Assembly (NCBI GenBank): GCA_028284045.1
Contig: JANQSN010000028.1
Span: forward strand, 62,001 to 126,000
Length of the DNA: 64,000 nucleotides
Source: Alphaproteobacteria bacterium
GTDB lineage: Bacteria; Pseudomonadota; Alphaproteobacteria; DSM-16000; Inquilinaceae
Direction of reading: 5' to 3'
Shown one piece after another: positions 1 through 64,000 of this stretch. The notes beneath the pieces are model-generated. The model saw nothing but the letters and a program-made list of their open reading frames with translations, was not told the DNA's origin and did no database searches. A program made the translations under genes and the position numbers. Positions within the stretch are counted from its first letter, which is position 1, and the number at the start of each line of letters is the position of its first letter.

Positions 1-346
1 ACAGACGGGCGAGCCGGCGGCGCCCGTCCGGCCGGCCGGCCGCACGGACGATCAGCGCGTCGGCACCGGCGAGGTCGGCGTGGTGGACATGGCGGGCGAT
101 GGTGCGCGCCACCAACGCGTGGCGGAGCTGCCACAGCGCCGCCGTGCCGGCCAGCGCTGCGGCGGCAACCGCCCAGCCGGCGGCCGGCAGCACGGCCGCC
201 TCGCCGGCCGCCCCCGCCAGCGCCTGGTGGGCCGCCAGGGGGACCGTCGTGGCCAGCACGGCGATCGCCAGGGACGCCAAGAGCACGTCCAGGCGCCGCC
301 ATACGGCGAGCGTCACCGGCGTCGCCGCCGACACCTCCCCCGTCAT
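1..346 (-). CDS. N-terminal part of a membrane protein resembling a type I secretion ABC exporter (runs off the left edge)
   Basis: About 115 codons are visible from an ATG at 344-346, reading leftwards out of the window. Two hydrophobic helices are seen, one near residues 18-45 and one near 60-85, followed by a basic stretch (LRHALVARTIARHVH). The pattern of a helix, a short loop, a second helix and then an Arg-rich segment is what the start of the transmembrane domain of a type I secretion permease/ATPase looks like. The ATPase half is outside the window, so this is only a suggestion; any polytopic membrane protein is possible. It is divergent from the adhesin-repeat gene at 629, whose repeat type is common in type I secreted proteins. 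Confidence 0.4.
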   Translation of the reverse strand, partial: MTGEVSAATPVTLAVWRRLDVLLASLAIAVLATTVPLAAHQALAGAAGEAAVLPAAGWAVAAAALAGTAALWQLRHALVARTIARHVHHADLAGADALIVRAAGRPDGRRRLARL

Positions 347-608
347 GCCGCATCCCCCGGGGTCCCGCGCCAGCGTGCGCCCCCGCCCTGCACCATCCCT
401 TGCCGTTCCGACGCCATTCGCGCGATCGTCGCCCCAAGCCGTGATACCGCACGCAATATCGTAACCGATTAGCATGACGCCCAGACCGCGACGACGCCCA
501 AGCCGACGGGATCTCGGCAGATCGCCCGGTTTCCGCTATTTTTCTGACGGTATCGCGGGAAAGCGGACCGGAACGCCCCGCGGGACCGGCCCGACGGAGG
601 GGATCGAC

Positions 609-632
609 ATGCACGGATCGCGCACCGGATGA
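609..632 (+). other. Seven-codon upstream ORF coupled to the next gene
   Basis: An ATG at 609 lies about 8 bases after a strong ribosome-binding sequence (GGAGGGG, near 596-602). It encodes MHGSRTG and stops with TGA at 630-632, which overlaps the ATG of the next gene at 629-631. The best ribosome-binding site therefore belongs to the short ORF, and the downstream start has none of its own at normal spacing. Translational coupling is the likely consequence; this is inferred. Confidence 0.45.
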
Positions 633-1207
633 GCGAATCGCCGCACGGGTCAGGCGACGACATCGCCCTGCCGCTCGACCTGTCCGCCGTGGCCGCGCTG
701 GTCGCCGAGTATGGCCCGCTGCGCCTCAGGATCGGCGGCCTGCCCGACACCGTCCGGCTGTCCGCCGGCGACCGTCAGGCCGACGGCACTTGGCTGATCC
801 GGTCGGCCGACTGGGCGGGTCTGACGCTTCTGGCACCCCCCGATGCGCCCGATTTCGATCTGGAGATGATGCCGGAGCCCGACGAGGCCCCGGTGGCGGC
901 TCCGCCCACCCCCGACCCGGAACCGCCCGCGCCGGAAGCACTGGCCCCGGAGCCACTGACCCCGGAGCCGCCGCCGGAGCCGCCGGTCGAGCCGGCACCG
1001 CCGGCCGGTGCCGCGGCGGATCGGCCGACGGCAGTGGTGCCCACCCAGCCGCCGCCCGCCCCGGCACCGCCGGAGCCGAAACCCGCCGCCCCCGACATCG
1101 CGATGTGGGCGGCGCTCGGCGCCGGGTCGGCCGCCGGTGCCCTCGGCCTTCCCGTCGCCCGGCGCGAGAGCTGGATCGACGCTGTCGACGATGACGCGCA
1201 GGACTGA
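629..1207 (+). CDS. Small protein with one adhesin-type DGTW repeat and a Pro/Glu/Ala-rich tail
   Basis: 192 residues. Residues about 28-72 carry LRIGGLPDTVRLSAG, then DGTW, then a segment ending in DWAGLTLLAPP. This matches by eye the GLPxGxxLSAGxxxxDGTWxLxxxDLxGL module repeated many times in giant RTX/cadherin-like adhesins. Only one copy is present. Residues about 85-155 are a low-complexity Pro/Glu/Ala/Thr linker, followed by a short Gly/Ala-rich hydrophobic segment (ALGAGSAAGALGL) and an acidic end. No signal peptide is visible. It sits between a putative exporter and fliF. It may be an orphan domain left from an adhesin or a small secreted or inner-face protein; its role is unknown. 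Confidence 0.6.
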   Translation: MSESPHGSGDDIALPLDLSAVAALVAEYGPLRLRIGGLPDTVRLSAGDRQADGTWLIRSADWAGLTLLAPPDAPDFDLEMMPEPDEAPVAAPPTPDPEPPAPEALAPEPLTPEPPPEPPVEPAPPAGAAADRPTAVVPTQPPPAPAPPEPKPAAPDIAMWAALGAGSAAGALGLPVARRESWIDAVDDDAQD

Positions 1208-1293
1208 CTCACCGCGCCACCGGTCGCGAGCCGGGCGCCGCTGCTCAACCCGGCGCGCCCCGGACAACCGGCCTGAAGACAACGCGTTGAACA

Positions 1294-1308
1294 TTAACAG
1301 AATTTAAC
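1294..1308. promoter_or_regulatory. CtrA-like site upstream of fliF (spacer one base short)
   Basis: TTAACAGAATTTAAC contains two TTAAC half sites with a 6-base gap between the TTAA cores instead of the canonical 7. It lies about 120-135 bases before the preferred fliF start. Because the other class II genes here have perfect sites, this is a plausible but imperfect CtrA box. Confidence 0.4.
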
Positions 1309-1325
1309 TACCCGAGAACCGCCAC

Positions 1326-1342
1326 CCGGCAAGAGTTGCCGG
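1326..1342. repeat. Perfect 7-bp inverted repeat upstream of fliF
   Basis: CCGGCAA-GAG-TTGCCGG is a perfect inverted repeat with a 3-base spacer, between the CtrA-like site and the fliF start. It could be an operator or a leader hairpin. The GG and GC are only 8 bases apart, so it is not a sigma-54 promoter. Confidence 0.5.
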
Positions 1343-1428
1343 CATCATTAATCGGTTTTTCATGCCGCGAACCGACCTTCGAAAGGCAGGACAAAGCGCT
1401 TTTCGAGGCGCCTTTCGGGACAGCGGAT

Positions 1429-3108
1429 GTGGGTGGACTCTTACAGACCTTGAAGGGCATGGGCCCGGCGCGCCTGGCGATGATCGGCGGCGTCGGCGTT
1501 GCCTTGATCGTCTTCTTCGGTTTTCTCAGCACCCGCGTCTCTACCACCGACTACGCGCTGCTCTATGGCGACCTGGAGATGGCGGACGGCGGGGCCATCG
1601 TCGCCCGGCTGGAGGCCATGGGGGTTCCCCACCAGGTCGGCGCCGGTGGCAGCAGCGTCATGGTGCCGGGCGATCAGGTCGACCGGCTGCGCCTCGCCAT
1701 GGCCGAAGAAGGCCTGCCCGCCGGCGGTTCGCTCGGCTATGAGCTGTTCGACCAGTCCGACGGCTTCGGCACCTCCAACTTCGTTCAGCAGATCAACCGC
1801 CTGCGCGCGCTGGAAGGCGAGCTGGCGCGGACCATCTCGACCATGGCCGGCATCCGCCAGGCGCGCGTGCATCTGGTGCTGCCGGAGCGCGAACTGTTCG
1901 CCCGCGAGCCGGAGGAACCGAGCGCCTCGGTCTTCCTGCGCCTCGGCTCCGCCGGGCTGACCGCCCAACAGATCCAGGCGATCCGCTACCTGGTGGCGAC
2001 CGCCGTGCCGCGGCTGACACCCGGCGCCATCTCCATCGTCGACGACCGCGGCAACTTGCTGGCGCGCAGCGAGGAAGGCGACGCCGTCGACCTGCATCTG
2101 CGCAACGGCGAAGAGATGCGCGTCGCCTATGAGCGCCGGCTGTCGGAGGCCGTCGAGACCTTGCTGTCGCGCTCCCTCGGCTACGGCAATGTGCGCGCCC
2201 AGGTCTCCGTGGAGATGGACTTCGACCGGGTGACCACGACGGAGGAAGCCTACGACCCCGACGGCCAAGTCCCCCGCTCAACCCAGCTCGTCGAAGATTC
2301 CACCGAGAGCGCCGACGGCGTCGGCCTCGACCCCGTCTCGGTGTCGGAGAACCTGCCGGAACCCGATCCGACGGCGTCGGAGGGCGGCGAGTCCGCGCTC
2401 GCCCGCGACACCACCAACCGCACCGAAGAGACGGTGAACTACGAGATCAGCCGCACCGTGCGCAACATGGTGCGCGAGGGCGGCGTGGTCCGGCGGCTGT
2501 CCGTCGCGGTGCTGGTCGACGGCACCTATGTGGTGGACGAGGAAGGCGCGCGCACCTACTCGCCGCGCAGCGAGGCCGAGTTGGCCCAGATCGGCGCCCT
2601 GGTGCGCTCCTCCATCGGCTTCGACGAGGGGCGCGGCGATGTCGTCGACGTCGTCAACATGCCGTTCTGGGACGAGGAGATGGCGGCGGCGGAGTCCGAA
2701 GCGCCGGCCACCATCCTCGGCATGCCGCGCGACGACCTGTTCCGCATCGCGGAGATGCTGGTGCTGGGCGTCGTTGCCGTCCTGGTGATCTTGCTGGTCA
2801 TCCGCCCGCTCTTGACCCGCGTGCTGGAAGGCAGCCGCGGCCATGACAGCGAGGAGTTCGGCGGCCTGCTGTCCGATGCCGGCGCGCTGCAGAAGGCGCT
2901 GGCGGCCCCGGGCCTAAGCGAGCTGGCGACGCCGGAGCTGCCGAGCCCGGCAACCCCGGAAGACGACGAGCTCGACGCCCTGATCGACATCAATCAGGTC
3001 GAAGGGCGCGTGCGCGCCTCCTCGCTGCGCAAGATCGGCGAGATCGTGGAGAAGCACCCGGAAGAGGCGGTCTCCATCATCCGAAGCTGGATGTACCAGG
3101 AAACCTGA
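1429..3108 (+). CDS. fliF: Flagellar MS-ring protein FliF
   Basis: FliF forms the MS ring in the inner membrane, the base on which the basal body and export gate are built. The protein has a first membrane helix (LAMIGGVGVALIVFFGFLS, about residues 15-33), two periplasmic ring-building domains, a second helix (MLVLGVVAVLVILLVIRPLL, about 440-460) and a cytoplasmic tail ending in IVEKHPEEAVSIIRSWM, the FliG-binding end. I prefer the GTG at 1429 (MGGLLQTLKGMGPARLAMIG), which matches the usual alphaproteobacterial N-terminus and gives 559 residues. The frame is open back to 1336, but that would add about 31 residues unlike the family. It heads the block fliF-fliG-fliH-fliN-flbD-flhA. Confidence 0.95.
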   Translation: MGGLLQTLKGMGPARLAMIGGVGVALIVFFGFLSTRVSTTDYALLYGDLEMADGGAIVARLEAMGVPHQVGAGGSSVMVPGDQVDRLRLAMAEEGLPAGGSLGYELFDQSDGFGTSNFVQQINRLRALEGELARTISTMAGIRQARVHLVLPERELFAREPEEPSASVFLRLGSAGLTAQQIQAIRYLVATAVPRLTPGAISIVDDRGNLLARSEEGDAVDLHLRNGEEMRVAYERRLSEAVETLLSRSLGYGNVRAQVSVEMDFDRVTTTEEAYDPDGQVPRSTQLVEDSTESADGVGLDPVSVSENLPEPDPTASEGGESALARDTTNRTEETVNYEISRTVRNMVREGGVVRRLSVAVLVDGTYVVDEEGARTYSPRSEAELAQIGALVRSSIGFDEGRGDVVDVVNMPFWDEEMAAAESEAPATILGMPRDDLFRIAEMLVLGVVAVLVILLVIRPLLTRVLEGSRGHDSEEFGGLLSDAGALQKALAAPGLSELATPELPSPATPEDDELDALIDINQVEGRVRASSLRKIGEIVEKHPEEAVSIIRSWMYQET

Positions 3109-3141
3109 GGCCCGGCCGGCCGCCGAGGAGCGAACACGAGC

Positions 3142-4167
3142 ATGCCGTCGATCCGCATCCGCGAGGATTACCGCAGCCTGACGGGGCCGGAAAAGGCCGC
3201 CGTCTTGATGCTGTCGCTCGGCGAAGAGCACGCCGCGCGCCTGTTCACCTTCATGGATGAGGAAGAGATCAAGGAACTGTCCCAGACCATGGCCAATCTG
3301 GGCACCATCAGCGCGACGCTGGTGGAACGGTTGTGCGTGGAGTTCGCCGAGCAGATCTCCTCCACCGGCTCGCTGGTCGGCAGCTTCGAAAGCACCGAGC
3401 GCCTGCTCCTGAAGGTCATGGAGCGCGACAAGGTCGAGGCGATCATGGAGGACATCCGTGGTCCCGCCGGCCGCACCATGTGGGAGAAGCTGGCCAATGT
3501 GAACGAGCAGGTATTGGCCAACTACCTGAAGAACGAATACCCGCAGACCGTCGCCGTCGTCCTGTCGAAGATCAAATCGGACAACGCCGCGCGCGTCCTG
3601 GCCCTGCTGCCCGAGAGCTTCGCCATGGAAGTCGTCATGCGCATGCTGCGCATGGAGGCGGTGCAGAAGGAAGTGCTGGACGACGTCGAGCGCACGCTGA
3701 GGACCGAATTCATGTCCAACCTGGCCCGCACCAACCGCCGCGACGCCCACGAGATGATGGCGGAGATCTTCAACAACCTCGATCGCGGGACGGAGAACAA
3801 GTTCCTGTCCGCTCTGGAGGAGCGCAACCGCGACAGCGCGGAGCGGATCAAGGCGCTGATGTTCACCTTCGAGGATCTCGCCCAGCTCGACCAGAGCGGT
3901 ATCCAGACCCTGCTGCGCTCGGTGGAGAAGGAGAAGCTGTCGATCGCGCTGAAGGGTGCGTCGGAAACGCTGCGCCAGATGTTCTTCAACAACATGGCCG
4001 AACGTGCCGCGAAGTTCCTGAAGGAAGAGATGCAGTCCATGGGGCCGGTCCGCCTGAAGGACGTCGACGAGGCGCAGATGGCGATGGTGCAGACCGCCAA
4101 GGACTTGGCCGCCCGCGGCGAGATCCTGATCTCCGAGGGCAAGAGCGAGGACGAGCTGATCTACTGA
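3142..4167 (+). CDS. fliG: Flagellar motor switch protein FliG
   Basis: 341 residues, full length. FliG couples the stator to the rotor: it binds FliF with its N-terminus, FliM with its middle domain, and the stator with its C-terminal charged helix. Visible hallmarks are the N-terminal [23 protein letters not shown], the middle segment [14 protein letters not shown] around residue 130, and the C-terminal [12 protein letters not shown] near 298. An AGGAG ribosome-binding site lies just before the ATG. It follows fliF by 33 bases and is surely in the same operon. Confidence 0.97.
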
Positions 4168-4213
4168 TCCGCCGTCCCGCCGGCCGACCTGCCGACAACC
4201 GGACCCGAACGCC

Positions 4214-4969
4214 ATGGATGCCCGCCGCTTCCTCTTCGACACCTGCTTCGACCCCGTCGCCCTACCCGAGGCGACGGCCATCGCCGACGACGCCCAGACG
4301 TCGGAGCCGGTGGTGGAGGAACCGCCACCGCCGACCTTCAGCGAAGAAGAGGTCATGGAGGCGCGGGCGCGCGGCTATGCCGACGGTGAGGCCGACGGCC
4401 GCAGCGCGGCGGAGGCGGCGGCGGAGGCCGAACTCGTCGCCACCCTGACGCGGCTCGGCGAGCAGATCGCGCTGTTGATCGAGTGCCAGGCGGAAAGCGA
4501 CGCGGCGCTGAAGCGCGAGGCGGCCCTGTTCGCCGTCGCGATGGTCCGCCGGCTGCAGCCGGAGCTGGCACGGCGCCACGGGCTGGAAGAGATCGAAGCG
4601 GTGATCCGCGAGTGCCTGTCCGGCCTCTTGAACGAGCCACGGCTGATCGTGCGCATCCCCACCAGCCAGGCCGACATGCTGGCGCCGCGCATCGTGGAGA
4701 TGGCGGAGGAGATGGGCTTCGAAGGCCGGCTGGACATCCGCCCCGACGATAACCTCTCCCCCGGCGACGGCCGCCTGCAATGGGCCGAGGGCGGCGCGGA
4801 ACGGATCGCCGCGACCGTGCTGACCACCGTCGACGCCGCCATGGCGCGCCTGTTCGACGCCAACGACGCCCCCGCCGCGCTGCCGCCGGCTGATATCGGC
4901 GTCGCCGAACCCACCCCGGCAGCCGAGCTTAGCCTCGCCGCCCCCAGCCCTGACGAGGCCCGATCATGA
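4214..4969 (+). CDS. fliH: Flagellar export ATPase regulator FliH
   Basis: 251 residues. FliH binds and restrains the export ATPase FliI and docks it to the C-ring through FliN. The N-terminus (RRFLFDTCFD) is typical of alphaproteobacterial FliH. It is followed by an acidic/Pro segment, an Ala/Glu/Gly-rich helix with GYADGEADG repeats (about 55-75), and the conserved C-terminal V-ATPase-E-like domain (LNEPRLIVRIP, then MGFEGRLDIRPDDNLSPGDGRLQW). The C-terminal 40 residues are low-complexity Ala/Pro. The stop codon overlaps the fliN start in ATGA, so translation is coupled with its binding partner. Confidence 0.9.
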   Translation: MDARRFLFDTCFDPVALPEATAIADDAQTSEPVVEEPPPPTFSEEEVMEARARGYADGEADGRSAAEAAAEAELVATLTRLGEQIALLIECQAESDAALKREAALFAVAMVRRLQPELARRHGLEEIEAVIRECLSGLLNEPRLIVRIPTSQADMLAPRIVEMAEEMGFEGRLDIRPDDNLSPGDGRLQWAEGGAERIAATVLTTVDAAMARLFDANDAPAALPPADIGVAEPTPAAELSLAAPSPDEARS

Positions 4970-5298
4970 CCGACGAGACCCATCTCGACCTCGACGACCT
5001 CGGTGCCACCGACAAGGCCGCCGCCTTCGAGGAACTGACGCCCTCCCAGATCAACAAGGAGCTGGAGGCGATCTACGACATTCCGGTGCAGATCTCCGCC
5101 GTGCTGGGCAAGACCGCGATGGAGGTCAACCAGCTCCTCAAGCTCGGCCGCGGTGCGGTGGTGGAGCTGGACCGCCGGGTCGGCGAAGCCATCGACATCT
5201 ACGTCAACAACCGGCTGGTCGCCCGCGGCGAGGTCGTCGTGGTGGAAGACCGGCTGGGCGTGACCATGACTGAGATCATCAAGTCCGACCGGAACTGA
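4966..5298 (+). CDS. fliN: Flagellar motor switch protein FliN
   Basis: 110 residues, the usual length for alphaproteobacterial FliN. It forms the bottom of the C-ring with FliM and anchors FliH. The SpoA domain is visible from IPVQISAVLGKTAMEVNQLLKLG through VELDRRVGEAIDIYVNNRLVARGEVVVVEDRLGVTMTEII, the family's signature order. The first four bases overlap the end of fliH. fliM is not here but at 32423, in a separate transcription unit. Confidence 0.96.
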   Translation: MTDETHLDLDDLGATDKAAAFEELTPSQINKELEAIYDIPVQISAVLGKTAMEVNQLLKLGRGAVVELDRRVGEAIDIYVNNRLVARGEVVVVEDRLGVTMTEIIKSDRN

Positions 5299-5329
5299 CC
5301 GGCCGGCGAGCCTGAACGAAGCGATCACC

Positions 5330-6787
5330 ATGCGCCTGCTCATCGTCGGCACGCTCGCCGGCCACATCACCACCGCTGGCAAGATCGCCATGGGCCGCGG
5401 CGCCCGTGTCGTGCATGCCGAGACGGTGGACCAGGCGCTGACCGCGTTGCGCGACGGCCGCGGCGCCGATCTGGTCATGGTCGACGTCGCGCTCGACGTC
5501 GCGCGGCTGTGCAACGCGCTGATATCGGAGCGTATTCTGGTGCCCGTGGTGGCCTGCGGCATCGGCAGCGACGCCCGCGCCGCGGTCCGGGCGATCCAGG
5601 CCGGGGCGCGCGAATACGTGCCGCTGCCGCCGGATGCCGATCTGATCGCCGCGGTTCTGGAGGCGGTCGCCGCCGACAGCCATCAGTTGCTGTCGCGCGA
5701 TCCGCGGATGCTGCGCGTCCTGCGCCTGGCCGACCAGATCGCCGCGTCGGATGCGTCGGTGCTGGTCAGCGGCGAAAGCGGCACCGGCAAGGAGCTGATG
5801 GCGCGCTACCTGCACCGCAAGAGCCGGCGCGCCGACAAGCCCTTCATCTCCGTCAACTGCGCGGCGATCCCGGAAACCCTGCTGGAAAGCGAACTGTTCG
5901 GCCATGAACGCGGCGCCTTCACCGGCGCCGTGGCGCGGCGCCTCGGCAAGTTCGAGGAGGCCAATGGCGGCACCCTGCTGCTCGACGAGATCAGCGAGAT
6001 GGATCCGCGGCTGCAGGCCAAGCTGTTGCGCGCCATCCAGGAGCGGGAGATCGACCGGCTCGGCGGATCGAAGCCGGTGAAGGTCAACATCCGCCTGATC
6101 TGCACCACCAACCGCGACATGGACGCCGAGGTGCGCGCCGGCACGTTCCGCGAGGACCTCTACTACCGGATCAACGTGGTCGGCGTCGCCATCCCCCCTT
6201 TGCGCCAACGGCCCGCCGATATCGGCTATCTGGCGGGGCATTTCGCCGCCCGGTTCGCCACCGACAACGGGCTCGGCGACCGCCGCTTGAGCGAACGGGC
6301 GGAGGCCAAGCTCGCCCGCCACACCTGGCGCGGCAATGTCCGTGAACTGGAGAACACCATCCACCGGGCCGTCCTGCTGAGCGAGGGGACAATGATCGAG
6401 GCTGAGGACATCGCCCTGGGCGGCATGGCATCGGCGGACACGGCCCTGGCCGACGGCGGGATGGCCGATCCCGGCGCCTGGCTGCCGCCGCCGGAGGCGG
6501 CGCCGATGGCCGCGGCGGACCCGGACCCCGCCCCCGACGGCGCAGCCTCCGCGGAGGGCAGCACGCCGCCCGGCGACACCAGCACGGCAGCCCTGGTGGG
6601 CCGCACCGTGGCGGAGGTGGAACGCGACCTGATCTTGAAGACCCTGCAGCACACCTTCGGCAACCGGACCCACGCCGCCACGATCCTCGGCATCTCCATC
6701 CGCACGCTGCGCAACAAGCTGAAGCAGTACGGCGACGCCGGCATCGCCGTGCCGGCGCCGGGCGAAGCGGAACGGGCCTGCCTGTAA
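5330..6787 (+). CDS. flbD: Sigma-54-dependent flagellar transcription activator FlbD
   Basis: 485 residues. FlbD activates sigma-54 promoters of the later flagellar genes and is itself controlled by FliX. The N-terminal receiver-like domain (about 1-115) lacks the usual acidic pocket and phosphorylation-site context, and the normal KP motif is replaced by LPP, as is typical of FlbD. The central AAA+ domain has Walker A (GESGTGKE), the sigma-54 contact loop (GAFTGA), Walker B (GGTLLLDEI) and the R-finger region (WRGNVRELENT). The last 60 residues carry a Fis-type helix-turn-helix (HAATILGISIRTLRNKLKQY). Its target promoters are visible upstream of flgF, flgI and flgK in this window, and fliX is at 43840. 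Confidence 0.95.
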   Translation: MRLLIVGTLAGHITTAGKIAMGRGARVVHAETVDQALTALRDGRGADLVMVDVALDVARLCNALISERILVPVVACGIGSDARAAVRAIQAGAREYVPLPPDADLIAAVLEAVAADSHQLLSRDPRMLRVLRLADQIAASDASVLVSGESGTGKELMARYLHRKSRRADKPFISVNCAAIPETLLESELFGHERGAFTGAVARRLGKFEEANGGTLLLDEISEMDPRLQAKLLRAIQEREIDRLGGSKPVKVNIRLICTTNRDMDAEVRAGTFREDLYYRINVVGVAIPPLRQRPADIGYLAGHFAARFATDNGLGDRRLSERAEAKLARHTWRGNVRELENTIHRAVLLSEGTMIEAEDIALGGMASADTALADGGMADPGAWLPPPEAAPMAAADPDPAPDGAASAEGSTPPGDTSTAALVGRTVAEVERDLILKTLQHTFGNRTHAATILGISIRTLRNKLKQYGDAGIAVPAPGEAERACL

Positions 6788-6824
6788 TGGCCGGCCGGCC
6801 GGACAGGGTGCGGGAGAGGGTGGC

Positions 6825-8981
6825 GTGAGCGAGCTCGACGCCGGCACCGGCACGCCTACCGTCCCGGCACCGGCCCCCTCCCCGGCGAAGACCCCGACCC
6901 ATCAGGGCCGGCAGATGATCGGCACGCTGGGCCGCACGGTGATGCGCGGCGACATCGCGCTGGCGCTCGGCGTGGTGGCGATCCTGGTTGTCCTGATCCT
7001 GCCGATGCCGAAATGGCTGCTCGACATCTCGCTGGCCATCTCGATCACCATCTCGGTCCTCATCCTGATGACCGTGCTATTCCTGGAGAAGCCGCTCGAC
7101 CTCAACTCCTTTCCGACGATCCTGCTGATCGCGACGATGCTACGGCTGTCGCTCAACCTCGCCTCGACCCGGCTGATCCTGGCCAACGGGCACGAGGGGC
7201 CGGACGCCGCCGGCGCGGTGATCGCCGCCTTCGGCTCCTTCGTCATGGGCGGCAATTTCGTCATCGGGATCATCGTCTTCGCGATCCTGGTGATCGTGAA
7301 CTTCATCGTGATCACCAAGGGTTCCGGCCGCATCGCGGAAGTCTCCGCCCGGTTCAGCCTGGACAGCATGCCGGGCAAGCAGATGGCGATCGACGCCGAT
7401 CTGTCCGCCGGGCTGATCGACGAACCTCAGGCCCGCGCGCGCCGCCAGGAGCTGGAGGACGAAAGCAACTTCTTCGGCGCCATGGACGGTGCGGCGAAGT
7501 TCGTGCGCGGCGATGCCGTGGCCGGGCTGATGATCGTGTTCATCAACGTCATCGCCGGCATCATCATCGGCACCGCCCAGCAGGGCCTGACGCTGGCCGA
7601 TGCGGCGGAGACCTATACCGTGCTGACGGTCGGCGACGGCCTGGTCAGCCAGATCCCCGCCCTCATCGTCTCCGTCGCCGCCGGCATGCTGGTGTCCAAG
7701 GCCGGCGCCCGGCAGACCACCGAGAAGGCGGTGTTCGGCCAGCTCGGCGCCAATCCCAAGCCGATTGCGCTGGCCGCCGTGCTGCTGATCTGCCTGGCCT
7801 TGCTGCCGGGCATTCCCATGGTGCCCTTCCTGGCGCTGGCCGCCCTCGCCGGCTACGCGGCGCTGCGTCTCGGCCGCCGACAGGAGGCGGTGCGCCGCCA
7901 GGCGGCCGACGCCCAGGTCCGCAACCAGGCCGCCGCCCCGGTGGCGGAGGAACCGATCTCCGCCTCGCTGGCCATCGACCAGATCCGCCTGGAACTGGGC
8001 TACGGCCTGCTGCCGCTGATCAACTCCGAGCACGGCAGCCGGCTGACCGATCAGATCAAGGCGCTGCGGCGGCAGCTCGCCAGCGACATCGGCTTCATCA
8101 TGCCCTCGGTGCGCATCCAGGATAACCTGCAGCTTCCCTCCCAGGGCTATGTCATCCGCATCAAGGAGATCGAGACCGGGCGCGGCGAGGTCCGTCCCAA
8201 CACGCTGCTGGTCATGGACCCGCGCGGCGACGCCATCTCGCTGCCCGGCGAGGCGACGGTGGAGCCGACCTTCGGCCTGCCGGCGATGTGGGTCGACACA
8301 TCCTTCCGCGAGGAAGCGATGTTCAAGGGCTACACCGTCGTCGATCCGCAGACGGTGATCACCACCCACCTGACCGAGCTGGTCAAGGACAACATGCCGG
8401 AGCTGTTGTCCTACGCGGAGACCCAGAAGCTTCTGGACGAGCTCGGGCGCGACCAGCAGAAGCTGGTGGCCGACGTGATCCCTTCGCAGATTACCGTCGG
8501 CGGCGTGCAGCGCGTGCTGCAGAACCTGCTGGGCGAGCGGGTCTCCATCCGCGACCTGCCGACCATCCTGGAGGGCGTCGCGGAGGCCTGCGGCTACACC
8601 CGCGCGATCAGCCAGATCACCGAGCATGTGCGCGCGCGTCTGTCGCGCCAGCTCTCCGACGCCCATACCGGCGAGAGCGGGTACATCGCGCTGATCACGC
8701 TGTCGGGTCCCTGGGAGCAGGCCTTCGCCGAGGCGGTGGTCGGCGACGGCGAGGACCGCCAGCTCGCCATGGCGCCGTCGCGCCTTCAGGACTTTATCAC
8801 CTCGGTGCGCCAAACCTTCGAGCGGCACGCCATGATGGGCGAGAACCCGGTGCTGCTGACCAGCCCCGGCATCCGCGCCTATGTGCGATCGATCATCGAG
8901 CGCTTTCGGCCGGCGACCATCGTGATGTCGCAGAACGAGATACATCCGAAGGCCAAGATCAAGACGCTCGGCCAGATCTGA
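6825..8981 (+). CDS. flhA: Flagellar export gate protein FlhA
   Basis: 718 residues from a GTG at 6825, preceded by GGGAGAGGG. FlhA is the large inner-membrane component of the flagellar type III export gate; its cytoplasmic ring receives chaperone-substrate complexes. About eight membrane helices lie in residues 40-355. The conserved cytoplasmic loop with LNLASTRLIL and RFSLDSMPGKQMAIDADLSAG (the FHIPEP signature region) is intact. The C-terminal domain ends with IHPKAKIKTLGQI. It follows flbD by 37 bases, and the other export-gate genes (fliP, fliQ, fliR, flhB) are not in the window. Confidence 0.97.
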   Translation: MSELDAGTGTPTVPAPAPSPAKTPTHQGRQMIGTLGRTVMRGDIALALGVVAILVVLILPMPKWLLDISLAISITISVLILMTVLFLEKPLDLNSFPTILLIATMLRLSLNLASTRLILANGHEGPDAAGAVIAAFGSFVMGGNFVIGIIVFAILVIVNFIVITKGSGRIAEVSARFSLDSMPGKQMAIDADLSAGLIDEPQARARRQELEDESNFFGAMDGAAKFVRGDAVAGLMIVFINVIAGIIIGTAQQGLTLADAAETYTVLTVGDGLVSQIPALIVSVAAGMLVSKAGARQTTEKAVFGQLGANPKPIALAAVLLICLALLPGIPMVPFLALAALAGYAALRLGRRQEAVRRQAADAQVRNQAAAPVAEEPISASLAIDQIRLELGYGLLPLINSEHGSRLTDQIKALRRQLASDIGFIMPSVRIQDNLQLPSQGYVIRIKEIETGRGEVRPNTLLVMDPRGDAISLPGEATVEPTFGLPAMWVDTSFREEAMFKGYTVVDPQTVITTHLTELVKDNMPELLSYAETQKLLDELGRDQQKLVADVIPSQITVGGVQRVLQNLLGERVSIRDLPTILEGVAEACGYTRAISQITEHVRARLSRQLSDAHTGESGYIALITLSGPWEQAFAEAVVGDGEDRQLAMAPSRLQDFITSVRQTFERHAMMGENPVLLTSPGIRAYVRSIIERFRPATIVMSQNEIHPKAKIKTLGQI

Positions 8982-9051
8982 CGCGCGGCCCCGACGCGCC
9001 CGACGCCCGCGCGACCGGCCGTACCCCCGCAACCCGAAGGCGACCCCGCCC

Positions 9052-10155
9052 GTGCACTTGATGACCTTCACCGCGAAGACCTCGACAGAGGCGATGGCGC
9101 AGGTGCGCGAGGTGATGGGCGACGATGCCATCATTCTGGCGACGGAGGACGACCCGTCCGGCGGCATCCGCGTCACGGCTGCGCTGGAAGGCAACCCACC
9201 GCCCGCGGACCCCGCGCCGCGCGCCGCACCGACACCGCGCCCGTCGGCCGGCAAGCCGGGCGGCCGCCGGCGCACCGACCCGCCGGCGAGACCCACGCAA
9301 GGCGCCCCGCCGGCAACCCCCCGGCCGCCGTCGCCGCGACGGCGCCCGCGCCCGGCGCCGGAACGGCTGACCGCCCTGGATCAGCTCTACTTCGCCTTCC
9401 GCGACAACGGCGTGCCCGCCCCCATTGCGGACTATCTCCTCGCCCTGGCGGAGGGTAGCCGGGCGGCCGAGCCGGGCGCCCTGCTGATCGAGGTGCTGGA
9501 GCGGGAGTACCGCTTCGCCTCCCTGGTCGGTGGACCGGCGCCGATCCGGCCGGTGATGCTGATCGGCCCCCCGGGTGCCGGCAAGACGCAGACCGCGGCC
9601 AAGCTGGCGGCCCATGCCGTCATGCACGGGCGCCGCGCGGTCCTGATCGATACCGACCGCGGCCGGACCGGCGGCGGCGCGCGCCTGGCCGCCTTCGCCG
9701 ATGCGCTGAAGGTTCCCCTCCACCCGACCGCCGACGGCGACGCGCTGGACGATCGTCTGGCGGCGGTCGCCGACGACGAGTTCGTCATCATCGACAGCGA
9801 AGGCTGCAACCCGCTGAGCGCGGCCGACCGCCGGACGCTGGCCGAGCTGATCGACGGCCGGCCGGTTGAGCCGGTGCTGGTGCTGCCCGACGGCACCGAT
9901 CCGCTGGAAGCGACGGATGCCGGCGTCGCCTTCGCCGGCCTCGGCGCCACCCGGCTGATCGTCACCCGCACGGATACCAGCCGCCGCCACGGCACCCCGC
10001 TTGCGGCGGCCGCCGGCGCCGGGCTCAGCTTCGCCGACCTCACCCGCAGCGCCCTGATCCGCGACGGTCTGACACCGCTCGACCCGTCCGCGCTGGCCGA
10101 CCTCCTGTTGTCCCATACCGACCTTCCCGCCGACCGTCTCAAGACCGGGACCTGA
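9052..10155 (+). CDS. flhF: Flagellar SRP-family GTPase FlhF
   Basis: 367 residues from a GTG at 9052. FlhF sets flagellar position and number, usually at the pole, together with FlhG. The N-terminal B domain starts MHLMTFTAKTSTEAMAQVREVMGDDAIIL. A Pro/Arg-rich linker (about 45-105) follows. The NG GTPase domain has the P-loop GPPGAGKT near residue 170. The G3 motif reads DSEG instead of the usual DTAG, and G4 reads TRTD instead of TKxD, so the GTPase may be slow or altered; this is an inference from the motifs. flhG begins 3 bases after the stop. Confidence 0.9.
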   Translation: MHLMTFTAKTSTEAMAQVREVMGDDAIILATEDDPSGGIRVTAALEGNPPPADPAPRAAPTPRPSAGKPGGRRRTDPPARPTQGAPPATPRPPSPRRRPRPAPERLTALDQLYFAFRDNGVPAPIADYLLALAEGSRAAEPGALLIEVLEREYRFASLVGGPAPIRPVMLIGPPGAGKTQTAAKLAAHAVMHGRRAVLIDTDRGRTGGGARLAAFADALKVPLHPTADGDALDDRLAAVADDEFVIIDSEGCNPLSAADRRTLAELIDGRPVEPVLVLPDGTDPLEATDAGVAFAGLGATRLIVTRTDTSRRHGTPLAAAAGAGLSFADLTRSALIRDGLTPLDPSALADLLLSHTDLPADRLKTGT

Positions 10156-10158
10156 CCC

Positions 10159-10986
10159 ATGACCGACGCGCGCGACAACACCCTAGCGGCCTCCGTGGGG
10201 ACCCCATCGAGGCTGCCGGCCGGCCGCGAACGCTTCGTCGCCATCGCCAGCGGCAAGGGCGGCGTCGGCAAGACCTGGCTGGCCATCACGCTGACCCACG
10301 CGCTGGCGCGCATGGGCCTGAAGGCGCTGTTGTTCGACGGCGATCTCGGGCTCGCCAATGTCGACATCCAGCTCGGGCTGATGCCCAAGCGCGATCTCGG
10401 CGCGGTGCTGGACGGCGCCATCGGCCTGTCCGGCGCGGCGATGCCCTATCGGCCGGGCGGCTTCGATGTGATCGCCGGCCGGTCGGGCAGCGGGGCGCTG
10501 GCCAACCTGGCGCCGCAGCGGGTCACCGAGCTGCGCGCGTCGCTGAACGCCGTCTCCGGCGACTATGACCGCGTGCTCCTGGATCTCGGCGCCGGCATCG
10601 ACCGCAATGTCTGCCAGCTCGCCCAATCGGTCGGCACCACCCTGGTGGTCACCAATGAGGAGCCGACCTCGCTGACCGACGCCTACGCGCTGATCAAGAT
10701 CCTCAAGTCCAGCGCGCCGGAACACGACATCCGCATCATCGTCAACATGGCGACGACGCCGCGCGACGGGGCCCAGACCTACAGCACGCTGTTGAAGGCG
10801 TGCGACAGCTTCCTGGGCTGCAAACCGCCGCTGGCCGGCGTGGTGCGCCGCGATGCGCAGGTGCGCGAGGCGATCCGCGCCCAGGCGCCGATCCTCAACC
10901 GATCGCCCTCCTGCGACGCCGCGCGCGATGTCGAGGGGATCGCCGCCAGCCTGTTCGGTACCGGCGAGCACGGCGACGCCTCATGA
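10159..10986 (+). CDS. flhG: MinD/ParA-like ATPase FlhG (flagellar number regulator)
   Basis: 275 residues. FlhG is a membrane-associated MinD-type ATPase that counteracts FlhF to limit flagellar number. The deviant Walker A motif SGKGGVGKTW is at about residue 31, with DGDLGLANVDIQLGL (switch I region) after it and LLDLGAGID (switch II) near 140. It directly follows flhF. Its stop overlaps the start of the next gene in ATGA, so the FliK-like protein is translationally coupled to it. Confidence 0.92.
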   Translation: MTDARDNTLAASVGTPSRLPAGRERFVAIASGKGGVGKTWLAITLTHALARMGLKALLFDGDLGLANVDIQLGLMPKRDLGAVLDGAIGLSGAAMPYRPGGFDVIAGRSGSGALANLAPQRVTELRASLNAVSGDYDRVLLDLGAGIDRNVCQLAQSVGTTLVVTNEEPTSLTDAYALIKILKSSAPEHDIRIIVNMATTPRDGAQTYSTLLKACDSFLGCKPPLAGVVRRDAQVREAIRAQAPILNRSPSCDAARDVEGIAASLFGTGEHGDAS

Positions 10987-12704
10987 GCCTGGGCGCCGCC
11001 CCACCGGCGCCGCCGGCGACGGCCGGCGCGGCCGCCGCCGGCTCGGGCGGCGCCAGCGTTTCGGGGGAGGTGCGCAGCCTGCCCGATCTCCTGGCCCAGC
11101 GGCTGGCCCAGGCGACGCGGCCGATTGCGGTTCCCGGCACGGTCATCGCCAGCGATGCGGGCCAGGCCGTGCTGCGCACGCAGTTCGGGCCGCTGACCTT
11201 CCGCAGCGCCGAGGCGCTGCCGCTCGGTGCCCGGGTTACGGTGAACCTGCCGCCGCCGAGCCGGCCGATCAGCCCGGCGGCGTTGTCGGTGCGGCCGATG
11301 CCGGCCCAGATCCTCGGCCTGCCGGGTCCGGCGGCACCGCCCGCCGCGGGCGGCCTCGGCGGGCTCGCGACGGCGGGACTCCCGGCCGGCCCGATGGCGG
11401 CGATGCCGGCATTGCCGGCCGGGCTGGCGAGCCCTCTGGCGGGATTGACCGGTCTGTTGTCGCAACCGGGCGCCGCCCCGGCGCTCCGCGCGGCCGGGCC
11501 GACCGGTGCCGCCCCGACGCCGGCCTTGCCGGGCGCGCCGGCATCGGCGGCGGGACTACCATCGCCGACCGGTAGCGGGCCGATGACGGCCGGGCCGGCG
11601 GCACTGCCGGGCGGAGCACCGGGCGCGGGCGCCCCGGCATCGGCGGGCGCCGCGACGGCGAACCCCACCGCCACGCCATCGGCCGGGGCGACGGCCGAAG
11701 CGACCCAAACCGGCGGCCAGCCCCCAGCGACGGCGGCACGACCGGGCGGACCGCCGGCGCCGACACCGACACCCGCCGGCCAGGCCACCGCCGCACCGGC
11801 CCCCGCCGCCGCGCCGGCGGCCCCGCAGCCGGCGCCGGGCCCGGCCAGTCGGGCGGTCCCGGTCCAGGGGCAAGCAACCGGCGGTGCACCCGTCTCGACA
11901 GCGGCGACGACGGCGGGCACACCGGCGACGACGCCGGCAACCGCGTCGACCATAGTGGCCCGGGCGACAGCACCGCTGCCCTATGGCACGAGCGCACCCG
12001 CGTCGGCGGGACCCGCCGGCGCCGCGACGGGTCCGACCGGCATCGCCGCCGCCGGTACCGGCGACGCCAATCCGATGCCGGGCCTGCGCGAGGCCCTCGC
12101 GGCGCTGAGCCAGTCGGACCCGGGGCTGGCCAGCCGCACCGCCCAGACGACGGTGCTGCAGCCGACGCCGCAGCTCGGCGGCACGCTGATCTTCCTGATG
12201 TCGGCGCTGCAGGGCGGCGACGTGCGTCACCTGATCGGCGATCGCGCCCAGCGCGTCCTGGAGGCGACCGGGCGTGCCGACGTGCTGGCGCGGATCGGCC
12301 GCGACCTCGCCGGGGCCGTGCAGACCACCCGCGACGCGGCCGGCGGCGAGTGGCGCAGCTTCCAGTTGCCGGTCTTCCACGGTCAAGGCTGGTCGACGCT
12401 GACGCTGTCGGTCCCGCGCGTCCGGCGCGATGCCGGCGCCGCCGCGCCCGCCGACCGGCCGGGCGGGCGCCGCTTCCTGGTCGACGTGACGTTGAGCCAG
12501 GTCGGGCCGGTTCAGCTTGACGGGGTCTTGCGCCCGCGCCTCCTGGACGTCGCGCTACGCTCGCGCCACCGCTTCACCGGCGAGGAGCGCCAAGAGATCC
12601 AGTCGCTCTACGCCGCGGCGCTGGCGACCGGCGGTCTCGGCGGCACCCTGACCCTGGCGACGGGGGCGGAAGGCTGGGTCCGTCTGGCGCGATCGGGGCG
12701 ATAG
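10983..12704 (+). CDS. FliK-like protein with a long Pro/Ala/Gly-rich middle
   Basis: 573 residues from the ATG at 10983 (the frame stays open upstream inside flhG, but that part is not used). The N-terminal 100 residues form a folded-looking domain (VPGTVIASDAGQAVLRTQFG, then LPLGARVTVNLPP). Residues about 110-360 are low-complexity Ala/Gly/Pro/Thr. The last 170 residues look folded again (ending FLVDVTLSQVGPVQLDGVLR, then SRHRFTGEERQEIQSLYAAAL). The layout, disordered ruler plus C-terminal domain, is that of a hook-length-control protein, but the canonical FliK with its Flg_hook motif is at 46566. This one is therefore a FliK-like paralogue or an export-associated protein of unknown role. 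Confidence 0.6.
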   Translation: MSLGAAPPAPPATAGAAAAGSGGASVSGEVRSLPDLLAQRLAQATRPIAVPGTVIASDAGQAVLRTQFGPLTFRSAEALPLGARVTVNLPPPSRPISPAALSVRPMPAQILGLPGPAAPPAAGGLGGLATAGLPAGPMAAMPALPAGLASPLAGLTGLLSQPGAAPALRAAGPTGAAPTPALPGAPASAAGLPSPTGSGPMTAGPAALPGGAPGAGAPASAGAATANPTATPSAGATAEATQTGGQPPATAARPGGPPAPTPTPAGQATAAPAPAAAPAAPQPAPGPASRAVPVQGQATGGAPVSTAATTAGTPATTPATASTIVARATAPLPYGTSAPASAGPAGAATGPTGIAAAGTGDANPMPGLREALAALSQSDPGLASRTAQTTVLQPTPQLGGTLIFLMSALQGGDVRHLIGDRAQRVLEATGRADVLARIGRDLAGAVQTTRDAAGGEWRSFQLPVFHGQGWSTLTLSVPRVRRDAGAAAPADRPGGRRFLVDVTLSQVGPVQLDGVLRPRLLDVALRSRHRFTGEERQEIQSLYAAALATGGLGGTLTLATGAEGWVRLARSGR

Positions 12705-12710
12705 TCGGCC

Positions 12711-13142
12711 TTACCCAGCAGGCGACGCGGCGCGGGCGCGCTGGAAGCGTACCGCACCGACCTCGTCGAGGGCTTCGGTCTCGCGGCGCTTGGCTTCGGC
12801 GCCGGCACGGGCGCGGCGATCGGCCTCCACCAGCTCATAGCGCTTCACCTCGCGGAAAGCATCGGCGATCTCGTCGCGCGCGATGGTCATGCGCTGCTCG
12901 ACCTCCGCGATCGACTGCGTCAGATGCGCCTGCCGGCTCAAGGTCGCCTGGATGAAGGCGCCGAGCGACGGCTGCGGTGCGCCTTGAGCATCGGCAAATC
13001 CCTGCTCCCGGCGCAGATCCTCCTGCAAGTCCGTCCGCTGACGGTGCAGATGCGCGGCCAGCGCCTCCAACTCCGCCAGCGCCCGGCGCTTCTCGTCGAG
13101 CCGCCAGCGGCTGAGGCGGATCAGGCCCGTCAACTTGGCCAT
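12711..13142 (-). CDS. fliJ: Flagellar export chaperone FliJ
   Basis: 143 residues from the ATG at 13142. FliJ is a coiled-coil stalk protein that inserts into the FliI hexamer ring and links it to FlhA. The sequence is almost entirely helical, rich in Arg, Glu, Ala and Gln, with the typical opening ([28 protein letters not shown]). The start overlaps the fliI stop as TGATG, so the two are translationally coupled. The gene is convergent with the FliK-like gene, with only 6 bases between their ends. Confidence 0.88.
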   Translation of the reverse strand: MAKLTGLIRLSRWRLDEKRRALAELEALAAHLHRQRTDLQEDLRREQGFADAQGAPQPSLGAFIQATLSRQAHLTQSIAEVEQRMTIARDEIADAFREVKRYELVEADRRARAGAEAKRRETEALDEVGAVRFQRARAASPAG

Positions 13143-14599
13143 CACGCCACCGCCAGATTGGCGGGCTCGGACGGCTCGGCGGTCCCGTCGCCCTCTCCGG
13201 CCTCGGTCTCGGCCTGGGCCTGGGCCTGGGCCTGGGCCTCGGCCGCGACGGCCGCCGGATCGGGCATGCCGAGGATCTCCGCCAGGCGGCGGTAGCCTTC
13301 GTCGAGCCCGGTGCGGTCGCGCTTGTCCTGATGCAGGAAGCCTTCCAGCGCCGGGTTGAAGTGGATCGCCTCATCCACCCCCGGATCGCTGCCCTTGCGG
13401 TAGGCGCCGAGACGGATCAGCTCGGCCATGTCCTCGTACGATGACAGCAACTGCCGGGCGCGGCGCACCAGGTCGTTCTCCGCCGCGGCATTGCAGCCCG
13501 GCATGGTGCGCGAGATCGAGCGCAGGATGTTGATCGCCGGATAGCGGCCCCGCTCGGCGATCGCGCGGTCCAGCACGATGTGGCCGTCGACGATGCCGCG
13601 CACGGCGTCGGCGATCGGCTCGTTGTGGTCGTCGCCTTCCACCAGCACGGTGAACAGGCCGGTGATCGCGCCGTCGCCGGTGCCGGGACCGGCGCGCTCC
13701 AATAGGCGCGGCAGCTCGCCGAAGGTGGTGGGCGGATAGCCCTTGCTGGTCGGCGGCTCGCCGGCCGACAGGCCGATCTCGCGCTGCGCCATGGCGAAGC
13801 GGGTGATGCTGTCGATCATGCACAGCACATGCGCGCCCTGGTCGCGGAAATACTCTGCCACCGTCAGCGTCGCATAGGCCGCCTGGCGGCGCATCAGTGG
13901 GCTCTCGTCGGAGGTGGCGACGACGACGACGCTGCGTGCCCGCCCCTCCGGCCCCAAATCGTCCTCCAGGAACTCCTGGACCTCGCGGCCGCGCTCGCCG
14001 ACCAAGCCGATCACGTTGACGTCCGCCGCCGTGTAGCGGGCCAGCATCGACATCAAGACGGACTTGCCGACGCCGGACCCAGCGAAGATGCCCATGCGCT
14101 GACCGCGGCAGCAGGTGACGAAGCTGTTGAGCGCCCGTACGCCGAGATCCAGCTTGCCGACCACCCGCCGGCGGCGATGGGCCGGCGGCGGACGGTTGCG
14201 CAGCGGCACCGGGTAGGGTCCGACCGGTAGGGGGCCGAGCCCGTCGATCGGCTCGCCGAGCGGGTTGATCACCCGGCCCAGCCACTCCGGCGTCGGGGTC
14301 AGGGCCGCCGCCTCGACGATCAGCCGGGCGGGGGCGCCGTAGCCGATGCCGTCCAGGGTCCCGAAAGGCATGGCGAGCGCCCGGCCGCGGCGGAACCCGA
14401 CGATCTCGCCGGGAACCGGCCGGCCGTCGGCGGCGGTGATCAGGCAGCGACCGCCCAAGGGCACCCGCGCCGGGATGCCGCCCAGCTCGACCATCATGCC
14501 CTGGATCGCGCTGACGCTGCCGGACAGCCGATAGGCGGGCACCGCTTCGACGGTCTCTATCAGGGTGCGAAGCGCGGATTGCGGCATGACCGATGGCAT
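13142..14599 (-). CDS. fliI: Flagellum-specific export ATPase FliI
   Basis: About 485 residues; ATGs at 14599 and 14587 are both possible starts and neither has a clear ribosome-binding site. FliI powers loading of flagellar export substrates. Visible are Walker A ([13 protein letters not shown]), the beta-subunit-like segments [21 protein letters not shown] and [21 protein letters not shown], and the type III ATPase signature [17 protein letters not shown]. The C-terminus has an unusual Ala/Gln repeat tail encoded by GGCCTG hexamers (13211-13242). A perfect CtrA box lies about 90-100 bases upstream. Confidence 0.95.
13211..13242 (-). repeat. GGCCTG hexamer tandem repeat in the 3' end of fliI
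   Basis: On the plus strand the sequence repeats GGCCTG about four to five times, encoding an AQAQAQAQA stretch in the FliI tail. Repeats of this kind can gain or lose units without shifting the frame. Confidence 0.7.
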
Positions 14600-14686
14600 C
14601 TCATGAGAGACGACCGACCGCCGGCCGGGCGCGTAGCACCGGGCCACTTTGCGGGCAGGCTCATCAGCTATGGTGTGCGATCTGGG

Positions 14687-14701
14687 TTAAGGGGCCGTTA
14701 A
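14687..14701. promoter_or_regulatory. CtrA box upstream of fliI
   Basis: TTAA-GGGGCCG-TTAA is a perfect match to the CtrA consensus (TTAA-N7-TTAA). It lies about 88-102 bases before the fliI start, a normal distance for a CtrA-activated class II flagellar promoter. Confidence 0.75.
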
Positions 14702-14710
14702 GCGGGGCCG

Positions 14711-14758
14711 ACCCGACGGACGAAGGCGCGACAACTCGTCGTCGGTTACTTTTTTTTT
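14711..14758 (+). terminator. Terminator-like stem with T9 run before ctrA
   Basis: The arms CCGACGGACG and CGTCGTCGG pair with one bulged base around a loop of about 14 bases and are followed by TTACTTTTTTTTT. On the plus strand this has the form of an intrinsic terminator, although no annotated gene is transcribed into it in that direction. It could end a short RNA or attenuate a distal ctrA promoter. Confidence 0.4.
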
Positions 14759-14854
14759 GGCCGCCCGTCATCGAACGAAGACTGTACATTATTGCATTTC
14801 AAAGGGTTGCTGCACCCCTCTAAGATCGCATCACATTCACCTTGACAGTCTGCC

Positions 14855-14870
14855 TTAAGATGCGCTTAAC
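14855..14870. promoter_or_regulatory. CtrA box upstream of ctrA (autoregulation)
   Basis: TTAA-GATGCGC-TTAAC matches the full CtrA consensus including the trailing C. It lies about 147-161 bases before the ctrA start. In Caulobacter CtrA controls its own promoter; the box suggests the same here. Confidence 0.78.
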
Positions 14871-15015
14871 GAATGCGCATTAACCTTTATTAATGTCGCA
14901 GGCTTGCGGCATTCGGCGGGTTCGCTTCGGCGAGACCGCCCCTTGGTCTTCCTTCGGTGCCAGTACAGTTCCGGAATAGCACGGTACAAGCGACGACATT
15001 GAGGAGCCCATTGCT

Positions 15016-15741
15016 ATGCGAATTCTGCTTGTCGAGGACGACACCGCCACGGCGAAGAGCGTTCAACTGATCCTCCAGTCGGAGGGTTGCATTGTCGATA
15101 CAACCGATTTGGGAGAGGACGGTCTCGAAATCGGTAAACTGTACGACTATGACATCATTCTTCTTGACCTGATGTTGCCCGACATCGACGGCTACGAGGT
15201 CTTGCGCCGGCTGCGATCGGCACGCGTCGATACGCCGATCCTCATTCTGTCCGGGCTCAGCGAGCTCGATCACAAGATCAAGGGCCTCGGCTTCGGCGCC
15301 GACGACTACCTGACCAAGCCGTTCGACAAGCGCGAGCTGCTCGCCCGCATCCATGCCATCGTGCGGCGCTCCAAGGGCCATTCCGACAGCGTCATCCGCA
15401 CCGGCCGGCTGACCGTCAATCTCGATACCCGAACGGTCGAGGTCGGCGGACACCCGATGCACCTGACCGGCAAGGAGTACGGCATTCTGGAGCTGCTCTC
15501 CCTGCGCAAGGGCACCACGCTGACCAAGGAGATGTTCCTCAACCATCTCTACGGCGGCATGGACGAGCCCGAGCTGAAGATCATCGACGTGTTCGTCTGC
15601 AAGCTGCGCAAGAAGCTGACCCAGGCGACCGGCGGCGAGAACTATATCGAGACGGTGTGGGGCCGCGGCTATGTGCTGCGCGATCCGCAGCCGACCGAAG
15701 AGCAACAGCCGGAACACGCCGAGGCCGTCGCGGTCGCCTGA
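15016..15741 (+). CDS. ctrA: Cell-cycle response regulator CtrA
   Basis: 241 residues. CtrA is an OmpR-type response regulator that in alphaproteobacteria controls flagellar, chemotaxis and, in some lineages, cell-cycle genes. The receiver starts [20 protein letters not shown], with the phosphoacceptor Asp in [15 protein letters not shown] and the conserved Lys in LTKPFDKRE. The DNA-binding half contains [40 protein letters not shown] and [13 protein letters not shown], nearly identical to Caulobacter CtrA as I recall it. A short Glu/Gln/Ala tail ends the protein; the Caulobacter degradation tail AA is not obvious (it ends VAVA). Its inhibitor gene sciP is at 54504. Confidence 0.97.
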
Positions 15742-16137
15742 GACCGGTTGGGCATAGGGGCGGCGGCGAGGCACAGGGCCGAGCCGCCCGCTGTTCCGAT
15801 GCGGTCGAGTTTCCGCTGACCGACCAATGGCGTCCCCGGTGCGGGTGGGAACGTCCAACCGATTGAAATGAAAAGACCCCCGCCTGCGCGGGGATGATGT
15901 TGGAGGGATGGCCTTTCAACAGGCTGTCAAGGCCAGCGGACGGCCGAGGCGTGCTCGTCCTCGGCCCCTGACCGTAGAGGCCGGACCCTCCCGACGACGA
16001 CGGCCGCCCATGACCGTCGTCGTTCCCGCGAAGGCGGAAACCTCCCTCAAGTCGTGCCGATGAAGAGTTGCCGCCGGCGCGGCGAAGATGCCTGAGGCGG
16101 CGGGCCGATCGATGCGGCCGGTCGCCGCGCGATCCCG
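15742..16137. other. Gene-free region between ctrA and cheR with REP-like repeats
   Basis: No gene is supported in these 396 bases. A weak stem (GGGCGGC at 15758 with GCCGCCC at 15783) could end the ctrA transcript. The rest is occupied mainly by two inverted halves of an interspersed palindromic repeat, listed separately. Confidence 0.6.
15858..16055. repeat. REP-like palindromic repeat pair downstream of ctrA
   Basis: One end (about 15870-15900) contains CCCCGCCTGCGCGGGGATGA, and the other (about 16018-16050) contains CGTTCCCGCGAAGGCGGAAA. Translated in the minus strand these give phrases such as IIPAQAGVF and GFRLRGNDDGHG, a fingerprint of short interspersed repeats often mis-called as protein in GC-rich proteobacteria. 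The lead-in CCGATTGAAATGAAAAGA recurs as CCGATTGAAACGGAAAGA near 21790. Confidence 0.6.
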
Positions 16138-17022
16138 CTACCCCACCAGCGCCTGGCGGGCGGCCGTGCTGCCGAAAGCCGGTGTCGACGGCCGGGTCGC
16201 GGGGGCCGCCTCGGCCGACAGCGTGTAGATGCCGCGCTGGCCGTCCATCGGCCGGAACCGGTCGCTGACGCCCAGCACCGTCTCCGCCCCGCCCAACAGC
16301 AGCACGCCATCGGGCGGCAGCAGACGGCTGATCCCTTCCAGGACCTTCGTCTTGGTCGGCTGGTCGAAGTAGATCAGCACGTTGCGGCAGAACACGATGT
16401 CGAACTGGCCGAGCGAGCGCATCTCGCCCAGCAGGTTGAACTCGCGGAACGTGACCATGCTGCGCAGGTCGGGGCTGATCTCCCACTTGTCGCCGCGCTG
16501 GCGGAAGTACTTCACCAGCAGGGTGACCGGCAGGCCGCGCTGCACCTCGAACTGGGTGTAGAGGCCGGATTTGGCGCGCGCCAGGATGTCGGTGGAGATG
16601 TCGGTGGCGACGATCTCCACTTGGACGCCGCGCAGCCGCGCGGCCTCTTCCTTCAACACCATGGCGATGGTGTAGGGTTCCTGCCCGCTCGATGCGGCGG
16701 CGCTCCAGATCCGGATCTTGCGGGCCTGGCTGCGCGCCTCCAGAAAGCGCGGCAGGATGATGCTGCGGAGCTGGTCGAAGGGCTTGGTGTCGCGGAAGAA
16801 GGACGACTCGTTGGTGGTCATCGCCTCCGTGATGTCCCGCAACAGCCGCTCGTCCTTCTTCGAGCGGACGGTCTGCGCCAGCTCGTCGAGGCCGCGCAGG
16901 TTCCATTTGCGCGCCACCGGCATCAGCCGGCTTTCCAGCAGATACGCCTTGTCGCGCGACAGCACGAGGCCGGAGCGCTGCTTCAAGAGCGTCTGGAACA
17001 TGGCGAAATCGTCGCCCTTCAT
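16138..17022 (-). CDS. cheR: Chemotaxis methyltransferase CheR
   Basis: 294 residues from the ATG at 17022 (MKGDDFAMFQTLLKQRSG); the frame is open further upstream but those residues are not family-like. CheR methylates chemoreceptor glutamates using SAM. The N-terminal helical domain is followed by the SAM-binding domain with TTNESSFFRD, IWSAAASSGQEPYTIAM and FCRNVLIYFD. It is the last gene of the reverse cheA-cheY-cheB-cheR operon. No chemoreceptor, cheW or cheD gene is present in this window. Confidence 0.95.
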   Translation of the reverse strand: MKGDDFAMFQTLLKQRSGLVLSRDKAYLLESRLMPVARKWNLRGLDELAQTVRSKKDERLLRDITEAMTTNESSFFRDTKPFDQLRSIILPRFLEARSQARKIRIWSAAASSGQEPYTIAMVLKEEAARLRGVQVEIVATDISTDILARAKSGLYTQFEVQRGLPVTLLVKYFRQRGDKWEISPDLRSMVTFREFNLLGEMRSLGQFDIVFCRNVLIYFDQPTKTKVLEGISRLLPPDGVLLLGGAETVLGVSDRFRPMDGQRGIYTLSAEAAPATRPSTPAFGSTAARQALVG

Positions 17023-17053
17023 GCCTCGAACTCCGTCCGTCAAAGCCCGCGCC

Positions 17054-18259
17054 TCAAGCCGCCGCACGCACGACGTGGCGCCTCAAGAACGGGCCGATAT
17101 CACTGAGCGGAAGGATCGCATTGGCCGACCCGTCGCCAGACACCGCACCGGGCATCCCCCAAACGACGCTGGTCGCCTCGTCCTGTGCAACCACCGCGCC
17201 CCCGCCGCCCGCGACTGCGCGGCAACCGAGCATGCCATCCTGACCCATACCGGTTAAAATCAAGGCAAGAACGCGCGGTCCGAAGAGACTGACCGCGCTC
17301 TCCAGCATCGGATCGACGGCCGGCCGGCAGAAATTCACCAGCGGCCCTTGGCTCAGCTTGATCCGTGCCGACCCGCCGCCGGCGACGACCGTCATGTGGT
17401 AGTCACCCGGCGCGACATAGCAGCGCCCGGGTACCAGCGCCTCGCCATCCACCCCTTCGGCCGCCTGGAGGCCGCATTGGCGGGAGATGTGCTCCGCCAG
17501 GATGGTGGTGAAGGTGGGCGGCATGTGCTGGGTGATGATCAGCGGCACCGACAAGCCGCGCGACAGGTGCTTCAACACCTCGAACAGCGCCTGCGGACCG
17601 CCGGTCGAGCTGCCGATCGCCAGAACTTCGGGCCGGAACTGCTTGGGGAAGTCGCGCGTGCGCGGCGCCGCGCCAGGCGCGCCGGACGCCCCGTCGCGGC
17701 GCGCCAGCGTGGCCGGCGCCGCCGCACCCGGCGTGCCCGGCCGACGCCGGGCGTCCGCGGAGAAGACGGACCGCTGGGCAGAGCTTGGCCGGCGCGGCCC
17801 GGCGGCGGCGGCCAACGTTTTGACCTTCTGCAACAGCTCGGTGCGGAAGCTCTCCGTGGAATGGATGTCGCGCACCGCCGTGGGCTTGGCGATGTAGTCG
17901 GTCGCTCCGGCCTCCAGCGCCTTCAGGCTGATGTCGGCATTGCGCTTGGTCAGCGTCGACGCCATCACCACGCGCGCGGCGGGGCACGCCTTCAGCAAGA
18001 GCGGCAGCGCCTCCAGCCCGTCCATCACCGGCATCTCGATATCGAGCACGACGACATCCACCGGCCGGCGCCGGATCGCATCGACCGCCATCCGGCCGTT
18101 GCCGACCGAGGCCACGACCTCCAGGTCCTTGTCGGCTTCCAGGATGCGGCTGATCAGCCCGCGGATCACCGCACTGTCGTCCACCACCATGACAGCGTAA
18201 CGGTCTGTCCCGGCGGTATCGCGGGCCGACGCGGGGCGCGTGGGCGTGAGCGGTGGCAT
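17054..18259 (-). CDS. cheB: Chemoreceptor glutamate methylesterase CheB
   Basis: 401 residues from the ATG at 18259. CheB removes methyl groups from chemoreceptors when phosphorylated by CheA. The receiver has the phosphoacceptor Asp in VVLDIEMPVMDG. After an Ala/Arg/Pro linker (about 150-200) comes the methylesterase domain with all three catalytic positions: Ser in IGSSTGGPQAL, His in ITQHMPP, and Asp in LTGMGQDGMLG. It begins 17 bases after cheY ends, in the same operon. Confidence 0.96.
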   Translation of the reverse strand: MPPLTPTRPASARDTAGTDRYAVMVVDDSAVIRGLISRILEADKDLEVVASVGNGRMAVDAIRRRPVDVVVLDIEMPVMDGLEALPLLLKACPAARVVMASTLTKRNADISLKALEAGATDYIAKPTAVRDIHSTESFRTELLQKVKTLAAAAGPRRPSSAQRSVFSADARRRPGTPGAAAPATLARRDGASGAPGAAPRTRDFPKQFRPEVLAIGSSTGGPQALFEVLKHLSRGLSVPLIITQHMPPTFTTILAEHISRQCGLQAAEGVDGEALVPGRCYVAPGDYHMTVVAGGGSARIKLSQGPLVNFCRPAVDPMLESAVSLFGPRVLALILTGMGQDGMLGCRAVAGGGGAVVAQDEATSVVWGMPGAVSGDGSANAILPLSDIGPFLRRHVVRAAA

Positions 18260-18276
18260 CGGTTCGAGCCCGTCGA

Positions 18277-18654
18277 TCAGCCGACGGCTTCCATCAGACC
18301 GACCTGTGCGAACTTGGTCTGTATGATGTCGCTGTCGAACGGCTTCATGATGTATTCGTTGGCGCCGGCGCTCAGCGCTTCTTGAATATGCGCCAGGTCG
18401 TTTTCCGTAGTGCAGAACACGACCTTCGGTTCTTCGCCGCCGCTCATCTTGCGCAGACGGCGCAGGAACTCGATGCCGGACAGCACCGGCATGTTCCAGT
18501 CGAGTAGAACCGCATCGGGCATCTGCCGGGCGCAGGCGTGCATCGCCTCCTGCCCGTTCTCCGCCTCTTCGCACTCGAAATCGAGATCCTCCAGGATCTT
18601 TCGAGCGACCTTGCGGACCACGCGACTGTCGTCGACCACCAGGCACGTCTTCAT
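18277..18654 (-). CDS. cheY: Chemotaxis response regulator CheY (che-operon copy)
   Basis: 125 residues, a single receiver domain. The acidic pocket (VVDDS), the phosphoacceptor Asp (VLLDWNMPVLSG), the conserved Thr (CTTEND) and Lys (IMKPF) are all present. Phosphorylated CheY binds FliM to change rotation or speed. It lies between cheA and cheB. A second, different CheY lies next to cheZ at 35534, so the two probably divide roles (output versus phosphate sink or adaptation). Confidence 0.95.
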   Translation of the reverse strand: MKTCLVVDDSRVVRKVARKILEDLDFECEEAENGQEAMHACARQMPDAVLLDWNMPVLSGIEFLRRLRKMSGGEEPKVVFCTTENDLAHIQEALSAGANEYIMKPFDSDIIQTKFAQVGLMEAVG

Positions 18655-18742
18655 GGTGCACCCCTTAGAACACGCTGCAGCCCAAGCAACCCGCCACCCT
18701 CGGACGTTCCCGATCGACCCGGCCGCGGGTATGGCCGCCCGA

Positions 18743-21445
18743 TCAGGCCGCCTGGCCGTAGACGTCGTTCAGCGTCTCCGCCAGGCTGTTCAACAGAAGA
18801 TCGCGATCGAACTTCGCCACATAGTCGGTGAAGCCCGCCTCGCGGCCGCGGTCGAGATCGCGCGGCGTGGCGTGCGACGAGAGCGCGATCAGCGGCAGCG
18901 CCTGCCAGGGCCCTTCCGCGCGCACCCGCTCTGCGAAGTCGAAGCCGCTCATGCCGGGCATCTCGATATCGGAGATGATCGCGTCGAACATCTGGCCCTC
19001 TTCCGCCATGGCCAAGGCCTGCTCCGCGCTGCTCACCGCGGTGACCTCGTAGCCCGACACCGTCAACAGCGGCGTCAGCATGTTGCAGAAGAAGGGGCTG
19101 TCATCGACCAGCAGAATGCGGCTGCGCTTCTCGTCGCTCTCGAAGGCCTCGCCATTGGCGCCGAACCAGTCGTGATAGGCCTGGGTCAGGTAGGCGCCGG
19201 CATCGATGACGTCGGTCGCCCGGCCGTCGACGATGGCGCTGCCGATCAGGCCCGACTGCTCGCCGGCGAGTTCGACATTCAGCTTCTCTTCGACGATGTC
19301 GACGATCTCGTCGACGATCAGGCCCATCGACCGCTCGCCTTCGGAGAACACCAGGACCGGCTTGCGGCCGTCCTCGCCGCCGGGATGGAACATGCCGTCG
19401 AAGGGGATCAGTGGCATCAGCTTGCCGCGGTACTGCACGACCAGCCGCCCGTTCGACAGCTCCATGTTCTTCTCTTCGATGTCCTCCAGGCGCGAGACCA
19501 GCGCCAGCGGCACCGCCTTCGGCGCCCCGTCGCCGGCGCGGAACAGGAGCAGCGCGACCGCTTCGTCGCCCGTCGCCTGACGCTGCGTCTCGGTGGTGCC
19601 GGCCATGCCCTCCGCCACGGTGATCTCGCCGGTCGCCTGGGCGATGCCGTTGGGATCGAGGATCATGATCACGCTGCCGTCGCCGAGGATGGTGTTGCCG
19701 GAGAACATCTCGATCGAGCGCAGGATCGGCGCCACCGGCTTGACCACGATCTCCTCCGTGTCGAAGACCCGATCGACGATGATGCCGAAGGAGTAGGCCC
19801 CGACCTGGGTGACGACGACGAAGCTCTCGGTCCCCTCGCCTTCCGCCGCTTCGAGCTGCAAGAGCTTGCGCAGGCTGACCAGCGGCAGCAGGCGGTTGCG
19901 CAGGCGCAAGACGGCCGCGCCGTTGAGCAGCTCGATCGAATGCTCGCTGTGGCCGCCGACGCGCACCAGCTCCACCACGCTGATCTGCGGGATGGCGAAC
20001 CGCTCCTTGGCGCATTCCACGACCAGCGCGGAGACGATCGCCAGGGTCAGCGGGATCTTGATCATGAAGGTGGTGCCGCGCCCCAGTTCGGACTTCAGCT
20101 CCACGGTGCCGCCGATCTTCTCGATGTTGGTGCGCACCACGTCCATGCCGACGCCGCGGCCGGAGACGCTGGTGACCTGCTCCGCGGTGGAGAAGCCGGC
20201 CTTGAAGATAAGCTGATGGACCTGACTGTCGGACATGCTGGCGGCATCGGCCTCGGAGATGAGCCCGTTGGTGACCGCCTTGGCGCGCAGCTTGTCCACC
20301 GACAGCCCTTTGCCGTCGTCGCTGATCTCGATGATGATGTGACCGCCTTCGTGATAGGCGTTCAACCGAACCTTGCCGATCTCCGACTTGCCGGCGGCGA
20401 GGCGGACGGCCGGCGGCTCGATGCCGTGGTCGGCCGAGTTGCGAACCATATGGGTCAGCGGATCCTTGATCAGCTCCAGCACCTGGCGGTCCAGCTCGGT
20501 GTCCTGGCCGAACATCTGCAGCTCGATCTTGCGGCCCAGCTCTTGGCTGAGGTCGCGGATCAGGCGCGGCAGCTTGGCCCAGGCGTTGCCGATCGGCTGC
20601 ATCCGCGTCTTCATCACGCCTTCCTGCAATTCCGACGTGACGTGGTTGAGCCGCTGCAGCGGGGCGTTGAACTCGCTGTCCTTGTGGCTGCGCAGGATCT
20701 GCAGGAGCTGGTTGCGGGTCAGCACCAGCTCCGAGACCATGGTCATCAGGTTCTCCAGAAGATCGACGTTGACGCGGATCGTCTGGTTGGCGACCTGGCT
20801 TTCCTTCGCCTCGGCGGCCGGCCGGGCTTCGGCGGCCGGCTTGGCCGCCGCGGCGGGCGCCGGTGGTGCGGCGGGGGGCGGCGCCGGCTCGGGCTCGGGC
20901 TCCACCTCGGGCTCGGGCTCCGCGGGGGGGGCCGCCTCGGCCGGCTCGTCGGAGGTGAGCAGCGGGTCGTTGTCGAGGTCGTCGAGTTCTGCGGCGACCG
21001 GCGCGGTCATCTCCGGTTCCGCTGCCGGTTCCGGCGCGGCCGCCTCGCCCTCCGCCGCGGGCGGCGAACCGCCCTCGGCCAGCACGTTGAGGCGCGCCAC
21101 GAGGTCGCTGTCGTCGCCGGCCGGTTCCTTCTCCTCGGCCTCCAGCCCGCCGATGATCGCCTTGATGCGGTCGAGGCTCTCCAGGATCAGGCTGACGGCC
21201 GTCGGGGTGACCTCCAGCGCGCCGTCGCGGAACCGGCCGAGCACGTTCTCGCCGGCATGGGCGACCCGCTCCAGACGCGGCAGTCCGAGGAAGCCGCAGG
21301 TGCCCTTGATCGTGTGGACCAGGCGGAAGATGTTGCCCAGCAGATTGGGGTCGTTCGGATTCTGCTCAAGCTGTACCAGCTCGACGTCAAGCACCGACAG
21401 GTTCTCAGTCGTCTCGGTCAGGAATTCACTGAGCAAATCATCCAT
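18743..21445 (-). CDS. cheA: Hybrid chemotaxis histidine kinase CheA with two CheW-like domains and a C-terminal receiver
   Basis: 900 residues, longer than classical CheA (about 650). Order: HPt domain with phosphorylated His44 (LVHTIKGTCGFLG); an acidic Pro/Ala linker (about 110-215); dimerisation helices (LLENLMTMVSELVLTRNQLL); the ATPase domain with the N box (LTHMVRNSADHGIEPP) and G boxes (ISDDGKGLS, SGRGVGMDVV); a CheW-like domain; a second CheW-like domain (from VALLLFRAGD to VDEIVDIVEE); and a receiver (about 774-900, RILLVDDSPFF, Asp in IISDIEMPGMSG). This resembles the CheAY hybrids used in gliding and some flagellar systems. No separate cheW gene is present, which may explain the extra CheW-like module. 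A near-consensus CtrA box lies upstream. Confidence 0.95.
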   Translation of the reverse strand: MDDLLSEFLTETTENLSVLDVELVQLEQNPNDPNLLGNIFRLVHTIKGTCGFLGLPRLERVAHAGENVLGRFRDGALEVTPTAVSLILESLDRIKAIIGGLEAEEKEPAGDDSDLVARLNVLAEGGSPPAAEGEAAAPEPAAEPEMTAPVAAELDDLDNDPLLTSDEPAEAAPPAEPEPEVEPEPEPAPPPAAPPAPAAAAKPAAEARPAAEAKESQVANQTIRVNVDLLENLMTMVSELVLTRNQLLQILRSHKDSEFNAPLQRLNHVTSELQEGVMKTRMQPIGNAWAKLPRLIRDLSQELGRKIELQMFGQDTELDRQVLELIKDPLTHMVRNSADHGIEPPAVRLAAGKSEIGKVRLNAYHEGGHIIIEISDDGKGLSVDKLRAKAVTNGLISEADAASMSDSQVHQLIFKAGFSTAEQVTSVSGRGVGMDVVRTNIEKIGGTVELKSELGRGTTFMIKIPLTLAIVSALVVECAKERFAIPQISVVELVRVGGHSEHSIELLNGAAVLRLRNRLLPLVSLRKLLQLEAAEGEGTESFVVVTQVGAYSFGIIVDRVFDTEEIVVKPVAPILRSIEMFSGNTILGDGSVIMILDPNGIAQATGEITVAEGMAGTTETQRQATGDEAVALLLFRAGDGAPKAVPLALVSRLEDIEEKNMELSNGRLVVQYRGKLMPLIPFDGMFHPGGEDGRKPVLVFSEGERSMGLIVDEIVDIVEEKLNVELAGEQSGLIGSAIVDGRATDVIDAGAYLTQAYHDWFGANGEAFESDEKRSRILLVDDSPFFCNMLTPLLTVSGYEVTAVSSAEQALAMAEEGQMFDAIISDIEMPGMSGFDFAERVRAEGPWQALPLIALSSHATPRDLDRGREAGFTDYVAKFDRDLLLNSLAETLNDVYGQAA

Positions 21446-21526
21446 CGGTCTACCCCGTTTGAAGTTGTCAGCCCGCGGGTCCGTAGCGGCCGGCCGCTTT
21501 CCGGTCGGCGCACGGGGCGCCGTCCT

Positions 21527-21540
21527 GGCACGATCGTGCC
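21527..21540. promoter_or_regulatory. Perfect 14-bp palindrome upstream of cheA
   Basis: GGCACGATCGTGCC is a perfect inverted repeat about 80-95 bases before the cheA start. It could be an operator for a dimeric regulator. It is not a sigma-54 promoter because the -12 element reads CC rather than GC. Confidence 0.45.
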
Positions 21541-21571
21541 CCTTGATCTCCGGAACGCTCGCAGAAAGTGA

Positions 21572-21586
21572 TTAAGAAGCCGCTAA
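21572..21586. promoter_or_regulatory. Near-consensus CtrA box upstream of cheA
   Basis: TTAA-GAAGCCG-CTAA matches seven of the eight conserved bases with the correct 7-base spacer. It lies about 127-141 bases before cheA. Confidence 0.5.
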
Positions 21587-21932
21587 GGGCTGCAGGGCCG
21601 ATCGGCGGCTCTAATGCAGGACCGCTTTGGCTGAACTCCCGCTCTCATCGATCGTCAGAGCGCGGTTCGCGGGTCGGATGTTCGGTCCCTGGACGAGTAC
21701 GCCATCACACTCCGGGGCTAAACATCTCTAGCGGGCTGCCGAGTAACACCCTCCCAACGTCTTCCCGGCGCCGGCAGAGACCGCCAGCCGATTGAAACGG
21801 AAAGAGGCACGCCAGGCGGAACCCTTGATGGGCGCGTACCGTGGGACGGGCCGCCAACCCCTTCAGACAGCAAACATTGGGTCTAGGGCATCGGCGACGC
21901 GCGCCGTCTCCATTCGAGAGGCCTCCTATACA

Positions 21933-21957
21933 TGAGAGTGAGTTGCATTCGCATTTT
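21933..21957. promoter_or_regulatory. Fur-box-like sequence upstream of the ABC transporter
   Basis: TGAGAGTGAGTTGCATTCGC and the following ATTTT resemble the runs of GAGAxTGAxTTGCATT found in Fur-regulated promoters of GC-rich proteobacteria. The site lies 83-107 bases before the first permease. The match is by eye only, but it would fit iron- or metal-regulated uptake. Confidence 0.35.
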
Positions 21958-22039
21958 GATAGGGCGATAGTCCTACCCGCCCCCGGGTAACCCCATCTGG
22001 CCTGGCGGCTTTCTAGCCCGTAGGCGGATAGCGCGTATC

Positions 22040-23023
22040 GTGCCGAGCAACCGGCAGAGACAAGGGGCGATTGCCGCGGATCCGGCGCTGGTCCAGGCAC
22101 TCACGAGGCGTTTGATCTACGGCGCGGGCCTGATGGTCGGCGTGTCTCTCGCCGCGTTCTTGAGCTTGCGCGCGCTGCCGGGCGATTTCGCCGAGGTGCT
22201 GCTGACCTATCAGATGGCCGGCGAGATCCCCTCTCAGTCGGCCCTCGACCGCTTCCGGAGCGAGCACGGCTTCGACGCGCCCATACTGATGCAGTATCTG
22301 CGTTGGATGGTCGCGGCGCTCACCGGCGATCTCGGCATGTCCTTCCGGTCCGGCGATCCGGTGATCGAGGAACTGCGGCTCGCGGTATCGGCGACGCTGT
22401 GGCTCACCGGCGTCTCGTTCGCGGTCGTGCTGCTAGGCATCCCGCTGGGCGTGATCGCCGCGCTGAAGGCCGGTGGCTGGTGGGACCGGTTGCTGACCGG
22501 TCTCGCGGTCGTCGGCATGGCCATCCCGAACTTCTGGCATGCGCTGCTGTTCATGCTGCTGTTCGGCCTGGTGCTGGGATGGCTGCCGTCGTCCGGCTAC
22601 GGCACCTGGGCGCATGTGGTCCTGCCGGCCCTGGTGATCGCCACGTCGTCGGTCGGGGTCGTCGCCCGGGTCGTCCGCCGCGCGCTGATCGAACAACGCC
22701 AGGCCCTCTATGCGCGGACGGCGCGCAGCAAGGGCGTCGCGCCCCTGCGTGTCCTGACCGACCACTGCCTGGTCAACACGGCGGCCCCGGTGCTGACGGT
22801 TCTGGGGCTGCAGGCGGCGCGGATCTTCGACGGCGCGATCGTCGTCGAAACCGTATTCGGCTGGCCGGGTCTGGGCCGCGCCCTCGCCGAAGCGGTTCTC
22901 AATCGAGACTTTCCGATGATCCAGGGCGCGATCCTGGTCATCGGCATCGCCTATGTCGTCATCAACCTGCTGGTCGACACCGCCATCGCGCTGATCGACC
23001 CGCGCGCGCGGGCGAGCCTTTAG
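22040..23023 (+). CDS. ABC transporter permease, DppB/NikB type
   Basis: 327 residues from a GTG at 22040. It has the layout of the first permease of peptide/nickel-type importers: an N-terminal helix (LIYGAGLMVGVSLAAFLSLR), a periplasmic loop, and five more helices. The EAA coupling loop is visible as YARTARSKGVAPLRVLTDH, and the C-terminus has ETVFGWPGLGRALAEAVLNRD, a strong family hallmark. It heads a forward operon of two permeases and a binding protein. The substrate cannot be deduced from the sequence. Confidence 0.9.
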   Translation: MPSNRQRQGAIAADPALVQALTRRLIYGAGLMVGVSLAAFLSLRALPGDFAEVLLTYQMAGEIPSQSALDRFRSEHGFDAPILMQYLRWMVAALTGDLGMSFRSGDPVIEELRLAVSATLWLTGVSFAVVLLGIPLGVIAALKAGGWWDRLLTGLAVVGMAIPNFWHALLFMLLFGLVLGWLPSSGYGTWAHVVLPALVIATSSVGVVARVVRRALIEQRQALYARTARSKGVAPLRVLTDHCLVNTAAPVLTVLGLQAARIFDGAIVVETVFGWPGLGRALAEAVLNRDFPMIQGAILVIGIAYVVINLLVDTAIALIDPRARASL

Positions 23024-23086
23024 CATGGCGGCCCGACAGTCCGGCGGAGACCACGGCGCCGCGCCCACCCGCCCGAAGGCGCACCA

Positions 23087-23935
23087 ATGAGCGCCCGTGT
23101 CGGACTGGTCCTGCTGGGCATCGCCGTCGTCGGCGCCGCGGTGCCCTGGCTTGCGCCGCACGATCCGCAGGCCGTGGACTTCCTGGGCCGGCTGCAGCCG
23201 CCATCGGCGACCTTCCCCCTCGGCACCGATCATATGGGCCGCTGCGTCCTCAGCCGGTTGCTGCACGGGCTGCACGTGACACCGCTGGCCGCGTTGGTCG
23301 TCGTGGCGGTCGCCGCTGCGGTCGGGACGGCGATCGGCCTGACCGCCGGGCTGGTCGGCGGCCGCCTCGACCAATTCGCCATGCGGGTCGTCGATGCCGT
23401 GCTGATCTTTCCGGCATTCGCGGTGGCGCTGGCCGTTTCGGGCATTCTGGGCATCGGCTTGTGGAGCATCGTTCTCGCCCTGGCCGGCGTGCACTGGGCC
23501 GACTATGCGCGCCTGTCGAGAAACCTCGCGGTCGTCGAGCGCGGCCAGGCCTACGTCCGGGCCGCCGAGGCGCTGGGTGTCAGCTTCGGTGGCGTCTTGG
23601 TGCGGCGATTGCTGCCGGCCGCCGTCCCGCATCTGGTGGTGCTGGCGACCTACTCGCTGTCCTGGGCGATCCTGTCCTTTGCCGGCCTCAGCTTCCTAGG
23701 TCTGGGCGCGGAACCGGGGACGGCCGAATGGGGCCTGATGATCGCCGAGGCGCGCCATCACATGCGCGCCCATCCCCTGCTGATCGCCGCACCTGGCCTC
23801 GCCATCGTCACTGTCGTGCTGGGTCTCAACCTGCTGGGCGACGCGCTGGCCGATCCCGCCACGCGCCGCCGCTCCCCGTTTTCCCGACCCATCAAACTTC
23901 GCGCTGCCAAACAAGGAGATGCTTCATGCGCATGA
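23087..23935 (+). CDS. ABC transporter permease, DppC/NikC type
   Basis: 282 residues. The second permease of the importer, recognised by the early segment PLGTDHMGRCVLSRLLHG, the EAA loop YVRAAEALGVSFGGVLVRRLLP and the late GLSFLGLGAEPGTAEWGLMIAEAR. It lies 63 bases after the first permease, and its last 10 bases overlap the start of the binding-protein gene, so all three are co-translated. The C-terminal tail is short and basic. Confidence 0.9.
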   Translation: MSARVGLVLLGIAVVGAAVPWLAPHDPQAVDFLGRLQPPSATFPLGTDHMGRCVLSRLLHGLHVTPLAALVVVAVAAAVGTAIGLTAGLVGGRLDQFAMRVVDAVLIFPAFAVALAVSGILGIGLWSIVLALAGVHWADYARLSRNLAVVERGQAYVRAAEALGVSFGGVLVRRLLPAAVPHLVVLATYSLSWAILSFAGLSFLGLGAEPGTAEWGLMIAEARHHMRAHPLLIAAPGLAIVTVVLGLNLLGDALADPATRRRSPFSRPIKLRAAKQGDASCA

Positions 23936-25473
23936 CGCGTTGCGTAGCCGTTGGGGCTGCCGCCCTTCTCGCCGGTCTGCTGATGGTCGGCGCGTCGCCG
24001 CCCGCCGTCGCTGAGGACGGCGACGAGACCTTGGTGATCGGCACCATGTGGGAATCGCTGCCGCTGTCGATGACCGCGCGGCGCAGCCGCTTCTTCAACG
24101 AGAGCGAGATCCTCGACACGCTGGTGAAGATGGACTTCGACATGCAGCTCCAGCCGGGGCTGGCGCTGTCCTGGAGCCGCCCGTCGCCGACGCAATGGGT
24201 CTTCGAACTGCGCGAAGACGTGGTTTTCCACGATGGCACCCCGTTCGATGCGGCGGCCGCCAAGCATTCGCTGGAACGGGTCATCGACCTGCTGCCTTAC
24301 GCGGCGGATTTGCTGAACATCGACACCATCACCGCGGCCGACACCCACGCGCTGGTGATCGAGACGAACGCGCCGTTCGCCGCCCTGCCGAACCAGTTGA
24401 CCGACGCCATCACCGGCATCTACGGGGCCGCCTCCTTCGACGCCGATGGTGCGTTCGTCCAGCCGGTCGGCACCGGGCCGTGGCGGTTCGTCGAATACAA
24501 CCCGCAGCAGAACACGATCGTCGAACGCTTCGACGGCTATTGGGGCGACCTGCCGGATCTGGCGCAAATCGACTACCGCTACATTCCCGACCACCATGCC
24601 CGGACGATCGCCCTGGAAGCGGGCGAGATCCATCTCGCCGCCAACATCCTGCCCGGCGATGTGGAGCGCCTCAGCGAAGAGCCCGCGTTCGCGGTGTTCC
24701 AGGCGCCCAGCGCGGGTCTGTACTACGCCGCGTTCAACGCCGCCGCCGATCGCCCGGTCGGCGACGCGCGGGTTCGCCGGGCCCTCAACCTGATGGTCGA
24801 TCGCGAGCTGATCGTTGCCGGTGCCCTCGACGGTGTCGGCGAGCCGGCCTGGCAGTTCTTCCGCGACAGCCACGACTGGGTGCCGCAGGACCTGCCAAGC
24901 TACGCGCCGGACCTCGATCGCGCCGCCGAGCTGCTGGCGGAGGCCGGCTATGCGCAGGTCGACGGACGCTGGCAGCGCGACGGAGAGCCGCTGACGCTGG
25001 AGATCTTAAGCTACTCGTCGCGCACGGAGATGCCGCTGATCACCGAGGCGATGGCCGCCTTGCTGTCGCAACAGGGCGTCGAGGTCACGATCGGCCTCTA
25101 CACCTGGCCCGGCATGCTCGATCTCGTCCGACAAGGCGACTACGACCTGTCGGTGGTCTTCTGGACGCCCGACATGATCGGCCACCCGGACCTGCACCTG
25201 AAGTCGCAGTTCCACTCCGCGGCGGAGTTGAACTACCAGAACTGGGCGCATGCCGGGTTCGATGCCGCGGTCGACCTCGGCCGAACCCTCGATCCGGGCC
25301 TGGATCGCGACGCCGCCTATCGCGAGGCACTGACCATCCTGCATGACGAAGCGGTGGTGATGCCGCTGGTCTTCAAGGTGTATGTCGCCGCCGCCAGCAG
25401 CGCCGTACAGGGGTTCCGCATCCACCCCTCCGGTTTCTTCTACAACTTCAAGGAGGTCGGCCTGGGCGGCTGA
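23926..25473 (+). CDS. Periplasmic substrate-binding protein of the peptide/nickel ABC family (SBP family 5)
   Basis: 515 residues from the ATG at 23926, with AAGGAG at 23912-23917. A signal peptide is clear (MRMTRCVAVGAAALLAGLLM, cleavage near VAEDGDE). Family 5 hallmarks follow: LQPGLALSWSRPSPTQWVFE, LREDVVFHDGTPFDAAAAKH, GTGPWRFVEY and VRRALNLMVDRELI. Family members bind oligopeptides, nickel chelates, haem or glycosides; nothing here fixes the ligand. The reading frame is also open upstream through both permeases, but this is a shadow of GC-rich coding. Confidence 0.92.
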   Translation: MRMTRCVAVGAAALLAGLLMVGASPPAVAEDGDETLVIGTMWESLPLSMTARRSRFFNESEILDTLVKMDFDMQLQPGLALSWSRPSPTQWVFELREDVVFHDGTPFDAAAAKHSLERVIDLLPYAADLLNIDTITAADTHALVIETNAPFAALPNQLTDAITGIYGAASFDADGAFVQPVGTGPWRFVEYNPQQNTIVERFDGYWGDLPDLAQIDYRYIPDHHARTIALEAGEIHLAANILPGDVERLSEEPAFAVFQAPSAGLYYAAFNAAADRPVGDARVRRALNLMVDRELIVAGALDGVGEPAWQFFRDSHDWVPQDLPSYAPDLDRAAELLAEAGYAQVDGRWQRDGEPLTLEILSYSSRTEMPLITEAMAALLSQQGVEVTIGLYTWPGMLDLVRQGDYDLSVVFWTPDMIGHPDLHLKSQFHSAAELNYQNWAHAGFDAAVDLGRTLDPGLDRDAAYREALTILHDEAVVMPLVFKVYVAAASSAVQGFRIHPSGFFYNFKEVGLGG

Positions 25474-25563
25474 CGCGCCGCCGTGCGGGCGCGCCGGACC
25501 CGCGGGACGGCGCCGCCCGAGCGGCCGCAGCGGTTGAGCGTGAGCGGTAGGGAGGCGGCAGGC

Positions 25564-26118
25564 ATGCTGCAGATCTTGGAGGACCGGGCGGTTGTGGCCC
25601 TCACCCACGCCGACCTGCTGGCCTGCGCCGGTCCGGAGAACATCGTTGCCGCCGCGCTGTGCTACCGGGTCGTGGGCTGGATGCTGCCGGCGCTGTCGCC
25701 GGGCGCGCCGCCGGAGCGGTCGCGGCTGACCTTCCGCGTGGCCTTCGGCGGGCCGGGTATCCTGGCGTGTCTGCGCCTGGTTTCGGGTGCCGAGACCGAC
25801 GATCGGGTCCGTGTCGACCCGACCTGTGCGCCGAGCGACGCGCCCGAGGCGCCGGAAGGTCGGTTCTATTTCGAGGGCGGCTATGGCGAGCGGTTTTGTT
25901 CTGCCTATCCCCTGCCCGCCGTCTTCCCGCGAAACTTCCTCGACCAAGTCGCCCGGTTTCAGGAGGGCGGCGGCACCCCGTCCCAGCAATCGGCCTATCA
26001 GCGCGTCAAGCGCGCCTTCGCCAGCCGGATTCTGGCGCGGCCCACCGAGATCCTGTTGCGAACGCGGGTCTGGTCCCCGGACCGGGACACCGCCGGACCT
26101 GAGGACTCACAGGCATGA
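25564..26118 (+). CDS. FmdE-like protein, copy 1 (degenerate)
   Basis: 184 residues from the ATG at 25564, with GGGAGG at about 25550. By eye it is a paralogue of the next gene: both share the opening HxxDLLxxxGxENIxxxALxYxV, a central strand region and a GRFYFxxGY segment. The fold pattern resembles the N-terminal domain of FmdE, a protein named from formylmethanofuran dehydrogenase operons. The metal/Cys motif of true FmdE (HGHxCPG) is lost here. It follows the transporter genes by 90 bases and probably shares their job. Function unknown. Confidence 0.5.
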   Translation: MLQILEDRAVVALTHADLLACAGPENIVAAALCYRVVGWMLPALSPGAPPERSRLTFRVAFGGPGILACLRLVSGAETDDRVRVDPTCAPSDAPEAPEGRFYFEGGYGERFCSAYPLPAVFPRNFLDQVARFQEGGGTPSQQSAYQRVKRAFASRILARPTEILLRTRVWSPDRDTAGPEDSQA

Positions 26119-26130
26119 CGAGAAACACGG

Positions 26131-26649
26131 ATGAGTGACGTCTTGAAAATACGCGACGGCAGCCATGTCATCGCGCTGTGCTTAGAAGATCTCGTGAAAT
26201 ACCACGGGCGCGAGAACATCGGGGGTGTCGCCCTCGGCTTCAAGGTCCTGGAGTTCGCCTTCTCGCAGCTCAGCCCGCACGAGATCCCCCAGCGCAGCGA
26301 GATCGAGGTCTTCACCGCCTTTCCGGGGACGGGCGCGATCGACGCGTTCGAGATGGTGACGCGGGCGGTCACCCGAAACCGGTTCCGGCTCGACACGGAC
26401 GCGGACGTACCGGACGCCTTGGCGGCCGTCACGGGCCGCTTCTACTTCCGCATCGGCTACCGCGGCCGGTCCCTGGCGGTGACCCCGCGCGGGGGCCTGA
26501 TCCCCGACCGTTTCTTTCAGCTCAGCCGCATGCACAAGGCCGGTGAGGCATCGCCGGCGGACACGATCGAATTCCAGGGGATGAAGGAGGCCTTGGCCGA
26601 TGCGCTGATGGCCTTGGACGCTGAAGAGGTTTTCAAGGTGTTGGGGTAA
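26131..26649 (+). CDS. FmdE-like protein, copy 2 (degenerate)
   Basis: 172 residues. The segment LVKYHGRENIGGVALGFKVLE (residues 21-41) sits where FmdE has its HGHxCPGLAIGYR motif: His25 and Gly26 are kept, but the second His and the Cys are not. Next come VFTAFPGTGAIDAFEMVTRA, matching the DAIQxxTG region of FmdE, and TGRFYFRIGYRGRSLAV. Together with copy 1 it forms a tandem pair behind an ATPase-less importer. It might bind the imported ligand or chelated metal in the cytoplasm; that is inference only. Confidence 0.55.
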   Translation: MSDVLKIRDGSHVIALCLEDLVKYHGRENIGGVALGFKVLEFAFSQLSPHEIPQRSEIEVFTAFPGTGAIDAFEMVTRAVTRNRFRLDTDADVPDALAAVTGRFYFRIGYRGRSLAVTPRGGLIPDRFFQLSRMHKAGEASPADTIEFQGMKEALADALMALDAEEVFKVLG

Positions 26650-26984
26650 GGGCGAGGCATTGGGTTAGGGCGTTCGAGATCACGCTCAAGCTGGGCTGCT
26701 GGTCGTCGGCGTTTGGCCCGAACCGGTAGTTCTGCACCTACGGGAATTGATGCACATCGACCAAGTGCGGTTCGCAAACGAATCTCCTAATGCTGGATAG
26801 GCTACTACTGTCGGCGAATGCGCACTTCCGTCGCCCGAGGTGTCTGATCGGACATACGCGCCACTCAACGAAAGCTTGATTATCAGGCGTCAGCAACTCG
26901 CTATTGACTTGACGAACGAAAAGTAGTTGTCGTATCCTGATTTTTGAGATTCCATGAACTCTATCATTATCCAGCGAGACCAGA
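26650..26984. other. Transition from GC-rich chromosome to AT-rich insert
   Basis: No gene is supported in these 335 bases. Base composition falls steadily towards the following gene. A sigma-70-type promoter lies at its right end (26909-26938). Confidence 0.55.
26909..26938 (+). promoter_or_regulatory. Sigma-70-type promoter of the AT-rich gene
   Basis: TTGACG, an 18-base spacer and TATCCT are followed by the start codon about 47 bases downstream. Confidence 0.5.
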
Positions 26985-27827
26985 ATGGAAGTCAGATCGG
27001 CATTTGTGATTTGTCCGATTGGCGATCCAGAAACCGAGACGCGGCAACGCTCCGACCAAGTCTATAAACACATCATCAAACCAGCCCTATCGGAGTCGGG
27101 TTTTGAACCGGTTCGAGCAGACGAGATTTCTGAGCCGGGCACGATCACCAGTCAGGTAATTGAACGAATTATGGAGTCACCGCTGGTCGTTGCCGACCTA
27201 AGTGAACATAATCCAAATGTATTCTATGAACTGGCTTTGAGACACGCTACCGGCCAACCATATATTCAGCTAATACGAAAAGGCGAGAGAATACCATTCG
27301 ATGTTGCTGGAACACGTACAATACTGTTTGATATGACAAATCCAGACAGTGTTGTAGACGCGAGATGTGAAATTGGTCGGCAGATTCAGGCCCTTGAAAA
27401 TAGTGATAGCCCTGCCAGCAATCCTGTTTCGATATCAATTGATTTGAAGAAATTTCGGGAGAAAAGCACACCTGAATCTCAAACAATTGTTGAGGTAATT
27501 GATAGCATAAACAAGCTATATGATCGCCTATCATACATAGATGGGAAAATTAGTAACCCTGAATCTCTTTTACCGATAATGTATTTGAGGCGAGCAATAG
27601 ATTTTAGTCAATCAAAGATAGGCTCTCCGAGTGTGGAGTCCATTAGTGGAACAACCATACAGTCACTACTGGACATATGCGCAGAAATACAAAAAGAAAC
27701 CCAAATGGATTATACCAAGAGTGATATTGCGAGTGATAGATATTTAATGAAACTCAGCGATATAGCAAAGAAAGCTAGACGGCTATCAAATATAATTTAT
27801 CGAATTGCTGACGACAAATCAGTCTGA
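26985..27827 (+). CDS. TIR/nucleoside-deoxyribosyltransferase-like protein on an AT-rich insert (putative defence effector)
   Basis: 280 residues. The N-terminal 120 residues have the pattern of stand-alone TIR-like or deoxyribosyltransferase-like domains: FVICPIGDPE, then a Tyr-rich helix, RADEI (45-49), a strand ending VVADLSEHNPNVFYELALRH (68-87, with Asp71, Asn78 and Glu82 as the likely active-site group), and a PFDVAGTRTILFD segment. The remaining 160 residues are helical and unrecognised. The gene is about 40% GC against roughly 70% around it, with its own promoter and a hairpin 10 bases after the stop. Both the composition and the domain type suggest horizontal transfer and a role in nucleotide- or NAD-directed immunity; that role is not proven. 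Confidence 0.6.
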   Translation: MEVRSAFVICPIGDPETETRQRSDQVYKHIIKPALSESGFEPVRADEISEPGTITSQVIERIMESPLVVADLSEHNPNVFYELALRHATGQPYIQLIRKGERIPFDVAGTRTILFDMTNPDSVVDARCEIGRQIQALENSDSPASNPVSISIDLKKFREKSTPESQTIVEVIDSINKLYDRLSYIDGKISNPESLLPIMYLRRAIDFSQSKIGSPSVESISGTTIQSLLDICAEIQKETQMDYTKSDIASDRYLMKLSDIAKKARRLSNIIYRIADDKSV

Positions 27828-27837
27828 ATTCCAATGA

Positions 27838-27854
27838 GAGTCTTCGAAAGACTC
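27838..27854 (+). terminator. Hairpin directly after the AT-rich gene
   Basis: GAGTCTT-CGA-AAGACTC is a perfect 7-bp stem with a 3-base loop starting 10 bases after the stop codon. There is no T run, so it may stabilise the transcript end rather than terminate by itself. Confidence 0.45.
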
Positions 27855-27975
27855 AGCGTAATGAGAGTATAGAGGTTGTTGTGAAATCAAAATGTCGAAC
27901 CTAAACTGTTCATAAAGCGACTGACCTTGGCACATTCGTGACGACTTAGTTTGAACGTGGGAGCCGCATTGGTTA

Positions 27976-28018
27976 GGTTAAGTATCGAATTGGGGTTGGT
28001 GGATTCAGATACTTAACC
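27976..28018. repeat. Perfect 11-bp inverted repeat at the right side of the insert
   Basis: GGTTAAGTATC (27976-27986) and GATACTTAACC (28008-28018) are perfect inverted copies around a 21-base loop. They may be an operator, a terminator or the remnant end of a mobile element. Confidence 0.55.
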
Positions 28019-28175
28019 CGAACAATGGGAACGTAAGAATGAGTTGCTGCGTGTCGCGTCGATATCTCAGGTAATCTGCTGCAACGTATGACCGTGGAGC
28101 GCGCGGACGATCGTTCCGCCGCTTCTACCATGGGGTTGCTCGCGAAGAAATCCTGCTGGCGTCTGTCGCGGGCAC

Positions 28176-28204
28176 GAGTTGGGCGCCGTTTCGGCGCCCA
28201 ACTC
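28176..28204 (-). terminator. Strong hairpin downstream of flgH
   Basis: GAGTTGGGCGCC-GTTTC-GGCGCCCAACTC is a perfect 12-bp stem with a 5-base loop, about 40 bases past the flgH stop. It lacks a T run in either direction but is the only candidate end of the flgF-flgG-flgA-flgH transcript. Confidence 0.5.
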
Positions 28205-28242
28205 CTGGAGCGGCGCGTGAAACAAGCCGCCGCCCACCCCCA

Positions 28243-29022
28243 TCAGAACGGGAAGATGATGTCGTAGAGCTGCTGGCCGTAGCGCGGCTGTTGGACATCG
28301 GTGATCTGGCCGCGGCCGCCGTAGGAGATCCGGGCCTCGGCGATCTGTTCGTAGCCGATGGTGTTGCGGGTGGAGATGTCTTCCGGGCGGACGACGCCGG
28401 CGATTTCCAGGTCGCGGGCCTCGAAGTTCACGCGGACCTCTTGGCGGCCATAGATCACCATGTTGCCGTTGGGCAGCACCTGGGTGATCGTCGCGGCGAT
28501 CATCAGCTCAAGCTTTTCCTCGCGCGCCGTCGAGCCGCTGCCGGTAGAGCTGCTGGTCGAGCCGAACTCGGTCAGGTTCGTGTTGTCGACGCCGTCCGGC
28601 AGCCAGCGGTCGAGCCGTTGCTCGAAGCCGAGGAAGTACGGGATCTCCGCATCCTCGCTGCTGCCGCGCGAGCGCGAGGTGTCGTTGGAGAACTCCGCGC
28701 TGTCGTCGATCTCGATCACCACCGTCAGGATGTCGCCGATCTCGCCGGCGCGCTGGTCGCGGAAGAACGCGCGCGAGCCCGCCTGCCACAGCGAATTCGG
28801 CTGGTTCTCCGCCACCCGCGGCGCGGGCATCGGCATGCTGACGGGCGTGTAGCCGGGCGCCTCGGTCGGGCTGACGATGGGCGACAGCGGCGGCGGGCGG
28901 CCGATATTGGCGATGCGCTCGCCGGCACCGCAGGCCCCGACCAGGAGGGCGGCGGCAAGAACTGCCGGCCGGCCGATCCGGCCTAGCGGAGCTGACGGGC
29001 CTGTCGCAAGGGGGGTAGCCAT
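28243..29022 (-). CDS. flgH: Flagellar L-ring lipoprotein FlgH
   Basis: 259 residues, with AGGAG before the ATG. FlgH forms the outer-membrane L ring through which the rod passes. A lipoprotein signal is present (AALLVGAC, Cys at about 31). The domain shows NSLWQAGSRAFFRDQRAGEIGDILTVVIEI and, near the end, VVRPEDISTRNTIGYEQIAEARISYGGRG, both family hallmarks. It is the last gene of the flgF-flgG-flgA-flgH operon; the matching P-ring gene flgI is at 44574. Confidence 0.96.
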   Translation of the reverse strand: MATPLATGPSAPLGRIGRPAVLAAALLVGACGAGERIANIGRPPPLSPIVSPTEAPGYTPVSMPMPAPRVAENQPNSLWQAGSRAFFRDQRAGEIGDILTVVIEIDDSAEFSNDTSRSRGSSEDAEIPYFLGFEQRLDRWLPDGVDNTNLTEFGSTSSSTGSGSTAREEKLELMIAATITQVLPNGNMVIYGRQEVRVNFEARDLEIAGVVRPEDISTRNTIGYEQIAEARISYGGRGQITDVQQPRYGQQLYDIIFPF

Positions 29023-29078
29023 GGTCGGATGCGCTCCTTCTCGCGCGAAGATCGGGACCGGGGCGGCTGGCCGCCGGA

Positions 29079-29906
29079 TCAGAACAAGGCCGGTGAGCGG
29101 ATAGCGACGGCGCCGGCACCGATGACGACGGCGTCGACGGTCCGGTTGCTGTCGACATTGACGATGCGGACGGTCTGCCCCAGCGCCCCGTCCTCCAGCG
29201 CCCGGCCGCGCGCCGTGACGTGCAGGCCCGGGCTTTCCAGGACCATCGATACTGTGGTGCCGCGCGGCACGATCACCGGCAGGCGCAGATCGCCCGCCCG
29301 CACCGGCTGGTCGGCCGACAGCGCGCGCCGCACGCTCATGCCCAACAGCTCGTCGGCATCGGTGACGATGCTGTCGTCGAGCCGGCTTTCCGGCAGGCTG
29401 CGCCAGGCGATGTCGTTCGCGCCGATCACCTCGCCCGGCCGGATGCGCTGCGCCAGCACCGGGATCTCCAGCTCCGCCACCACCGTCGTCGCCAAATCGG
29501 CGGCCGCATCGTCGCCCGCCGCGTCGTCCTCAGCCGGCATTTCCGCGCCAGCCAGGATCACCCGCGTCAGCGCCATGCGCACGGCAGTCTCCGCCGCCGC
29601 GCGTTCGTCGGCGTCGGCCCGGCGGATGGTCACCGTCGGCACGCGGTAGCCGGGCTGCCAGTCGACGCCGTAGGCCCGCGCAACCCGGACGATCCATTCC
29701 GGATCGAGGACGACCCGACCGCCCTCCCCCGGCGCCGTCGCCACGGTCTGCAGGCTGGCCTGCGGCGCCAGCCCAGCGAACAGATCGCCCAGCCGGATCT
29801 GGCTGCCGTTGATCACGATCTCGCTGCGCAAGGTCGCGGCGGCGGCCGGCGTGGCGGCCGTCACCAGGGCGGCAAGCGCTAGCAGGAGGGTGAGGAGGCG
29901 GTTCAT
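29079..29906 (-). CDS. flgA: Flagellar P-ring assembly chaperone FlgA
   Basis: 275 residues with a clean signal peptide (MNRLLTLLLALAALVTAATPAAA). FlgA assists assembly of FlgI into the periplasmic P ring. The C-terminal SAF-like domain is visible: PVLAQRIRPGEVIGANDI, LLGMSVRRALSADQPVRAGDLR and GQTVRIVNVDSNRTVDAVV. A loop of about 25 acidic/Ala residues near 125-145 is an insertion relative to typical members. It lies 44 bases after flgG and 56 bases before flgH. Confidence 0.94.
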   Translation of the reverse strand: MNRLLTLLLALAALVTAATPAAAATLRSEIVINGSQIRLGDLFAGLAPQASLQTVATAPGEGGRVVLDPEWIVRVARAYGVDWQPGYRVPTVTIRRADADERAAAETAVRMALTRVILAGAEMPAEDDAAGDDAAADLATTVVAELEIPVLAQRIRPGEVIGANDIAWRSLPESRLDDSIVTDADELLGMSVRRALSADQPVRAGDLRLPVIVPRGTTVSMVLESPGLHVTARGRALEDGALGQTVRIVNVDSNRTVDAVVIGAGAVAIRSPALF

Positions 29907-29950
29907 GGCGGTGCGTCCGGTCGGGTGGGGTCAGTGGCGGCGCGCTACCG

Positions 29951-30736
29951 TCAGCGCATGTTGCCCGATGCGCGCATCATCTCGTCGGTGATGCTGACCA
30001 CCTTGGCGTTCATCTCGTAGGCGCGCTGGGCGGCGATGAGCTGAGTGATCTCGCTGATGATGTTGACGTTGGAGCCCTCCAGCATGCCCTGATGGATCCG
30101 GGCGAGACCCTCGCTGCCGGGGGTGCCGGTCTGGGCGGTGCCGCTGGCCACGGTCTCGCGCAGCAGATTGTCGCCGATCGCTTCCAGCCCGCCGATATTG
30201 GAGAAGGTGGCGAGCTGGATCTGGCCCAGCTCCGTCGGCTCCGTCTCGCCGGACAGTGTGGCGTAGACCCGGCCCTCGCCGTTGATGCCGATCTCCTGGG
30301 CGCCGGCGGGAATCGGTGCGGGGCCGATCAGGCGGTAGCCGTCGGGGGTGACGATCTCGCCTTCCGGGCTGAGCTGCAGCTCGCCGGCGCGGGTGTAGGC
30401 GGTGCCGCCGTCGGGCATCTCGACCTGCAGGAAGCCGTTGCCGTCCAGGGCGATGTCGAGCGGGTTGTCGGTGCGCTGCATGCCGCCCTGCTCGTTGATC
30501 CGGTAGACCGCGCCCAGCTCGACGCCGGCGCCGATCTGCACGCCGCTGGGCATGGTCGCGCCGTCGGGGCTGGACACCTCGCCCATGCGGGTGTGGTGCT
30601 GGTAGAGCAGGTCCTGGAACTCGACCCGCTGGCGCTTGAAGCCGGTGGTGCCGACATTGGCGATGTTGTTGGCGATGACCTGGACGGTCATTTCCTGCGC
30701 CAGCATGCCGGTGGCGCCGATACCGAGGGACTGCAT
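29951..30736 (-). CDS. flgG: Distal rod protein FlgG
   Basis: 261 residues. FlgG forms the distal rod. The N-terminus is MQSLGIGATGMLAQEMTVQV followed by IANNIANVGTTGFKRQRVEF, and the C-terminus is EGSNVNIISEITQLIAAQRAYEMNAKVVSITDEMMRASGNMR; both ends are typical of FlgG and form the coiled-coil rod core. It lies 40 bases after flgF. AGGAG is present 5' of the start. Confidence 0.96.
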   Translation of the reverse strand: MQSLGIGATGMLAQEMTVQVIANNIANVGTTGFKRQRVEFQDLLYQHHTRMGEVSSPDGATMPSGVQIGAGVELGAVYRINEQGGMQRTDNPLDIALDGNGFLQVEMPDGGTAYTRAGELQLSPEGEIVTPDGYRLIGPAPIPAGAQEIGINGEGRVYATLSGETEPTELGQIQLATFSNIGGLEAIGDNLLRETVASGTAQTGTPGSEGLARIHQGMLEGSNVNIISEITQLIAAQRAYEMNAKVVSITDEMMRASGNMR

Positions 30737-30776
30737 GACCTAACGTCTCCTATGGGGCCGCGAGCCTTGAGCGGAC

Positions 30777-31517
30777 CTATTTCAGCCGGCCGAGGCGCTC
30801 GATGGCGCTCTTCATCCGTTCGTCTTCGCGTTTCACGATGTCTTGGGCGCGCTGGTAGGCGCGGGAGATCTCCATCATCCGGGTCATCTCCACCGCGCCT
30901 TGGATGTTGGAGCGCTCGATCATGCCCTGGGCGACGCGCGTGGCGTCGTCGGGCGTCGGGCGCTCGTTGCTGGCCAGCAGGTTGCCGCCGAGCTGGCGCA
31001 GGCCGGCCGGGTTCTCGAAGCGGACGACGGCGAGGCGCGCCACCTCCGCCTCGCCGGCACGGATCGTGCCGTCCCCGGCGATGGCGATGTCCTCGGCGGT
31101 CTCCGGCAGGCGGATCGCCTGGCCGCCGCGGTCCAGCACCGGCAGGCCGTTGCCGTCGATCAGGTTGCGCTCCGCATCGATCGACAGGCGGCCGTTGCGG
31201 GTGTAGCGGGGGCCGGCCGGCGTCTCGACCGTCAGATAGCCGTCGCCGATCAGGGCGACGTCCAGCGCGTTGCCGGTCCGCTCCACCGCACCTGGGCGCG
31301 GGTTGGAGACCACCGCCTGGTCGATCACCATGGCCAGCGGCCGGGCACCGCCGCTGGACCCCAAGCCCGCCTCGACCGGGGTCAGATACTGCTGGAACAG
31401 CATGCGCTGCGCCTTGTATCCGGGCGTGTTCATGTTGGCGACGTTCTGCGCCACCATCGCCATCTGGTCGCGCAGGGTGATCTGGCGGGACAGTGCGACG
31501 TAGGCGGCGTTTTCCAT
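30777..31517 (-). CDS. flgF: Proximal rod protein FlgF
   Basis: 246 residues. FlgF is a proximal rod protein. N-terminus MENAAYVALSRQITLRDQMA with NVANMNTPGYKAQRMLFQQY, and C-terminus ERSNIQGAVEMTRMMEISRAYQRAQDIVKREDERMKSAIERL, as expected. It is the first gene of the flgF-flgG-flgA-flgH operon, with a near-perfect sigma-54 promoter about 65-80 bases upstream. The other rod genes flgB and flgC are not in the window. Confidence 0.94.
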   Translation of the reverse strand: MENAAYVALSRQITLRDQMAMVAQNVANMNTPGYKAQRMLFQQYLTPVEAGLGSSGGARPLAMVIDQAVVSNPRPGAVERTGNALDVALIGDGYLTVETPAGPRYTRNGRLSIDAERNLIDGNGLPVLDRGGQAIRLPETAEDIAIAGDGTIRAGEAEVARLAVVRFENPAGLRQLGGNLLASNERPTPDDATRVAQGMIERSNIQGAVEMTRMMEISRAYQRAQDIVKREDERMKSAIERLGRLK

Positions 31518-31579
31518 CGGTCACGAACCTTGTCTCAAGGGGCGGTCGGCCGGAGGGCCGGGGCGCTCGCCCTGGGCTA

Positions 31580-31596
31580 TGCATGGCCCGTGCCAA
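31580..31596 (-). promoter_or_regulatory. Sigma-54 promoter of the flgF operon
   Basis: On the minus strand the sequence is TTGGCACG-GGCC-ATGCA. The -24 GG and the -12 GC are exactly 10 bases apart, and only one core base differs from YTGGCACG-N4-TTGCW. This is the expected target class for FlbD. Confidence 0.82.
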
Positions 31597-31803
31597 TCCG
31601 CAGGGACGCTCGGGCGCCGGGCGGCTGGCCGGCCCCGCGGCGGGCCGCCGCCCGGCCCGGCCGCCGGACCGGCCGGTTGCTGCCGGGACGTTTCTGCCCA
31701 CCGGCCCGAACCGCCCGCTAAACCGGCGGAATCCCTACTCAATCACTTTTTAACGGCGGAGTTCCTAGACTGCGTCGGTAACCAGCCGTGAGGGCGAAGG
31801 GTC

Positions 31804-32340
31804 ATGTCCGCGCAGGAATTGGACGGCGCCGTTGACGAGATCGTGGAGGAGCTGCCGCGCAAGAAACTGAGCGGCAAGAAGCTCGTCCTGTTCTTCGTGT
31901 TGCCCGTCCTGGTCCTCGCCGGCGGCGGGGCGGCGCTGTACGTGACCGGCGTCATCGACAGCCTGTTGGGCGGCGGCGAGGCGGAAGAGGCGCATCCGGC
32001 CGAAGAAGGCGCGGAGGCGGAGGAGCCGTCGGGTCCCGGCTATTTCTATGAGATGCCGGTGATGACGGTGAACCTCGACACCGGCGAGCGGCGCCAGGCC
32101 TTCCTCAGCCTGACGGTCAGTCTGGAGCTGAACAGTTTCGCCGACGCCGACCAGATCCAGCAGGTGATGCCGCGGATCATCGACAACTTCCAGATCTACC
32201 TGCGCGAGCTGCGGCTGGACGATCTCAGGGGGTCGGCGGGGCTCTACCGGCTGCGCGAGGAGTTGCTGCGCCGGGTGAACCATGCCGTCTACCCCAACCG
32301 GGTGCGCGACGTGCTGTTCAAGGAAATGCTGGTCCAGTAG
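31804..32340 (+). CDS. fliL: Flagellar basal-body-associated protein FliL
   Basis: 178 residues. FliL surrounds the stator in the inner membrane and supports torque. One membrane helix (LVLFFVLPVLVLAGGGAALYV, about 27-47) follows a short acidic cytoplasmic N-terminus. A Glu/Ala-rich linker comes next, then the periplasmic stomatin-like domain (MPVMTVNLDTGERRQAFLSL to VRDVLFKEMLVQ). It begins a forward series that includes fliM, motE, cheY and cheZ. A single TTAAC half site lies about 50 bases upstream. Confidence 0.93.
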   Translation: MSAQELDGAVDEIVEELPRKKLSGKKLVLFFVLPVLVLAGGGAALYVTGVIDSLLGGGEAEEAHPAEEGAEAEEPSGPGYFYEMPVMTVNLDTGERRQAFLSLTVSLELNSFADADQIQQVMPRIIDNFQIYLRELRLDDLRGSAGLYRLREELLRRVNHAVYPNRVRDVLFKEMLVQ

Positions 32341-32422
32341 CGACGCGAAACCGGACCCCCCGCGTGCCCCGGGCTTTCGGGCGCCTTCAGGTCGAAGCCT
32401 GGATTGAGCCCTGGATTGAGCG

Positions 32423-33562
32423 ATGCCAACCGATACCGATACAGATACCGATCAAGACGACCTGGCCGCCGCTTGGGAAGCGGAGACCGCCGGCGAGGCG
32501 GATGCCGACCAGGACGCGATGGCCGACGAATGGGCGGCCATGGCGGAGGAGGGCGACGACGGTGCGCCGCCGGAAGGCGCGCCGCCCAGCGCCAACCGCG
32601 TCCTCAACCAGGATGAGATCGACAGTCTGCTCGGCTTCGACGGTGGCGGCGACGGCACCGAGGACAACACGGGCATTATGGCGCTGGTCAACAGCGCCAT
32701 GGTCAACTATGAGCGGCTTCCGATGCTGGAGGTGGTCTTCGACCGCCTCGTGCGCATGATGTCGACGTCGCTGCGCAACTTCACCTCCGACAATGTCGAG
32801 GTCAGCCTCGACCAGATCACCTCGATCCGCTTCGGGGACTACCTGAACTCGATCCCGCTGCCGGCGATGCTGTCGGTCTTCAAGGCGGAGGAGTGGGACA
32901 ATTACGGCCTGCTGGTGGTCGACAGCGCGATGATCTACTCGATCGTCGACGTGCTGCTCGGCGGCCGGCGCGGCACCGCGGCGATGCGCATCGAAGGCCG
33001 CCCCTACACGACCATCGAGCGCAATCTGGTGGAGCGGCTGGTGCATGTCGTGCTGGCCGATCTCAGCGCCGCCTTCGATCCCCTGTCGCCGGTCACCTTC
33101 CGCTTCGACCGGCTGGAGACCAACCCGCGCTTCGCCACCATCGTCCGGCCCGGCAATGCGGCGATGCTGGCCAAGCTCAGGATCGACATGGAGGACCGCG
33201 GCGGCCGGCTGGAGCTGATGATCCCCTACGCGACGCTGGAGCCGGTGCGCGAACTGCTCTTGCAGATGTTCATGGGCGAGAAGTTCGGCCGCGACAGCAT
33301 CTGGGAGAACCACTTGGCCACCCAGCTCTGGCAGACCCGGGTGACCATCGATGCGGTGTTGGACGAGGTCTCGCTGTCGCTGCGCGACGTCCTGAACTGG
33401 CAGATCGGCACGCAGCTCATGCTGAACACCAATCCCAACGGGCTGGTCGACCTCAGATGCGGCGACCAGAGCATGTTCCTGGGGCGGATGGGCCGCCGCA
33501 AGGGTGCCATCGCCGTGCAGATCGAGGACGCGCCCGTGAGCCGCGCGGAGGGTCAACCATGA
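32423..33562 (+). CDS. fliM: Flagellar motor switch protein FliM
   Basis: 379 residues. FliM receives the CheY-P signal and forms the C-ring wall. The CheY-binding peptide LNQDEIDSLLGF lies at about residues 65-76, not at the extreme N-terminus as in most FliM proteins; it is preceded by about 60 acidic low-complexity residues. The middle domain (INSAMVNYERLP onward, FGDYLNSIPLPAMLSVF) and the C-terminal SpoA domain (LRDVLNWQIGTQLMLNTNPNG) are complete. The stop overlaps the next start in ATGA. Confidence 0.95.
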   Translation: MPTDTDTDTDQDDLAAAWEAETAGEADADQDAMADEWAAMAEEGDDGAPPEGAPPSANRVLNQDEIDSLLGFDGGGDGTEDNTGIMALVNSAMVNYERLPMLEVVFDRLVRMMSTSLRNFTSDNVEVSLDQITSIRFGDYLNSIPLPAMLSVFKAEEWDNYGLLVVDSAMIYSIVDVLLGGRRGTAAMRIEGRPYTTIERNLVERLVHVVLADLSAAFDPLSPVTFRFDRLETNPRFATIVRPGNAAMLAKLRIDMEDRGGRLELMIPYATLEPVRELLLQMFMGEKFGRDSIWENHLATQLWQTRVTIDAVLDEVSLSLRDVLNWQIGTQLMLNTNPNGLVDLRCGDQSMFLGRMGRRKGAIAVQIEDAPVSRAEGQP

Positions 33563-34038
33563 ACGCCTTCTACGGCCCCTTCCTCGACAGCCTGATCATC
33601 GCGCTCCTGGTGGCGACCATCGTCTATGCGTCGATCCTCAACCGCCGGCTGACCCGGTTTCGCGATAACCGCGCGGAGCTGGAGCGGGCGACCCGCACCT
33701 TCGCGGAGGCCGCGCTGAGGGCCGATGGCGGCATCAAGGGTCTGCGCGCGGCGGCGGAGGAGACCTCCAAGGCGCTGGACGAGAAGCTGGTGCGCGCGCA
33801 GCAGCTTCGCGACGACCTGAGCTACCTGCTCGACAATGCCGGGCGCCTCGGGATCGACCGCAGCGAGGCCAGGCCGCCGCCGGCCGGCGCCGCGGCCGCT
33901 GCCGGGGCGGGCGGGGCCCCCCCTGCGCCGGGCGCCCCCGACCGGTCGGGTCTGACGGCGGCACCCCCCGCCGGTACGGGCCGCCGGCGGCCGCCGCCGG
34001 ATCGCGATCTTCTCAAGGCGATTGACGAGATGCGGTGA
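33559..34038 (+). CDS. DUF6468-type membrane protein of flagellar loci
   Basis: 159 residues from the ATG at 33559, overlapping the fliM stop. One N-terminal membrane helix (FLDSLIIALLVATIVYASIL), a coiled-coil region (RLTRFRDNRAELERATRTFAEAALRADGGIKGLRAAAEETSKAL) and a Pro/Gly/Ala-rich tail. This shape and position between fliM and motE fit the DUF6468 family of Rhodospirillales and relatives. Its coupling to fliM and motE suggests a motor or stator-associated role; no activity is known to me. Confidence 0.7.
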   Translation: MNAFYGPFLDSLIIALLVATIVYASILNRRLTRFRDNRAELERATRTFAEAALRADGGIKGLRAAAEETSKALDEKLVRAQQLRDDLSYLLDNAGRLGIDRSEARPPPAGAAAAAGAGGAPPAPGAPDRSGLTAAPPAGTGRRRPPPDRDLLKAIDEMR

Positions 34039-35369
34039 CGGCCATGTCGCAGCCCAACCAAGACACACCGCCGCGCCGCACTTCGCGGCGCCCCGACAGG
34101 GCCGAAGCGCCGCCGACCGCCGCCGCGCGGTCGGCCGACGCCGCACCGCCCGCCGAGCCGGCGCCGACGCCGGTGTCGGGGGCGTCGCCGCGACCGGCCC
34201 CGGGGCTCAGCCCCGCGGTGGAGACCGGCGACGGCGACGACGGCCGGGCCATGCCGCGGGATGCGGCGCGCGGATACCGGCGCGCCGCCAGCGAGCCAGC
34301 CGGCGGCGACCGTCCGGCGAGCCGTCCCCGCACCGGGGAGCGCCGCCGCCGGCAGAGGGCGGACGCCGATCGGCCGGCGGACGGGGCAGCGGCCCGCGAC
34401 GGCGACGGTGGCGACGTTGCGTTGCCCAGCGTCATCGCCGAGCCGGCGCCGACGCCGCTGACCAGTCTTGCCGATGTCGCGGACGGTCTGGCCGACCTGC
34501 CGGCCCGCATCGCTGGGCGGCTGCACCCCAAGCGGCTGCGCCTGGTGCCGACGATCATCCTGGTCGCCGTTCTGACCATCGGCGTGCGCTTCGCCGATCT
34601 TGTGGAAGCGGTCCAAGACCCGGGCGCCTGGGCCCCCGGCGGCGAGAGCCTGGCGGAGCCGGGCGAGGGAGATGGCCTGCCGGCGGTCGAGGCGCTGGCG
34701 TCGGAGGCGGCCGACGAGCCGCTGGCCGAGCATGCCGCGGACGGCGAGCCGGTGCCCGGTGGCGGCGCGGACGGGACCGCCGCGGATCCCGACGGCGAAC
34801 CGATCACGGTGGCGGAGGCCGAGCCGGCGGCGGACCTTCCCGCAACCGGCGACGAGACGGGCGCGGCCGGCGAGCCGGCAGACCCCGCACCCGATGCGGT
34901 CGGCGAGCCGCCGATGTCCTTCGACGACTTCGATCCTGCGTCGCTGACCCGCGCGGAGGTGGCGGTGCTGCACGACCTGGCGACGCGCCGGTCGGCGCTG
35001 GAGGCCCGCGACCGGCGGCTCGACGAGCGCGAGGCGCTGCTGTTGGTCGCGGAGCGGCGGGTCGACGAGAAACTGGCGGAGCTGGAGACGCTGCGCACGC
35101 ATATCGAGGGCCTGATCGGCGAGCTGAGCGATGCGCGCGACACCCAGTTCCAAGGTCTGGTGCAGATCTACGAAGCGATGCGGCCGTCCGATGCGGCAGC
35201 GATCTTCAATGGTCTGGAGATGGAGGTGATCATCTCCGTCCTGGAACGCATGAACGAGCGCAAGTCCGCGCCGATCCTGGCCAACATGGATCCTGGTCGG
35301 GCGCGCGCGGTGACGGCGGAACTGGCGTTGCGCCAAGGCATGGAACTGGAGATCCCGGATCTCGACTAG
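34035..35369 (+). CDS. motE: MotE-like flagellar motor protein
   Basis: 444 residues; ATGs at 34035 and 34044 are both possible. A disordered, Arg/Pro/Ala-rich cytoplasmic N-terminus (about 1-150) precedes one membrane helix (LVPTIILVAVLTIGVRFADL, near 180). A disordered acidic segment follows, then a coiled coil (about 300-360) and a C-terminal MgtE-N-like domain (LVQIYEAMRPSDAAAIFNGL to LANMDPGRARAVTAELA). MotE in alphaproteobacteria acts as a periplasmic chaperone-like partner of MotC or the stator. The N-terminal extension is longer than usual. Confidence 0.8.
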   Translation: MTAMSQPNQDTPPRRTSRRPDRAEAPPTAAARSADAAPPAEPAPTPVSGASPRPAPGLSPAVETGDGDDGRAMPRDAARGYRRAASEPAGGDRPASRPRTGERRRRQRADADRPADGAAARDGDGGDVALPSVIAEPAPTPLTSLADVADGLADLPARIAGRLHPKRLRLVPTIILVAVLTIGVRFADLVEAVQDPGAWAPGGESLAEPGEGDGLPAVEALASEAADEPLAEHAADGEPVPGGGADGTAADPDGEPITVAEAEPAADLPATGDETGAAGEPADPAPDAVGEPPMSFDDFDPASLTRAEVAVLHDLATRRSALEARDRRLDEREALLLVAERRVDEKLAELETLRTHIEGLIGELSDARDTQFQGLVQIYEAMRPSDAAAIFNGLEMEVIISVLERMNERKSAPILANMDPGRARAVTAELALRQGMELEIPDLD

Positions 35370-35533
35370 TCGTCGCCATGCCGGCGCCCAAGAGCAAGAC
35401 GTCGGTCGATCTAGGATTCACATGACGTTAAGGAAGGTTGAGTAGGCTGACAGCGCTGAAATAGCCCGGATTTCAAGTGGCGATCGAAAGCGTTCCCAGG
35501 ACGCCTTGATCGCCCGGCTCAACGGAGAAACCG

Positions 35534-35920
35534 ATGTCCGTCGATACCAACATGAACGTGCTCATCGTCGATGACTACAAGACGATGCTGCGCATCATTC
35601 GCAACCTGCTGAAGCAGATCGGCTTCGACAACGTCGACGAAGCGACCGACGGGTCGCAGGCGCTGACGATGCTGCGCGAGAAGAATTTCGGCCTGGTGAT
35701 CTCCGACTGGAACATGGAGCCGATGACCGGGCTGCAGCTCTTGCGCGAGGTGCGCGCCGACAACCAGTTGAAGGCGCTGCCGTTCATCATGATCACCGCC
35801 GAATCGAAGAAAGAGAATGTGGTGACGGCGAAAGAAGCCGGAGTCAGCAACTATATCGTCAAGCCGTTCAACGCGCAGACTCTGAAGATGAAGCTGGAGT
35901 CCGTTCTCGGCGCCTTTTGA
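35534..35920 (+). CDS. cheY: Chemotaxis response regulator CheY (copy beside cheZ)
   Basis: 128 residues, one receiver domain: VDDYKTMLRIIRNLLKQIGF, the phosphoacceptor Asp in LVISDWNMEPMTG, Thr in IMITAES, and Lys in YIVKPF. It differs clearly from the CheY in the che operon. Its position 103 bases before cheZ suggests that it is the motor-binding CheY whose phosphate CheZ removes. A single TTAA half site is upstream (about 35428). Confidence 0.95.
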   Translation: MSVDTNMNVLIVDDYKTMLRIIRNLLKQIGFDNVDEATDGSQALTMLREKNFGLVISDWNMEPMTGLQLLREVRADNQLKALPFIMITAESKKENVVTAKEAGVSNYIVKPFNAQTLKMKLESVLGAF

Positions 35921-36023
35921 TCTTGCGGCGAACCGCGCGAGGTCCCTCGCCGGCGAAGACGGTCCCCGTCGCGCCGATGCGGGCACAGACCGGCGCGGCC
36001 ACCGGTGTTCGGAGTATCTGGTC

Positions 36024-36683
36024 ATGACTCTCAGCCATGGGGCCTCCACGGGGCTTGCCGACAAGCTGGAACAGGCGCGCGAGGATGCCGAGCGGCCGCT
36101 CAGCCGCGAAGAGGTGGCGGAGATCATCACCGAGGTGGTGATGTCCATGAGCGGCGATCTGACGCCGCTCGACCTCAAGGTCTACAAGGAGCTGAACGGT
36201 CTCGCCGGCTTCATCCAGGCGGCCCGGCACGAGATCGCGGAGATCCGCCCGCAGGAGATCGGCTCTGAGTACATTCCGACCGCGACCGACGAGCTGGACG
36301 CGGTGGTGATGTCGACGGAGGAAGCGACGGGCCGCATCCTCGACAGCGCCGAGCAACTCATGACCATCGCCGGTGAGCAGGAAGATGCGTTCCAAGAGAA
36401 GCTGACGGAGATCGCCATGGCGATCTTCGAGGCCTCGAACTTCCAGGACGTCACCGGCCAGCGGATCACAAAGGTGGTCCGCACGCTCAAGCACATCGAA
36501 ACGAAGATCGACGCGCTGATCGGCGTGCTGGGCGAGGAGGTGGAGCGGTCCAAGGCGGAAGCGCACGCGGAAGGCGAGGGCAACGGCAAGGCATCGGACC
36601 AGGATCTGCTGAACGGTCCACAGCTTCCCCAGAACGCCATCGACCAAGATGAGATCGATCGCCTTCTGGCCAGCTTCGACTGA
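36024..36683 (+). CDS. cheZ: CheY-P phosphatase CheZ
   Basis: 219 residues. CheZ removes phosphate from CheY-P. The catalytic helix is visible as FQDVTGQRITKVVRTL (Asp and Gln of the DxxxQ motif) near residues 140-155. The C-terminus ends with AIDQDEIDRLLASFD, nearly the same CheY-binding peptide as in FliM (LNQDEIDSLLGF), set on a flexible Glu/Gly/Asn linker. It follows cheY and precedes the TPR gene by 34 bases. Confidence 0.9.
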   Translation: MTLSHGASTGLADKLEQAREDAERPLSREEVAEIITEVVMSMSGDLTPLDLKVYKELNGLAGFIQAARHEIAEIRPQEIGSEYIPTATDELDAVVMSTEEATGRILDSAEQLMTIAGEQEDAFQEKLTEIAMAIFEASNFQDVTGQRITKVVRTLKHIETKIDALIGVLGEEVERSKAEAHAEGEGNGKASDQDLLNGPQLPQNAIDQDEIDRLLASFD

Positions 36684-36717
36684 CCGCACCCGCGCGGGCG
36701 CCGCGCGGCCGTCCCGA

Positions 36718-39700
36718 ATGGCGGCGGCACGCCGCGACGTCGTCGCTTTGGCGACACTGGCGCTGCTGGTCGGATTGGCGACCGGGGCGGGCTCGACCGA
36801 TCGCGGGGCCGATCCGTCGGGCCTGCGCGCCTGGGTCGATGCCACCATCGCCGACGACACGCCGGCCCAGGTCCGCGTGCTCGACCTGCCGGTATTCACC
36901 CGGGTCAGCATCCATTTCGCCGACGCGCCGCCGGGCGCCGACGGGTCGCGCGTGCCGCCCTACACGCTGGTGCGCGGGGACGGCCGCCTGGACCTGCGCT
37001 TCGACCGCGCCATCGCCGCCGATCTCAGCGCCGCTGCCGCGGTCGGCCGGGTCAGCGACATTGCCGTCGCCAGCGCACCGGATGAGCCGCTGGCGCTGAC
37101 GCTGCACATCCCGCCGATGGCGGGGATCACCGATTTCCCCGATGGCGACCGGCTGGTGGTCGACATCGTCGGCGAGCTCGCGGCCGGGCCGCCGGTCGCC
37201 GGGTTGGGCGCGGTCGCGCCGGCTGCCGGCGCTGCCGACGGCGGTGTCGCGGTGCCGCCCGTCGATCCGCTGGACCGGCTCTTGCGGCGCACTGCCGCGG
37301 CGCCGGGCGACGACGACCGGCCGATCGCCCCACCCTTGCCCGGGGTGCGTCCCGGCGATGAGCCGGCCGGCGATCCCGAGCCCGAACACGCCGCGCTGCA
37401 GAGCGACACGGCGACGGGCGAGCCGGCCGATGCCCCGTCGGTGTCGGCAGCGCCCGCGACGGATGCGGCACAGGCGGAGGATCCCGGCGACAGCGAGACG
37501 GCGGACGCGGTCGGACCGCCGATGATCGCCGACTTCGATCTGGCGGCGGAGACCGGTCTGACCGCCTTCCGCCGCGGCGCCTCGCTATGGTTGGTGTTCG
37601 CGGGCGACGAAGCCCTCGACGCGACGGCGTTGGCCGTCGCCGCAGCGCGCGGCTTCGGTGATGCCCATGTCGCGCCGGCCCATGGCGGCGTCGCCGTGCG
37701 GGTGCCGCTGCGCGGCAGTGCGCGACCGCAGGTGCGCCGCAACGGCACTGTCTGGACCGTCGACCTGGCCGATGAGCCGGCGCCACCGGGCCTGCCGCTG
37801 GAGGTGCGGGCGGAGCCGGAGTTCCTGTTGGGGCCGCGGCTGTTCATCGCCGTGCCGGAGACGCGCCACATCGTCCGTTTCGAGGACCCGGAGGTCGGCG
37901 ACGTGCTGTTCGCCGCGCCGGTGCCGAGGGTCGGCTACGCCATGGCGGCACACCGCGAACTCGTCGAGGCGGCAGTGCCGGCAACCGCGCAGGGGCTGGT
38001 CGTCGTGCCTTACTCGACATCGGTTCGTGTCGCCGTGACCGTCGGCGGCATCGAAATCGGCCATACCGACGGCCTGGTGCTCAGCACCCGGCACGACCCG
38101 GAACCGGTCGAACTGGTGCCGACGCCCGAGGAGCACCACAGCCTGTTCGACGTGCGGGACTGGCGCGGGGAGGAGAGCTTCCTCGACGATCGCAGCGCAC
38201 TGTTTGCGGCCATCGGCGACGCGACGGAGGAGCAGGCCGATCGCCGGCGGCTCGATCTGGCGCGGTTCTTCTTCGGCTATGGCTACGCGACGGAGGCCGC
38301 GGCGGTCCTGTCGCGGATCGAGGAAGGCAGCCCCGCGGCGATCGCGCATCCGGAATACCGGGCCTTGCGGGGCGCGGTGCGGGTCCTGATGCGCGAGCCG
38401 GAGAGTGCGCTGGCCGATTTCGACGACCCGCAGCTTGTCGACGAGCCGGAGATCGCGCTGTGGCGGGGCGCGGCGCTGGGGCTGCAGGAACGGTGGAGCG
38501 AAGCCTATCGGGACTTCACCATGAGCGGCCGGTCGATCGAGGCGTTTCCCCAGCCGCTCGCCGAGTTCCTGATGCTGCTCAGTGCAGAGGCGGCGTTGCG
38601 GTCCGGCGATCTGGCGAGTGCGGAGGCGCGGCTGAACTGGCTGGTCACCGATACCGGCGAGCGAGCCAGTTCCTGGCCGTCCGTCATCTATCTGCGCGGC
38701 CTGATCGCGCGGGCGGACGGCAATCCGGCCGCCGCGCGGCGGGCCTGGGCGGAGGTGAGCGAGCGCGACGACAGGTACTACCGCGTCCTGGCGGAGATGG
38801 CCCAGGTGGATCTGGATGTCGAGGCCGGCCGCACCACACCGCGGGAGGCGGCGGCGCATCTGGAGGGCCTGCGCTTCGCCTGGCGCGGCGACGGCCTGGA
38901 GTTCCGCCTGTTGGAGCGGCTCGGCAATCTGCACTGGCAGGGCGGCGAGTACCGCGACGCGCTGACCACCTGGCAACGCGCCATCGACGCCTTCTCGACC
39001 CTGCCGGCGGCGGCGGCGCTGGCGGACCGGCGCGATGCGCGGTTCGTGGAGCTGTACGACACGGCCTTGCTGCAGTCGGTGTCGCCAAGCATCGCGGTCG
39101 GGCTGTTCCAGGACTATGCGGAATTCGTGCCGGACGGGGCGGTCGGCGACCGGATGACCCGCCGGCTGGCGGATCGGCTGGTGGACATGGACCTCCTGAA
39201 GCGCGCCGCCGACCTGTTCATGGTGCTGGCCGACGACCGGTTGCAGGGCGCTGCCGCCCGGTCCGTGGCGACGCGCGCAGCGGCGCTGCGCATCCTGGAC
39301 GGGGAGACGGCAACGGCGCTGGCCATGCTGGAGGGGTTGGCGGCGGAGACCATCGACGCCGATCTGCGCTTCGAACAGCGCCTGTTGATGGCCAAGGCGC
39401 TGACCAATCTCCAACGCGGACCGGCGGCGCTGGCGCTGCTGGCCGACGAGGGCGGGCTGGCCGACGACCAGCGGACCCTGGTGCAGGCCGCCCGCCTCGA
39501 CATCGCGTGGCGCATCCACGATTGGCCGGCGGCGGCGGCAGTGCTGCGCGACCGCGTCGGCGCGCCGCCGCCGATCGGCCAGGCCATCGATCCGGCCCAG
39601 GCCCAGCTCGTCATCGACTACGGGATCGCCCTGGCGCTGGCGGACGACCGGCGGGCGCTCGACCGGCTGGCGGTCGCCTTCGGCCCCTCTATGGAAGAGA

Positions 39701-39864
39701 CGGCGGAGGCCAACATCTTCGCCATCGTGACGCGCGCGGAGGGGGCGGCCGGACCGATCGCCGACCTCGCCTCGGTGCGCCGCCAGGTCAGCGAGGTCGA
39801 TTTGTTCGAGACGTTCCTGGCCGGCTATCTCGGCCCGGAAGAAGACGCGCCCCTGACGAACTGA
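36718..39864 (+). CDS. Large AMIN-like/TPR protein of the flagellar locus
   Basis: 1048 residues from the ATG at 36718. A hydrophobic N-terminal segment (VVALATLALLVGLATGAGS) looks like a signal peptide. Residues about 40-155 and 280-375 are beta-rich and resemble AMIN-type modules (VRVLDLPVFTRVSIHFADA to GDRLVVDIVGE; TGLTAFRRGASLWLVFAGD). They are separated by an acidic Pro/Ala linker. The second half, from about residue 500, is a long run of TPR-like helical repeats. AMIN modules usually bind peptidoglycan or envelope partners, so a periplasmic scaffold for the flagellum is a reasonable inference. It is convergent with the cyclase gene, 14 bases apart. Confidence 0.65.
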   Translation: MAAARRDVVALATLALLVGLATGAGSTDRGADPSGLRAWVDATIADDTPAQVRVLDLPVFTRVSIHFADAPPGADGSRVPPYTLVRGDGRLDLRFDRAIAADLSAAAAVGRVSDIAVASAPDEPLALTLHIPPMAGITDFPDGDRLVVDIVGELAAGPPVAGLGAVAPAAGAADGGVAVPPVDPLDRLLRRTAAAPGDDDRPIAPPLPGVRPGDEPAGDPEPEHAALQSDTATGEPADAPSVSAAPATDAAQAEDPGDSETADAVGPPMIADFDLAAETGLTAFRRGASLWLVFAGDEALDATALAVAAARGFGDAHVAPAHGGVAVRVPLRGSARPQVRRNGTVWTVDLADEPAPPGLPLEVRAEPEFLLGPRLFIAVPETRHIVRFEDPEVGDVLFAAPVPRVGYAMAAHRELVEAAVPATAQGLVVVPYSTSVRVAVTVGGIEIGHTDGLVLSTRHDPEPVELVPTPEEHHSLFDVRDWRGEESFLDDRSALFAAIGDATEEQADRRRLDLARFFFGYGYATEAAAVLSRIEEGSPAAIAHPEYRALRGAVRVLMREPESALADFDDPQLVDEPEIALWRGAALGLQERWSEAYRDFTMSGRSIEAFPQPLAEFLMLLSAEAALRSGDLASAEARLNWLVTDTGERASSWPSVIYLRGLIARADGNPAAARRAWAEVSERDDRYYRVLAEMAQVDLDVEAGRTTPREAAAHLEGLRFAWRGDGLEFRLLERLGNLHWQGGEYRDALTTWQRAIDAFSTLPAAAALADRRDARFVELYDTALLQSVSPSIAVGLFQDYAEFVPDGAVGDRMTRRLADRLVDMDLLKRAADLFMVLADDRLQGAAARSVATRAAALRILDGETATALAMLEGLAAETIDADLRFEQRLLMAKALTNLQRGPAALALLADEGGLADDQRTLVQAARLDIAWRIHDWPAAAAVLRDRVGAPPPIGQAIDPAQAQLVIDYGIALALADDRRALDRLAVAFGPSMEETAEANIFAIVTRAEGAAGPIADLASVRRQVSEVDLFETFLAGYLGPEEDAPLTN

Positions 39865-39878
39865 CCGGGCGCCCGCCC

Positions 39879-41057
39879 CTACGCGCCCACCTCAAACACC
39901 GCCACAGGCGCCGCAATCCCCGGCAACTCATGCGCCCCGCGCGGCACAAGCGGTGCGCCCGCCAGCGCCGCCACCGACTCGCTGGCCAAGCCGAAGATGC
40001 CCAGCCGTTTGCACAGCACCTCAAGCCGGCTGGCGACGTTGACGGCGGGGCCGATCACGGTGAAGTCGAGGCGGTCGCGGCTGCCGACATTGCCGTAGGT
40101 CACGGCCCCCCGGTGCAGGCTGGCAACGAAGTCCAGAGCCTCCTGCCCGGCGGCCGCCCGGTCCGCGTTCAGTGCCTGCAGCGCCTGACGCGCAGCGCCG
40201 GCCGCCGCCAGGCCGGCGCGGGCGCTGGCGGCAGCGTCCCGGGTCTCATCGACCGGGAAGATCGCCAGCACGCCGTCGCCGACGAACTTCAGGACATCGC
40301 CGCCCTCAGCCGCCACGGCCTCACAGACCACCTCGAAGTACCCGGCCAGCGCCGCCAGCAGGTCTTCCGCTGGCCAGGCCAGCGATTTGGCGGTGAAGCC
40401 GCGCAGATCGGTCATCAGCACCACGGCCTCGATAGTGCGGACATCCTCCCGCCGGATCGCCCCCGCCAGCACGGATGCCGCCGGATCGTTGCCGAGATAG
40501 GTGCGCAGCAGCGACTCCATCGACCGGGCGGTCGCCAACACCTCCACCACCGGCGCCAGATAGGCGGTCAGGCTGGTGAGGGCGCCGATATCGCACGTCG
40601 TGAATCCCGACGGCCGGTCCGTGGCGAAGCTGATCCCCTGCGCCGCGCCATCGCCGAAGACCATCGGCAACGCCAAAAAATCCGTGCCGCCATCGGCCGC
40701 CACATCGTGCAGCGCGCTATGGTCCGCCTGCGGATCCAGGTCCACCAGACGCCGGCGGAACGGCACGCGCCGCTCGATGACATATTGGAACGGGCTGCCG
40801 ATGAAGACGGCCGTGCGGTCGACGCCATGCCCAACCGTATACTCCCGGGCCTGCTCGTCGTCCCGGCGCCAGGTCACCCCCCAGGCGCGCAACAGCGGGT
40901 TGGCGACCCGCGGCGCGAAACGCAACCGCCACAGCGGTGCGCCGGCGGCGACCAGCCTTTCGCACAATGCCTGGGCCAAATCGGCGGGCGAGCGGCGGAA
41001 TCGCCCCTCGGCGATCAGCCAATCGACGACGGGTCGGACCTTCCACATGCCGACCAT
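39879..41057 (-). CDS. Class III adenylate/guanylate cyclase with an N-terminal sensory domain
   Basis: 392 residues (ATG at 41057; the ATG at 41048 is also possible). The C-terminal cyclase domain has the first metal Asp (MTDLRGFT), the second metal and substrate segment (LKFVGDGVLAIFP, Lys and Asp present), and the transition-state Asn/Arg (NVASRLE). All catalytic positions look intact. The N-terminal half (about 40-190) is unassigned but may be GAF-like (FLALPMVFGDGAAQGISFAT). The product is most likely cAMP; the link to motility is only positional. Confidence 0.88.
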   Translation of the reverse strand: MVGMWKVRPVVDWLIAEGRFRRSPADLAQALCERLVAAGAPLWRLRFAPRVANPLLRAWGVTWRRDDEQAREYTVGHGVDRTAVFIGSPFQYVIERRVPFRRRLVDLDPQADHSALHDVAADGGTDFLALPMVFGDGAAQGISFATDRPSGFTTCDIGALTSLTAYLAPVVEVLATARSMESLLRTYLGNDPAASVLAGAIRREDVRTIEAVVLMTDLRGFTAKSLAWPAEDLLAALAGYFEVVCEAVAAEGGDVLKFVGDGVLAIFPVDETRDAAASARAGLAAAGAARQALQALNADRAAAGQEALDFVASLHRGAVTYGNVGSRDRLDFTVIGPAVNVASRLEVLCKRLGIFGLASESVAALAGAPLVPRGAHELPGIAAPVAVFEVGA

Positions 41058-41166
41058 GGAACCATGACCGGTCGGCCGGACGCACGTGACAGAACACCGC
41101 TGGATCGCGCCAACGGTTCGATCCGTTCGGGGAACGGGCCCCTCCTTTACCCACCCCTACGCAACC

Positions 41167-41721
41167 TCACGGGCCATCGTGAGCCGTCTTCCGCAACACC
41201 GGCTGGTCGGTGTTGGCGATGATGAACGGCGCGCAAACGTCGACAGTCATCGCCGCTTGCGTAGGTGCACCATGCATGCTCAGCGCGACCACTGCATCGC
41301 ACCAAACGCGCACGAACGCCATGACGGGGGCTGATCGCAGGAGCTCAGCGCGCACATCCGGACTTTCCTCGCCGAGTTCGGCCAACTGATTGACGGTGTG
41401 AAACGCCAACGCGGCCGGCGCGGCCGATACCAGCGCCAATTGGTAGTCTTGCGTACTGATCAGTTCTTGTTGATAGGCCCGGCAGATGACGAACAGATCT
41501 TCCGGCCGCACGGACATCCCGGGTGAAGCGGTTGCGATGGCCTCGTCAGTCGGGTCGAGTGCCGGAAATGCAGGCTCTGCGCAGACGGTCACTGCGCCCC
41601 CGGCAGAGGCGCGGACCTCGATCCGCCGCAGTTCCCCCAAGTCTTCTGCCGACCAGGCGCAGCCAACCAAACCAATGAACAGCAGGACTGGAACTACAGA
41701 TCCGATCCGGCTCCTGCGCAC
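41167..41721 (-). CDS. Small lipoprotein with a VCAEP motif, copy 1
   Basis: 184 residues if translated from the GTG at 41721, which has AGGGAC just upstream; the frame is open to 41847. The signal is short and ends in a lipobox (LLFIGLVGC). After it come RRIEVRASAGGAVTVCAEP and a Cys-containing helix (FVICRAYQQELISTQDYQLAL). It resembles the neighbouring lipoprotein at 41891 in both the VCAEP motif and this Cys-containing helix, but is shorter and more diverged. Function unknown. Confidence 0.55.
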   Translation of the reverse strand: MRRSRIGSVVPVLLFIGLVGCAWSAEDLGELRRIEVRASAGGAVTVCAEPAFPALDPTDEAIATASPGMSVRPEDLFVICRAYQQELISTQDYQLALVSAAPAALAFHTVNQLAELGEESPDVRAELLRSAPVMAFVRVWCDAVVALSMHGAPTQAAMTVDVCAPFIIANTDQPVLRKTAHDGP

Positions 41722-41890
41722 GTCCCTGACGCCCCTTTTTGGCCTCACACCGTCCGAGGGCCCATATTGCCCAATTTCACGGCAACACGCCCTACGGAAG
41801 AGATGATAGCACTTGGATCTTCTCCCGAGATTGGAATGTCTGCTCAAAAAACTAAACTATCTGACAAAACAATCTCCAATCAATCCAATT

Positions 41891-42688
41891 CTACTCTACG
41901 TTTATTATTTCCCTCACTCCCGCCCCAATATCATCATCATTAATTGCGTAAACCGATATAATTCGAACCTCCCGGGCAATGGCCGCAAGATCTTCCCCCG
42001 TGAGCGCCGTTCTGGTCTGTCCACTTTCAATACTCATCGTGAACTCCACGCCTTCCGTGGTCGCCGAATTCTCCTCCGCCGTTGCATTGCCGGCATTCAC
42101 CGTACCAATGGTCACCGCCGGCGCGCGCCCCATTCCGGTGAGACCATCAATAGCGTGCAGGGCGATCGTCATGTTGTCGACGGCTCTCGCCACCTCCCAC
42201 AGCTTATCTTCACCATCATCTCCATTCCGGATAGCGCCGTTCATCACCGCTTCGCACGCGCGGTACAGGAGGTCACGCATCAGTTGAATGGTTGGGGTGC
42301 GGATACCGATCGATGCCACCGCTTCCTGCGTCGCCCGCGAGAGTTCGGCGCCGACGGTTCGCTCTGCAGCAATCGGCACTTCCAAACTGGTCGCGAACTG
42401 TTCGGCAACCGCCCGGACGGCGTCGGGTTGCGGTTCCGCGCAGACGATGGTCTCCCCCCCACGCTCCAAGACCAAGATCCCGCGTAGATCCGCGCTGAGG
42501 ATCATGCTTTCCCGTGTATTGAGGTCAAAGGTCCGATGCGTCTTTCCTTCGGAGCATCCACCAACGACTGCCACCAACCCGATCAATAGAAGAGCGACAA
42601 TTGGATTGCGGCACCGCAACTCAAGATGGCCAAGCCGCTGATTGTCTACTTCAGGATTGTTGCCCGTGTGAGCATCACTGCGAACCAT
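41891..42688 (-). CDS. Lipoprotein with a VCAEP motif, copy 2
   Basis: 265 residues from the ATG at 42688, chosen because GGGGGGA lies just upstream. A long signal sequence ends in the lipobox VVGGC. The body has ADLRGILVLERGGETIVCAEPQPDA and, further on, TIQLMRDLLYRACEAVMNGAI, a pair of segments seen in uncharacterised alphaproteobacterial lipoproteins. The C-terminal 80 residues are Thr/Ala/Asn-rich. Together with copy 1 it forms a tandem pair in DNA less GC-rich than the flagellar genes around it. Function unknown. Confidence 0.6.
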   Translation of the reverse strand: MVRSDAHTGNNPEVDNQRLGHLELRCRNPIVALLLIGLVAVVGGCSEGKTHRTFDLNTRESMILSADLRGILVLERGGETIVCAEPQPDAVRAVAEQFATSLEVPIAAERTVGAELSRATQEAVASIGIRTPTIQLMRDLLYRACEAVMNGAIRNGDDGEDKLWEVARAVDNMTIALHAIDGLTGMGRAPAVTIGTVNAGNATAEENSATTEGVEFTMSIESGQTRTALTGEDLAAIAREVRIISVYAINDDDIGAGVREIINVE

Positions 42689-43199
42689 GAATCCCCCCAT
42701 TTGCCTGATTCATCAGAACCACGATCTTCCGTTATTCTCATATACGCCTTAGACTCAATCATTTACCCATTCGGTCGTCACACGCAATTGAAATGTGTGT
42801 TCTCCTCTGAAAATCCCTTAATACGGACAATCTTGAAGAATGATACGCAGATCAATAGTCCAGAAACGGTCGATCCGCACGCCAACAGTGGAGAATTGAT
42901 CACCTCGGCGCGCTTCGGCTCAGGTTAGCCAAGCAACCGCGATCGGCGACGGTTCACCGGCCATCATCATGCTTTGTAGTCGATCGAGGGTGATCGGGTA
43001 GTCAGGCGGCGGACAGGCGCGAGGTCGCCGCCGAATCTAGGTGCACAGGGCAACATCGCCCCACCGGCGCACTATCGGAACGGGCCAGCCACGGAGGCGG
43101 GTCGCATTCGCGCGTGCGCTCGCCAAGATGATGGCCGTGAGACTGATCGGCGGCCGCCCAACCGAATGCCAATGCCCGCAAGCCGCCGCGCAACGTGCC
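42689..43199. other. 511 bases without a supported gene
   Basis: Only short open frames are present and none has a convincing start or composition. The left part is AT-rich like the lipoprotein genes and should hold their promoter; I see no clear consensus. Confidence 0.5.
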
Positions 43200-43631
43200 C
43201 TATTCCTCGCGCTGGGTGCGCTCCAGGCGCTCGTGGCGCTCCTGCGCCTCCAGGCTCAAGGTGGCGATGGGTCGCGCCTCCAGCCGGCGGATCGAGATCG
43301 GCTCGCCGGTGTCCTCGCAATAGCCGTAGCTGCCGTCTTCCACCCGCATCAGCGCCGCATCGATCTTGGAGATCAGCTTGCGGCCGCGGTCGCGAGTCCG
43401 CAGCTCCAGCGACCGGTCCGTCTCCGTCGTCGCGCGATCGGCCAGGTCGGGTTCCATCGACCCGCCCTCTTGAAGATGCTGCAAGGTCTCGCTGCTGTCG
43501 GCCAACAAATTGGTTCGCCACGCCAGCAATTTGAGTCGGAAATACTCCAACATCACCGGGCTCATGAACGGCTCGTCATCGGACGGCCGGTATCCTTCCG
43601 GTACCCGGACGGCAGGGCTCTGGTTACCCAT
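43200..43631 (-). CDS. dksA: RNA polymerase-binding transcription factor DksA
   Basis: 143 residues from the ATG at 43631. DksA binds the RNA polymerase secondary channel and works with ppGpp. Visible are the coiled-coil start (MSPVMLEYFRLKLLAWRTNLL), the acidic loop (EPDLADRATTETDRS) and the C-terminal zinc-finger region YGYCEDTGEPISIRRLEARP followed by ATLSLEAQERHERLE. Only one of the four zinc cysteines is present; as I recall, this is normal for alphaproteobacterial DksA. In Caulobacter-type clusters dksA often neighbours fliX and flgI, as here. Confidence 0.92.
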   Translation of the reverse strand: MGNQSPAVRVPEGYRPSDDEPFMSPVMLEYFRLKLLAWRTNLLADSSETLQHLQEGGSMEPDLADRATTETDRSLELRTRDRGRKLISKIDAALMRVEDGSYGYCEDTGEPISIRRLEARPIATLSLEAQERHERLERTQREE

Positions 43632-43685
43632 CGGCAAACACAGCTCTCCTCGCAAGGCCAGCGCTTGGGCCGGACGGCGGCCGAC

Positions 43686-43720
43686 GCGCGCGGAGTATAG
43701 GGGCGAACGCCCCGTCAAAC
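43686..43720 (-). promoter_or_regulatory. Sigma-70-type promoter of dksA
   Basis: On the minus strand TTGTTT, a 17-base spacer containing the hairpin GGGGCGTTCGCCCC, and TATACT are followed by the dksA start about 65 bases downstream. Confidence 0.5.
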
Positions 43721-43839
43721 AATCCTCACGCGTCGCTTCGTTTCTTCCGGTACTTAACTGATTCTCTTGACTTTTGCGACCCGTCCGCCGGCCGCCGCCG
43801 CCGCTGCGCCGTCGCGCCCGCCCGAGCACCCAGCCAAGA

Positions 43840-44277
43840 TCAGCGGGCGGCCCTACGTTTGGCGAGTTCTACCTGAACCCGGACATCGATCTCGTCCAGC
43901 ACTTGGCTGAGGCCTGGATCGCGCACGCTCGGCCGCGGTTCGCTGCTGGCCCGGGCCAGTGCCTCCAGCTCGCTCTCGGACAGCGCGCCGGCGACCAGGC
44001 GCCGATGCATCTGCTGCAGCGCGTCGAGCTGCTCGCGCCCCCGAGCATAGGCCTGGCGGTGCCGACCCCCCGGGCTTTCGTCGGTGACGTCCTGCGCCGC
44101 CAGCAGGGCTTCCACGCCCGTCGCCGCTCCGGCACCCGCCACCGGCGGTGCGGCGTCGTCGCCGCCGGCCATCGCGCCCAGCGTGCGGGCAAACTGGCCG
44201 GGTGCGGCGCCGTTGCCGCGTTGCGTCCGCTTCGTCTTGTCCGTCGCGTTGCCCGCGCCGGGGCCCTCAATCCTCAT
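43840..44277 (-). CDS. fliX: Flagellar assembly checkpoint protein FliX
   Basis: 145 residues from the ATG at 44277 (MRIEGPGAGN). FliX senses early basal-body assembly and controls FlbD activity at sigma-54 promoters. Family features are the Gly-rich start, GVEALLAAQDV, the helix with RGREQLDALQQMHRRLVAGALSESELEALAR, and the C-terminal DPGLSQVLDEIDVRVQVELAKR. It is divergent from flgI, the same arrangement known in Caulobacter. A perfect CtrA box lies 85-100 bases upstream. Confidence 0.9.
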   Translation of the reverse strand: MRIEGPGAGNATDKTKRTQRGNGAAPGQFARTLGAMAGGDDAAPPVAGAGAATGVEALLAAQDVTDESPGGRHRQAYARGREQLDALQQMHRRLVAGALSESELEALARASSEPRPSVRDPGLSQVLDEIDVRVQVELAKRRAAR

Positions 44278-44361
44278 CGATCCCTCCCTCGGCGGCGGGA
44301 CAGGCGGCCCCGCCAGGCGAGGCGTGGGTGACCCAGTTCGGCTGATCATCGGTCGAACCGG

Positions 44362-44377
44362 TTAACCAAGCCTTAAC
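44362..44377. promoter_or_regulatory. CtrA box between fliX and flgI
   Basis: TTAA-CCAAGCC-TTAAC is a full match to the CtrA consensus. It is 85-100 bases from the fliX start but about 200 from flgI, which has its own sigma-54 promoter, so fliX is the likely target. Confidence 0.75.
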
Positions 44378-44492
44378 CAACTGGATTTGCTGGGAAAGTA
44401 TTGCCGGGTCGGAACGGCACCACTTGCCGGCATCCACCGCCATCGGCGGGGCGCGCTACCTCGGGGACCGTTCCAAGGGCGGCGCGCCGTCT

Positions 44493-44509
44493 CTGGCACG
44501 GGTTTCGCA
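44493..44509 (+). promoter_or_regulatory. Sigma-54 promoter of flgI
   Basis: CTGGCACG-GGTT-TCGCA has GG and GC exactly 10 bases apart and a perfect -24 element; the -12 element has one mismatch. The predicted transcript would start near 44520, about 50 bases before flgI. Confidence 0.75.
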
Positions 44510-44573
44510 TGGGTGGTGGCGAGACCGCCTCGCGACCGATCGAGGCTCGCGCCCCAACGGGGCCGCCCCCGCG

Positions 44574-45770
44574 ATGAAGAGCACCGCCATGCCGACACCA
44601 GGCCCCACCCAGATGCCCCGCCCCGGCCGACCCTGCCGACCCGGTCTGCGGCGCCCCGGTCTGCGGTGCCTGGCCTTGGGCATGCTGGCCGCCGTCCTCG
44701 CCCTGGTCGGCGTCGGACCGGCCGAGGCGACGTCGCGGATCAAGGACATCGTGGAGTTCGAGGGCGTTCGCCCGAACATGCTGGTGGGCTACGGCCTGGC
44801 CGTCGGCCTGGACGGCACCGGCGACAGCATCAACGGCTCGCCGTTTACCGAGCAGAGCCTGATCGGCATGCTCGAACGCCTGGGCATCAACACCCGCGAC
44901 AACACCATCAAGACCAACAACGTGGCCGCCGTGATGGTCACCGCCACGCTGCCGGCCTTCACCCGCCAGGGCAGCCGGATCGACGTCACCGTTTCCTCGC
45001 TGGGCGATGCCGACAGCCTGCTCGGCGGTACCCTGCTGGTCACCCCGCTGCTCGGCGCCGACGGCGAGGTCTATGCCGTGGCGCAGGGCTCCATCTCCGT
45101 CGGCGGCTTCTCCGCCGGCGGCGAGGCGGAGACCATCACCCAGGGCGTGCCGACCAGCGGCCGCATCCCCGACGGCGGCATCGTGGAGCGCGAGATCGCC
45201 TTCGCGCTGGCCGACCTGCCCTCGATCAACCTGGCGCTGCGCAACCCCGACTTCACCACCGCCCGGCGCATCATGGAGCGGATCAACAGCTTCGCCGGCG
45301 CCGACGTGGCGCTGGCCACCGATCCCGCCACCGTCCGCCTTACCGTGCCGCCGGCCTATGTCGGCAATGTCGTCGCCCTGCTGACCGACATCGAGCAGCT
45401 TGAGATCAACCCCGACCAGCCGGCCCGGGTGGTGATCGACGAGCGCACCGGCATCATCGTCATGGGCGAGAACGTGCGCATCAGCACCGTCGCCGTCGCC
45501 CAGGGCAACCTGACGGTGCGCATCACCGAGACGCCGCAGGTCTCCCAGCCGCCGCCCCTGTCGGACGGCGAGACGACGGTGGTGCCGCGCACCACGGTGG
45601 AGGTCGACACCGGCGAGGACCGCCGCCTCGGCGTCGTCGATACCGGACTGACCCTGCAGGAGCTGGTGCAGAGCCTGAACGCGCTGGGCATCGGCCCGCG
45701 CGACATGATCTCCATCCTGCAGACCATCAAGGCCGCCGGCGCGCTGCAGGCCGATCTGGAGGTGCTGTGA
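44574..45770 (+). CDS. flgI: Flagellar P-ring protein FlgI
   Basis: 398 residues from the ATG at 44574 (the upstream open frame would start before the sigma-54 promoter, so it is not used). FlgI forms the periplasmic P ring around the rod. A signal peptide is seen (CLALGMLAAVLALVGVGPAEA), then SRIKDIVEFEGVRPNMLVGYGLAVGLDGTGDS, a hallmark. The C-terminus LTLQELVQSLNALGIGPRDM and ILQTIKAAGALQADLEVL is typical. The stop overlaps the flgJ start in TGATG. Confidence 0.96.
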   Translation: MKSTAMPTPGPTQMPRPGRPCRPGLRRPGLRCLALGMLAAVLALVGVGPAEATSRIKDIVEFEGVRPNMLVGYGLAVGLDGTGDSINGSPFTEQSLIGMLERLGINTRDNTIKTNNVAAVMVTATLPAFTRQGSRIDVTVSSLGDADSLLGGTLLVTPLLGADGEVYAVAQGSISVGGFSAGGEAETITQGVPTSGRIPDGGIVEREIAFALADLPSINLALRNPDFTTARRIMERINSFAGADVALATDPATVRLTVPPAYVGNVVALLTDIEQLEINPDQPARVVIDERTGIIVMGENVRISTVAVAQGNLTVRITETPQVSQPPPLSDGETTVVPRTTVEVDTGEDRRLGVVDTGLTLQELVQSLNALGIGPRDMISILQTIKAAGALQADLEVL

Positions 45771-46096
45771 TGACCGACCCGGTCCTCTCCGCCCCGCCGG
45801 GCCTCGGCCCCGCCGCCACCGCGACCGCGATGCCGCTGGCCGGCCGGATCGACACGCCGGAACAGGCCCGCGCCGCGGCCGAAGAATACGAGTCCGTCTT
45901 CATCGGTCAGATGCTGCAGCACATGTTCGCCGGCATCGAGACCGACGCGCTGTTCGGCGGCGGTCCGGCGGAGGACATCTACCGCTCGATGATGGTCGAT
46001 GAGTTCGGCCGCACGCTCTCGCGCGCCGGTGGCGTCGGCCTAGCCGACCACATCGTCCGCTCCCTCGTCTCCCTGCAAGAGGTGCCGTCGGCATGA
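45770..46096 (+). CDS. flgJ: Rod-binding protein FlgJ (single-domain form)
   Basis: 108 residues from the ATG at 45770. It corresponds to the N-terminal rod-cap domain of FlgJ: AAEEYESVFIGQMLQHMFAGI, then GGGPAEDIYRSMMVDEFGRTLSRAGGVGLADHIVRSL. The muramidase domain of enterobacterial FlgJ is missing, as usual in alphaproteobacteria. It overlaps flgI at its start and the next gene (ATGA) at its end, so three products are coupled. Confidence 0.9.
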   Translation: MTDPVLSAPPGLGPAATATAMPLAGRIDTPEQARAAAEEYESVFIGQMLQHMFAGIETDALFGGGPAEDIYRSMMVDEFGRTLSRAGGVGLADHIVRSLVSLQEVPSA

Positions 46097-46521
46097 GGAT
46101 CGAAGACCTGGTGATCAGCATCACCCAGACCATGGACGACCTGCGCGACGTCCTGGAGGAGGAAACCGCGTCGCTGAAGGCAATGCAGATCGCCGGCCTC
46201 GACGCCTACACCGACCGCAAGGTGTCGCTGGAGCGGGTGTTCGCCCGCAAGCTCTCGCTGCTCTCCGCGCGCCGGGAGGAACTGGCCGGGCTCGACGCCG
46301 ACCAGCGCGCCGATCTGGAAGACGCCGAGGGCGCCCTGAAGGACGCCGCGGACCTCAACATGCAGACCATCGACAGCACCCAGAAGATCAGCCAGCGGCT
46401 GATCGACGCCGTGGTGGACGGCGCCCGCAAGGCGTCCGCCCAGAGCGGCGGCTATGCCGCGACCCCGTCGCCCGACCGCGGCCAGGGCTTCGTGCCCGTC
46501 GCGGTCAACGAGACCTACTGA
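46093..46521 (+). CDS. FlgN-like flagellar chaperone
   Basis: 142 residues, almost all helical (MRIEDLVISITQTMDDLRDVLEEETASLKAM, then LSARREELAGLDADQRADLEDAEG). Length, coiled-coil nature and position upstream of fliK and the hook-filament junction genes flgK and flgL match FlgN-type export chaperones, which bind FlgK and FlgL. Identity at sequence level is weak in this family, so the call rests largely on context. Confidence 0.65.
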   Translation: MRIEDLVISITQTMDDLRDVLEEETASLKAMQIAGLDAYTDRKVSLERVFARKLSLLSARREELAGLDADQRADLEDAEGALKDAADLNMQTIDSTQKISQRLIDAVVDGARKASAQSGGYAATPSPDRGQGFVPVAVNETY

Positions 46522-46565
46522 CCGAGCCAATCGCGCCCCGCCTGCGCCTCCACGGATCGACTGCC

Positions 46566-48002
46566 ATGAACCCTGCTGCCGTCCTCGCCCAGCTCCTCCC
46601 CCCGGCCGGCCCGCCGTCGGCGACCGGACGACCGGGCGCCCCGGGTCCCGCGCTCGGCGGCGACCGCGACGGCAGCGGTCAGGAGACCATGGCCGGTTTC
46701 GACTTCAAGGCGCTGATGGAGGCCGACCCGGAGGCCGCAGAGGCGCTCAGCCGCCATCTCGATATCGACCTGGCCGAGGCGACGACCGATCCGGATGCCC
46801 TCCTGAAGGCGCTGCTCAACGCGCTGGCGATCGCCGAACAGGCCGCCGCCGGCGGGGTTGCGGCGGGCGACGAGGCACCGATCGGCGATGGCGACGATGC
46901 GGTGGATCCTGAAGACCTGCTGGCGGCGGCGCTCGATGCCCTTGCCGATGCCGGGATCGCCGTCGACGGCGAGGACGGCGAGACCGATCCCGCCGCAGCG
47001 GCCACGCCCGCCGACGCCGCCGGCATGGTCGATGATCCGGCCGCAGCGCTTGCCGCAGCCGCCGGCGCCGCGGCGGCAGGACCCGCCGGTTCCGGCCAGG
47101 CGACCGGCGACGGGGCGGCGCGCGGTGGCGCAGCCGTCACGGCCCGCGACCTCGCCGCACCCACGGCCGCGGCGGCCAACGGCACGACGCCCGACGGCGC
47201 GGACGCGGTGGTCGCCAAGCCCGACCGTACCGCCGACAAGGCGGCAGCCGACACGCCGCGGCGGGCGGAACGCCTGCTGGCCACCGGCTTCGTCGGCACG
47301 CCCGACGCGGCGAAGGAGGCGCTTGCCGACGCACGACCGACGCAGCCCTCGCCGGCCGTTCAGGCCGGGCGCGACGCGCTGGCGGCGCTGCGGGCGGCCG
47401 GCGGCGGCGACGGCCGCACCGGCGGCCAGGCCGGCGACGACCGACCGGCCACCGGCCACACGAACACCCCCACCGGCGCCACCGCCGGCCCGGCCGCCGC
47501 GGGGCCGGAGCGGGCGGCCGCCGGCAGCTTCCGCACGGCCTTGGACGGCCTTCGGGCGCCGACCGCGCCGCCGACCGAACAGGTGGCGGTGCAGATCCGC
47601 CAGGCGGTCGCCACCGGCGGCAATCACGTCACCATCCGCCTGCAGCCGGCCACCCTCGGCCAGGTCGACGTGCATCTGGAGATCGCCGACGACCGCCTGG
47701 TTCAGGCCCGCGTCGTCGTCGACAAGTCGGAGACGCTGGACCTCTTGCGCCGCGACAGCGCCCAGCTCGAACGCGCGCTGTCCAATGCCGGGCTGCAGAC
47801 CGACACGGGCGGCCTGAACTTCTCGCTGCGCGGCCAGCAGCACGGCCAGGGCTTCGCCCAGAACCAGGGCGGCAACGGCGCGCCGGCCGGCGATGGGATG
47901 CCGGACGACGGCCCGGATGACGCGCTTCTGGCCGATATCCGCGACTTCGGCGTTCGCCCCGGCGGCTGGACCGCCGACGGCCGCCTCGACCTGACCATCT
48001 GA
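46566..48002 (+). CDS. fliK: Flagellar hook-length control protein FliK
   Basis: 478 residues. FliK measures the hook and switches export specificity. The first 330 residues are low-complexity Ala/Asp/Pro/Gly, the molecular ruler. The C-terminal domain has the conserved core VTIRLQPATLGQVDVHLEIADDRLVQARVVV followed by LDLLRRDSAQLERALSNAGLQ. It is the canonical FliK of the window; a second FliK-like protein is at 10983. flgD and flgE follow directly. Confidence 0.93.
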   Translation: MNPAAVLAQLLPPAGPPSATGRPGAPGPALGGDRDGSGQETMAGFDFKALMEADPEAAEALSRHLDIDLAEATTDPDALLKALLNALAIAEQAAAGGVAAGDEAPIGDGDDAVDPEDLLAAALDALADAGIAVDGEDGETDPAAAATPADAAGMVDDPAAALAAAAGAAAAGPAGSGQATGDGAARGGAAVTARDLAAPTAAAANGTTPDGADAVVAKPDRTADKAAADTPRRAERLLATGFVGTPDAAKEALADARPTQPSPAVQAGRDALAALRAAGGGDGRTGGQAGDDRPATGHTNTPTGATAGPAAAGPERAAAGSFRTALDGLRAPTAPPTEQVAVQIRQAVATGGNHVTIRLQPATLGQVDVHLEIADDRLVQARVVVDKSETLDLLRRDSAQLERALSNAGLQTDTGGLNFSLRGQQHGQGFAQNQGGNGAPAGDGMPDDGPDDALLADIRDFGVRPGGWTADGRLDLTI

Positions 48003-48033
48003 CCCGAGTCAGCGAACCGGAGACTCAAGACCC

Positions 48034-48735
48034 ATGGAAGTCAATCCGACCACCGCCGCCGGCACATCGCTCTCCGGCGACCAGGCGACGGCCAAGGCCA
48101 GCATCGACGAGACGATGGACGACTTCCTGCTGATGCTGACCACCCAGCTTCAGCACCAGGATCCGCTGGATCCCCTGGATACGGCGGAGTTCACCAACCA
48201 GCTCGTCGGCTTCTCCACCGTCGAGCAGCTCATCGCCAACAACCAGAAGATGGACGAGCTGATCGCCATCCAGGCGGCTCAGCAGAACCAGCAACCGGAT
48301 CTCGCGTCCAGCCCGCTCGACTACATCGGCAAGGAGGTCGAGGTGGTGGGCAGCGGCTTCGCCTTCTCCGGCGAGCCGGCAACACTTGCCTACCACCTGC
48401 CGCAGGCGGCCAATCGGGTCACGGTCACCGTGTTCGACGAGGCCGGCCAGACTGTGTGGGAGACGGACACCGCCCCGACGACGGCCGGCCGCCACGACGT
48501 GGTCTGGCCGGGCGTCGACGCCGACGGCAACGCGGTCGGGGCCGGGCACTACTTCGTGGAAGCCCGCGCGGTCGACGACGCCGGGATCATCACCCAGCCG
48601 GCCACCCTGGTGTCCGGCGTCGTCACCGGCGTCGACCAGTCCACCGGAACGCCGTTGTTGAAGGTAGGCGATCTGTTCGTCTCGCTCGACAGCATCACCG
48701 CGGTTCGCGAGCCCGCGCCACCGCCGGCCGGCTGA
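48034..48735 (+). CDS. flgD: Hook-cap (scaffolding) protein FlgD
   Basis: 233 residues. FlgD caps the growing hook so that FlgE can polymerise. The N-terminal segment MDDFLLMLTTQLQHQDPLDPLDTAEFTNQLVGFSTVEQL is diagnostic, followed by the tudor-like and Ig-like domains (VTVTVFDEAGQTVWE, GRHDVVWPGVDADGNAVGAGHY). It lies 31 bases after fliK and is transcribed with it. Confidence 0.95.
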   Translation: MEVNPTTAAGTSLSGDQATAKASIDETMDDFLLMLTTQLQHQDPLDPLDTAEFTNQLVGFSTVEQLIANNQKMDELIAIQAAQQNQQPDLASSPLDYIGKEVEVVGSGFAFSGEPATLAYHLPQAANRVTVTVFDEAGQTVWETDTAPTTAGRHDVVWPGVDADGNAVGAGHYFVEARAVDDAGIITQPATLVSGVVTGVDQSTGTPLLKVGDLFVSLDSITAVREPAPPPAG

Positions 48736-48797
48736 TCGGCGGCGGGCCATCCCGCCCGCCCCAACCGAGTCGCGCCAGACAGTGAGGGAAGTTCGAA

Positions 48798-50207
48798 ATG
48801 TCGATCTACGGTTCCATGGTCACCGCGATCTCGGGTCTGAACGCCCAGACCCGACGCATCGGCCACATCTCCGACAACATCGCCAATGTCAGCACCACCG
48901 GCTACAAGAAGGTCGGCACGAACTTCTCCGCGCTGGTCACCCAGTCGAGCCAGTTCGTGCACGAGCCGGGCGGCGTCGTCGCCACCCCGTCCTACAACGT
49001 CTCCGTCCAAGGCTCGATCGAATCCTCGGTCGGCGCGGCCCATATGGCGATCAACGGCAACGGCATGTTCGCCGTGCAGAACTATTCCGACGACAACGCA
49101 ACGCCGGGCCTCGACAAGCAGATCTCCTACACCCGCAAGGGCGACTTCGAGCCCGACGCGAACGGCAATCTGCGCAACTCGTCGGGCTTCTACCTGCAGG
49201 GCTGGCGCTACAACAATGATGGCCAGACCTTCCCGTCGAAGGACCTGGAGACCATCAATATCGGCAATATCGGCGGCAATGTCCGCACGACCAACGACGT
49301 CGTGCTCGGCGCCAACCTGCCGGCCACCGCGGCGGGCGGCGAGACCGTTCCGTCGCTGACCGGCACATCGGTGCTGACCAATGTCACCGGCCTCAGCCAG
49401 CGCTTCTCCGAGCAGGTCTTCTACGACGATCTCGGCCGGCCCCGCACCGTGCGCATGGAGTGGTATGCCACCGGCACCACCGGCGGCGCGACGCGCGACT
49501 GGACGGTGCGCATCTACGAGGTGGAAAGCGACGGCACGCCGCGGCCACAGGCCGAGCACATCGTGTCGACGATCCGCCTCAACAACACCGGCACCGATGC
49601 CGGCACGCTGGCCGACCCGCAGCCCGCCGCCCCGGTTCCGACCACGCTGATCGGCGCCGGCGACGCCTCCGCCGCCGTCGCGCCGGCGGTCGTCAACGGC
49701 GAGGTACAGCTCACCATCGCCGGCGGCACGATGAACGGGTTCGCCTCCAACATCGTCGTCAATCTCGGCGAGGCCGACGCACCGATCGGCATCACCCAGA
49801 AGTCCGACGATTTCGCGATCACCAACCTGACGCAGAACGGCCTGCCCTACGGCCAGTACCAGGGCATCCGCATCGACGAGCAGGGCGACATCTATGCCCA
49901 GTTCGGCAACGGCGTGTCGCACAAGATCTACCGCATCCCGATGATCACCTTCTCCAACCCCGACGGGCTGCAGATCCTCGACGGCGGTGTCTACCGGGCG
50001 ACGGTGGCAAGCGGCGATCCGGTGATCTCCGATGCCGGCGTCGGCCGGGCCGGCGAGTTCGTGCCGGAGGCGCTGGAGGCTTCCAACGTCGATATCGCCG
50101 AAGAGTTCACCCAGATGATCCAGGCCCAGCGCGCCTACTCCGCCAACGGCCGGGTCATCACCACCAGCGACCAGATGCTGGAAGAAGTGATCAACCTGAA
50201 GCGCTGA
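48798..50207 (+). CDS. flgE: Flagellar hook protein FlgE
   Basis: 469 residues. The hook subunit. N-terminus MSIYGSMVTAISGLNAQTRR with SDNIANVSTTGYKKVGTNFS, and C-terminus ASNVDIAEEFTQMIQAQRAYSANGRVITTSDQMLEEVINLKR, the coiled-coil ends of the axial family. The Ser/Thr/Ala-rich middle is the surface-exposed D1/D2 domain. GAGGGAAG precedes the ATG. It lies 62 bases after flgD; no sigma-54 promoter was seen directly before it. Confidence 0.96.
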   Translation: MSIYGSMVTAISGLNAQTRRIGHISDNIANVSTTGYKKVGTNFSALVTQSSQFVHEPGGVVATPSYNVSVQGSIESSVGAAHMAINGNGMFAVQNYSDDNATPGLDKQISYTRKGDFEPDANGNLRNSSGFYLQGWRYNNDGQTFPSKDLETINIGNIGGNVRTTNDVVLGANLPATAAGGETVPSLTGTSVLTNVTGLSQRFSEQVFYDDLGRPRTVRMEWYATGTTGGATRDWTVRIYEVESDGTPRPQAEHIVSTIRLNNTGTDAGTLADPQPAAPVPTTLIGAGDASAAVAPAVVNGEVQLTIAGGTMNGFASNIVVNLGEADAPIGITQKSDDFAITNLTQNGLPYGQYQGIRIDEQGDIYAQFGNGVSHKIYRIPMITFSNPDGLQILDGGVYRATVASGDPVISDAGVGRAGEFVPEALEASNVDIAEEFTQMIQAQRAYSANGRVITTSDQMLEEVINLKR

Positions 50208-50208
50208 C

Positions 50209-50225
50209 CTGGCACGAACCGTGCG
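50209..50225 (+). promoter_or_regulatory. Sigma-54 promoter of flgK
   Basis: CTGGCACG-AACC-GTGCG has a perfect -24 element, and GG and GC are exactly 10 bases apart. It starts 2 bases after the flgE stop and about 62-78 bases before the flgK start. Confidence 0.78.
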
Positions 50226-50286
50226 TGGTGATCGTGAAGGTTAGGCCGGGCGGATCCGTCCGCCCGGCGGCGAAGGGAACAGCGCC

Positions 50287-52395
50287 ATGTCCTTGACCGG
50301 TGCCCTCAACAGCGCAATCAGCGGGCTGACCGCCGCCCAGATCGGCATCGAATGGGCGTCGCAGAACGTCAGCAACGCCAACACGCCGGGCTATGGACGC
50401 AAGGTCGTCCAGCAAGAGTCCAACAGCATCGGCGGCGTGCGCATCACCGGCGTCGACCGCAGCGTCAACGACACGCTGTTCCGGGAATCGCTGCAGGAGC
50501 TGGGCGACCTCGCCGCCTTCCAGGTGACCAACGACTATCTCGACCGGATCACCGCGCTCCTCGGCGATCCCACCACCGGCGGTCGACTGGGCGCCGATCT
50601 GGCCGACTTGTCCGAAGCGGTTGAGAACCTCGCGATCTCGCCCAACGGCACCAACGCCCGGGTCCTGGTGGTCGACCGCGCCGAGGGTGTCGGCAACACG
50701 CTGGAGGACCTGAGCGCCAGCGTGCAGGAGACCCGCGTCGCCATCGACGAGGAGATCGCCAACGCGATCGAGGAGATCAATGGGGCCCTGGAAGATATTG
50801 CCTACCTGAACGGTCAGATCGGCCACTACTCCAGCGTCAGCCAGCCGATCGGCGACCTGCAGGACAACCGCGATCAGGCGCTGCGGACGGTGGCGAAGCA
50901 CATGCCGATCCGCGTGGTCGACCGCGAGAACGGCGAGCTGACCGTCTATCTGCCGTCCGGCATGACCCTGGTCGACGGCGCGGCGCGGCCCTTCGACAGC
51001 TACGGCAACCTGATGACCATCGGCGCGGAGACCGAGTATCCGTCGTCGTTCGACACGATCAGCTTCGCCGCCTCGCCCGGCAGCGATGCCACGCCGTTCA
51101 TTCAAGGGGGCCGGCTGGGCGAGCTGATCAAGCTGCGCGACGAGACGCTGCCGCAGGTTCAGATGCAGCTCGACAACCTGGCGGTCGGGATGCGCGACGA
51201 GATCAATCTCGTCCACAACCGCGGCACCGCGCTGCCGCCACCGCAGACCCTGACCGCGACCAACGCCTTCGACGATGCCAATCTGCGCCTCAGCTACAAG
51301 ACGGGTCACGACACGCAGATCGTCGTCTTGGATGCCAACGGCGACCAGGTCGCCACCGCCGCGCTGAGCGCCTTCGTCACCGCCGGCGGTGCGGCGATGA
51401 ACAACTTCACGCTGGCCGACGTGCACAATCAGACCGTCAACGGCATCACCTTGACGGTGACCAACGACGTCCTGTCGATCAGCTTCAACAGCGCCACCCA
51501 CCCGACCGGCGTCGGCATCGGCGTGCTGGACACCGGCCTCGGCACCGGCGAGTTGGACGCCGCCATCACCGTTTCCGACAACGGCGGCGTCGGTCCCAGC
51601 TACGCCGCCAGCGGCTTCTCCAACCTCTTTGGGTTCAACGATCTGCTGACGACCGACGGCGGCGGGCCGACCATGATGTCGAACGCCTACCAACTGACCG
51701 ACGCGATCTCGACCTCCGCCGTCACCGTCAACGTGCTGACCACCAGCGACAACTACCAGGTGGTCATGCCCGCCAATTCGACGCTGGAGGACACGCGCGC
51801 CGCCCTCGTCACGGCCGGCGTGAACGCCCGGCTGGTGCGCAGCGGCGACGGCTATGCGCTGCGCATCGGCCCCCCCGACCCGCTGGCCGTCGACGTCTCC
51901 TCCGCCGGAACGGTCAACTTGGCCTTCCACAGCAGCGAGATCGGCGCCGGCGAGACCTTCGGCGTCGCCTCGGACATCGCCAGCGATCCGCGCGGTGTCG
52001 CCGCCGGGCGCCTGGTCTCCGACGGCGGGGCGCCGGCCAGCTACTCCATCGGCAGCAACGACGTGGCCATTGCCAACGCGCTCGCCGCCACCTTCCAAGG
52101 CACCAGCACCTTCCCGCAGTCCGCCGGCCTGCCGCAGATGACCACGACCTTCGCCGGCTACAACGCGCAGATCGTCGGCGACCTGACCTCCAAGGCGTCC
52201 AACGCCGAACGCTCGTTCGAGATACAGGAACTGTTCGTCGGCCAGCTCGAAAGCCGCCTCAGCCAGGACAGCGGCGTCAGCATCGATGGGGAGCTCTCCG
52301 AGATGATCAAGCTGCAGAACGCCTACTCCGCCGCCGCCAGGATCATCAGCACCGTCGATGAGATGTTCGACGTGCTGAACAGCATCGTGAACTGA
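50287..52395 (+). CDS. flgK: Hook-filament junction protein FlgK
   Basis: 702 residues, long for FlgK. It joins hook and filament. N-terminus MSLTGALNSAISGLTAAQIG with QNVSNANTPGYGRKVVQQES, and C-terminus GVSIDGELSEMIKLQNAYSAAARIISTVDEMFDVLNSIVN are both diagnostic. The middle holds about 300 extra residues of Thr/Ala/Gly/Asp-rich beta structure, expected to be exposed on the outside of the junction. It has its own sigma-54 promoter and is followed by flgL. Confidence 0.95.
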   Translation: MSLTGALNSAISGLTAAQIGIEWASQNVSNANTPGYGRKVVQQESNSIGGVRITGVDRSVNDTLFRESLQELGDLAAFQVTNDYLDRITALLGDPTTGGRLGADLADLSEAVENLAISPNGTNARVLVVDRAEGVGNTLEDLSASVQETRVAIDEEIANAIEEINGALEDIAYLNGQIGHYSSVSQPIGDLQDNRDQALRTVAKHMPIRVVDRENGELTVYLPSGMTLVDGAARPFDSYGNLMTIGAETEYPSSFDTISFAASPGSDATPFIQGGRLGELIKLRDETLPQVQMQLDNLAVGMRDEINLVHNRGTALPPPQTLTATNAFDDANLRLSYKTGHDTQIVVLDANGDQVATAALSAFVTAGGAAMNNFTLADVHNQTVNGITLTVTNDVLSISFNSATHPTGVGIGVLDTGLGTGELDAAITVSDNGGVGPSYAASGFSNLFGFNDLLTTDGGGPTMMSNAYQLTDAISTSAVTVNVLTTSDNYQVVMPANSTLEDTRAALVTAGVNARLVRSGDGYALRIGPPDPLAVDVSSAGTVNLAFHSSEIGAGETFGVASDIASDPRGVAAGRLVSDGGAPASYSIGSNDVAIANALAATFQGTSTFPQSAGLPQMTTTFAGYNAQIVGDLTSKASNAERSFEIQELFVGQLESRLSQDSGVSIDGELSEMIKLQNAYSAAARIISTVDEMFDVLNSIVN

Positions 52396-52444
52396 CCGGC
52401 CGCCCGCCGGATCTCGCCCCCCGTCCCCCGAAGAGGTCGTCGCC

Positions 52445-53566
52445 ATGTCTACCGTCGGCACCGCCCAGCGCATGGATACCCTGCTCAGCTACATCCAGCG
52501 CACCCAGCGCGCCGTGGAGAAGACCGAGTACCAGGTGGCGACCGGCACCAAGGGGCCGTCCTTCGCCGACTACGACAAGGCGTCGAGCGTCGTCACCATC
52601 AACGCCTCGATCTCCTATCGCGAGACGTTCATGACCAACGCCGAGAACGCCAGCTTGAAGCTGACCATGGCGAACAACGTGCTCGACGACATCGGCGACA
52701 TCGCCCAGGAGCTGACCAAGTTCACCGCCAACAACGAGTACCAGTTCGAGGAAGCGCACGACCTCGTCAACTCGGCGAAAGGCTGGATGGCGACCCTGGT
52801 CAGCAGCCTCAATCTGCAGGCCGCCGACGGCTACATGTTCGGCGGCCTGGACGGCGATGGCGCTCCGGTTGCGTTCGCCACCGACGTCGACGCGGCTTCC
52901 TGGACCACGCTGGCCGTCAGCCCCGACAATGTCGCCTTCGACCCGTCGACGGAGGGCTATTTCTGGTTCCTCAACCACGACGTGATCGGCACGGCGGCGA
53001 ATGCGCTGCCGTTTAACTACAGCGGCGCCTGGAATACGGCGCTGGCGCCGCAAACGCCTTATGAGAACCAGTACTACAAGGGCGGCCCGCTGACCGATTC
53101 CAACGGCAACATCGATCAGGGCCTGCAGACCCGCATCGACCGCGACCAGACGGTGGCGACCGGCTTCTCGGCGGCCGAAGACGGCATCGAGAAGCTGATG
53201 TATGCCCTGCACATGGTCATCCTGACCCCGATCCCCAACGAGAACCCGGCGGTGGGAGAGCCCAGCTTCGACGAACAGGCGGCCTTCTATTCCAAGTACA
53301 TCAGTGCCGCACACGATCTCGTCGTCGAGGCGACGCAGGACATAACGCGCACCCATCTGCGCGCCGCCAGCACGCAGATCACGGTCGAGCACACGCTGAC
53401 CCGCCACCGCGAAACCCTGGCGTTGGAAAAGAACACCCTGGGCAGCCTGACCAAGGTCGACCCGGCGGAAGCGATCACCACCTACCAGTTGCTGGATCAC
53501 AATCTCCAGGCGACCTACGAGGTGACGTCGCGGGTCTCGGAGATGTCGCTGGTCAACTACATCTGA
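52445..53566 (+). CDS. flgL: Hook-filament junction protein FlgL
   Basis: 373 residues. Second junction protein. N-terminus MSTVGTAQRMDTLLSYIQRTQRAVEKTEYQVATGTK, and C-terminus TKVDPAEAITTYQLLDHNLQATYEVTSRVSEMSLVNYI, typical flagellin-like coiled-coil ends. It starts 49 bases after flgK and ends the forward flgI-to-flgL run. Confidence 0.92.
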   Translation: MSTVGTAQRMDTLLSYIQRTQRAVEKTEYQVATGTKGPSFADYDKASSVVTINASISYRETFMTNAENASLKLTMANNVLDDIGDIAQELTKFTANNEYQFEEAHDLVNSAKGWMATLVSSLNLQAADGYMFGGLDGDGAPVAFATDVDAASWTTLAVSPDNVAFDPSTEGYFWFLNHDVIGTAANALPFNYSGAWNTALAPQTPYENQYYKGGPLTDSNGNIDQGLQTRIDRDQTVATGFSAAEDGIEKLMYALHMVILTPIPNENPAVGEPSFDEQAAFYSKYISAAHDLVVEATQDITRTHLRAASTQITVEHTLTRHRETLALEKNTLGSLTKVDPAEAITTYQLLDHNLQATYEVTSRVSEMSLVNYI

Positions 53567-53663
53567 TCCGGGTTCGCCCCCGGGGCGGCGTGGGCGCTCG
53601 CCGATTGCGGTCCGCGCCCCGCCCCCGCATAAACGCGCTTTCGGCCCGGCAACGGCGAAGGCG

Positions 53664-54455
53664 ATGCAGGCGTACTGGAACCGACTGGGTTGGCGCGGCC
53701 GGGCGACGTGGCTGGCGCATCTCTACAAGGCCTGCGCCCAGCAGCACCATCGCGAGATGATCCCGCTGTTCGCGGCCCTGCTGCCGCGCCACGGCGTCGC
53801 CGTGGATGCCGGTGCCCATGCCGGCCAGTTCGCCAAGCTGCTGGCCCGCCTGACCCCCGAGGGCCGGGTGCACGCCTTCGAGCCGAGCGGCTATGCCCGC
53901 TCCATCCTGCGGCCGGCGCTTCGCCTCAACGGCCTGTCCCGGGTGCACATCCATGCCCACGGCCTGTCGGACACCGAGGCCGACCTGGTGCTGCGGACAC
54001 CGATCAAGCGCTCCGGCAGTGCCGGGTTCGGCATCGCCAATCTGGGGCACGCGGACGGTGCTGAGCGCACGATCGAAGAGCGCGTGCATCTGCGCCCGCT
54101 CGACGCCGTATGGCCGGGCCTCGGCGCCGACCGGCTGGACCTCCTGAAGGCCGATATCGAAGGCTGGGAGCTACGCTTGCTGACCGGCGCCCGCGACTGC
54201 CTGGCGCGCTTCCGGCCGGCGCTGCTGGTCGAGCTGTCGCCGGCGGCGCTTGCCCGGGCCGGCGACGACGTGGCGGGCGTCGACGCCCTTCTGGAACCGC
54301 TCGGCTACCGGTCCTTTCTGAAGCACCCCTCGGCGGAAACCTGGCATCCCGGCAGGCCCGAGGGGCCGGCGGATGTGCTGTGGCTCACCGAGCGGCACGC
54401 CGGTTGTCTGGACGCCGACGGGGTGCCGCGAGGCGGCCCGGCGGCGGATCGTTGA
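53664..54455 (+). CDS. FkbM-family methyltransferase
   Basis: 263 residues. SAM-dependent methyltransferase: the SAM-binding loop VAVDAGAHAGQFAKLLARLTP (about 50-70), VHAFEPSGYARSILRPAL, and the family segment LDLLKADIEGWELRLLTGA with LLVELSP. FkbM enzymes usually O-methylate sugars or small molecules. Its place after flgL, in a locus with an OGT-type glycosyltransferase, suggests modification of a flagellar glycan; that is inference. It is convergent with sciP. Confidence 0.8.
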   Translation: MQAYWNRLGWRGRATWLAHLYKACAQQHHREMIPLFAALLPRHGVAVDAGAHAGQFAKLLARLTPEGRVHAFEPSGYARSILRPALRLNGLSRVHIHAHGLSDTEADLVLRTPIKRSGSAGFGIANLGHADGAERTIEERVHLRPLDAVWPGLGADRLDLLKADIEGWELRLLTGARDCLARFRPALLVELSPAALARAGDDVAGVDALLEPLGYRSFLKHPSAETWHPGRPEGPADVLWLTERHAGCLDADGVPRGGPAADR

Positions 54456-54476
54456 GGGTGGGTGCGGGCAGGGTTC

Positions 54477-54504
54477 AGCCGCGCTAGCCGATCAAGGCGC
54501 GGCT
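54477..54504. terminator. Hairpin between convergent FkbM and sciP
   Basis: AGCCGCGC and GCGCGGCT form an 8-bp stem with a 12-base loop at the junction of two converging genes. No T run follows, so this is only a weak candidate for a bidirectional terminator. Confidence 0.3.
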
Positions 54505-54788
54505 CAGCCGCGCGAGGCGGCGGCGACGCTGCGATAGACCTGCAGGCGGGTGGAGCGCAGGCCCGGCGTGCCGTGCGCATCGATCAGCCGCTGCCAGGAC
54601 AGGAATTCCTCGATGCTGAGATCGTAGCGCTGGCAGACCTCGGCCAGGCTGACCTGCCCGGTGCGGACGGCCTCCACCACCTTCGCCTTGCGGGAGGACA
54701 CCCAGCGCCTTGTATCGGGAGGGGGCAGGTCTTCCAGCGCTGTCGTGCTCGATGCATGCCTGCCATTGCCACCCGATCGCTCGGACAT
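54504..54788 (-). CDS. sciP: CtrA inhibitor protein SciP (DUF1153)
   Basis: 94 residues. SciP binds CtrA and blocks it from recruiting RNA polymerase at class II promoters. The hallmark is a helix-turn-helix-like region: DLPPPDTRRWVSSRKAKVVEAVRTG, VSLAEVCQRYDLSIEEFLSW and HGTPGLRSTRLQVYR, which is the DUF1153/SciP signature. Having ctrA, sciP and many CtrA-box genes in one locus gives a complete CtrA control module. A near-consensus CtrA box (54845-54859) lies 57-71 bases upstream. It is divergent from the FlaF-like gene. Confidence 0.9.
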   Translation of the reverse strand: MSERSGGNGRHASSTTALEDLPPPDTRRWVSSRKAKVVEAVRTGQVSLAEVCQRYDLSIEEFLSWQRLIDAHGTPGLRSTRLQVYRSVAAASRG

Positions 54789-54844
54789 CTCTCTGGCGCC
54801 TCGCTTGCGTGCTGCCGATTTCCTCTTGAATACGCCCGGGTTGC

Positions 54845-54859
54845 TTAAGAAATGCCTAA
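54845..54859. promoter_or_regulatory. Near-consensus CtrA box upstream of sciP
   Basis: TTAA-GAAATGC-CTAA matches seven of eight conserved bases with the right spacer, 57-71 bases before sciP. Confidence 0.5.
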
Positions 54860-54910
54860 ACGTGCCGCGGTGTCGGCCAGCCCTGCCGCCGCCCTTAAGT
54901 AGCGACGTTG

Positions 54911-54926
54911 TTAACCTATGTTTAAC
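54911..54926. promoter_or_regulatory. CtrA box upstream of the FlaF-like gene
   Basis: TTAA-CCTATGT-TTAAC is a full match to the CtrA consensus, about 122-137 bases before the FlaF-like start and 123-138 bases before sciP. Confidence 0.75.
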
Positions 54927-55047
54927 ATTAAGCTGTTAGCTGATAACTAACCGGCCGTGAGGACCGGGCGGCAAATGAACGAACAGGAGCCACCTGGCAA
55001 CCTGTCTCATCCGCGCTTTATTGAGAGATGGCACAGGAGATCCGCCG

Positions 55048-55419
55048 ATGAGTATGATTCAGACCTCGCCGCAGCTTACGCTGAGCGAAGAACTCGCCTT
55101 CCCCTTCCTCCAGACCGCCCTGGAGATCGACAAGGCCGGCGAGAATCCGGACGATCGCCATGGGCTGATCGCCGTGATGGCCAACAACGCGATGCTGTGG
55201 ACGCATTTGAAGACCCAGTTCTCGCGCAGTTCCGAAGGTATCAGCGGCGACTACATCAAGTATCTGGCCGAGATGAGCCAGTTCATGATCAAGTCGACCT
55301 TCGTCGCGGCGCGCGAAGCCGATCGCACGTTCCTGGACAAGGTGATTCAGATCAACCTGAACATGTGCGAGCAGCTGCTCACCCTCTCGGCCGACAGCGA
55401 GACCGCCGGCACCGCCTAA
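55048..55419 (+). CDS. FlaF-like flagellin chaperone/regulator (stand-alone)
   Basis: 123 residues from the ATG at 55048, with AGGAG at about 55033; the TTG at 55021 is less likely. FlaF works with FlbT to couple flagellin synthesis to hook completion and to help flagellin export. It aligns by eye with the FlaF half of the fusion at 60197: NNAMLWTHLKTQFS against KNQMLWTIFQSAVS, a TF pair further on, and QINLNMCEQLL against GINRNVAMGLL. It lies across a CtrA-box-bearing promoter region from sciP and ends with a clear terminator. Confidence 0.65.
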   Translation: MSMIQTSPQLTLSEELAFPFLQTALEIDKAGENPDDRHGLIAVMANNAMLWTHLKTQFSRSSEGISGDYIKYLAEMSQFMIKSTFVAAREADRTFLDKVIQINLNMCEQLLTLSADSETAGTA

Positions 55420-55458
55420 GGGCGCTGTCCGACACCATCTCCGCTGGGTCTACTGGGA

Positions 55459-55496
55459 AACGGCCGGGGCACTACCGCCCCGGCCGTTTTCATTTT
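55459..55496 (+). terminator. Intrinsic terminator after the FlaF-like gene
   Basis: AACGGCCGGGGC-ACTACC-GCCCCGGCCGTT is a perfect 12-bp stem with a 6-base loop, followed by a T-rich tail (TTCATTTTC). It is the clearest intrinsic terminator in the window. Confidence 0.85.
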
Positions 55497-55580
55497 CTGG
55501 TGATGGGCTTGGGCTTGAGGGGCTTGGGGCGCCGAGCCGACGGGCAACCCCGTCTCGACGCCCTGGCCCGGTTCCGCCGG

Positions 55581-56558
55581 TCAGACGACCCCCTCAAGCC
55601 AGCTTCCCGGTCGCGAGAAGCCGGCCGGCTCCGGCAGCGCAACGGCCGCCGCCTTGCGGCTGGCCACCGAGAGCCGGCTGACCGTCCGATTGATCGGCCG
55701 CACATAGATGCGCGTGTCCGCCGCGGGGAACCCGACATCGACCATCCACCGGCCGAGCGCTTCGCGTGACGGCGAGATCCAATTCCATCCCTTCTCCAGC
55801 GTACCGGAATAGAGGCACCACGACTCGTCCCCCTTCATCCCCGGCACATTCCGGCCCATCTTCGTCTCGATGAACAACGTGCCACCGGGCTTCAGATAGG
55901 CAAACAAGATCCGCAAAAGAAGAAGCGGGTCCGTGACATGATAGATCACACCCGAACAATAGATATAGTCGAACTTCTGCTTCCAATCAGGATTGTCTTT
56001 AAAGCAACTTTGATTGATGACCTCAGCCGGACAGGCGATGGTCTGACACAAGCGCGCCGCCGCCGCCGCGGCCACGGGGTGTTCTTCGAGCGCCGTGACC
56101 TGTGCCCCAAGGCCGGCGAGCGCCAGCAAGTCCCCGCCGCTCCAGCACCCGACATCCAGCACGGACTTGCCGTCCAGCGTCTCCGGCATCATGCCGAGGG
56201 CGATCGCCTCGCTCATGATCTCGATATGGCGCGTCCCCATCGCGCCGGAGCGGCGCTCCCCGAACCCGAAATCATGGTCATGGCCCCAAACGAAGAACTG
56301 CTTCCACGCATGCGAGGACGCCTCATGCCAATAGCCTTCCGGCGTGACCTGATCCGGGAACGCGGCCAGCAGCGTCTCGTTCCAGGCGACGGCCTGCTCG
56401 GCCGTCCCTGCCGACCAGCGGGCGAGGCTCCGCTCGACGATCCGTTGCGCGTCTTCCAGCGGCATGACGAGCGCCGGTGAGGCGAACCGGGAATTGGGGC
56501 CCACCGACTGCGTCAGCGGGGCCAGAGTCATATGGTTGAAGTCCAGTTCTACGCTCAT
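55581..56558 (-). CDS. SAM-dependent methyltransferase (class I)
   Basis: 325 residues from the ATG at 56558, preceded by AGAAGG. The SAM-binding motif I is LDGKSVLDVGCWSGGDLLALAGLG, followed by the acidic ALEEHP, and motif IV-like FDYIYCSGVIYHVTDP with LLLRILFAYLKPGG. The methyl acceptor is unknown. It is the last gene of the reverse flagellin cluster, after an OGT-type glycosyltransferase, so methylation of a flagellin sugar is a reasonable guess. Confidence 0.75.
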   Translation of the reverse strand: MSVELDFNHMTLAPLTQSVGPNSRFASPALVMPLEDAQRIVERSLARWSAGTAEQAVAWNETLLAAFPDQVTPEGYWHEASSHAWKQFFVWGHDHDFGFGERRSGAMGTRHIEIMSEAIALGMMPETLDGKSVLDVGCWSGGDLLALAGLGAQVTALEEHPVAAAAAARLCQTIACPAEVINQSCFKDNPDWKQKFDYIYCSGVIYHVTDPLLLLRILFAYLKPGGTLFIETKMGRNVPGMKGDESWCLYSGTLEKGWNWISPSREALGRWMVDVGFPAADTRIYVRPINRTVSRLSVASRKAAAVALPEPAGFSRPGSWLEGVV

Positions 56559-56695
56559 CTGCAATGCTACCTTCTTGTCGAGATGGGTCTCGTGCGGTGT
56601 CCGCAGGCCCTGCCGTCTTGGCGTTGAGAATCCGTCGCTCCCTCAAACCGCCGAGCCGATGAGCCGCCCCATCGCCCCGGCTCGTCGCACGCCGC

Positions 56696-58828
56696 TCAAC
56701 CAGCGGCGCGCGCCGCCACCATCCCGCGGAACGCCGCTTCCAGCGCCCGCGCCATGTCCGCGGTGTCGCAAAGTTTGCTGTCGACCATCTCCCGGCGCAG
56801 GCTGGCGCGCAGCGCGCGCCGGCCCTCGACGTCGCGGGCCAGGTCGACGGCGATCTCGACGAAGCCATCCTCGTCGGACGCCAGCCATTCGGTCCGGCCG
56901 AGACCGTTCAGGATCGTCGCGGTGATCCGTCCGCCCAGATACCGGCCGGGCATGGCGACGATCGGCACGCCCATCCACAGCGTGTCGAAGGCGGTCGTGC
57001 CGCTGGTCAGCGGCATCGTGTCCAGCGCCACGTCCATCAGGTCGTACTGCGCCATGTGGTCGACCCAGGCCTTGGTTCCTTGCAGCAGCCGGATCCGCTC
57101 GCGCTCGATCCCTTCGCGGACCAGCCACGCAACCGCGGCGTCCAAGTGATCGCCGAAGATGTTGCGTTGGTCCTTGACCAGCAGCTCCGACCCCGGGACC
57201 GCGTGCAACACCCGGGCCCACAGCGTCAGCGTGTCGGGCGTCAACTTCATCGCATTGTTGAAGGAGCCGAAGACGACCGGCCGGTCTGCGTCGATCTCGC
57301 TGCGCGGCGTCGGCGCTTCCTTCAGCGGGCGATAACTGATCCAGGGCCGCGGCAGGCGCCACACCTGCTCCACGAAGCAGGCATCCAGCGCCGGCGGCAC
57401 CAGGACCTCGTCCGCGATCAGATAGTCGACGGTCGTAAGGCCCGTGGTTCCCCAATAGCCGAGATAGTGGCATTGGATCGGTGCCGGTCTCTTGGCAAAG
57501 ATGCCGAGCCGGTCGTCGCCGGTATGGCCGCTAGTGTCGATCAGGATGTCGACGCCGTCGTCGGCGATCACCCGGGCCGCCGCCGCATCGTCGAGATCGG
57601 CGATGTCGCGGAAGGCGTGCCCCGTCTCCTGAATGGCCAGTGCCTGATCGTCGTTGCGCCGCTTGGTCGAGTAGAGAGTAAGCTCGAACGACTGGCGATC
57701 CAGTTGGCGCAGCAGCGGGTCCAGGAAGTACGCGACCGCGTGGTAGCCGAATTCCGACGACATCAGGCCGAGCTTGATCCGGCCGTCCGGTCGCGTCGCG
57801 GCCTGCGGTTCGAGGCGGCCCGGCGACCGATCGGGCGCCCATGACCGGTCAACCAGCGTCTCGGCCAGTTGGCGCCGCGCGAGCGGCGTGGCGAAGTCGC
57901 ACCATTCGTTGAGAAAGAGGATGTTCGTCAGGGACCGGACGAACCCCGGATCGCGATCCAACGCCCTCGCGTAGTAGAGTTCCGCGATCAGCAGGTTTCC
58001 GTGCCGGCGCCGTTCCTCCGGATCGAACCGGTCGTCCGGCAGCGCCTCGCCGTCCGGCATCAGCGCCCCGGCAAGCGACGCGTCGAAGGGATGCAACGGC
58101 CCCAGCCGGTGCAGGGCCTCGCCGATATTGTTGTAGGTGGCCGCCGATCGTAGTCCCAACGCCAGCGCCCGGAAGCTCGCCGTCAGCGAATCGTGGTACC
58201 GCGCATCCGACAGCAGGCACCATCCCAGCTCGTGGTGGAAATCGGCGTTGTTCGGCTGCAAGGCGATCGCCTGCGTGTAGGCGTCGACCGCCGCGGCGAA
58301 TTCCTCGGTCTCCATCAGCACCCGGGCCTTGATCGCCAACGCCAGCAGATGCGACGGGTCGAGCGTCAAGGCGGCATCGCAGCACTTCAGCGCCTCGCTG
58401 CGCCGATCGAGAAGCCTGAGGGCCTGCGCCATGGTCGCATAGGCCGGCGCGTGATCCGGCTTCAGGGCGAGCGTGTGGCGAACCACGGCCACGGCATCCA
58501 TCGGCCGCGCCGCCTCGCACAGGAAGGTGGCCAGGAAGCCGAGCGCGCCCAGATGCTTCGGGTTGACCCGGACCAGCTCCTCCAGAACCGCAATGGCCCG
58601 CGCGAGCTCGCCGCACCGCGCTTCCGCCATCGCCAGCGTCAGCAAGACCCCTTCGTCCCCCGGCCGCCGTTCCAACAGCGCCAAGCAGATGCGACGCGCC
58701 CCGGCTGCGTCGCCCGCGTTGAACAGGTTGGCGGCGCTGACGAGATCGACGCCGACGCGACCCGCGCCCTCATCGGGCAGATCGGCCGTCTCTGTCGCTT
58801 GCCGCTGGCTCTTCGTCATTGCGCGCAT
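56696..58828 (-). CDS. TPR/OGT-type glycosyltransferase (GT41), likely flagellin glycosyltransferase
   Basis: 710 residues; AGGGA precedes the ATG at 58828. The N-terminal half (about 30-260) is made of TPR repeats (AGARRICLALLERRPGDEGV, ALALKPDHAPAYATMAQALR). The C-terminal half is the O-GlcNAc transferase catalytic domain: LGLMSSEFGYHAVAYFLDPL, DILIDTSGHTGDDRLGIFAKRPAP, YLGYWGTTGLTTVDYLIAD, FGSFNNAMKLTPDTLTLWARVL and LDTMPLTSGTTAFDTLWMGVP. Enzymes of this kind add sugars to Ser/Thr; a position four genes downstream of flagellin points to flagellin O-glycosylation. Confidence 0.88.
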   Translation of the reverse strand: MRAMTKSQRQATETADLPDEGAGRVGVDLVSAANLFNAGDAAGARRICLALLERRPGDEGVLLTLAMAEARCGELARAIAVLEELVRVNPKHLGALGFLATFLCEAARPMDAVAVVRHTLALKPDHAPAYATMAQALRLLDRRSEALKCCDAALTLDPSHLLALAIKARVLMETEEFAAAVDAYTQAIALQPNNADFHHELGWCLLSDARYHDSLTASFRALALGLRSAATYNNIGEALHRLGPLHPFDASLAGALMPDGEALPDDRFDPEERRRHGNLLIAELYYARALDRDPGFVRSLTNILFLNEWCDFATPLARRQLAETLVDRSWAPDRSPGRLEPQAATRPDGRIKLGLMSSEFGYHAVAYFLDPLLRQLDRQSFELTLYSTKRRNDDQALAIQETGHAFRDIADLDDAAAARVIADDGVDILIDTSGHTGDDRLGIFAKRPAPIQCHYLGYWGTTGLTTVDYLIADEVLVPPALDACFVEQVWRLPRPWISYRPLKEAPTPRSEIDADRPVVFGSFNNAMKLTPDTLTLWARVLHAVPGSELLVKDQRNIFGDHLDAAVAWLVREGIERERIRLLQGTKAWVDHMAQYDLMDVALDTMPLTSGTTAFDTLWMGVPIVAMPGRYLGGRITATILNGLGRTEWLASDEDGFVEIAVDLARDVEGRRALRASLRREMVDSKLCDTADMARALEAAFRGMVAARAAG

Positions 58829-59055
58829 GCCATCCCTGCAAACGGTCGATCGGGGGGCGCGGACGCGCCGACAGCTTGGGGCGCCCCAGCTACCGGCTTA
58901 CGACGTAAAGGTTAGGAAAGTGTTTACCTTGGCGATGTGGGACAGAAGGATCGCCAGGGGGCGGTCTCGACGAACGCGCGAACCGCTCCGTCGAGACCGG
59001 TTATCGACTTGGCTCGAAAATCCGAGAGCACCTGAATATGGCGGTGTCTCGTCGG

Positions 59056-59457
59056 TCAGTCCGTGGATGGGCCGGCGCCCTGGGGTGTCTGGACCGGCGT
59101 CGGCGCGGGTCCGGCGTCGCTGCCATCTGTTGCCGGCGCGGCGACCGGCGCCGCTGGGACCGGCGCCGCGGCCGTCGATGACGCGGAAGCGTCGGCCGCC
59201 CGGCGATAGTCCTGTGCGCCCTTCTCCTTCGGGTATTGCTGGATGACCTCGCCGGACTCCGAGTCCCGAACCTGCAGGACGTAGAGACCGCTGCTCGGAT
59301 CGATCCGGCCCTTCGGCGAGTAGTAGACCTCCGCCGCCTCGACCTTGGCATTCTCCGCCCCGGTCGACGTCGATTGCTTCGCCGCAGGGGGACGCACATC
59401 GGCGTGGTTCGGCTGAAGCGAGACCGCACCCGCCAGGCTCATGGTCATCTCGTCCAT
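59056..59457 (-). CDS. Small FlaG-like protein of the flagellin operon
   Basis: 133 residues, with AGGAG before the ATG at 59457. A central block (YVLQVRDSESGEVIQQYPKEKG, then AQDYRRA) resembles the FlaG motif in which an acidic residue, TGEVI and Ile/Pro are conserved. The tail of about 45 residues is Ala/Pro/Thr-rich. No signal peptide is seen. FlaG proteins affect filament length in other bacteria; here the match is partial and the function is not established. Confidence 0.5.
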   Translation of the reverse strand: MDEMTMSLAGAVSLQPNHADVRPPAAKQSTSTGAENAKVEAAEVYYSPKGRIDPSSGLYVLQVRDSESGEVIQQYPKEKGAQDYRRAADASASSTAAAPVPAAPVAAPATDGSDAGPAPTPVQTPQGAGPSTD

Positions 59458-59487
59458 CGTGTCATCTCCTGAATGGGCGTTCTCGCC

Positions 59488-60159
59488 TTACCTCACCGGC
59501 GGGAACAGGCTGTCATAGGCGCCGGAGAGGATATTCGTCAGGTTGGCCGCGTTGTCGTCCAGCATGGTGCCGATCGCCTGGGCGGCCAGCGTGGCCGGCG
59601 ACGCCTGGGCGTCGGCCAGGGGATCCGTGGGCGTCACGCCCGCAACCGGCGTCGTCTCGGGCACTGCGGCCGCCTCGGTGGTGTCGTAGTCTTTGACGAC
59701 CTTGCTGCCCATCTGGAGCTGCAGCGAGTATGGCTTGTCCGTCCCGTCGTCTCCCTTCAGTCGCGAGACGCGCACGATGTAGTCGCCGGGCTTGAAGCCC
59801 TCCTCGCCGTCAGGGCTGGTAATGCGCTGAAAGCTCTCATAGGCGTCGCCGGCATCGGGATCGCTGTCGGCGATCACCCGGCCGCGGTCGTCCAACACCT
59901 GCAGGCGCACCGTCTCATCGTTCCAACCGCCGATCCGGAACGGACCGGTGGACGGGACGTTGAACTTGAAATGGTCCTGCTCGTCGCCGTTGGTGAGGCT
60001 GGTGAAGATGTTGAGCCGGCTGTGGTTCAGGCGGACCTGACCGACATCGCGCGCCGTCTTCCAGGTGTCGGCGTTGACGTCGCGGACGGTCTTCTCGAAG
60101 ACCTTGGGCCCGCTGTTGTCCGTCTCGAACACGGTGGGGGAGAATGAAGCGACTTCCAT
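59488..60159 (-). CDS. PPC-like beta-sandwich protein of the flagellin operon
   Basis: 223 residues from the ATG at 60159, with GGAGGA upstream. Residues about 45-150 match by eye the pre-peptidase C-terminal (PPC) beta-sandwich fold: DEQDHFKFNVPSTGPFRI, VRLQVLDDRGRVIADSDPD, FKPGDYIVRVSRLKG and PYSLQLQMGS. No signal peptide is present, which is odd for this usually exported fold and would fit export by the flagellar system. The C-terminus (TLAAQAIGTMLDDNAANLTNILSG) is helical. It lies between the flbT-flaF fusion and the FlaG-like gene. Role unknown. Confidence 0.55.
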   Translation of the reverse strand: MEVASFSPTVFETDNSGPKVFEKTVRDVNADTWKTARDVGQVRLNHSRLNIFTSLTNGDEQDHFKFNVPSTGPFRIGGWNDETVRLQVLDDRGRVIADSDPDAGDAYESFQRITSPDGEEGFKPGDYIVRVSRLKGDDGTDKPYSLQLQMGSKVVKDYDTTEAAAVPETTPVAGVTPTDPLADAQASPATLAAQAIGTMLDDNAANLTNILSGAYDSLFPPVR

Positions 60160-60196
60160 GAGCGGGGTCCTCCGGACGGCGGCGCGACGGGCGCGA

Positions 60197-61102
60197 TCAG
60201 GCCGACACGAACCGGCCGCTCTCCGCCGGCGCTTGCGGCGCCGGGGCTGCGTCCACCCGGTCGTTGCGGGTTGCCGCACCGCCTTCGCCCGAGCCCAACA
60301 GGCCCATGGCGACGTTGCGGTTGATGCCGATCAGGAAGCGGATCGTGTCGACGTTGTGATCGCCCAGCGCGGAGAAGGTCTTGCGGTCGATGGCGTAGGA
60401 CAGCGCCAGGATGTTGTCGCGCAGCTCATCCGACAGCGGCGTCTGTCGTTCCGAAACGGCCGACTGGAAGATCGTCCATAGCATCTGGTTCTTGCGCAGC
60501 GCATCGCGCATGCGGTGCACATCCTCGGGATGACGGATGCATGCCTCCAGCTCCTGCGACGCCTTGGTCAGCGCCCAGGCTTCCAGGGCCCGCGGGTCGT
60601 CGATCGACGGCGGCTGATCGTACCCGCCGGTGTATCCATTTGGCATGTCATCCTCATGGGTCTTTGCGTTGGACTGTGGCGCGGCGCTCTCCGGCGGCTG
60701 ATGGCCGGGCACGCAATCGGGGAAGGTTTCGCGGCAGGCCTTGAGCGCCCGGTACAGGAAGCCGTCGGCAAGCAGATGAACGATCCCATCGATCGCGGTG
60801 CCGCGGTCCGGATACTCGTCGCGGACGGCCGCCACGGACTGCGCCAGCAAGGGCAGATACTGCTCTGCCTTCTCCGGATCGATGTAGAGAAGCTGAATGA
60901 TGAAGTAGAGCTGCCGCGCCCCGGAGCGGGTGCCGCCCCGCGTGCCGATGCCCTCCAGCGCCTCCGGCGACACCACGTCGTCCTCGCGCAGAATGCGGGC
61001 CTGGTTCAGGAAGGTCAGCTCCGTGCCGCCGTGTTCGCAAACGATGACGGCGCCATTGACGATGATCTTCTCGTTCGGCTTCAGCCTCAGCTTCAGGGGC
61101 AT
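60197..61102 (-). CDS. flbT: FlbT-FlaF fusion protein (flagellin synthesis regulator)
   Basis: 301 residues. Residues 1-130 are FlbT: MPLKLRLKPNEKIIVNGAVI, CEHGGTELTFLNQARILRED and RQLYFIIQLLYIDPEKAEQ. Residues 153-300 are FlaF: MPNGYTGGYDQ, DDPRALEAWALTKASQELEA, KNQMLWTIFQSAVSER and ELRDNILALSYAIDRKTFSAL. In most alphaproteobacteria these are two adjacent genes, flaF and flbT. FlbT represses flagellin mRNA until the hook is done; FlaF opposes it and aids export. An internal ATG at 60644-60646, exactly where FlaF should begin, has a GAGGA-type ribosome-binding site a few bases upstream, so free FlaF may also be made. It lies downstream of flagellin. Confidence 0.85.
   Translation of the reverse strand: MPLKLRLKPNEKIIVNGAVIVCEHGGTELTFLNQARILREDDVVSPEALEGIGTRGGTRSGARQLYFIIQLLYIDPEKAEQYLPLLAQSVAAVRDEYPDRGTAIDGIVHLLADGFLYRALKACRETFPDCVPGHQPPESAAPQSNAKTHEDDMPNGYTGGYDQPPSIDDPRALEAWALTKASQELEACIRHPEDVHRMRDALRKNQMLWTIFQSAVSERQTPLSDELRDNILALSYAIDRKTFSALGDHNVDTIRFLIGINRNVAMGLLGSGEGGAATRNDRVDAAPAPQAPAESGRFVSA
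60644..60658 (-). promoter_or_regulatory. Possible internal translation start for FlaF inside the fusion
   Basis: On the minus strand GAGGATGAC precedes an in-frame ATG at 60646 (codon 153), which begins the FlaF-like half. It has the look of the original flaF ribosome-binding site retained after loss of the flbT stop codon. Confidence 0.5.
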
Positions 61103-61318
61103 ACGCCGCGTCCGGCACGCTTCTCGTGCCGCCTCCTTGCAATGAGGTCTTGGTCAATCGGGTCCTGGCAATCCAACCGCTGAAACCACGCCATTGGATT
61201 GCCGGGCGCCGATCCCCTCGCGACGCGAACGGATTTGCCCTCACCTTAGGCGGCATCTGGGGGACGCCCGGCCTACGGGCCCGACATCCCCCGAAGATCC
61301 CGCCCTCGCCCCGGCGAA

Positions 61319-61339
61319 CCGGGCGGCTGGGCCGCCCGG
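61319..61339 (-). terminator. Hairpin between flagellin and flbT-flaF
   Basis: CCGGGCGGC-TGG-GCCGCCCGG is a perfect 9-bp stem with a 3-base loop, about 35 bases after the flagellin stop. Without a T run it may act as a partial terminator or an RNA stabiliser that gives flagellin a higher mRNA level than the genes behind it. Confidence 0.5.
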
Positions 61340-61373
61340 CGCGCGCGGGGTATCGAGCGCTACCCGTCAGGGC

Positions 61374-62867
61374 TTACCGGAACAGCGACAGAACCGACTG
61401 CGCCGACTGCGAGGCCATGCTCAGCGCCTGGATACCAAGCTGCTGGCGGGTCTGCAGGGCGAGCATGTTCGCCGCTTCCTCGTTGCCGTCGGCCAGCGTC
61501 AGCTTGTCGGCACCGGCCTGCAGGGCGTTCACGAACTCGCTCGTGAAGTCCTCACGAGTCTGGATCACGCCCAGGCTGGTGGAGAACTCACGGGTCTGGC
61601 TGCGCAGCGTATCGCGTGCCGTATCCAGCTTCGTGATGGCGGCATCGATATCGCTGTCCGCGGCCCAGGAGTTCTGCGCCGCCGCCAGGGAGAGACCCGT
61701 CGTCGTGGCATCCTGCGCCTGCACGTTGATCTTCGCCGTGCCGTCCTGGTTGAACGAGACGCTGAGGTCGTTCGTGCCGGTGCCGCCGACGCCCGTGCGG
61801 GTCAGACCGGCGGTATTGCCGACCACCAGCGAGGCCTCGGTGACATTGATGCTGACGCCGTTGACGCCCCAGTTCGCCGAGTTCGAGAAGGTCTGAACGC
61901 CGTCCGACGCGATCGCGATGGTCTCGGTGTGACCCTTGGCATCGACATGAACGCGCTTGTCCGTGCCGGCAATGGTCTTGCTGACCGTGTCCGTGCCGTT
62001 GGTGAAGGTCAGCGCGTTACCCGACGTGGCGGTGTTGGTCGCTGCCAACGTCACGTCCATGGTGCCGAGCTGAACCGTCACCGACTCGCCATGGTCGTCG
62101 ATGGTGCTGGTGGCGATATCGACGGAGTTGGTGCCGTCGGTGATCGTCATCGTCGCACCGGAGTTCGACACGACCAGCGACACGTTGCCGGCCGCCACAT
62201 CGGTCCAGCCGGTGCCGGAGCCGCCGGAGGCCTGCGTGCCCAAGGTGACCGTCAAGGCACCGCCCGTGGCAACCGCGGAGATGCTGTTCGCGCCGGCGTT
62301 GAACGAGCTACTGCCGGACGCTTCGCCTTCGACCCGGACCGTCGCGGTGAAGTCCTGGCTCTGGGCACCGGTGATGGTCGTCGAGGCCATGCCGCCCAGG
62401 GCATCGATGGCACCGACGCTGTCGGTCCAGACCGCACCGGTGATGGTGCCGCGGCCCTGCATCAGGTTGACGCCGTTGTAGGTGGCATCAGCCGCCAGGG
62501 TGTCGATCTGGGCCCGGATATCGTCGAACTGGGTGGCGAGCGTGGCGCGCTCGGCGCTGGTGCTCGCGGCCTTGGCGCTGACCGCCAGACCCTTGGCTTG
62601 GTCGACCATGTTGGCGATGCTCTCCAGCGACTTGCTGGCGCTTTCGATCGCGCTGATCGCCTGGCCCATGTCGTCCTTCAGCGCCGCGAAATCGGCCGCC
62701 CGGTCCGTCAGGCCCTTGGCCGTGAAGAACTCGACCGGGCCGTCGAGGGCACTGTTGATCTTCCGGCCGGTGGAAATGCGCTCCTGCGTCATATCCATCA
62801 GCTTCGTGGTGCCCTGCAGCTGAAGCAGGTTCGACCGCATCGAGGCGGTGAGGGAGATGTCAGCCAT
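61374..62867 (-). CDS. fliC: Flagellin (filament subunit)
   Basis: 497 residues from the ATG at 62867. N-terminal D0/D1 coiled coil: MADISLTASMRSNLLQLQGT, ERISTGRKINSALDGPVEFF, and ATYNGVNLMQGRG. C-terminal half: TRDTLRSQTREFSTSLGVIQ, EEAANMLALQTRQQLGIQAL and SMASQSAQSVLSLFR. The middle 230 residues are Thr/Ser/Gly/Val-rich and exposed, an expected target for glycosylation. AAAGGA precedes the start. A perfect CtrA box lies 71-85 bases upstream; no clear sigma-54 promoter is seen. Only this one flagellin gene is in the window. Confidence 0.96.
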   Translation of the reverse strand: MADISLTASMRSNLLQLQGTTKLMDMTQERISTGRKINSALDGPVEFFTAKGLTDRAADFAALKDDMGQAISAIESASKSLESIANMVDQAKGLAVSAKAASTSAERATLATQFDDIRAQIDTLAADATYNGVNLMQGRGTITGAVWTDSVGAIDALGGMASTTITGAQSQDFTATVRVEGEASGSSSFNAGANSISAVATGGALTVTLGTQASGGSGTGWTDVAAGNVSLVVSNSGATMTITDGTNSVDIATSTIDDHGESVTVQLGTMDVTLAATNTATSGNALTFTNGTDTVSKTIAGTDKRVHVDAKGHTETIAIASDGVQTFSNSANWGVNGVSINVTEASLVVGNTAGLTRTGVGGTGTNDLSVSFNQDGTAKINVQAQDATTTGLSLAAAQNSWAADSDIDAAITKLDTARDTLRSQTREFSTSLGVIQTREDFTSEFVNALQAGADKLTLADGNEEAANMLALQTRQQLGIQALSMASQSAQSVLSLFR

Positions 62868-62937
62868 GACAAAGGTGTCCTTTTCTGGAGTGGTCAACGG
62901 CATTCTGCCGATAAGCAGAGATGCTAGCAGCCACCCC

Positions 62938-62952
62938 TTAAGAGGACGTTAA
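62938..62952. promoter_or_regulatory. CtrA box upstream of flagellin
   Basis: TTAA-GAGGACG-TTAA is a perfect CtrA consensus, 71-85 bases before the flagellin ATG. Confidence 0.72.
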
Positions 62953-63072
62953 GAGGCCGGTGGTGTCGTCAATCGACCTCAATATCCACCGCCGTTCCTG
63001 AAAAAGAACGCGTCAGAAATTCGATCCAATTTTAGCCGATTGCTCGCCATGAACGGCGGGCCGTCATCCGCG

Positions 63073-64000
63073 CTACAGGAAGAAGAGCCAGGTGACCAGC
63101 GCGAAGCACGGCAGCAGGAAGACGGCCGACCAACCCATGTAACCGAAGAAGCTGGGCATCGCCACGCCGCGCTCCTGCGCGATCGAGCGGACCATGAAGT
63201 TGGGGGCGTTGCCGATATAGGTATTCGCGCCCATGAACACCGCCCCGGCGGAGATCGCCAGCAGGGTCTGGGCAAACGGCCCCATCAGCGCCTCCGGATC
63301 GCCGCCGGCGGTATTGAAGAAGACGAGATAGGTCGGCGCATTGTCGAGGAAGCTCGACAGAATACCCGTCAGCCAGAAATACATGGCCACGCGCGGCTCG
63401 CCATTGTCGCTGACCGCCGCCACCACGAAGTCCAGGGCCCCGTCGGTGCCGGCGCGCAGGATCGCGATCGCCGGGATGATGGTGATGAAGATGGCGGCGA
63501 ACAGCTTGCCGACCTCGATGATCGGGAACCAGGTGAAGCCGTTCTGCCGTCGGCTTTCCTGGCTGGTCAGCAGCCAGGAGGCCAGCGCCAGGGAAATCAA
63601 CGAGACATCGCGGGTCAGGTTCTGCAGCGCCACATGGACGCCGTAGACCGTGAACTCGATGCCCGGCTGCCAGACCCCCGACATCAGCACGCTGGCGACC
63701 ACGCCGGCGAGCAGCAGGATGTTGACGCCGCCCTCGATGCCCAGCGGCGTCTGCTCCCCCTCCACCCGCGTCGCCTCGGGATCCTCCTTACGGTGCAGCC
63801 AGGTGTCGATGACGAAATAGGTCACCAGCAGGATGGCGGACACCACCAGCATCGGGATCAGCATGTAGGTCGCCGGCCAGAAGAACGACACGCCCTTCAA
63901 GAAGCCCAGGAACAGCGGCGGGTCGCCCAGCGGGGTCAGCGATCCACCGATATTGGCCACCAGGAAGATGAAGAAGACGACGGTGTGCACCTTGTGGCGC
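63073..64000 (-). CDS. NhaD-type sodium/proton antiporter, C-terminal part (runs off the right edge)
   Basis: About 309 codons are visible, ending at 63073; the start lies beyond 64000. The segment VANIGGSLTPLGDPPLFLGFLKGVSFFW is a hallmark of the NhaD/ion-transporter superfamily, with paired Gly and Pro residues in the substrate path. At least seven more helices follow (e.g. LLLAGVVASVLMSGV), together with FLDNAPTYLVFFNTA and the late GANTYIGNAPNFMVRSIA. It is not part of the flagellar cluster but could supply a sodium gradient; that link is speculative. Confidence 0.85.
   Translation of the reverse strand, partial: RHKVHTVVFFIFLVANIGGSLTPLGDPPLFLGFLKGVSFFWPATYMLIPMLVVSAILLVTYFVIDTWLHRKEDPEATRVEGEQTPLGIEGGVNILLLAGVVASVLMSGVWQPGIEFTVYGVHVALQNLTRDVSLISLALASWLLTSQESRRQNGFTWFPIIEVGKLFAAIFITIIPAIAILRAGTDGALDFVVAAVSDNGEPRVAMYFWLTGILSSFLDNAPTYLVFFNTAGGDPEALMGPFAQTLLAISAGAVFMGANTYIGNAPNFMVRSIAQERGVAMPSFFGYMGWSAVFLLPCFALVTWLFFL

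Follow-up and report, generated by a model that had tools for sequence, protein, structure and literature searches.

To our knowledge, and as far as the literature has been surveyed, no function has been assigned to the FmdE proteins, whose structures have been available since 2006. The published account of these structures (PMC2954224) describes the FmdE proteins of known structure as dimers in which both subunits contribute to the clefts, with tight intertwining in some cases, and in its section 3.3 reports a mixed zinc/nickel ion bound in 2glz by His15, His17, Cys19 and Cys55. According to section 3.7 of the same account, most FmdE genes adjoin genes for metal-ion transporters and only 13 of 208 lie in fmd operons, a figure at odds with the original prediction, which had placed FmdE proteins with formylmethanofuran dehydrogenases. 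Both the FmdE fold and the gene linkage to metal-ion transporters are thus on record in PMC2954224.

The gene pair described here lies in a window (the whole stretch of DNA analysed, 64,000 nucleotides long) from an alphaproteobacterium of the Inquilinaceae. Copy 1 (P0001, 184 aa) occupies positions 25564-26118 and copy 2 (P0002, 172 aa) positions 26131-26649, both on the forward strand, with a gap of 12 bases between them and the hexamer GGGAGG immediately 5' of copy 1. From the ORFs, the AlphaFold2 models and the Foldseek and VIA comparisons, and for copy 1 also from the tree, they are classified as Cys-less proteins with a predicted FmdE fold, copy 1 in class B and copy 2 in class A. The presence of two adjacent genes for related proteins, as originally proposed, is confirmed: in a single pairwise comparison the products share 54 of 168 residues (32%, E 1e-25), and by this sequence similarity they are paralogues. 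The GC content at third codon positions is 0.84 in copy 1 and 0.88 in copy 2, similar to that of the importer genes, and comparison with the homologues at L001 yields dN of about 0.19 and dS of about 0.76 for copy 2 (A), and about 0.37 and 0.91, respectively, for copy 1 (B); codon-position GC and the substitution pattern against the L001 pair therefore indicate that both copies are maintained coding genes. No further copies of the pair were found in its own genome (4.32 Mb in 63 contigs). No signal peptide is visible by eye in either sequence, which would place ligand-binding proteins serving the transporter, as the pair had been interpreted, in the cytosol.

In sequence, the kinship with FmdE proteins is only weakly discernible. 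Copy 2 matches the Pfam model PF02663 with an E-value of 0.0019 and 18.7 bits, below the gathering cut-off of 22.9, and copy 1 does not match it at all, so a profile search supports the proposed FmdE relationship weakly for the former and not for the latter; no protein of the own genome reaches E 0.001 for this model. Among the 18 members of alignment A1, seven match PF02663 with an E-value of 1 or less, the lowest being 1.5e-4. The A1 profile in turn finds GHxCP proteins in the phylum, some of which exceed the FmdE Pfam cut-off, and hhalign relates A1 to five GHxCP FmdE proteins with a probability of 97.2 and E 3.5e-11. Direct sequence and profile searches of PDB sequences with the family returned no FmdE entry. 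The predicted structures gave a clear answer, namely that both copies would possess the α+β core fold of FmdE. The AlphaFold2 model of copy 2 has a pLDDT of 96.1 and that of copy 1, built with class A rows in the alignment, which biases it toward a common fold, 91.6. Foldseek retrieved only FmdE entries below E 0.001 with either model: 2gvi and 2glz for copy 2, and 2glz and 2gvi as the top matches for copy 1. VIA Z-scores for copy 2 are 12.4 with 2glz (rmsd 3.2, 135 aligned residues), 10.6 with 3d00 and 10.4 with 2gvi, the next entry scoring 6.1; for copy 1 they are 13.5 with 2glz (rmsd 2.8, 138 aligned), 11.1 with 2gvi and 10.9 with 3d00, the next entry scoring 4.8. Sensitive searches, i.e. 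hhalign and Foldseek, thus do reveal FmdE similarity, and the only significant matches of both models are FmdE crystal structures.

The metal site has been lost almost completely. In copy 2, the residues aligned with F-H-G-H-x-C, the metal motif of FmdE, are Y-H-G-R-E-N (Y24-N29, codons at 26200-26217, forward strand), in agreement with the prediction that HG is kept and the Cys is not. Copy 1 reads C-A-G-P-E-N; its His is missing as expected, and the Gly, believed to be lost as well, is in fact retained. Of the four canonical FmdE ligands copy 2 has one left (the counterpart of His15) and copy 1 none. An alignment of 29 Cys-less rows exhibits YHG in 21 of the 23 non-B rows and YSG in the remaining two (L031 and L017), while the motif His is absent from all six B rows. 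The second His is found in none of the 29 rows, nor is any Cys of the motif: owing to a gap within the motif the Cys19 column may be off by one position, and there is still no Cys across the stretch in 29/29. In five of the six B rows, all except L019, a Cys immediately follows the column of a conserved Asp (occupied by Ala in copy 1); this Cys does not coincide with canonical Cys55.

A maximum-likelihood tree of 34 rows separated the Cys-less family from the GHxCP proteins with 100/100 support, and united class B of the window with L001, L003, L096, the E. coli plasmid and Azospirillum in a single clade (100/99). This was the second tree, calculated without L008 and L032, two rows with long branches that had come together in the first one; L013 and L018, both partial, were included in neither. 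As B rows cluster together (100/99) away from their own A partners, a recent local duplication was rejected, and A and B are, judging from the tree, the two sides of an old paralogue split. The two classes share few conserved residues; members of A were found in two phyla and those of B in several lineages of Pseudomonadota. An intact A accompanies B in four of six B loci and a fragment of A in a fifth. A whole-genome search in Azospirillum thermophilum (G801, the same place as L019) revealed B and no A, and for this reason a strict mutual dependence of A and B was dropped as an explanation. The opposite extreme is found at L096 (genome G812): a single ORF of 357 aa there comprises B and A as an in-frame fusion, its B part being 36.8% identical to copy 1 and the A part that follows 49.1% identical to copy 2. 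An eroded operon of the window type was observed at L003:7071-8673, where the first part of nikB runs directly into the last part of nikA, with B and a fragment of A behind them; the B frame continues into a linker of the L096 type and the A fragment is out of frame (70% identity over 30 residues), an arrangement that could also be an assembly fault. In E. coli, the A/B operon was found in 5 of 5426 complete genomes, always on plasmids.

Directly upstream of the pair, and on the same strand, there are three importer genes, as the original prediction had stated. The NikB/Opp-type permease (22040-23023) matches BPD_transp_1 at 2.4e-39, its best NCBIfam model being Opp2B (284 bits, cut-off 350); the NikC/Opp-type permease (23087-23935) matches BPD_transp_1 at 1.7e-26 and nickel_nikC with 267 bits (cut-off 358); and the NikA/Opp-type substrate-binding protein (23926-25473) matches SBP_bac_5 at 4.1e-78 and Opp5A_nikA with 241 bits (cut-off 600). 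The NCBIfam equivalog cut-offs were all missed, by the NikA models with 173 of 393 and 241 of 600 bits, by NikB with 253 of 447 and by NikC with 267 of 358. The order nikB-nikC-nikA-B-A is common to the window and L096, with importer identities of 51% for the first permease, about 55-61% for the second and 59% (over 488 aa) for the binding protein. In the genome G006 the best match to nikA of the window is only 30% identical, i.e. no orthologue was found there. A tblastn search with five ABC ATPases found none in the window or in L096; as the operon encodes no ATPase, its importer would depend on one that is shared and encoded elsewhere in the genome. No riboswitch or other RNA element was detected at E 0.1 within 21400-27000. 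The neighbours of the pair comprise the importer, chemotaxis and flagellar genes (identified by eye) and an uncharacterized ORF, and genes for Fmd/Fwd catalytic subunits are not among them. The last-mentioned ORF (26985-27827, 280 aa, downstream of the pair) matches nothing in Pfam at E 0.01 and nothing convincingly in NCBIfam. The setting next to flagellar genes had been called unexpected; since FmdE genes mostly lie beside those of metal-ion transporters, as reported in PMC2954224, the neighbourhood is normal for the family and the flagellar genes look incidental.

Across the family, 29 distinct loci were compared, of which L001 and L055 could not be judged because of a contig edge (that of L001 begins 193 bases upstream of B, with no end of nikA in those bases). 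Near-identical records were merged (L027 with L016, L028 with L023, L098 with L002, L001 with G006), and for the plasmids 15 of 39 matching records were covered. By a raw count made by eye, 19 of the 27 resolvable loci belong to operons that include genes of an ABC importer. These importers are of the Nik/Opp type at five loci (the window, L096, L003, L024 and L025), of the SsuABC type at three (L014, L019 and L002) and of the FecBCD type at eleven (L015, L026, L016, L020, L021, two in L022, L023, L051, L052 and L057). The eight loci without an importer are L097, with a TonB receptor; L053, with an ATPase and an FtsX/MacB-type permease, which is not an importer; L054, with a phosphonate cluster and AzlC; L056; L017; L058; L059, with a hyp operon; and L018, truncated and with a Tn3 transposase. 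Because of these eight loci, two of them with Vibrio-type A copies, a universal importer linkage was dropped. The tie between the pair and its importer is nevertheless supported by conserved linkage: the same gene order in G812, the eroded copy at L003 and the 19 of 27 family loci.

Other neighbours give hints as to the cargo. The order hypE-A-hypB-NicO at L059 (hyp names read from the sequences and Pfam domains), a HupE/UreJ-type protein at L025 and TonB receptors adjoining family members in L015, L026, L097 and L003 (the last also with DUF4198) point to metal chelates. The metal link is not obvious in the SsuABC contexts or in those with C-P lyase, whose phn genes directly follow A in L016, L022, L023 and L028, with the first of them, phnG, at the record end in L027; in L054 a phosphonate cluster is located upstream of A. 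Chelating phosphonates as cargo would unite all these contexts, and their bacterial degradation is reportedly the subject of one study (PMC11356716). The combination of a FecBCD-type importer, A and phn was seen on plasmids of Klebsiella, Morganella, Agrobacterium, Labrenzia and Martelella (L016, L022, L023, L027, L028), with two further genes annotated as microcin B17-processing McbC in L016. Two unnamed proteins of ~200 aa, or one of ~435 aa, adjoin A in the same operon in L015, L020, L021, L022, L024, L025, L026, L051, L052 and L057; they are absent from the window operon, and some have weak DUF4159/DUF4350-like matches. At both A loci of the genome G838 (L097:8835-9887 and L002:4812-5483) a nearby protein matches the C-terminal domain of iron-only hydrogenases (8.4e-19 and 8.1e-7), the two being 23% identical to each other. 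Among the GHxCP proteins, an FmdE above the Pfam cut-off is encoded in L063:1531-8444 (6975-7601) between two FecCD-type permeases and an ABC ATPase, preceded by a Peripla_BP_2 binding protein and, upstream, a 721-aa ORF resembling a TonB receptor.

The data back the fold (through predicted models), the paralogy, the loss of ligands, the conservation of the operon and the fusion of the B and A genes. Proceeding from these, we infer that the Nik/Opp-type importer of the operon would bring its cargo, probably either a metal chelate or an organic chelator by itself, into the cytosol, where A and B would form a heterodimer, the paralogues taking the places of the two FmdE subunits, and that a cleft built from A and B would receive the cargo and hold it or hand it on. 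Binding would proceed without the canonical His/His/Cys/Cys metal site, given that A retains a single ligand of it and B not one. The usual importer neighbours and the B-A fusion in one relative suggest that A and B probably work together on the imported cargo, and the fusion lends indirect support to a dimer with clefts from both subunits. What counts against this reading is that in Azospirillum thermophilum B can do without A, that eight of 27 loci have no adjoining importer, and that nothing obviously relates SsuABC or C-P lyase neighbours to metal. All things considered, we regard a cytosolic A/B heterodimer that receives the cargo of the importer without canonical metal binding as an even bet. 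It is possible, if improbable, that A/B constitute a more general cytosolic acceptor, which would take an intact chelate from three unrelated importer folds and separate or sort metal and ligand, the latter passing e.g. to C-P lyase if it is a chelating phosphonate.

The tight operon linkage with importers would also suit a cytosolic regulatory or assembly subunit, whose docking site would be the permease or a shared ATPase and which would bind no cargo, and since the importer operons of the window and L096 have no ATPase, an adaptor to a shared one could help. Importers of the Nik/Opp, SsuABC and FecBCD classes are unrelated in fold, with no obvious common docking surface, so that a common kind of cargo seems a better guess; moreover some members (L017, L058, L059) have no adjoining importer, and we consider a docking subunit rather unlikely. 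Alternatively, A/B could have remained a metallochaperone, for nickel or some comparable metal, with other residues as ligands, e.g. the His of the class A YHG and the Cys that follows the conserved-Asp position in B. That His is kept in 21 of 23 non-B rows and that Cys in 5 of 6 B rows, some neighbours are of nickel type (nikABC-like genes, the hyp operon with NicO, the HupE/UreJ-like protein), and the canonical site of 2glz held mixed Zn/Ni according to PMC2954224. Nonetheless, such a role is doubtful, given that the motif Cys and the second His are missing from 29 of 29 rows, that L019 lacks the B Cys, and that in 3d00, where the site is partly lost, no zinc is bound there by the account in PMC2954224, section 3.3.

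The link to phosphonate genes (phn after A in L016, L022, L023 and L028, phnG at the end of L027, the cluster before A in L054) is what would be expected of an enzyme modifying the imported compound, a role we hold to be very unlikely given how few conserved residues the two classes share. Furthermore, we know of no catalytic motif for the FmdE fold, which we also count against an enzyme. Finally, the lost ligand residues and the eroded copy in L003 might suggest that A and B are merely functionless, degenerate remnants of an FmdE locus. The substitution pattern already disfavours this explanation: frames are open, dN is well below dS and the folds are well predicted, and with class A spanning two phyla and class B several lineages of Pseudomonadota we regard it as extremely improbable.

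The novelty with respect to the published FmdE work lies in the Cys-less branch, in its two old classes that occur in one operon or in one polypeptide, and in their ties to three importer classes. Neither Pfam nor NCBIfam has a model that the Cys-less members scanned match above cut-off, and in the literature on FmdE (in connection with transporters, nickel, siderophores, C-P lyase and metallochaperones), a survey that mainly covered freely accessible papers, we found no account of a Cys-less A/B class. A branch that has no metal site and retains the fold and the importer linkage, split into two classes that probably work together, parts what the fold needs from the role of the metal site. The A/B pair is a compact, testable system, with a version on E. 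coli plasmids included, and its association with genes for C-P lyase hints at a class of cargo worth assaying.

In comparison with the FmdE family (PF02663; 2glz, 2gvi, 3d00), the window pair has the predicted fold in common over 129-142 aligned residues, is connected with it by sequence profiles too, and matches the transporter adjacency described as a family trait in PMC2954224, section 3.7. It differs in its Pfam scores, which are below the cut-off or nil, in having no zinc-finger extension, and in the reduction of the canonical His15/His17/Cys19/Cys55 set to one residue in A and none in B; the Cys-less branch as a whole differs by its two classes, which occur as a pair or a fusion. A precedent for the loss is 3d00 (Q2LQ23_SYNAS), in which the first His and the Cys are gone and no zinc is bound in the NTD, as section 3.3 of PMC2954224 reports; however, this is a single protein with a zinc finger and no paralogue pair, and it loses the first His, which copy 2 keeps. 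The permeases and the binding protein of the window operon are of the same type as those of the NikABCDE and Opp importers of nickel and peptides, from which the operon differs by missing the NCBIfam equivalog cut-offs and having no ABC ATPase in the window. On E. coli plasmids of the pECOED type, in the operon A-ssuC-ssuB-ssuA-B, one A and one B, both annotated as small hypothetical proteins, flank the importer, which in contrast to that of the window is of the SsuABC type and has its own ATPase.

Follow-up and report, generated by a model that had tools for sequence, protein, structure and literature searches.

FlbT and FlaF in a single reading frame: a probable lineage-specific gene fusion beside the flagellin gene of an Inquilinaceae bacterium

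How alphaproteobacteria couple flagellin translation to flagellin secretion is understood only in part. In Caulobacter, FlbT represses translation of flagellin mRNA via the 5' UTR (PMC3930126, PMC7591256), acting as a translational co-repressor with the flagellin FljJ, which FlbT needs; FlaF serves as an export chaperone for flagellin and lifts the repression by secreting FljJ (PMC7591256). According to an earlier view, FlaF may modulate FlbT (PMC3930126). In the 64,000-nucleotide stretch of DNA analysed here (the window), FlbT and FlaF are encoded in one uninterrupted frame, which raises the question of whether this frame represents a genuine fusion and, if so, what a chain carrying both domains would mean for flagellin homeostasis. 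A sequence-only reading of the locus had described the two proteins as antagonists fixed at a one-to-one ratio. The first term is outdated in view of the co-repressor and chaperone roles established in Caulobacter (PMC7591256) and of the FliS-like FlaF half described below, while the ratio follows from the presence of both domains in one chain for the full-length product, and for that product only.

The ORF list and the translation bear out the 301-codon frame of that reading and place it on the minus strand, which had been left unstated (Table 1). The complete FlbT and complete FlaF domains that it proposed were recovered by searches against both Pfam families: FlbT (PF07378) matched residues 3-127 (8.1e-24, 84.4 bits, profile positions 1-118 of 125) and FlaF (PF07309) residues 166-268 (2.3e-21, 76.3 bits, profile positions 11-113 of 113), above the respective gathering cut-offs of 27 and 23.6 bits. 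The short linker at the junction is present as well and is of low complexity (VPGHQPPESAAPQSNAKTHEDD). The NCBIfam equivalog cut-offs were missed by both halves (FlbT: 72.3 bits versus 125 for NF001995 and 51 versus 153 for NF009432; FlaF: 76.7 bits versus 91 for NF009435), so that the two domains are divergent members of their families. In the alignments, the FlbT half keeps family positions including L3, L7, E11, V19, R39, Y66, Y117 and L120, and shares with the family its full-length domain and its position adjoining flagellin and flaF; it differs in being continued at its C-terminus by a FlaF domain, in an insert of about 9 residues (about residues 52-60) missing from the other aligned FlbT proteins, and in lacking the conserved C-terminal YExE motif, which is also absent from the Azospirillum polar-type FlbT and the FlbT of the two relatives G004 and G012 (see below). 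The FlaF half, likewise a full-length domain, keeps family positions including E174, N205, W209, L257, N261, G267 and L268. It differs from the family in forming the C-terminal part of a longer protein, whether or not free FlaF is produced as well. Pfam also reported a CHAD-domain match in this half, which fell under its own cut-off and was dismissed.

Table 1. Features of the flbT-flaF locus (positions within the window)
Feature	Position	Strand	Basis
flbT-flaF fusion gene (301 codons + stop)	60197..61102	-	ORF list, translation, Pfam FlbT and FlaF in one frame
FlbT domain, residues 1-130	60713..61102	-	Pfam PF07378, alignment, pLDDT
Low-complexity linker, residues 131-152	60647..60712	-	Low pLDDT, codon usage, comparison with Azospirillum FlbT tail
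FlaF domain, residues 153-301 (FliS-like helical bundle 163-275)	60200..60646	-	Pfam PF07309, pLDDT, FliS structure matches
Candidate ribosome-binding site GAGGATGAC for internal FlaF start	60647..60655	-	Sequence, GAGG core, duplex energy
Out-of-frame TGA, 7 nt before FlaF ATG	60654..60656	-	Frame scan
Flagellin, directly upstream of fusion	61374..62903	-	Pfam
Second, divergent FlaF-like gene	55021-55419	+	Pfam (6e-6)

The structures of the halves were predicted with two separate family alignments, so that the models describe each half by itself. Confidence was high for the FlbT half (pLDDT about 91-96 except in the insert) and for residues 171-270 of the FlaF half (about 88-98), and low for the linker, as expected of disorder. 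With both domains scoring above curated thresholds and adopting confident folds, their union in this frame is beyond chance. The predicted FlaF half superposes on FliS (VIA-align; 6gow_E, Z 13.7, rmsd 2.2 A, 108 residues aligned), and the 10 best VIA-align matches were all FliS or FliS-containing entries (Z 13.7-11.1), followed by an unrelated bundle at 10.8. Since helical bundles reach high Z values easily, we give more weight to the unbroken run of FliS entries than to the Z value itself. The predicted fold of the FlaF half is thus FliS-like, at a sequence identity to the FliS structures of about 12% and with no FliS family among the Pfam matches at 1e-3. For the FlbT half no clear fold match emerged; the search was not run with this half alone, and no conclusion is drawn from it. 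A sequence search of the PDB found no relative.

A survey of its distribution, which the sequence-only reading had suggested, showed the fusion to be rare. FlbT was present in 134 of 385 genomes of a class-wide sample and in 7 of 17 genomes of a family sample (the order sample comprised the identical 17 genomes); the survey was extended to the orders of four other genomes, and removal of repeats left 208 FlbT-bearing genomes, whose FlbT frames of at least 225 aa were all inspected for FlaF. Both domains lay in one frame in 1 of the 208, the source genome alone, where the fusion also holds the single FlbT; as a recurrent architecture it was not found in the other FlbT-bearing genomes sampled, and a literature search of incomplete coverage found no described FlbT-FlaF fusion. 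The long FlbT frames of G460 (809 aa), G059 (794), G455 (375), G339 (322), G013 (280), G405 (270), G367 (260), G296 (258), G382 (255) and G017 (237) were rejected because their length stems from upstream stop-to-stop overhang, with no FlaF domain. An architecture of another kind was seen in G036, a 1.4 Mb genome, in which one 342-aa frame (locus L019, contig 15, about 10636-11550, minus strand) holds three tandem FlaF domains and FlbT lies on a different contig.

The usual arrangement of the two genes puts this rarity into perspective. Elsewhere, 33 of 38 flbT>flaF pairs overlap and none of the 38 shares a frame, in a sample that leans to high-scoring FlbT loci; in most alphaproteobacterial pairs examined, the flaF start region accordingly is flbT coding sequence read out of frame. 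Six further pairs have the order flaF>flbT. A flaF gene that starts beside or inside flbT is ordinary, and the shared frame alone is new.

Because the alternative frame ends at the out-of-frame TGA just ahead of the FlaF ATG, one base missing near the junction would restore two ordinary genes, and a sequencing error hiding a stop near 60660 had been named at the outset as a result that would undo the fusion. If this were an ordinary flbT>flaF pair, joined only by a mistake in sequencing or assembly or by a recent mutation peculiar to the strain, with flbT otherwise ending at this well-positioned TGA, that would agree with the out-of-frame arrangement of all other pairs examined and with the separate genes of the nearest syntenic relatives. 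It is harder to reconcile with a codon usage model trained on the other genes of the window, which (in log2 units) scored the fusion frame at +6.6 versus -9.0 for the alternative frame from codon 132 to the junction, and at +22.5 versus -31.5 from codon 110, although this evidence weakens over the 10-15 codons that precede the FlaF start, the difference falling to a few units over the last ten. Also speaking against an error or fresh mutation, a single four-base homopolymer occurs near the junction, the genome is rated 100% complete (an estimate; 63 contigs), and the linker in the fusion frame is about as long as the tails of Azospirillum FlbT. With codon usage on the side of the fusion frame along the linker, a hidden sequencing error appears unlikely, and we consider this explanation, strain-specific mutation included, improbable as a whole.

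The nearest syntenic relatives, G004 and G012, belong to another genus of the same family. They share with the window a neighbourhood of flgE, flgK and flgL-type genes, an FkbM methyltransferase gene, a DUF1153 gene and a second FlaF gene, which in G004 and G012 is followed by flaF, flbT and flagellin. Gene order and neighbourhood are as in the window, but their flbT and flaF overlap by ATGA in different frames and thus specify two proteins. (Both genomes entered the 38-pair measurement with a later flaF ATG; the translated frames show the 4-nt ATGA overlap.) Their FlbT and FlaF are 28-29% identical to those of the window, as against 46-71% for several of the neighbours. Two separate genes in relatives of the strain had been anticipated as a refutation of the fusion, and such genes do exist in G004 and G012; since these relatives are of other genera, the separate genes show the fusion to be derived rather than false. 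On these sequence comparisons, then, the fusion is derived from separate genes: it is real in the assembly and rare, the pair itself being known and its single-frame form new.

The sequences closest to the two halves come from Azospirillum (FlbT about 38-42%, FlaF 43-44% identity), where the proteins presumably belong to the polar flagellum. Here the organisation lies at the opposite extreme, two proteins encoded on different replicons: in A. ramasamyi (L103, L104, L105), the polar-type FlbT gene follows flagellin, as it does in the window, on one replicon, FlaF lies near glycosyltransferases on another, and a separate, adjacent flaF-flbT pair resides on a third. In phylogenetic trees, the window FlaF groups with the Azospirillum polar-type FlaF (97/91) and the window FlbT with that of G004 and G012 (95/91), with long branches in both cases that leave the exact placements unsure. 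In the Azospirillum polar-type FlbT, the CRKMF motif is followed by a tail of low complexity, about 24 residues long, and 25 residues separate the corresponding CRETF of the window from M153. This match in length and character makes the fusion look end to end, with the linker apparently being FlbT's own C-terminal tail.

Taken with the codon usage, the synteny and the two intact domains, we find it fairly likely that the frame is a genuine, lineage-specific end-to-end flbT-flaF fusion encoding a two-domain protein of flagellin homeostasis in a cell that has a single flagellin gene. Because overlap of flbT and flaF is the norm, a small indel or stop loss would have been enough to fuse them, and the fusion probably arose when two genes that overlapped or adjoined came to share a frame. 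Starting from the usual flbT>flaF pair in the ancestor, such a change would have brought both genes into one frame, upon which the disordered tail of FlbT would have become the linker and the flaF start codon an internal methionine.

This methionine, M153 (ATG at 60646-60644), sits at the start point of homologous FlaF proteins, 15-18 residues before the conserved PR..E motif, and is preceded by GAGGATGAC, whose GAGG core lies 5 nt ahead of the ATG. The sequence-only reading had assigned a ribosome-binding site to this ATG. The ATG, the core and their position at the FlaF boundary are all there, but a GAGG-type core also precedes 24 of 289 (8%) internal in-frame ATGs of the window genes and only 6 of 32 uncurated gene starts in the window, compared with 26 of 54 flaF starts in relatives. 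The duplex energy of the site (-5.6) is about the median of the window gene starts and is equalled or bettered by 26% of internal ATGs. A ribosome-binding site at M153 is therefore plausible, not proven, and weaker evidence than it sounds. Since flaF normally starts within flbT or next to it, the internal ATG is probably an inherited relic of the flaF start, from which free FlaF may possibly be made in addition. The same features lend some colour to a neutral fusion, in which the long frame is translated but the domains work independently, or in which internal initiation or cleavage of the linker yields mostly separate products. The Shine-Dalgarno core at normal spacing would suit it, as would the low predicted order of the linker and the domain order, spacing and adjoining flagellin, which match those of unfused operons; the share of internal ATGs with such a core detracts from the argument. 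We hold a neutral fusion to be possible, if rather less likely than not to apply.

If the fusion is genuine and is made as a single polypeptide, then by analogy with its homologues its FlbT half would limit translation of the single flagellin mRNA, and its FliS-like FlaF half would bind flagellin and deliver it to the export gate. A search of the source genome for Flagellin_N matched the flagellin gene directly upstream and no other, and hence no dedicated FljJ-like co-repressor flagellin was found. The tether might then amount to a new control loop: the FlaF half would detect flagellin awaiting secretion and signal to the FlbT half of the same molecule whether it is loaded. Flagellin would in that event control its own mRNA with no need of a separate co-repressor flagellin, as happens elsewhere in the FliC-FliW-CsrA system, which likewise couples flagellin translation to secretion and in which FliS has the chaperone fold of the FlaF half, with the difference that the repressor is unrelated and the proteins are separate. 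Such a loop is a stronger form of the two-domain fusion favoured above and compatible with it. Besides the lone flagellin and the FliS-like FlaF half, it draws on the requirement of Caulobacter FlbT for FljJ and the relief of repression by FlaF-driven FljJ secretion (PMC7591256). We nevertheless think it doubtful, as the linker is long and apparently disordered and separate proteins may give the same coupling in other species. Unlikely to a similar degree is the fullest version, in which one protein would be both flagellin mRNA repressor and export chaperone, the unsecreted filament subunit would directly set its own translation and free FlaF from the internal start would tune the response. 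Should the favoured reading be true, the natural fusion would mean that FlbT and FlaF can work within one chain and would be a ready-made construct for asking whether one and the same flagellin molecule is the target of both repressor and chaperone; it would also illustrate the ease with which overlapping genes become one.

Genes of the flgE, flgK and flgL types lie near the fusion in the window as well. The second FlaF-like gene, the only other FlaF match in the genome, is a divergent paralogue, conserved at about 48% identity in the G004/G012 neighbourhood. Scans for sigma-70 promoters and terminators gave nothing useful. Downstream of the fusion, the frames at 59056-59457 and 59488-60162 (both minus strand) matched FlaG (0.003) and a pre-peptidase C-terminal domain (0.03), respectively, both below threshold. 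A gene at 54504-54788 (minus strand) that adjoins the flagellar genes encodes a DUF1153 helix-turn-helix protein (1e-29), from the family that we take to contain Caulobacter SciP. Finally, the gene at 56696-58828 (minus strand) combines TPR repeats with a family 41 glycosyltransferase in a layout like that of the flagellin glycosyltransferase FlmG.
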